Assembly: GCF_000485595.1 (NCBI RefSeq)
Contig: NW_014577613.1
Location: 29,981-59,517, forward strand
Direction of reading: 5' to 3'
Source: Priapulus caudatus
Lineage: Eukaryota > Priapulida > Priapulimorpha > Priapulimorphida > Priapulidae
Length of the DNA stretch: 29,537 nt
Under the pieces are notes generated by a model, which worked only from the letters and a program-made list of their open reading frames with translations, did not search any database and was not told where the DNA came from. This document shows, one piece after another, positions 1-29,537 of the stretch; position 1 is the first letter of the stretch, and each line of letters starts with the position of its first letter. The position numbers and the translations under genes were made by a program.

Positions 1-596
1 ACAGTCTACACAGCATATGTTAGCAAATCGTGACAAATCGCTTGATTAATTTATGGCATATCCAAAATGTATGAAGAACAATCGTATTCTAATTGATAGA
101 TAACTCCGTAACATATATACAACATAAATTAGTGTCCAGGAGTCGTATCAATTTGGATAGATCTTGGATATGTTATGTAATCATTCAGCAATTGTCTAGT
201 ATGTAGACTAATAGAATATATACGTAGGGAGTGCCTTGAGAGAGTTGGGCCAATTTATTACATTTTGATATATTGTGCCCCCTCTAATTCAGGGCAAATA
301 CCGTTCCTGCTTTGTGATATTACAGACCATAACATAAAATCTATATTAGCTGATTCCTGAATACAGCAAACTGTAGAAAGAGGGTCATTTTCAAAAAGTC
401 AGTCATTTTGGCCAACTCTCCCTGTGGGTGTGAGATTTGCGGCCATGTTTCCAGGGAGCTTTGGGCCACAATAAGCGCGAACTTGGACAGAAGTGTAACA
501 ACTGACTCAGTGACAAGACTAGCAACTACAGTTTGAAGAATGCCAAACAATATATTGAACTTTTAATCATAATTTGAACGATCACAAATACTCATA

Positions 597-739
597 TACA
601 AACTGCATTACAAACTGCATTACAAACTGCATTACAAACTGCATTACAAACTGCCATTTACAAACTCATTACAAACTGCCATACAAACTGCCATTAACAA
701 CTGCATTACAAACTTGCATACAAACTGCATTTACAAACG
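597..739. repeat. 12-base satellite (ATTACAAACTGC)n
   Basis: About a dozen head-to-tail copies of a 12-base unit read attacaaactgc. The first five or so (597-655) are near perfect and the later ones carry small indels (ccattta, cataca, ttaaca). The open frame across it on the plus strand is only the periodic translation of the repeat. It lies inside the presumed Tigger element, 3' of the transposase. Confidence 0.9.
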
Positions 740-1123
740 CAAATAATCATTACAACAATCAGTGCTGACTAGTGGAGTCCTTAATAAAGAAGTCGAGGAA
801 TCCCATCGGTGAAGTCACACAGAAATGTAAACTTCCCTGCTCGACGAGCTGTGTGCACAATCGTTGTGGGAGCGGGTAACTTCTTGATGATGTCTTTCTT
901 AGAAATGATGAAATCGTCCATTCTCATTAATCAAGAATGTAGGTATTATCTTTATGCTTGACGACTAAACTCTCGTTGACAGAAAAACTACCTTCACACT
1001 CTTCGCCCATCAATAACGTTCAACCCTCTATATAATGCACAATACGTGATTTGGCGCGACACAAATTTTACAACCGCAAAAATCCCTCAATGACTCTCGT
1101 AATCTAGCTCTTCAATATCGCTT

Positions 1124-3261
1124 TCACCCACTTTCTATGAATTGCAATCTTCGGAGCCACTTATCCTCTGATGAAGATACGGTGTTGTGACATTTCCTTT
1201 TGAATAATGACTTTTTAGCACTCTTTTGGACTGGTTGACTGGACTTTCGTTTTTTACTACATGCAATTTTAGATTGCTTGGCAGCTAGTGCCTCTGCTAT
1301 GTTATTACAGACTGGAGTATCGGTAGATATTGGTAGCCCCTCTCTTGCGACCTCTGTTGGTAACCTTTCGTGGACCAGCTTTTGGAAGTGGGACAATGTC
1401 AGCAGGAGATACATAACGGTCACTTGGTCCTGGCTGGGCAGCTGGTGTTGCAGCAGAACTTGTTCCTGCTGGCAGCTGGTGTTGCAGCAGAACTTGATCC
1501 TGGCTGGGGATCGAGTGTTGCAGCAGAACTTGATTCTGGCTGGGATCGGTTTACCAGAGTTGCAATCCTTGCAGCATAACTGGTCCTGGCTCGGATCGCA
1601 GGTTGCAGCCATAACTTTGGTCCGGCTGGGTATTCGATGTGTGCCAGCATAACTTGTCCTGGCGGGGATTCGAGTGTTGCAGCATAACTTGTTCTGCTGG
1701 GGATCGAGTGATGCAGCAGAACTTGTTCTGGCTGGGGCATAGTGTTGCAGCGATAACTGGTCCTGGCTGTGGGAGAATTGCAGCAACTTGGGCCGGCTGG
1801 GATCGAGTGTTTGCAGCAGAACTTGGCCTGAGCAGGCTGTGGATCGAGTTTGCAGCAAACTTGCGTTCTGGCTGCGGGAGTCTCGATGTTGTTGCCCAGC
1901 ATAACTTGGTCCTGGCTGGGGATCGAGTGTTGCAGCAGAACTTGGTCCTGGCTGGGGATCGAGTGTTGCAGCAGAACTTGGTCCTGGCTGGGGATCGAGC
2001 GGTGGAGTAGAATGATCTGTAACTGTGGCTGGCGAAAAATCTGTTTCATCAAACAAATCGCGGTTGTAAGGAAAAATGCCTGTACTTTGAAAGGCTGATA
2101 CAATATTTTTCGCAGTGAGGCCATGCAACTGAGCATGAGCAGCAAATTCAGGGATTTCATAGATTGTTATTGTTTTTCCGGCATTTGAACGCATCCAGTT
2201 ATCCATAGCTCGAGCATATGCCGTCTTGAAAGGTTTGAAACAGCACACATCAAGAGGCTGGAAGCCCCCGATGTTGACTGGTATGTGGTGGCATTGTTAG
2301 TAACACTACGCCATTTTCTTTGGCCAGGTCAATGGCTGCCAGTGAGATATGTGCATCATGATTATCTAAAATCAGCAAAACTTTCATCTCCTTGCTGCAT
2401 CTTGTGTGGCGTATGAAATGTCGAAGATAATCGATGATAGATCTTCAATTGATCCATCACTCGATTTGCGCCTGCAATTACACCCGGGGGGCCATTTTTG
2501 GTGAAATATTCGCGAATTTTTTCGTGGGAATATAAGCATAGGTGGAACGACACTACCCGCTGCGTTAATGGCGTACACGGCAGTGACAAGTTGCCCCCTT
2601 TCAGCAGAAGTGACTGACCCCACTTGCTTCACACCTTTTCCAGCTACAATGTTTTCGGGTTGCGAAACTGTCGTGCATCCAGTCTCATCAACATTATAGA
2701 TATCGTGACATTCGAATTTGTGCAGGTCCATAACTTTTCCGAGTTTGTCGTAGAATTTGCCCACATTATACTGGTTAAATGCACTAGCCCTACCAAGCGA
2801 GGTTGCCTCTGGTGTTCGGATTGAAAGGTTGTTCCTTTCCTTAAACGATATCCAAAAGTGTTCGCCAGTCATTCGATTTTGCTCCCAAGAATTCGGCACA
2901 GTCACATTGTTTCTCAAAGCATATTTAATATTCGGCAATCAATGCACGACATTTGTTTCGTGTCAAACCATGGAATTGTCCAGCCAAGGTCTTAATATGT
3001 GTGCCAAGTCAGTTTCCATATCTGCAGAAAAAAATCATGTTTTTCAGTCGACAGTTTCCATAACCAAATGCCTTATTCTGTTCATCATGTTGTCCATTTT
3101 CGCCACCATGCTTGTCAATGTATCTCTTTAAAGTCATTCTGGCAATATCAAAATCCTTGGCAGCTGCACGGATACTACATCCTCCCCTGACCTGTTCCAT
3201 TGCTCTATGTAAAACATCTTCTGGCACCCTCGATTTGATTTTCTTTTGTATTTCGTGGCAT
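1124..3261 (-). pseudogene. Tigger/pogo-type DDD transposase, frameshifted (copy 1)
   Basis: Reading leftwards, the parts are: an ATG at 3261 followed by a basic pogo-like start; a Pipsqueak-type helix-turn-helix with the run RGGCSIRAAAKDFDI (about 3228-3120); a CENP-B/Tc5-type second HTH with GEHFWISFKERNN; then the catalytic domain. The catalytic aspartates are visible: NVDETG (about 2680), LILDNHDAH (about 2365), and the third at the LDVCCFKPFK block (about 2255). After it come the usual AQLHGLTAKNIVSAFQSTG block, a repeat-rich tail and a Lys/Arg-rich end. The coding frame changes near 3240, in the 2950-3010 stretch, near 2490 and near 2265, so the gene is dead, or its sequence is noisy. 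It would cut and paste its own element at TA sites in the nucleus. The family call is firm; the subfamily is not. Confidence 0.85.
1430..2005 (-). repeat. 36-base coding minisatellite in the transposase tail
   Basis: About 15 imperfect copies of a 36-base unit run through the transposase 3' region. The three copies at 1900-2000 are nearly identical and in frame, encoding LDPQPGPSSAAT. Copies towards 1430 differ by single-base indels, so frames alternate and all three minus frames stay partly open. Pro/Ser-rich PGPS tails are common after the catalytic domain of Tigger-like transposases; amplification to this number is local. Confidence 0.85.
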
Positions 3262-3484
3262 CTGAAAACAATTATGACATCACTATTAAGACATGAAATA
3301 TTTCAATAGATGCAGTCTGCAGAACTTTACCAAACAGACCTACAATACAATCTGCCGCACATTATACTTTAGAGAAAAGATTATTCACTAAATGTAAATT
3401 ATGGGAGACTTGGGACACCATAAAGGGAGAGTTGGGCCGTGACCCAACACTCCCCTCCACGAGTTGTCCCCAACTCTCCCCCAT

Positions 3485-3518
3485 ATTTTTTTTCTTTTTT
3501 TTATATTTTTTTTTTTTT

Positions 3519-3574
<56 letters not shown>

Positions 3575-3690
3575 TTTTTTAATTTTATTTTTTTTTTTAT
3601 TTGTTTTTGTTTTTTTTTTTTTTTTTTTTTTTTTTTTATTTTTTTTTTTTTTTTTTTTTTTTTTATTTTTTTTTTTTTTGTTTTTTCCGG
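3485..3690. repeat. Poly-T tract of about 200 bases
   Basis: Almost pure T on the plus strand, broken by isolated G, A and C. The long Lys-rich and Phe-rich open frames here are artefacts of the homopolymer. It sits beside two GGAGAGTTGGGCC-type motifs, upstream of the Tigger transposase start. The length and purity make its assembled length unreliable. Confidence 0.9.
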
Positions 3691-3699
3691 CCATTTTTA

Positions 3700-4920
3700 A
3701 TTTCGGTCAGATATTAGCAAAAGCAATGACCACATGGATTTCTCAAATACCATGATGGGAGAGAACTGTCACAGTTACCTTGCAGAATATTCAAGAACAG
3801 TGTTCTATATAGTATTGAATAGATATAAAATTTCTTACCTTCGAGTCAAATTTTTAGTCTTTTGTGCAGTTTTTATTCTTCTGGCAAAAACATCGACATA
3901 GAGTCTGAACTTTTCATATCCCTTATATCAATATAAATATAATACCTCGGACTTCCCCTATGTGGCAGCACCTGCCCGCTACCACTTGCTGCTTCCATGA
4001 AATCGGGGGTGGCCCAACTCTCCTGCTGCCAATACTTCCCAGTTGAAAGCTCCTACTAGTCTACTAGTACTAAATATTATATTTAGAATAGTGCAGAAAT
4101 ACTAGTACTAATCAATATTTAGCTTCTGCCGAGTTCGGCGGGTGGGCTTGCGGCCAAACGGTGTCTTTCCACTCTCAGAAATTCCATTGCAAATGTTATT
4201 ATTATTAATTATTGTTTTATTTAAACTAAACGTAATCGCTGACGAATGTTCGATTATGAATGAATGCAGTTCGTATGTCCGGCTTGCGTAACAGCTGACT
4301 CGGCTGCAAAATTAGAACAAATCGTCTGCCTGTTCCCGAAATGTCACTGCGGGATTCGAACAAGGAAGGAAGTTCGGCCATCGAAGTTTTTAATAGCTGC
4401 CGATGGTGGTTTCTGTCAACGCTAGTATTGCTCGCCCACTTAACATTAACATTAGACTTAAAATTAATCGTAACTTTACGAAGTTTCTGACAATGGGCCC
4501 CAGGTAGACATGCGAGTGGCGCCGCCCGGTGGGGCGCAGCAGTACTAGTAGTCACAGGCTACTACAACTATTTATCACGCATTTAATACCTGGTATGAAG
4601 AAGCGCTTTCCCTGCTTTTAATATGCTGTAGAAGGAAATCCAATGCCTTTAGCAGCCACTCTTTCCGTTTTGACAAGTTCTTTCTTGCACTGCCTGATGG
4701 TGGAATTTTTATTACCAGCCCATGCCCATTCCTCAGACTCGACATCCTTTTTGGTAATCTCAATGGCTGAAAGTGATAAATAAGAATAAGTAAACAAAGT
4801 TTAAAGCACAAGTAAATTATCTCCTGAATATTTGTCAATATTGGCCTATTCACCTGCTGGAGAGTGTTAAACGTCAACTTATAATGCAATATATGACTTA
4901 GGATAATCATGTGACTCGAC
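3700..4920. other. Stretch without a recognised gene
   Basis: No protein family was recognised. Open frames at 4226-4555 and 4575-4922 (minus) have no visible domain. A possible exon, 4609-4767 minus, is bounded by TTTCAG and CAG/GTATTA, but it has no partner exon I can identify. Palindromic tactagta motifs cluster at 4050-4115 and recur near 4545. The outermost GGCCCAACTCTC motif of the Tigger element is at 4011-4022. Confidence 0.5.
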
Positions 4921-4924
4921 ATGT

Positions 4925-5107
4925 AGTGGTGATTGGCGGGGACTCACGATTTGATGCCAACCAGCACGTAGAAATAGAACCGTTTCTATTCCTGTGATTG
5001 CAGTCGGCGACCGCTAATTTCAATCGTAAGCGGTCGTAAGAGAACTCATGTCGAGTATAGTCACCGATCGTCGGCGACCAGATCGTAAGGGCGACCTGAG
5101 TGTGGCT
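4925..5107 (-). mobile_element. Possible terminal piece of a Harbinger-like nonautonomous element
   Basis: On the minus strand this segment begins with TTAAGCCACACTCAGGTCGC and is dense in CGAC/GTCG words (tcggcgacc, gcggtcg, ggtcgcc), several in inverted pairs such as gcggtcgtaag against cttacgaccgc. Starts of the form 'gccacact' followed by CGAC-rich DNA are familiar from PIF/Harbinger MITEs. I did not find a matching opposite end, so this is only a hint. Confidence 0.2.
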
Positions 5108-5109
5108 TA

Positions 5110-5920
5110 ACACTAACCAACAAATTGAAGTATGTAAGGTGCTGCTAAGTTGTTTTTCTGAACTAACACATGTAGATGAGCATCTACATTGGGCATTAGT
5201 GGTATTTATGAATTATTTGTTACAAGCCACGCCCAAAATGAATGTAGCTCTGGTGCTACAAGGGGTCATAAAGGGGGACATTTGGTGACACTTTTAAGCA
5301 GAGGAATCCCTTAGTATCATGCTGCTTACTCTACATCGTCAATATTAGACGCATGATGCTTGCTGCCCTGATTGTAGGACAGAAGGTGTTGTGGTGAGGT
5401 AAGCTACTAATTTCGATTGAAAACTGTCAACCTTATATTAATTTGCTAATATAAAACTGTTGATGTTTTTTGACAATGACCCCCTTATTCCACCTTTCTG
5501 CTTTTACTCTTATCCCGTGTAATCGCTACTACCATGTAAAAGGAACCAGCCTTCTATGGTGAGCTGAAATGGCAGAAAATCGATGGCAGCGCCCACGATA
5601 AATAATCATCTAACCGCGTAAAAATATTAGTCTTCAAGTTTATTAGACTATATTGAAGATGGAAAGAGACTATATAGCTAGTTCATATAAAATAATTATG
5701 GGTAATCAGGGATGTTCCCAGAAAGTGTTGAGTGCCGGGTAATCAGACATCAAATCCCCCCAAATTATTAAAAACGACATTTGAAATATCAATGATTGTG
5801 TTGATTGTGTTGATTAGTAAGTCAATAGGCATGTATAATCAACTTTTTTATAGTTTAATTGAAAGTAAAACAATTTGACAACAAAATCACCTTGGAATAC
5901 AGGAATTTACTTTTTTTACA
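5110..5920. other. Stretch without a recognised gene
   Basis: AT-rich DNA with only short random-looking frames. The string acatttggtgac at 5278-5289 resembles an LTR-element primer-binding region, but nothing around it supports one. A TGTGTTGATTG duplication occurs near 5795-5815. I see no gene. Confidence 0.5.
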
Positions 5921-5922
5921 AT

Positions 5923-6305
5923 TTAATTCAGTTTCAATCTCCTATTGGATCGTCTCGCCCACAAATCTACTGCCTTGTCAAAAGGAAACTTGTCAATTGA
6001 AGGCCCTTCAATAACAAAGCGCATTATTCCATCCAAAGTAGATTGGCACATTCTATTTTTCAAGGCAGACTTGATCAACTTTATCTGAATAAAGTCTCAT
6101 AATCCGCAGTGTGAGGTATGAGGGTGAGGTGTGAAGGCCCTGTAACACCTAGCCAACCAGGCCATTATTGGGAAAACACGGGACAAGTCTGGGTCAGTAT
6201 TCAATTTTTCAATGATTAGACTCATTTGTAAGTCTTTCAGGTGATTCTTTTGGTAGCTTTTATAAACAGACCATTCGTTCAATGCCTTATTTTCAGGAAA
6301 CTGTC
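5923..6305 (-). pseudogene. hAT-type transposase, C-terminal fragment
   Basis: One minus-strand frame runs from about 6305 to the TAA at 5925-5923, with a single in-frame TGA near 6100. The order matches the C-terminal dimerisation region of the ZNF862-like hAT group: a NEWSVYKSYQK block, a loop of the usual 'Pxxa' type, a degenerate CERxFS-like segment (HCGL, stop, DFIQIK), the run KSALKNRMCQSTLDGIMRF, and an acidic/aromatic end at DKAVDLWARRSNRRL. Identity is by pattern. The upstream half is absent: homology ends abruptly at about 6302. The same family reappears at 16280-16885, and the two share about 100 bases (6200-6302 against 16332-16430). Confidence 0.65.
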
Positions 6306-6344
6306 GGCTATTGCTATATATTTATTATACATAGCGTGCAACAC

Positions 6345-6415
6345 AATACAATCATACGTACATTAAATCAATTACAATACAATTACAATTACAATCAATT
6401 ACAATATAATCTACA
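6345..6415. repeat. ATTACA-rich microsatellite
   Basis: Irregular repeats of caattaca/caattacaat follow the truncated hAT fragment. A minus-strand AATAAA at 6326-6321 lies about 240 bases past the stop codon of the next gene and could serve as its polyadenylation signal. Confidence 0.7.
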
Positions 6416-6566
6416 TTTAAATTCAGAATGACTACTCTACACTAATCTATTGTGCACTATCTCCATTATAACATTATCTATAACTGCAATCTATACTAAT
6501 ATCAATTGAAAAAACGCTCGTGTGCTAACCAAATCGATCTAGACGTTTCCGTCATCCTTGTACCGT

Positions 6567-9014
6567 TCACTTACTCCCTTTCTCATGATCAGTGACTTCC
6601 CTACAAAGAAACATACCAACAATCCACATTACTCACCTTAATTTCACAACAGCACACCACACAATTACGAGCATCCTTGTATATCGTATCAGACAAATAA
6701 ATGCAAATTTATATGTCAAATGATCAAAACAAACTATAACTGTTGACAGATGTACGCTTTGCAACAAGAAAAATATAACAATACTTTTAGTGTTTCTATT
6801 CATGTCTCATAAATGCACAGCCCCATTATATTGCCTCTTCTGACGTTCCTTTCCATCCAAACACACTTAACATGAATACAACTGCCATGATCTTGCAAGT
6901 ATAACCCGATAGCTCACATTTTCTGTTGCAACTATAATTCAAATACAATGTGTACTACATTTACCATGATTTACGACATTATACATTTACCTGATTTTTA
7001 CGATCTCGCTCTTGCTGGCCGGAAACGTCACTTCCATTTTGTCCAACCCATGAATTATGTCTTCTTCATTGCCAAGCATGTCGAACAATTCCCAAGTCAT
7101 TGTCAACATCTTAGCTGACGTCCCCGTTACGATTTCCACCGTCACAGTGTCACTACAATAACAACATTTTCATCAAGTCACGTGTGAGCAAAAATGTCAC
7201 TTATGCGTTGACGTTACTCCACGCATTTCAAGAACCTTTGTATCGACCACTAATTATCTGTCTAAACGTCATGTGTGTGTGTTTACAACACCAAATTCAT
7301 TTGCTAATACTACTACAATTATACTCTACATACCCTTCAATGTCAAATCCTCTCAGTATTCCCTGCCGTTCCCCTTCATCTGACACTGATGTAACCTGCA
7401 TCAAAAACACTGTTTACCACACCACTACGAGGCATAAATAAGTGCAGCTGGAATACATACAAATAGGTATCAAGATTAGTCGACGTTCATACATTTCTTT
7501 GTAACAATCATTCAGACTTTTTCTGCAAATCCAATATGATGCATGTCATCTATACGTTCAATATGTCTATGACACAAGTCTTTCTCAATACGATAGCGAT
7601 AAGCCAGCCATATAGACATGCTACATGCTACATAGATCTGAATAGCATGTCCAGCCTATAACAGTAACTATGACGATTTACCAAATAAACTAAAGCTCCC
7701 TTGTCACAACACCTGAAAACCTACCTGTATCTTAGTACTTTTGGTGAAAGTAGCTTTCTTTTGTGACCCGAATATGCCGATCTCCAAGTTTTCAATGTCC
7801 ACCTCATCCCCGTCACTCACTGCTATCTCTACGGCCCGCTGGCCCCAAACTTTGATGGGCTGCTTCACAGGGCTGCCGGCAAAATCACAGACGTTAAATT
7901 GTGCTCGCTGCTGCGTTTGAGTACTGGTACTTGGTAACGCCTGCGTTAGAACAACTTGCAAAATAGACGCACACAGATTATGTACATGTAAATCACTGTT
8001 CAACACACTCCAAAACAGTTGCTCGCATAGCCAAAATCACAGCAGACATTTGACGAAAGTTACGTGTTTATCTACTTCACAATGATGTTGCACTGCAACG
8101 TGCATGTGCTACTGACATCCCAATATCATACTTACATCACTGGCTATCCCGGACACGCTGATCCGTCTTTGCTTCGGTGACCTCAACGGTTCATCAATTG
8201 TAACCTTTGGCCAATGTCCAAAATCTCTGACCACATCCATATCGACATCGAACTTGCCACAAATCATCACCTACGCATAAAAAAACCTTGATTTATACAT
8301 ACAATTTCGTTTCCGTACTTCATCCACACAATTAGATAGTATTCCACATTTTGCTGTAAACATCAATATGGTTGCCGAAATGTTGCACGCCTCGAGCCAT
8401 ACTACTATACTTTTAACGCTGTTCCACATCACATAACTAAAATTATTGTAACAGCATGCTCGACACACGCAATACGTTGTACACAGAGATATGTAGTATA
8501 ATCAATGAATGAACGCGTATCATTTTCTCTACATACTTATATATCTATATATATATTGAGTAATACATCTATACATACCGTCGACCGATCGTGGAGAGAG
8601 AAACTGTCGTCTCTGACTTCAGGGTTGCCCACTTGCACGAAGCGACTCTTGTTAAAAAACTTTACGTTCGTCCTCTTGCGTTCCTCGTTGAGAACTGGCA
8701 CACGCCAGAAAACTACGTTTTTTCCTTGCCTTTCCTCTGGCGTATCCAGGACGTAGAATTTCACTTTGAGCAGACTCATATTGGACAGCAATTTCCGAAG
8801 AACTACGGATACCAAATCCACGTCTTCTTTTATACACACTTGGCATTGCAGCCCCCTACTGCCTATGGGAAAGCAAACTTTCACTACCAAACACGATAAT
8901 TCACACTCACACACCAATATACACATGTTCACCTCCAAATAGAAATGTAGCTGCCTGCCGCATTATGTAATCGAAAAGCACACGAGTCCATGGCCCACAC
9001 TCTGTGCCATGCAT
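6567..9014 (-). CDS. RPA70-like OB-fold protein, seven-exon spliced gene
   Basis: Model on the minus strand: exons 9014-8933, 8862-8579, 8270-8136, 7940-7725, 7395-7334, 7152-6991 and 6600-6567. All introns are GT-AG (70-390 bases). The phases fit at all six junctions, and the total of 975 bases gives 324 codons and a TGA. Exons four and five match an RPA70 DNA-binding OB fold: QFNVCDFAG, then IKVWGQRAVEIA (the 'xLWGexA' strand), then GDEVDIENLEI, then LRGFDIEG (RPA70 has LRGWxDxEG). Such proteins bind single-stranded DNA in replication and repair; animal Helitrons also carry RPA-like genes. The second and third exons (KVKFYVLDTPEERQG; GKFDVDMDVV) are not recognised. The first exon is the weakest: its donor is GAG/GTGAAC and it abuts Tigger copy 2. 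Unlike its neighbours, the gene shows no frameshift. It may be a host gene or a transposon passenger. Confidence 0.7.
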
Positions 9015-10043
9015 TAGCGCTTGTAACAATGCATAGTATAGCAGATAGGGTCGTCGCATGCACGGAAACCAGTGGTGGCATTTGCCATTGTTGCAGTCTT
9101 TTCCCATGCAGCTGTGAAAAGGGAGCCAAACCTGTACTTGGTGATGCTCAGCTCAGGGTTCCGTCGCTTGAACAAGTTCGTTACTGTTTGAAAGTTGCAT
9201 TTCAGACTTTTGTACACTGAACGATCAAGTGGTTGTAGATACTTAGTTGTGTGACTAGGTAGGCACACAAGTATAATGTCGTTGGTGATGCAATACTCCA
9301 ATACTGCAGTGCTCTTGACATGGGATGCATGTCCATCAATGATGAGCATCACTTTGCCAGCTATCGCATGCTTGCGGAAAAAAAGAGCCAGTGCAAGAAG
9401 ATGTCAGTGTTTATGTACGATGTGTCTGACATAGCAAGCTCTGAAGAAGGGGGAAGACCATCTTTAAACTCGTCCCGCTTTCTCTTTCCCTTCATTATGA
9501 TATAAGGGGGAATATAATGTCCTGTAGCGCTGCAACACCCAACAACCGTCACATTTTCACCCCTCTCTGAGTCGGTAATGGCTATGACAGACTGCTTGCC
9601 TCTCGGGGCCAAAACAGTTCCAGGTCTGTTTATCATTGGAAGACCTGTCCGTCGACATTATAGATCCGTTCTGGAGCTTGATGTAGGTTTTCTCTGTCCA
9701 ATATATCGCCAAGTATTTCGAAATATTTGGATATTTCTGTTCTGTTCATTCCGCTCGCTCTTGATTTTGAAAGTCCTTCAGCCTTTCGTGGCACAATGTT
9801 CGGGTGGTGGTTCAGGAAGCCAACCAACCAGTAGCGCCCTGCCAGTTTGGTTTCTTTATTGAAGTTGTGCGAAAGGTTGTTTCGTTCTGCATATTCGTAT
9901 GCTAATGCACGGACATAATGGACGTAGTACGATAATAGGCGTACATTGCATGAATGAATGAGCTGCTCTATTACAGTACGGTTAGTGAAGTAGCTGATGT
10001 CGATTGTTGATGGTGTAGCGTGTTTGGGTGATTCGATGTGCAT
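9014..10043 (-). pseudogene. Tigger/pogo-type DDD transposase, frameshifted (copy 2)
   Basis: Three overlapping frames make up one protein: 10043-9633, 9636-9361 and 9352-9014. The first carries the CENP-B/Tc5-type HTH (RALAYEYAERNN, then AGRYWLVGFLNHHP) and ends at the first catalytic Asp (IYNVDG). The second has the RGKQSVIAITDSERGENVTV block. The third has LIIDGHASH (second Asp) and LQPLDRSVYK (third Asp), and breaks up after TGFRAC. The first break is one base missing just after the first Asp; the second is one base short in a T7 run (about 9378). The Pipsqueak HTH normally at the N-terminus is not found upstream, so the copy is also 5'-truncated. It differs clearly from copy 1, so two Tigger lineages are present. 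Confidence 0.85.
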
Positions 10044-10193
10044 CTGTAGTTCTATTCGCGTTTATGTATTTGCGTCAGCATATGCATGTCAATTTGTATG
10101 TGCGAGCACGGTTTTAGACCAGGGCAAACAATGAATACAAGGAAGACATTGATATTGTTTTGACACGACACATATCATATAGTTTATTGACAC

Positions 10194-10295
10194 GTTCTAT
10201 CTATGACATGACCTATGACATGACGAGCATCAATCTATGACATCTATGACAATCTATGACAAGCACATGATCTATGACATGACGAGCATCAATGA
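10194..10295. repeat. Short tandem repeat CTATGACATGACGAGCATCAAT
   Basis: Repeats of ctatgaca with longer copies ctatgacatgacgagcatcaat (exact at about 10216-10237 and 10272-10293). It lies across the 3' end of the DUF3987-like frame and its 3' flank, and explains the local open frames on both strands. Confidence 0.8.
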
Positions 10296-11546
10296 GCCCC
10301 AGTGCGCACAAGATAGGCGCGCGTGGCTTCATGTATATTTTGCGAATACGCATAAATATACCTGTGCGGCTCGGTGCTATAACGCCGCAGCTCGATGCGT
10401 AGGTCCATTGGAGCAGCTTTGGTGAAGATCGCACGGCCCCGCTCATAGGTGCCAAGTGCTTGGCGCTCCATCTCTTCAAAAGTTTTGCGTATACCTGCTG
10501 CCTTCATAGTGCGAATGAGCCCAGCACCGAAGCGCTGGAGTTCTCGAATGCGAACTGTCGGTCCCGGGAATAGTAGAATCGATTTGATAGCAGCAGCACC
10601 TGCGTCGTCGGCGGCATCTTCATCAGCAGAAGGAACTTTGCTCATGTCCTCGATGAAACCCCATAGAATGTTGAAGTTCGAGTCGCTGTAGTGAACGAGT
10701 CGTTGCGCACGCTTGACGTTGTCGACGGAGATGCTTGTCGGTATAGGTGTGGCGAGTTCGTCTCGAACACAATGCTGCAATATGTGGAGAATGGCAGCGA
10801 TCCGTACAATGAGGTCAATGCTTTTGACGTCAGTTACGGGTACGCCGCTGCTAACGTGCTCGTTAAAGTTAATACGTGGGGCCGTGATGATGTCAGTGAG
10901 GTATTGCTCGGCATCCGGGCAGAAACTGTAAAAAAATTCGTCGGCGTCTTCTCTGTGATGATGGCAATCGTAGACTTTGATGGCGATGCGCGCTGGCTCG
11001 TCATATCCAGCAGAAATCGGTCCAGAAAGCCGTCTCTCTTGCATGTCTGTTGTAGCGCCTGCAGGAAGAGATCCATCTGCATGCAGCCGCGATGCGAAAC
11101 GTTGGCTGAGTGAGGTGATCGTACGAAGCGTGGCTATTGCGCGGTTATCGGTGATACGCGTTCCCAGCTTGTAGATAGACTGAATCTCTCCGGAATCTGG
11201 GTCGCCTGACGGTGCAGGAGGCCGCAGGAGATAAGCCCAAAACTCGTCGCGCCTGCTACTGTTATGCTGACATGGGAGAACGACTTACGTGACTCAATAA
11301 CGCCTGTCTCGTCCTCATGTTTGAACATCGAGAGATTTTCCTGCGCGGCTTCTCCCGCACATCTCGTGGGTGCCCAGCTACAAAACGACGTTTTAACATG
11401 TGCTTGCGTCGCCCCGCTCCTCGGGCGACTATGATGACAAAGAGTTGAGAGCTTGACGTAAGGCAAGCTCTTCGACACTTCGATCCGCGACCTCGCATGA
11501 GTCTCCGGGCTGACTTAAGCTCAACAAAGGCGGTCAGGAGAAACAT
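10289..11546 (-). pseudogene. DUF3987-like protein, most complete copy (array unit A)
   Basis: The long frame 11044-10289 carries ARIAIKVYDCHHHRED, a helical run KSIDLIVRIAAILHILQH, SVDNVKRAQRLVHYSDSN, and a C-terminal winged-helix-like end (SILLFPGPTVRIRELQRF ... FEEMERQALGTYERG). Just upstream in another frame is DGFLDRFLLDM, like the 'sGflxRfL' motif of DUF3987 (primase/helicase-associated) proteins, which are also found in marine invertebrate genomes, often repeated. The N-terminal part (11546-11134) is spread over two frames. I infer a DUF3987-family relative from pattern only. The C-terminal 110 or so codons (10612-10289) are present in this copy alone. The GC content is higher than the flanks. 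Confidence 0.45.
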
Positions 11547-12560
11547 CGCATTGGAAGTGCACCATCGTTAGCCAACAGCATTCTATGAAATAGTCGGTCG
11601 ACGTCATCGGGAGACGAAATCGTACCTGCAAGTGAGTTATCTTTTTTTTTTTCTTTTCTTGTCTTTATTTTTTTTTTTTTTTCTTCTTTGCATGCCAAAG
11701 CATGCGGACTGCGGCATCAACCTGCTGCTTCAGAGAAGCTGTCGATCCGTCGGTGCATATCGCATAGCCAAGTTGATAAGATCATAGCCTGTGGCCAGTG
11801 TATTTCGCGCAAATTGATAGTTCTCATAGCAGAAGTATAAATGGGTTCATAGTTTACACTGGCGAATACTACACATCCTGGTGGATGAAATAAGTAGGTC
11901 GAAGCACCCAAGCGAGGAGAAATCTATTGAAAAGCAGGGCGTCAAATTCCATTACTTCCTCATTTTAATCGAACATTTTCCTGGCAAGTTCCTCATTTAG
12001 CTCCTTATTTCGTGTGACAAATACCCCTATTTTTTCCTATTTTTGAGGGCCTTTTCAATTTCTGATACAGAATTGTAACTGAGTCCTTCTCAGAATGCAG
12101 AATTCAGCATTTTAGCGTTGACTCAATTTTTGACCCCCAAACCCCACCCCTTACTTCTAAATTAACCGTAATATTATAATACCTTTAACATCACAGATTT
12201 ACTTTAATCAAGTCGCTTCTCCAAGTTGATCGTGGTAATGTATCCCCAGAGGGTGGTCCACAGGCGGGCTCCTGGACCCTCCCACTTCTTCTACCCCCCA
12301 AAAAACGGAAAACACACCATTCTGACTTAAATGCAATATCGCTTGGCCCCCATCCCCCAATCAATCATCACCATAATTCATCTCCATTATAAATAGATAG
12401 CTCGTGAATCTATACACACAATCTGAAAGTGAAAGGCAGGTATCCATTAATAAATAAACACAAATCGCATGAGGGGGGGATAGTTCGTGGTACCTAACAA
12501 TATCGTGTACGCACTTGCATCTGCATATCTGTGCTAACAAATGTGTCACACGCACGACTG
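10612..12560 (-). repeat. Tandem array unit A (about 1.95 kb)
   Basis: First of three head-to-tail units. It runs from catcttcatcagcagaagg to cacgcacgactg. Landmarks shared with units B and C: the cagcagaag start, a GATGGCGATGCG-like word near 10980, a ggcggtcaggagaaac word at 11529, the ggcgtcaaattcc plus TTCCTATTT-rich block at about 11940-12050, a G7 run at 12473, and tgtgctaacaaatgtgtcac near the end. This unit alone has a T-rich stretch at 11641-11687. Confidence 0.85.
11641..11687. repeat. T-rich tract
   Basis: T-rich run with scattered C, G and A, present only in array unit A. It accounts for part of the extra length of that unit relative to B and C. Confidence 0.8.
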
Positions 12561-14421
12561 CATCTTCATCATCCAGCAGAAGGAACTTTTCTCATGTCCT
12601 TCCCGATGAAATACCACCATAGCAATGTTGAAGTTCGATTGCTGTAGTGAACAGAGTCGTTGCGCACTAGCTTCGACTTGTCTGCGGAGAATGCTTGGCG
12701 GTATAAGTGTCGCGTCGAGTTCCGTCTCTGACACAATGCTGGCCAATATGGATGGCACAATCCGACAATGAGTCAATGACTTTTGACGATCAGTTACGGG
12801 TACGCCCACCGCTGCAACGCGCTCGTTTAAAGATAATACGATGGGCCGTGAATGATCTCAGTGAGGCTATTGCTCGCATACCACCGGCCGAAACCTGTAA
12901 AAAATTTCGTCGGCGGTCTTCTCTGGATATTGGCAATCGTAGACGTTGATGGCGCATGCGCAAGCGTGGCTCGTCATCATCCAGCAAAATCGTCCGTCGA
13001 AACGCCGTCTCTCCTGCATGTCTGTCTGTAGCGCCTTCAGGAAGAGATCCATGCCTGCCGCAATGCATCCAGCGCATCGACACGTTGGCGAGCTTGCAGG
13101 TGATGGTCGAAGCGTGCAATAGTGCGAGGTGACGGTGATCCCTCCCCAGCTTGTGAACGGACTGAATCTCTCCGAAGCTGGTCGCCTGACGGTGCTGGAG
13201 CCCGCCAGAGATACCCCAAACCTCGTCGGCCTGCACTAAGTGTATGGTGACATGGGAGGCGACTTACGTACCACATTAAGCCCCCATCCTTCGTCCCTCA
13301 TGCTTACATGAGAGCTTCGGCAGCTTCTTCGCAACTCGTGGTGCCAGCTCACATTCCACGACGTGTTCCTTGCTTGCTCTTCCCGCTCCTTTGGCCGACG
13401 ATGATGACAAATGATTGAGAGGTGACGTAAGCAGCTCTCGAACTTCCGAACCACGTCGCCAATGAGTCTCTCCCCGCAAGAAAGCAAGCAAAGGCGGTCA
13501 GGATAAACCTTGGCAATTGGACGTGCACTTCTAGCCCAAGCATCCTACATAGCGGCGACGGTCTCGGAGAGCCGAAATCGGACTCTGGCACAGGAGTTTG
13601 CACTGCAAGCACGCTGATGCGGCACTACTTGCTCTCAGAGAATCATGTCGACGTCGGCCATACGGCCACACAAGTTGAAAGATCAATAGCCGTGGCCCAG
13701 TGTATTTCGGCAATGCTGATTCCTTACAGCAGAAAAGAACAGTGTTAAGTTCACTGCGATACTTAAGCCCTGGGTGATTGAAAAAGAGTCGAAAGACCCA
13801 ATCGGCAAGGAAACCTATTGAAATCACGGGCGTCAAATTCCTATTCTTTTCGCTAATTTTCCTTATTTCGGGCAATTCCTATTACTCTTATCTCTGGACA
13901 AATTCCTATTTTTACCTATTTTTGAGGGCTTTCATTTTCTGAAACCAGCAATGATGTATCTTCTGCAGCAATGCCAGGAATTTACATTTTAGGTGCCCTC
14001 AACTTTTTGACCGCCCGCAGACCCCCAGTCCCCTATACTTTAAATAACAGTAATATAAACCTTTACTATCACCACAGATGTTATTTAAGTAAAGTTGCTC
14101 TCAGTTGATTGGTAATGTACACAGAGGTGTCCAGGCGGGGTCCGACCTCCATTTTTACCCCAAAAAGGACAAACACCATCTGCACTTTAAATGGCCAAGT
14201 ATCCTTCGCTCCCCATCCCCAAAAACTCAATCATATTCATTCCATAATAAAAAAGATACGCTGTGAACTATCCACAAATCGAAGTGAACCAGCAAACATT
14301 AATAAAATAAAACCAAAATCGCATGAGGGGGGGGCTAGTTGGCGGTCCTAACAAATGAGTGTACGCAAACTTCGTATCGCATATCTGTGCTAACAAATGT
14401 TCACTACCGACACGAACTCCG
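12561..14421 (-). pseudogene. Tandem array unit B: decayed DUF3987-like 5' part
   Basis: Collinear with unit A from its cagcagaaggaactt word (12576) to tgtgctaacaaatg (14384). The coding part (about 12560-13520) shows the same order, with MQERRRFDGRF and VYDCQYPEKTADEIFYRF near 13020-12880 and the upstream SGGLQHRQATSFGEIQS near 13190, but nearly every 50-100 bases a one- or two-base indel changes frame. The unit stops where the unit A gene continues into its C-terminus, and the next unit follows directly. Confidence 0.75.
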
Positions 14422-16271
14422 CATTATCATCCAGCAGAAGCGACTTCTCATTCCTCCGAGAAACCCCTAGAATGATTGAAGTCGAGTGCTGTAGTGAACC
14501 GACGCCGTTGCGTCACGCTTTGACCGTTGGTCTGACGGAGATGACTTGCGGTATAGTGAGCGAGTTCTCTCTCGAACACAATGCTCGCAATATGTGGAGA
14601 ACTGGCAGCGATCCGACAATGAGGTCAATGCCTTTTTGAACTCAGTTACGGGTCGCCGCCTGCCCTAAGTGCCGTCTAACGTACACGTGGCCGTATATTC
14701 ATGATGTATTGCCGCAAATCCGGGCAGAAAACCCTTAAAAAAATTTCGTCGGCGCTCTCTTGATGATGCAATCGTAGAACTTGATGGCGATGCGCGCTGG
14801 CCTCGTCCATATCCGGCGGCGGTGAACTGGGCCTGCAGCTTCTACAGTGTCTTGCGGGCACTTGCTACAGCACGCATGGGCATACCCAGCAAAATGTCCA
14901 GGAAGCCGCCCCTGCATGTCGTTGCAGCGCCTGCAGGAACTGCAAGATCCAATCCCTTGCGATGCAGCCGGCGATCGAAACGTTGGCTGACGTGAGGGTG
15001 ATCGGTCGAAGCGTGGCATATTGCGAGGTTGATCTGCTGATCCGCTCCAGCTTGTGCATAGGAGCTGAATCCTCCCGGAAAGCTTGGGCTTCAGGTCCTG
15101 ACGGTCGCAGGAGCCGCCGCCCCGATAAGCCCAAAAACTTGTCGCCTATTACTAGTTGATGGGACATGGGAGGCACTTACTGACTCAATAAGCCCCTCCT
15201 TCGTCCCCAATGTTGAACAAGAGATTCCTGGCGCTGTCTTCGCAATCTCGTGTGCCAGCTACAACGAGTGTTCATTGCTTGCGTCTTCCCCTTCCTTCGG
15301 CCGACGATGATACAAATGATGAGAGGTTGAGCGTAACAAGGCAGCTCTCGAACCTCGACCCACGTCCCGCATGCAGCCGCAGACTGAAGCACAACAAAGC
15401 GTCAAGAGAAACTTGGCATTGCCGTGCACTTCTAAGCACAAGCATTCTAAATAGTCGCCGACGTCTCGGACACCGAAATTCAGTGACCCTGCAAGAGTTT
15501 GCATGCAAGCATGAGCTGGACTACGCATACTTGCTCTCAGAGAAGCATGTCGACCGTCGTGCATAAGCCATAAACGCAAGTCGATAGATCAATCCCTCGG
15601 TCAGTGTACCTTCGCAAATGTGATGTTCTTAGAGCAGAAGTCAAAGCGATACTACTATACACCTGGGTGACTGACAATATGAGGTCCAAGGACGGCAATT
15701 CAGAGGACATCTATTGAACAGGGCGTCAACTTCCTATTTTTCCGAATTTTCTGGGCAATTCCTATTTACTCCTATTTCTGGACAAATCCTATTCTTCCTA
15801 TTTTGAGAGCTTTTATTCATCCTCTTTCTGAATACAGAATTGTATGTATCTTCCCAAAAGCAGGATTACATTAGGTGACTCATTATTTTACCCGCCACCC
15901 CAACCCCTTACTATAAAATTAACGAATATATATACTCTTACTATCACAGATTTTATTAAGTAAGTTGCTTCTCAGTTGGACATGGTATACTGCTATCCAG
16001 AGGGGTGTCAGGGGTCGGACCCCACTTTTACCCCCAACCAAAGAAAACACCCCATTCTAACTTTCAATGCAAGTATCCTGGCCCCATCCCCAATGACCAA
16101 TCCATCATATTCATCATAGATAAAAATAGAAGCGTGAACTCTATACACAGAATCGAATGAAAGCAATAACCGCATGGGGGGGGGGTAGTGGGCGTGTCCT
16201 AACAATGATGTGTACGCAACTGCGTATCTGCGTATCTGTGCCTAACAAATGTGTCACTATGCACGACTGAC
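14422..16271 (-). pseudogene. Tandem array unit C: decayed DUF3987-like 5' part
   Basis: Collinear with units A and B: cagcagaagcgac (14432), the gatggcgatgcgcgctgg word (14782), the PRFDRSP to AIKFYDCIIK coding segments in shifted frames, the ggcgtcaacttcc plus TTCCTATTT block (15720-15810), a G10 run (16175), and tgcctaacaaatgtgtcactatgc up to about 16270. It is the most indel-rich unit. At 16271 the repeat ends and hAT-like sequence begins. Confidence 0.75.
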
Positions 16272-16279
16272 ATTTTACG

Positions 16280-16885
16280 TTTATAACCGTAGCAACAGAC
16301 CCCAGATGAGCCCAGTCGCTTTGCAGCTCTTGTTCAATGATTAGACTCATTCGTAAGTCTCTAAGGTGATCCTTTTGGTAGCTTTTATAAACAGACCATT
16401 CGTTCAATGCCTTATTTTCAGGAAACTGTCCACCAAATCGGCCAATCAACAACCTCATGCTACCATGGCCGTCATCATCAGTTACATGAAAAGTTTCAAA
16501 GACTTTGCTAAATGCTTGTAGTATATCGCTGTCAACAAATCTGTCATTGATATTTGAAACCAAATTATTCAGAAATACCCCTTTCACATTCTTTCTAAAC
16601 GAATTGTCTGCAGTAACTGCACATGTATCAGCATTTCAAATGAATCTCATCCCTTCTCCGAATCTTATTTCAATGCCAGCTTCTTGAATCTTCTTTATGA
16701 ACGCTTTAATATCTTTCAGATTGGAACCATCAACAACTTTACATTGTTCAATTTGCTTCACTGTCGTGTCTTTAAGCCTTTTGGCTGTTGCAAAGTCCAG
16801 GTCAGTTGTTTGAAATACCTTCGACAAAATATTTACTTTTGGAAGAACGTCGGATAGTAATAACAGAGTTGCAATCGACTAAGAC
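16280..16885 (-). pseudogene. hAT-type transposase, middle fragment
   Basis: One minus-strand frame with a single in-frame TGA (16637-16635, just after GEGMRFI). It reads LLLLSDVLPKVNILSKVFQ, then DFATAKRLKDTTVKQIEQ, FLNNLVSNINDRFVDSDIL, and NEWSVYKSYQKDHLRDL. This order matches the region before the C-terminal dimerisation domain in ZNF862/KIAA1586-like hAT proteins. It is cut off on the left by array unit C and on the right near 16885. Over the shared 100 bases it is close to the fragment at 5923-6305, so both come from one family. No terminal repeats are visible. Confidence 0.6.
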
Positions 16886-16959
16886 TAATTAACACAAACG
16901 GTAGAATTTCTCGTAAGCGAAGAGCAACGTTTCCCATTGTCAGTCACCGTGTTGTGCTT

Positions 16960-17212
16960 GTGTAACGCCGTTATTTGTGTTATAATGTTAGTGAAGGTTT
17001 GTTAAGTCAAAGCCATAGACAAGAGGAAGCCAGATTTTATACCATGACTCGACGTTTAATGCGGATTCAAATAGTTGGAGCTGTAGTCGCGGTCGTGCCT
17101 GTTTGTGCTTGGTTGTAGAGCAGTTCTCCCCGATTCTTCCCGGCTTCCGGCTTTTATAGCCACAGCCAGGACCCCGACCCACACATAGATTCTGCGTCGT
17201 ACACACTATCGT
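16960..17212. mobile_element. Possible solo or broken LTR
   Basis: On the minus strand this begins TGTCACGATAG (17212) and ends GGCGTTACA (16960), the TG...CA form of an LTR, with a TATA-like CTATAAAAGCC at about 17158. On the plus strand the edge reads cgtgaca/tttggcgggggag, which also looks like an LTR end followed by a primer-binding site. The two readings conflict on orientation and no target duplication was found. Confidence 0.25.
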
Positions 17213-17316
17213 GACATTTGGCGGGGGAGATTATTGAGTTTTAGCCTGGCACCGCATATGCGGATAATCCAGTTATGACACGGATAATCTAGTTAATTCT
17301 ATTACTTGGTTTCCCT

Positions 17317-17742
17317 GTGCATCTGCCCAGGTTAGAGTGCCGGCCAACCACATTCTGACGCCATCTCGCACGACTCTATAGAGTCAGAATGCCAACACAG
17401 CACTCCCACGGCGCAGTTGCGCGACTTTCGACAGTCGTAGCGCCGGTGCCTGCGTGTGCGCATCGTCGTGCGCATGTACATGTGTGCATGTATGTGCTTG
17501 TTTAGTCCTGTTTACTGTTTGTTTTGCACTGTTTACTGAAGTGATATTGTCTAGTTGTACATAAACACTAGAAGACGGATGATGCAGATAGAGGTAATTT
17601 AATGTGGAACAACAGATAGTAACTGCTAGGCAATCCTAGCCATCACGGAGAGACCCTATCTCGGATCTCTTAAACCAGTTAACTCAGCAACCTAGTTTGG
17701 CACTAGGTGGCGTTAGCTTACAGTAGTATGGATATCACTACA
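17317..17742 (-). mobile_element. Ty3/Gypsy 3' LTR (left end uncertain)
   Basis: The minus strand reads AAGTGATGGGGA (a purine-rich tract) and then TGTAGTGATATCC at 17742, followed by GCTAACGCCACCTAGTG. LTRs starting TGTAGTGATAT with a 'cgccacctag' word soon after are typical of metazoan Gypsy elements. The purine tract lies about 280 bases past the Pol stop, as expected for a 3' LTR. The far end was not located; 17317 is a placeholder at a TGTG word. Confidence 0.5.
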
Positions 17743-18033
17743 TCCCCATCACTTAACTAGAATTATGCATGTACACTGATATCTACGCGACAGATATATG
17801 ACATCACGTCTTAATGACTCTGCACAATGTTCTAAGCTGGTTCCGCGTCTAAGTCTTATAAATCATTGCTTATTAGTTTACATAGAGTACACGCAGGTAC
17901 AAAACTTAGGGAATATGGACAAACAAAGTAGGACATTCACAGGGGTAGACTACCCTCCTGTCCTGGGGGTTATTCTGCCCCGTCTAATCTCTAACGCATG
18001 AGTAATGACTTCGTACGTTGCCACTACGTATGT

Positions 18034-18213
18034 TCACTCTAGGAATCTTGCTGGCAACTTTACTGCGCGGCCGTACCGGGTCTTGCCTGGACTAGAGTCA
18101 TCTCTCTGGGTACGGTCTGTCCCGCTACTGGGGTCCTGGGGCGAGGTGTCACCTTGAGCGTTAGCTGGGGACATAGCAGCTTCACAGGAAGCCTGGTTGG
18201 ACTTTTGCAAAGC
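18034..18213 (-). pseudogene. Ty3/Gypsy Pol, last codons
   Basis: The minus frame ends at the TGA 18036-18034. Its last residues are KTRYGRAVKLPARFLE, the standard C-terminal signature of Gypsy Pol (TRxGRxxKxPxRF), after a Ser/Pro/Gln-rich linker. An in-frame stop at about 18215 and no integrase upstream show only the final 60 or so codons in frame. The longer open frame at 18060-18368 is the wrong frame over the same DNA. Confidence 0.65.
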
Positions 18214-18369
18214 ATTTTAACGATAGACACTATAACTGCTAAGGCTGGTGAATCTGTGTCACCCATTGATAAAATTGCTAAAGTTTGCTGTGCATTATGT
18301 AATTTATCTGAATGAATTGTCCTGGGCATTTGAATAGTATTGATAATGATCAAGGAAATATATGGCAAG

Positions 18370-19595
18370 TAACAGGCTTTCTGTTCATGGTGTTACTCAT
18401 TCCTACCGTGCCTTAAGCCGGCTCCTTACTGTGTCCTACATTCCTATTGTGTTACGAATCTACATATCTTATGAGACCGATCTGCGCGTATCCGTAAGTG
18501 TATTAAGTCTCATGTTATTCCATGATTAAACGCATTGCTTGAATGGCCGACGCATAAAGTAATCCATCTCTGTTGGGTTTTGATTTGTCTGTCTTCCTTG
18601 TTGACATCATGCAACGAATCAGTCGAGTTCAGAATCCAGCGATCGAATCTTAGACCAGTGGTAATCGCCGGAGGAGTTGACGCGACACATCACAAAGGGG
18701 ATCACGCAAGAGAAAATGACAATGTGAGAAAGGGGGAACGTTACACTATCGAAATGACAAAACATTGTTTTGATAACTAGTTTCTGTGAAATGCTTTATT
18801 ATACATACTTGCTTTATTGAACAATATATAGAAGATGTTTACGTCATCAATTATAATGGTGTGTATGCCAAGTATAACGCAAGTAGCATCGTATAGGCAC
18901 GTGATCGTATAAGCTATTACGGGTTTGTGTACAGTCAGATACGTGGGCAAAGCCCTGAAGCCAAATGGAACGCTGTAGCCACACAATACAATAACCAGAG
19001 AATTATTACAATGCATCCATTCTTTAATAATTACAAAGCATAATGACAATCGACAGTCAACACTACATAGCTATCAAACACAAGCAAACACCAGGTACAA
19101 GCAATGCATATATGCATATCTTACAACAGTGTAGTGCCCGGGAGCAGCTAAGTAGCAGCAGCAGTGACACAAGTGACTAGCGCGTTGACAGGAGTGATGT
19201 ATACTCATTTCACGTTCCATATTTCATACTCATATATATAATTATATATATTTTATAATACAACCTCATTGAAAATATATGTCTAACTTTTGAATCTCCA
19301 CCGTCATACTAACAACAGTCGCGTTACATGTCAGAAGTTGAATTGCATAGAATCTGGTTAATAATACTAACTACTACAACTCGCGTACAATGTGATTAAT
19401 TAATATAAGGGAATGCTTGGGGGAAATGCTAATCACTAATGCTACGTCACAATAAAAATATAGCGCCACCTGATGGCGACAGTGTGCAGGCTGGTGTTGT
19501 CGTTGGTGTGCTGTGCTACGACAACGTCCAACCTCGTGCACGCTCGGTGGGGTGACATCATCGACACTCGTGCAAGCTCTGCGCGATGACATCGA
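18370..19595. other. Stretch without a recognised gene
   Basis: Only short frames without domains. An AT-dinucleotide-rich patch lies at about 19230-19262. The part from 18215 to about 18700 may be decayed Gypsy internal sequence, but no integrase or RNase H motif was readable. Confidence 0.45.
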
Positions 19596-19597
19596 GC

Positions 19598-21596
19598 TTA
19601 CTGCATAGCTTGACAGGAAGGGCAGTACCACTGTCCTTTTGGCACCCTATCAATTCTTAGAGACTTCATGTGAAACCAACTTATTGTGCAGTCATCATTA
19701 TCACAGCCAATCAGTTGGCCCCCTTGAATTTCTTCCCTGCAATAGCACCAGGGCCCAGTTTCACCATCAGATTCTTTTTCTTCTGCAATATCAACTCACA
19801 GACCTGATATACCATTTGCCAAGAATTTCTGATAGTATGCCAACACGATGAAACTTGCTAGCCTTAGCTAGAACTTCTTCCCAGAATGTAACATCTGGGT
19901 AAACACGCTGAATGTGCAGATCCCGTTCCGTCCAAACAACAAAGTCACAGTATTCTGTGGTGATATGCGTTCACAAGCACTAGCGTAGTGATACGCCACA
20001 ATATAGTGCGAGGCGTAAACCGGTGATCACATGGGCTGGAAAGCATTCCATGTATAGCCATCTTTGAATGCTAATAAAGAGCTTGACACCGCTCCATGGA
20101 AATGCCTGTCTTTGGCTTATAATAGCTATACCAATACTATTACATATTCAACATCAGTTATAAATATCTGAGCCTGTACTTGATAGTAGTAGGCATGCTT
20201 CTGATCCAGTGAAATTATACCATCACTCTCAGTCAGACAGCTGTTTGTTTGCCCCACTGCTTCTTGTATTGTGGAACCTTTAGAACAAAATGGACACTTG
20301 ATCTCACAGCACCCTCTACCGCAGCAGTCACAATCAACCAGTCCATCTGGTGAAGCACCAAGATGTGGCCACTGAGGATTTATATTCAAACCACTGTCAG
20401 ACACAACAAAGTGTTCATGTGTTTCACACATTTCTTTCTCATACGCTTCCCTTGCAGTCTTTTCATGCGTGCAACCCCATCTGGTCGCAGTAGAAGAGAA
20501 TTTGTGAGCTTCTGGATAACATATGCTCTTTATTAGACTCCTTGAGGGTTCGGCTGGGTTTGTATGGCAGGCTGCTTTCAACCTGGAAGCGGTAATTCTG
20601 CCAGCACGCTGACTGAACCAAACTTTAGACTGTGCTTGTTGTCTAGTTTCATTTTCGACTGCCTTACATTCCTCTTCTGTCACTGACAGGGAAACTCTCT
20701 CACAGGCACTCAATAAATCCACATAGTTCATGGACATATATTGTTCATTGTGAAGTGTGGTCAATGGTTTGGGGACACCTCTTATCTCTTTGGGCACAAA
20801 TTTCTCATTGTAAGGTGCAATGAGAGACAGTACAGCAGAGTTTCCACCAGAAGCAGCAATACCTGAGTAAAATGTATTTATTTCCTCAGAAGATGGGGCT
20901 ACCAGCTTTGTTCGTTTTCTTTTCCTTGTAGGACTACTTAGTTGACTGGCTGTTCCCACAGAACAAAGTGTTGTGTGCCTTTTTTTGGCCGAGGTAAAAT
21001 CAACATCACTAACTGGCAGATAAGGCACTTTCTTTACGTGTGCTGGCAACCATTTACTTTTTTTCTTCAGTACATGTTCTGGATTTGCTTAACCTCGAAC
21101 CAGCTTCAGCAGCAAAAAGTAAAGCACCAATGTGCGAACATGCTTCGCTCAATCCCGCCATACAATCACAATGCGCGAGTAAAACATCGCCATTCTTCTC
21201 ACTTACAAACCACGGTTTGAGCGGTGTATCACGAGCTCGTTGAGAGTGATTTACTCGGGCATGGACGAGTACTTTGCCATCTTTCACTGGTTTGGTAAGT
21301 AGACTACCGACCCAGCCGGAAACGAAGAAGTTGTACGCGTCTAAACTCTTGTAGGCCTTCATTTGTGCGTTGGTTGCCCACGGAGTTTGTAGCACAAGGT
21401 AGTTAACGATGTCGGGATATTCTATCGTCGGTAAAGATGCCAAATCCTCCATAAACTCGGACGGCTTTAGCGTGTATGGATCAAATCCACAAATTTATAC
21501 TTTTTGTCTGAATCTTGACTTGGCAGAGGGCTCCAGAGAATCAAAATACTTGGATAAAGTCGCAGAGCCGTTTCTGTTCGCATTGTAACACGCCAT
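19598..21596 (-). pseudogene. SWIM zinc finger - YqaJ nuclease - PHD finger protein, broken
   Basis: Start ATG at 21596 (MACYNANRNG). Parts in order: an N-terminal region; a SWIM finger (CDC, then ACSHIGALLF, about 21140); a Ser/Lys-rich linker; and a YqaJ-type PD-(D/E)xK nuclease (about 20630-19860) with QRAGRITASR, GASPDGLVDC, the catalytic EIKCP and the YYYQVQAQI helix. It ends with a PHD finger (WCYC, IGCDNDDC, WFHM, YCPSC) and a TAA at 19600-19598. Breaks: an in-frame TAA near 21493, an extra T in the T7 run at 21058-21064, a 189-bp LTR at 19956-20144, and a frameshift near 19815. YqaJ is the phage-lambda exonuclease fold. Such genes accompany transposases in ISL2EU-type elements, to my knowledge. 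Whether the PHD belongs to the same protein is inferred from strand and 60-base spacing. Confidence 0.75.
19956..20144 (+). mobile_element. 189-bp solo LTR inserted in the YqaJ frame
   Basis: On the plus strand it begins tgtggtgatatgcg and ends ccaatactattaca (TG...CA). It is flanked by a perfect 5-bp duplication, tattc (19951-19955 and 20145-20149). It contains aataaa (about 20071). Removing it with one duplication copy rejoins the host frame exactly: TDVEY continues as CDFVVW. The tgtggtgatat start recalls Gypsy LTRs; this is a short, TRIM-sized LTR, clearly a different family from the one at 17742. Confidence 0.85.
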
Positions 21597-21689
21597 TGTA
21601 TTGATTTTTAACATCCAACATGGCGTCGCTTGGTGTCGTCACGCATTTTTGTCACGTGGTTGCACACGAAGAATTGATCGTGAGCGCGA

Positions 21690-22687
21690 ATGAGCCATGT
21701 TATACCGCTCCTCGGCTGCTGTTTGGACGTTTGTTAGTGGAACCATTAGCCAGGACTTTAATGGATAGCCAGTAGGCGTTCACTGTCACTGAATTTGCGT
21801 GATAGGATGAAGCTATCGTGTGTGCTACCTGGTTAGCGAGCTACGACATGTGATGGTCATGTTGGCATCACAGATAGCCTGTACGTTCTTCGAATGATAG
21901 TTCTTCCGATTTATGTAGACATAGTCCATGTCGCCAGCAGGAGCACGAATAGCTACGTGAGTGCAGTCGATCGCACCGAGGACACGGGGAAAACCTGAAA
22001 TCTGGCTGAATTCATTCATCACTTTTGTTCTCTCGGTCTGCATCTGAGGGAATTTGATCGTTGTTCTTAATTTTTCTCCGATGATCACGTACACAGCTCG
22101 ATGCAAACAATGACAAGCTGTCACCTGCGATATTCTGTGCAGTTCACCCATACCCCATTGGAAGGAACTAGATGCAAGTAGGCTTAGTGTCACTGCCAAC
22201 TGAGTTACTGCTGGAGTTGCCATGCTTTGCTTTTTTGGAAAAAAACGGTTTATCAACAAACAGTATTTAAAAAAAATAAACATTGCTAATATCGCTAACA
22301 GCATTTAAACTGAATGCACTCTATTTTAAATTTAATGTTCATTATATATCTGCCTTTGAAGTGTACGCGTTTCAATGCAATCATTAATGTAGGAGAGCTC
22401 AGTATATAATTATACTCATTGTAGTTCTGCAGGATCACCAATTTAGTATTTCATGATAATATTATATTTATCCTAAACAGATTAGTAATTGAAACAAACC
22501 TTGTTGGTAGCTCTATTAACGGGCAAACTTTATTTGCCAAATCCAACAATGCATGCTGAGGAAATCTGATGCGATTGAACAGCGTGTGGTTCGGCAAATC
22601 GAATGGATCCTGCCGATCTGTAAATACACGCTCTCTGCAAATTGCTCGTCTCTGTACTATTGCTGCCGCTGCTGCAAACGCTGCCAT
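21690..22687 (-). pseudogene. PIF/Harbinger (HARBI1-like) transposase, broken
   Basis: Exon 1 is 22687-22500 (MAAFAAAAAIVQRRAIC ... DLPNHTLFNRIRFPQHALLDL); a 275-base GT-AG intron; exon 2 starts at 22224 (SMATPAVTQLAVTL). Exon 2 has the family's FQWGMGELHRISQ block, then FSQISGFPRVLGAIDCTHV with the first catalytic Asp, and NRKNYHSKNVQ. At about 21858 a one-base shift moves it to the frame NVVAR, stop, PGSTHDSFIL, where TAA replaces the usual Trp. An internal deletion then joins to AAEERYNMAHSRSRSI near 21700, so the segment holding the second catalytic Asp is missing. It lies directly upstream of the YqaJ gene and downstream of the MADF gene, all on one strand. Confidence 0.75.
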
Positions 22688-22689
22688 CT

Positions 22690-23036
22690 CGACCACTGAC
22701 TTTTTGATGTATGGTGTGCACGCGTGTGTGTGCGATTGACGCGCCCCAACTTACGTGGATGCTTGTCTAAGCAGGATGTCAACAGAAAGTCTTTGGTTCC
22801 AACCACCAGCCTTAAACTAGTGTAGGTGTCATAAACTATAGTGTATGTGTGAACAAACACCTTTTGTTACAACATTATAGGCACTGACTGTGCGAAAACA
22901 CGCTGTTTATACACGCCGCAGTGCAGCTACGACAGCTCTCTGACTGTCGTAGAGTTATACACAGTGGACGTCAGTGTAGCGCGTTGATGAATCGTAACTT
23001 AAATCGCTATGTATGCGCGGGCTACGTTGACGTAGG
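22690..23036. other. Spacer between MADF gene and Harbinger transposase
   Basis: It holds a clear inverted repeat, ctacgacag ... ctgtcgtag (22928-22936 and 22945-22953), and CG-rich words (acgccgcagtgc, gcgcgggctacg). It may be the promoter region of the transposase gene. No coding sequence was recognised. Confidence 0.4.
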
Positions 23037-23820
23037 CTAATTGGCTTGATGAATTGCACTTAAGCGGGACGGCATGCCTAGGCCCCGCTTACGCCAGCCC
23101 GCCGTGCTGAGAAGCAATGATAAATTTGGCCCCAGGTGTTTCCAGATCCAAGCCACCCTGTACTTCAAGACTGGATGGCCATTGCCGCTCTTCTTATACT
23201 CTTTCTTGATACGCCCGTAGGAGGACCGCATACTCTTGTACCACCTGTCTATCCTTGCCCCTGCAACAACAAAAAACATAGAAAAACACATTTTACACTG
23301 GAATATACCACATTTTATCCATAAAATGGTACAAATATTAACAGGGTTAAGTGAGTGTACAAATGAAAGATATGAAATATACACTCACCACTCAAACCAA
23401 TTGTCACCCCAAATTCCGCGAACATCCTGTCCTTCTTTGCCTTGTTTTTGAAGTCTTTGGTGGCCTGGTTGTAGATAATCTCGTTATCTTCCACCCAGGC
23501 CACGATCTGCTCCTCGGAGATGTCTTCTGGGCGGGCGATGTTGATGACAGAGCCGCTGTCATCGTCGGGCTGTTGCTCTTTGCCTATGCCTTGCCGCCTG
23601 CAGCCTTCTTCGCTCTCTTGGGGACAGCGCCACCGCCAGTGCCTGCAGCCTCCTCACCCTCTGCCTCGGCAGCCTCAGTCTCAAGTACAACATCAGCAGG
23701 TTCACCGGCAGTCACTGAGTCGTCATCCGTGTCATCACCTTGGGGTATGGGCGCCACTGTCTGGTACACATCAGCCACTGTTACCACCTTACTCTTGTTG
23801 GTTTTTTTCTTGGAAGGCAT
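23037..23820 (-). CDS. MADF (Myb/SANT-like) DNA-binding protein, two exons
   Basis: Exon 1 is 23820-23389 and exon 2 is 23260-23037, joined by a GTGAGT...TTGCAG intron of 128 bases. From ATG 23820: a Lys-rich start (MPSKKKTNKSK), an acidic Asp/Glu/Ala-rich stretch, then the MADF-like domain SEEQIVAWVEDNEIIYNQ ... AEFGVTIGLSG/ARIDRWYKSMRSSYGRI ... VAWIWKHLGP, ending at the TAG 23039-23037. PIF/Harbinger elements need a Myb/MADF-type partner for nuclear import and DNA binding of the transposase, which fits its place just upstream of one. A one-base shift is needed near 23592 between the acidic stretch and the domain, so the gene is broken or misread. The frame is also open upstream to 23979, so the start is uncertain. 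Confidence 0.65.
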
Positions 23821-24064
23821 CCTGGATACTAACTTGGATTGAATTTTTCTGTCGCGTCCCCATCGCCAAACCATCTTTAATGTGTCGTAGCCCTTATGAC
23901 CACTCGAAATACATTTCGGGCATGTTGCAAGATCTGGCCACGACAAATATTTTATGGGTCTACCACGACAAAATTTCATACGATCCGTTGTGCCCGGGGC
24001 TTAAGGAAGAATATCTGGGTTACTGTCTCTTGGTGGCAATTTGCTTTCTCAGGCAAACATGAGA

Positions 24065-25260
24065 GTAACCATTACCAGCATATCGTCCATATTACCTCGC
24101 GCATGCGCATTGACACCTTAATCGCTACACGCAGTGGCAATGGGTTTTCATAATAGGAATGTTCTATAGATAGATATAGTTCATTTGTGTGAAGGCAATG
24201 TGTAGTTGCGTATAGCACATTTGTTTCAACATATACCAAGCTATTTACTGGCGAAATTTCGATAGAATAGTCAAATTATTTATGGTGTCCCTAAATAAGA
24301 TTAAATTTTGTGATTTGAAGCGATAATTTCGAGCTTTTTAGAATAATTTGGCGTGAGGTCCAAGTTCGAAGCGGGGCCGTTAATAAATGGCTAAACAAAG
24401 TGAAGTTGCGTATAGCTAAGTGTAGATGGCGATACCTTCGTTGTGCAGATTCTAGCTTTGCAAATCATTCAGATAATTTTTAATGGTGTCCATGGGGGGC
24501 TAAAAATGACACAAAAACCAAAATTGTCAAGATTTTCTGAATCATATTAAAGAAGTGTTTTCTTTACATATTTAAATGGGGGAGTAATTTACCATGTATA
24601 TATAGTTTAGCCATGTTATAACTACTGGTATGTGCAACTACCTAAAGGGGAAAGGGCCTACAAACCTAGGGCAGTACTGGTTAGGCCCTGTGATTTATTC
24701 AGTTTATTTCTGTGCTGGGTTGGGGTCAAATTTGGCAGATTTTCTGAATAATAATATAGGGAACTTGTTCTTAGTTGTCTGGGCCTAGGCTAACTTAGTA
24801 TTTTCTATACAATGAGGGGCATAACCAGGGTCCATTACATGCTGGGAATTTTTGAAGGGGTAAATAAATTATGATGTCGGGTAATCTTTTATTGGGATCA
24901 TCTTTTCTGGATAACTGCAGGACCAGGGGCCATGCATAATGATGCCAGAAAAAAAACTACATATACCAAGGAACTGAGAAGATATAAATTAAAATATATA
25001 CTTTGTTTTATTTATTTCATGAAAAACATAACATATTTACAGAAATACCCATTAATTTGTGAACAGCAGTATGTGGACAGATAAGGCTAAGAATTCAAAC
25101 TTTCAGCACCCTTCACACTTGACTACACAATTTTGTATGCAATAAAACATTAAAACAGAACCACATAATACAAATGTCATACATCAAATAAAATTCATCA
25201 CAATTCATGCAATAATAACTCTTTTCTGGCATCACAACTTTCAGTCAAAGTTAAAAACAT
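24065..25260. other. Gene-free stretch with a diverged 200-base tandem repeat
   Basis: agttgcgtatagc is exact at 24204-24216 and 24404-24416 (spacing 200), and a following word ending in atggtgtcc recurs at about 24282-24290 and 24483-24491 (spacing 201), so 24200-24600 is an old two-copy tandem. A related reverse word, gtgcaactac, is at 24633-24642. The part next to 25260 is AT-rich and likely the 3' flank of the RAG1-like gene, with minus-strand AATAAA words near 25006-25016. Confidence 0.55.
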
Positions 25261-25265
25261 GCATT

Positions 25266-27759
25266 TTATAGTTTGCTCCGAAGTAAGTCTCGTAATTTTT
25301 CAAGACTTCTAAATTTAGTAGCAACACCAATTTCTTTTAGTTTTGCCTTCAAGTCACCAACACTCATATCGTCTACAGCAATACCAATGTCATCTGCCTC
25401 AGTTTCTCGTGCTGGGCGTTTTCGATTTTCAAAAATATCTTTCTGCCAGTATTCCAACTTCCTTTTCGAGTACTCTCGGGGCACCCTTTTTTGGTCAATT
25501 AAGTGATTTTGGCGCCATGTTGTCTGTATAACAGAAGCACATGCTTCTATCCTATTTGAATGCTGCTTATGTATGCATTTCACCACATCATTCAATTTCT
25601 CCATGCCCTGGGCACTAAATTGTTTGATCCCAAGGTGTAGCATCGACAAATTTGGAACATGATGGACAAGTATATGCATGTATGGAGTCACCCGTGCTAT
25701 TTCGTAACCCTTCCTTTTCCCAGCCAGAGTCAGGAACAGCTCAATCCAATCTTTTGCCATGTTGAACAGATGTTTCTCAGTCACCTCTGCTTCATTTTGG
25801 AAAGAGGAGGTAATTGCAAAATACACCTGAGCAAATTTTTTCCCAAATTTCAATTACATTTATTTCAGTATTTTGGTGCAGCACATGCTTTTCTCTGAGT
25901 ATTTGGGGTAATTTTCTCAACAGGTTTTTTTTCTCTTCTCCCATTAGGCTTGAAAACTCTAAACTCCCAGTGCCTTTACCATTTTTGTCCCTGGTCTCCC
26001 ACACTTTGAAACTTACACCGGCTTCTCTTATAGCATTTACCAAACCATTCAAATGAGATTTTTCATTAGCTAAAGATTTAGCCACGGCCCCAATTTTTAC
26101 TTTGTCATCACAGTCACTTACATCTTGAATCAAATTTTCAAGAAGCCGGTCTGTGATTCTCAACATTAAATGCAATTCATCAATAATAATATTCTCAGGT
26201 GGCAAATTTACTAGTGGTTTATGCTTACACCCATACACTTGTTTATCAGCACATTTATGCATGTCTTCATTGGTACGTTTGAAGGATGGATCGCTATAGA
26301 AATCTTCTTGCTTCGACATATCCCCTCTATCATTTTTATGCACCTTGCAATATATACAAGCATGATTTCCAGTGGCACCACTCATACCAAGAACCATTAA
26401 AAGGAATTTGTAATCTGCAGCTAAGAAAACCTTTACAGGGAATTCCTCGCCATCAACTTCAATAGTACCACGGTTATGTAGAGTATTTATGGACTTGAAT
26501 ACATTGCAAAATGATTTCCTATATAAGTCATATGATTCCTGAGCTTTTACAACAGCCACAGCATGGTGCTGGTGACAATTAAAGCTAGTATCAGAACTAG
26601 ACTTATCAGAGAACATGGAAAAACTCATCACACACATACCAGCATTTCTTGATAAACTGGTGCCATCACCACAAAATTTCAGGCAAAATGTGGGTTTTTC
26701 ATCACCAGGGTGTTTATTTTGTAGGGATGCCTTGGCAGCAAAGATTACCTCTTCTTCAACACAGATTTCTGCACCTTCTACTGAGCCAGGGGTTCTTTGA
26801 ACATGACAACATGTGTTCATATCTGAGCGCAATTGCTTTATTAGATATGCCTTTGGCAAACCATTGCATATAACTGACAATTCGTGGTAACATGCATCAG
26901 ATACATAAAACCTATATAGTATGAATAGCACCTGTTTCAACTTTTCTTTTTCATTTTCAGACAGTTTGTGGTATGAAACACCATGTTGAGTCCCACTGGA
27001 GTCAGTAACAGTTAAACTGTCTAAACTGAGACCAAATGCCTTTAGAAACCAGACTGCACATCCAGCCCTGGATTTTATTTCCTTCAATACATTCCACTGT
27101 TGTGAACGACTAGATTTGGCAAAATCTTTCCTAGTTCTTTGAGTACCTAGAGAAATTCCACAAAGATTCTTAATATATTGTTGCAGTTGATCATTTGTTT
27201 CCATTAAAATTTTGTTTTTCTCCTGCTCATTTTCAAGTAAATCCTTTTCACAATCTTTATTTAGTTTTAAATCTGCAATTTCCCTTTGAAGTTTAATTAT
27301 TTCTGACTCTGTGGCCTCAACTTTTTCTTTCATTGAACTAACCTGAACTCGTAATTCCTGGCATTCTTTTTTTATCTCATTATTTTCTCTATTGATTGCG
27401 CTAACAGATACCAAATCAGCCTGTGTAATATTCAAAGTGAAAAGTTTGTTCAAAAGAGTCACACGGCTTCGACCTTTAACTTTACTGATCTTTTTTGAAA
27501 TAATCTGACATTGTCTACGAAGGTTCTGTGACAAGCGGTCTACTGATGGATCAAGAAATAATTTATAATTTGAATCCAAGAAACTACCTAGGAGTATGGA
27601 ATAGAGAGATGGTTTTGAGCCAGCCTCGTTATACCAATCTCGACAAACAGAATAGGGGATTTTGGCAGCGAATATAATATTGGACTGTTTAAGACTAAGA
27701 TTGTATTTATATTTTGGACTGCTATGAGTTTCAATAAATGGTTTGCTTAAAGTAGGCAT
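25266..27759 (-). CDS. RAG1-like DDE transposase with coiled coil and SAP-like end
   Basis: ATG at 27759 (context AAAATGC); stop at 25266; about 830 codons with one frameshift in the T6 run 25836-25841. Parts: N-terminal 115 residues unrecognised; a coiled coil at about 120-200; a catalytic core; a basic stretch; and a C-terminal SAP-like motif (VGDLKAKLKEIGV). Core residues: Asp in CGDGTS (codon 26667), Asp in AADYKFLL (26415), CIYC (26358, 26349), IDELHLML (26181), YMHILVHHVP (His 25676 and 25661), and Glu in QGMEKLND (25601). Asp-to-Cys 19, Cys-Cys 3, His-His 5 and His-to-Glu 20 equal RAG1's D708-C727-C730 and H937-H942-E962 as I know them. It lacks RING and nonamer-binding domains. It should be a nuclear cut-and-paste recombinase. 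The chromodomain gene lies just upstream. The single homopolymer shift suggests a recent copy or a read error. Similar unnamed proteins are common in cnidarians, as I recall. Confidence 0.75.
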
Positions 27760-27874
27760 TTTGGAAAACAATGACTAAGCATTAACATTAAACATTAATT
27801 CACATAGTGAATAATATCAGTCTTGTACCTTTATCAGTGTTCGGAAGCACAATGGTAATGTAAAATATACATAT

Positions 27875-29274
27875 TTATAATTTATAGGCATCTGTACAGC
27901 ACCGCATAAAAAGTTTTTCAATCGGGATCGTAGGCAATGGCACTAAAACTCCAGAGTCCTCATCACGGATATAGTTTGTCCTTGAAAACTGCACCACTGG
28001 TCTAATTAAGATTGGGAATACCAAACAATGGCCATATCCTTTATTATCAACTGAATAGTCCCACCCATCAGGAAGTCCAAGAGCGGCAAAGGCATCCCGG
28101 CTATAGGCACGATATCCTTTTACTGTTGCCGGCGTGTTTGGTTTATCACCAAATAGTGCACGATAAACATCCAATGGCAGAGAAACTTCGAATGGATGTT
28201 GCTGTGCACCGTTCCCACGAAGGCGTTTGTGTAGACTGGTGAAAATAGTGTGCCGTGCCGCTTGCATTCGATCATCCGTCACCGTTGGGCAATCATAATT
28301 TTCGATCAAATCTCTCGTCAAATTGGCATGTGCCTCCCATGATGCCGCAGACAATGGCCATCCTTCCCACTCCACAAGGTATTGGTAGGAGTTGTCCTGA
28401 AATAATTAAAAAATACTGTTAAAATCCTAACAAATTAAATAAAACTGTTTTAACACGTTCAGTGCTAGCCACGTGTGGAGACGTGATAGCGAAAAAACGC
28501 ATCAGTGCTAGCCACGTGTGGAGACGTGACAGCGAAAAAAATCGCAAAAAAATAAAATAAAATTGTTATTTTCAGTAGATGGCAGTACTTAAATACGTAG
28601 AAATTAAACTGGTGTTAGCTTTAAACATTAGTCTCACTATGTATTGCAAAATCTGTACAAAAGGATCTGCTTTCAGTCTATAAATAAGGATTTTTAGTGA
28701 CGAGCTAAATTCCAAAGCGTGCGTGCGGATAAGATGGCGGCAGCTGGTAGTAAGCGTAAAAGTTTTACTGTGGAGGAAGTCGTTGAATTATGTGCTGATC
28801 CTGACAGAGATTTATCTTGTTTTGAGTCTGATAGTAAGTATAAATGTTTATATAATATTTTGTTGAAATAAATACCGTTTGTGATTAAATTTTTCACTTC
28901 TGTATGGCAACGAATAATCCTAGGCTATGGCCTATGCCTTAATTAGGCTATAGCCTATGCCTTAGGCTTCTGATGGGCAGATTAAAGTGGATTTAAATCA
29001 AATTAAATTTTCCAGAAAATGCACTACACGCAATGCATTACAGAATGTACACAATATACACGGCCCGATCATGCCAGAAAGAAAAAAACAAATTAAAACC
29101 TACCTGGTCAGATTTCTTTTTGGAAATTACACGTAAAATAGGCCACAGTTGTTCGTCTATATTGTTCACTACATTTTTCACTGGTTGTTTCTTTAATATC
29201 GGTAAATTTTGAGCAATTAAAGCCTTGAAATCAATCTTTTTCCCCCGAGTTCGTCTATCTATGGGAGCCGCCAT
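27875..29274 (-). CDS. Chromodomain protein, two exons
   Basis: Exon 1 is 29274-29104 and exon 2 is 28396-27875; the intron has GTAGGT and TTTCAG ends and phase 0. This gives 230 residues with no breaks. The ATG at 29274 has a good context (ACAATGG); the open frame runs further upstream without another ATG. The chromodomain spans about residues 43-95 across the splice: LWPILRVISKKKSDQ, then SYQYLVEWEGWPLSAASWE and a closing helix (NLTRDLIENY). Its Trp/Tyr residues could form a methyl-lysine cage, so it may bind methylated histone H3. The remaining 135 residues (DVYRALFGD ... RDEDSGVLVPLPTIPIEKLF) are not recognised. The stop lies about 115 bases before the RAG1-like start codon, on the same strand, so the two probably belong to one element. 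The intron holds a piggyBac fragment. Confidence 0.75.
28461..28543. repeat. Two 43-base direct repeats at the piggyBac end
   Basis: Copies start at 28461 and 28504 (agtgctagccacgtgtggag, then acgtga and t/c agcgaaaaaa). Only one substitution and small A-run differences separate them. Each contains the internal palindrome cacgtg. Subterminal repeats of this kind are transposase-binding sites in many piggyBac-like elements. Confidence 0.85.
28679..28688 (+). promoter_or_regulatory. TATA box of the piggyBac-like gene
   Basis: tataaataag, 46 bases ahead of the ATG of the first coding exon. That leaves a leader of about 20 bases if transcription starts 25-30 bases downstream. It is placed between the subterminal repeats and the coding exon, as expected for an element promoter. 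Confidence 0.5.
28734..28833 (+). pseudogene. piggyBac-like transposase, first coding exon only
   Basis: ATG at 28734 (AAGATGG). The protein starts MAAAGSKRKSF, then TVEEVVELCADPDRDLSCFESDS, the basic-then-acidic N-terminus typical of piggyBac-derived transposases. The exon ends with a strong donor, A/GTAAGTA, at 28833 in phase 1, and no later exon is present in the window. Translation past the donor meets a stop within about 12 codons. Confidence 0.55.
28921..28968. repeat. Short tandem repeat TAGGCTATGGCCTATGCCTTAAT
   Basis: Two copies with near-palindromic content (taggctatggcctatgcctta, then taggctatagcctatgcctta). It lies inside the chromodomain intron, past the piggyBac exon. Confidence 0.8.
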
Positions 29275-29537
29275 TGTTGCGATCTGATTGGCCAATCCTT
29301 GCACGTGACCACTATCGCAGCGCCGCCTTCAGATTTCTAAATTGGACAGATTGTTGGTAATGTCCTGAAAGAAAAGTAAGTCAGGATGCACAAAATATTT
29401 GCGTAACGGCAAGCAAGAGAGCAAGTGCTTTAATTAAAAAATCCTAGCTTTCATTCGTATACTGCTGATGAAGTACAAATAACACGTTGAAATTAATATT
29501 TATGAAAATAATTTAAATAAATGAATAAATATAAATA
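29275..29537. other. Upstream flank of the chromodomain gene
   Basis: Non-coding sequence containing ccaatcagatc and cacgtgacc upstream of the minus-strand ATG, plausible promoter words. No transposon end was recognised; if the chromodomain and RAG1-like genes form one element, its right end lies here or beyond the window. Confidence 0.4.

Follow-up and report, generated by a model that had tools for sequence, protein, structure and literature searches.

The window, that is the whole stretch of 29,537 nucleotides of Priapulus caudatus DNA analysed here, carries on its minus strand a transposase gene with a RAG1-like core and, upstream of it, a chromodomain gene. The original prediction covered positions 25266-27759, which do not form a single open frame: the segment consists of two overlapping ORFs in different frames, of which ORF A contains both aspartates, both cysteines and DELH, and ORF B the two histidines and the glutamate of the RAG1-like motif set. 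The features of the transposase are the following.

25795-27759, minus: ORF A (655 aa), N-terminal domain, coiled coil and RAG1-like core up to the frame break
25266-25853, minus: ORF B (195 aa, other frame), ZnH2-like H-x4-H, catalytic Glu, C-terminal domain and SAP-like tail
25834-25853, minus: frame break, approximate switch of homology from frame A to frame B
27424-27738, minus: compact N-terminal domain in the predicted structure (ORF A residues 8-112, high confidence from about residue 31)
27160-27405, minus: predicted long helix or coiled coil (ORF A residues 119-200)
26665-26667, minus: first catalytic Asp (codon; alignment columns shared with RAG1L)
26413-26415, minus: second catalytic Asp (codon; hhalign; alignment columns shared with RAG1L)
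26347-26358, minus: C-x2-C, first half of the zinc site (codon; alignment columns shared with RAG1L)
26170-26172, minus: His of DELH, at the same alignment position as the IDATH His of RAG1L; the 'LH' motif of CMC transposases
25659-25676, minus: H-x4-H, second half of the zinc site (codon; profile match; alignment with RAG1L)
25599-25601, minus: catalytic Glu (codon; profile match; alignment with RAG1L)
25317-25373, minus: SAP-like motif (Pfam E 0.16 in the window, 0.0023 for the family consensus, both under the Pfam cut-off)

The residues named in the original prediction are real: the minus-strand codons at 26667, 26415, 26358, 26349, 25676, 25661 and 25601 read D, D, C, C, H, H and E, and the IDELHL block, with its His at 26170-26172, lies between them. 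We take Asp 26667 and Asp 26415 to occupy the positions of RAG1 D600 and D708, the C-x2-C cysteines those of C727 and C730, the H-x4-H histidines those of H937 and H942, and Glu 25601 that of E962. In tblastn searches the relatives of the protein align to ORF A down to about 25834-25843, and to ORF B from about 25850. Several of them span this site in one uninterrupted frame, thus it is the window copy that carries the frame break, and this copy is probably inactive for that reason. Programmed frameshifting was considered and rejected, because several relatives as well as the copy on contig C1716 (see below) are continuous there. No further copy of the transposase family was detected in the window by tblastn, and an apparent inverted second copy near 23046 turned out to be one 18-bp match.

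At least 17 relatives were found in a first sequence search and at least 45 in a profile search; in both cases about 8,000 candidates were scored, so these counts are lower bounds. None of the at least 45 relatives has a precomputed Pfam domain. The organism is named for four of the 45 (Dendronephthya gigantea, Paramuricea clavata, Nematostella vectensis and Acropora cervicornis), and these four are annotated as 'uncharacterized' or 'hypothetical' proteins. Viral and prokaryote contigs yielded 69 and 46 pattern matches only, and no relatives. We found no paper naming the family in the literature searched by words, a search outside of which lay Repbase and protein letters. In relative P0015 apparent tandem repeats of the first-Asp segment replace the normal N-terminus.

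The spacings of 19, 5 and 20 residues, which had been claimed to equal those of RAG1, are invariant in alignment A3 (40 rows, the window's two pieces among them) wherever a row holds both positions. The distance from the second Asp to the first Cys is 19 in 34 of 34 such rows; P0026 has R and P0039 has I in place of the Asp, where these rows are gapped or divergent. The two His positions are 5 apart in 28 of 28 rows, 27 of which have both histidines (P0006, with a divergent tail, has A/V), and the distance from the second His to the Glu is 20 in 25 of 25 rows; Glu itself stands in 23 of these, N replacing it in P0013 and A in P0030. As both residues and spacings are conserved, the motif pattern is more than chance. 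The two aspartates are 79-84 residues apart in the family, compared with 108 residues between D600 and D708 of mouse RAG1.

Similarity to RAG1 was assessed at the sequence level in several ways. Profiles that included the coiled coil produced many coiled-coil matches, with RAG1 at E 0.12-0.71 among them; a core profile (A4, 10 rows) was used afterwards. Compared with all PDB sequences, A4 gave 17 matches at E<=10, 16 of them RAG1 or RAG1L, and HzTransib was absent from the matches. The best match was ProtoRAG (E 0.0013 over the whole sequence and 0.078 for its best single stretch), in which H-x4-H and Glu are aligned; the best single stretches of the three PDB matches listed in detail had E-values of 0.017-0.078. 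The surroundings of the second Asp and of both Cys are aligned with mouse RAG1 in a second stretch, which is insignificant.

We also collected and aligned 12 RAG1L proteins. In hhalign the family and this set were collinear over 292 and 264 columns, from about the second Asp to past the Glu, the first Asp falling outside; the E-values of 0.0017 and 0.001 are those of single comparisons, and the probabilities were 15% and 22%. Decoy tests were run without alignment rows of 250 residues or fewer. In a search with the family profile of the 12 RAG1L proteins mixed with 1,200 shuffled and 12 reversed sequences, RAG1L took the first nine places; two more ranked among shuffles and one beyond the best 25 rows. 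In the reverse test (49 family, 980 shuffled and 49 reversed sequences) the top six were family members and the seventh was a shuffle.

When 23 family and 11 RAG1L rows were aligned with MAFFT without guidance (P0026, both window pieces, family rows shorter than 380 and RAG1L rows shorter than 350 residues were dropped, which kept 11 of the 12 RAG1L), both Asp, both Cys, the later His pair and the Glu fell into shared columns. Among the RAG1L rows a single M and a single Y depart from this, and at the Glu of the family two rows are gapped, one has N and one has A. Taken together, profile match, hhalign and MAFFT bring catalytic and zinc residues into register with RAG1L. The DELH His of the family shares a column with the IDATH His of RAG1L, and in sequence terms it is the equivalent, in the window transposase, of mouse RAG1 H795, which is called an active-site residue in a figure legend of PMC7204232. 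A tree was built from 24 family rows, the ORF A piece of the window among them, and 11 RAG1L rows, and contains none from Transib or CMC. The window protein clusters in it with P0003 and P0002 (support 96/92), and very long branches of about 3 changes per column separate the family from RAG1L.

The predicted structure is strongly in favour of the RNase H core that the original prediction had postulated; in the fold prediction and the profile searches, none of the refuting outcomes named with it appeared. In the model of P0003 the first Asp (D285) lies in a strand (277-288), the second (D366) follows a strand (355-365) and the Glu (E634) is in a helix (631-646), as in an RNase H fold. RAG1 was the best structural match of the model, at 12-15% identity in structural alignments. 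The match mostly begins at RAG1 458-480 (the entries' own numbering), and a predicted RAG1/Transib-type core is present from the DNA-binding/dimerisation region to the C-terminal domain. One point against is that solved structures, presumably with RAG1 among them, were the training material of AlphaFold. EnSpm, Mirage and Chapaev entries were absent from the structural lists, which is no evidence against them: with no CMC structure among the PDB results, the structural ranking cannot favour CMC or decide the branch. A long N-terminal helix in the prediction fits the proposed coiled coil. For the proposed SAP-like C-terminus there was a weak match, but it stayed below the Pfam cut-off.

The surroundings of the transposase gene contain the following features.

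24070-24095, plus: element end lying 3' of the transposase, starting with CATTACCAGC (sharp junction common to the second copy)
29337-29362, minus: candidate opposite terminal inverted repeat, starting with CATTACCAACA on the minus strand (no TSD; window copy only)
27875-28396, minus: chromodomain ORF, candidate exon 2 (Pfam Chromo E 6.9e-07 for the 27875-28405 frame)
29104-29274, minus: candidate first exon of that chromodomain gene (start codon ATG at 29274, splice donor following 29104; splice sites as read from the sequence)

The genome assembly (385 Mb, 2,952 contigs) gave at least four protein-level matches, a lower bound: the window copy, two adjoining matches on C1716 that represent a second copy, and a fragment on C52. 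The C1716 copy (18697-21699) is 99.47% identical to window positions 24070-27074. The two copies diverge abruptly at 24070, which places an element end there. At the counterpart of window position 27074, on its right side, the C1716 copy meets a gap in the assembly and TA repeats. Because this junction is a gap, the evidence for transposition comes from one end, and it is possible that the second copy is a plain segmental duplication. The C1716 copy is unbroken where the window copy breaks and has a frame change and stops of its own elsewhere, so both core-covering copies in the assembly are broken. The C52 fragment (528704-528892) is N-terminal (query 2-64), 41% identical and in a 167-codon open frame; perhaps it is a diverged relative.

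A search for terminal inverted repeats in the window alone returned 43 inverted pairs, none convincing among the 25 longest. There were 143 window pairs with 12 or more of 16 matches vs. 56-97 in five shuffles, and the best score, 14, equalled that of three of the five shuffles; no inverted pair starting with CA and having a TSD of at least 3 was found in the window. With one end fixed at 24070, the best partner was 29362 with a score of 14, the next scoring 11. All 60 shuffles scored 6 or less, but two of 60 real-sequence controls also reached 14, and no TSD was found for the 24070/29362 pair; for these reasons we consider 29362 a candidate end, the evidence for which is suggestive. If it is real, the element may span 24070-29362 and contain the chromodomain gene. 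The chromodomain gene has one likely intron and may be the second gene of the element; its ORF ends 115 bp upstream of the transposase start on the same strand. Inside the candidate intron the motif cacgtctccacacgtggctagcactga occurs in two copies (about 28457-28550, minus strand).

Other minus-strand features lie nearby. There is a transposase piece at 21825-22304 (DDE_Tnp_4, E 1.6e-06), which we take to be Harbinger/HARBI1-like, a YqaJ-type exonuclease domain at 20126-21088 (E 2.4e-25), next to which the ORF at 21054-21494 has no Pfam match at E<=0.01, and a PHD finger ORF at 19598-19795 (E 3.7e-05).

The original prediction assigned the protein to the RAG1/Transib superfamily. An RNase H-type DDE transposase with the predicted RAG1 core fold and residues in register agrees with this, but the motif set is common to the whole CMCT clade (EnSpm-Mirage-Chapaev-Transib-RAG1). 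This set, as described in PMC12730594, comprises DDE, C(2)C and H(3-4)H between the second D and the E, and a third conserved His, and according to that paper and PMC4079192 it covers Chapaev and EnSpm too. All these elements were found in the family. Judged from its sequence, it is an apparently unnamed family of CMCT transposases with a RAG1-type core, perhaps allied to Chapaev. EnSpm/CACTA, Mirage, Plavaka, ESTA and Lanisha, compared by their description in PMC12730594, have DDE, C(2)C and H(3-4)H in common with it; none of their Pfam models was among the matches listed (for the relatives, the best 25 of 67 families).

The chance that the family belongs to the described Chapaev (or Chapaev3) superfamily, and simply lacks this annotation in protein databases, is in our estimate a little short of even. 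C(2)C, LH and H(4)H, characteristic of Chapaev according to PMC4079192, are all present. The sole transposase-like Pfam match was a sub-threshold one to DUF1280 (PF06918), a domain equated in PMC3985635 with Chapaev transposases that form one clade with RAG1. The family consensus matches it around the first Asp with 16.6 bits (E 0.0063), below the curated Pfam cut-off of 25; P0017 (14.4 bits, E 0.03) was the one protein of nine scanned singly that matched, and DUF1280 is not among the best 25 of the 67 Pfam families for the relatives. The distribution is also compatible: PMC4411706 reports Chapaev from the starlet sea anemone, PMC7642931 counts DUF1280 genes in Hydra and Nematostella, and our family occurs in Nematostella and corals. 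In PMC4411706 a wider Transib superfamily takes in Chapaev and Chapaev3 as clades; their N-terminus has a Chapa domain and, in some, a RING. By contrast, neither RING nor N-terminal zinc fingers were matched among the Pfam families for the window ORFs at E<=1, nor was RING among the best 25 of 67 families listed for the relatives, and the mapped end starts with CATTACC vs. the 'invariable' CAC of Chapaev (PMC4079192).

That the family branches off within the RAG1/Transib lineage itself, as a divergent member, was the original proposal; we consider this unlikely. The dominance of RAG1 and RAG1L among the PDB sequence matches, the predicted structure with its best match to RAG1, and an H-H-E block similar to RAG1L at the motif level speak for it. 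However, the structural ranking was not a fair contest, HzTransib (6pqx) had no sequence match in the PDB profile searches, and the family is far from RAG1L in the tree. RAG1/Transib ends are heptamer-like, CAC(A/T)GTG, with a 5-bp TSD, and those of Chapaev have 5'-CAC with a TSD of 3-4 bp; the one end that was mapped starts with CATTACC, which is no CACAGTG-type heptamer, and no TSD was found. Nor were the N-terminal domains of RAG1 (NBD, RING, zinc fingers) found in the window ORFs; the family has a predicted coiled coil and a SAP-like tail instead, and no RAG2 or RAG2L (kelch) gene was seen among the 11 window ORFs scanned with Pfam.

Improbable, too, is a RAG1-fold lineage separate from both Transib/RAG1 and Chapaev, the element of which would pair the transposase with a chromodomain protein, a chromatin-reading partner recruited in parallel to RAG2 (kelch-PHD). 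That the gene is no element at all, being a host gene domesticated from such a transposase, is very improbable: the few copies among the matches listed, the lack of a detected TSD and the neighbouring same-strand chromodomain gene would agree with it, but the window frame is broken, the second copy has stops too, and near-identical DNA with a sharp edge occurs at another locus.

Our preferred reading, which we hold with considerable confidence, is that the segment is a damaged copy of a DNA transposon of the CMCT clade that is low in copy number, was mobile recently and has a RAG1-type core; no Pfam model was found for its family, which is probably Chapaev-allied or a lineage of its own. The low hhalign probabilities, P0030 and P0013 without the Glu, the shuffle in seventh place, the lack of a TSD, the candidate status of the second terminal inverted repeat and the breakage of both core-covering copies count against it. 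In such a transposon the core would consist of a DNA-binding and pre-RNase H region, an RNase H domain with D-D-E, and a C2H2 zinc insertion formed by C-x2-C and H-x4-H, the zinc site presumably giving this insertion domain stability, as it does in RAG1. The protein would bind the terminal repeats as a dimer held together in part by coiled coil and core; by analogy with RAG and Transib, the D-D-E triad with two metal ions would nick the DNA and then form a hairpin, and the excised element would be joined to a new target site.

The occurrence in corals and a sea anemone of a family that has the full RAG1 core, at 12-15% identity, extends the sequence range known for this fold. With the family as root or outgroup, one could ask whether RAG/Transib originated inside the Chapaev-CACTA transposons or next to them. 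If it is true that the chromodomain gene belongs to the element, it would be a parallel to the chromatin-reading partner of RAG.
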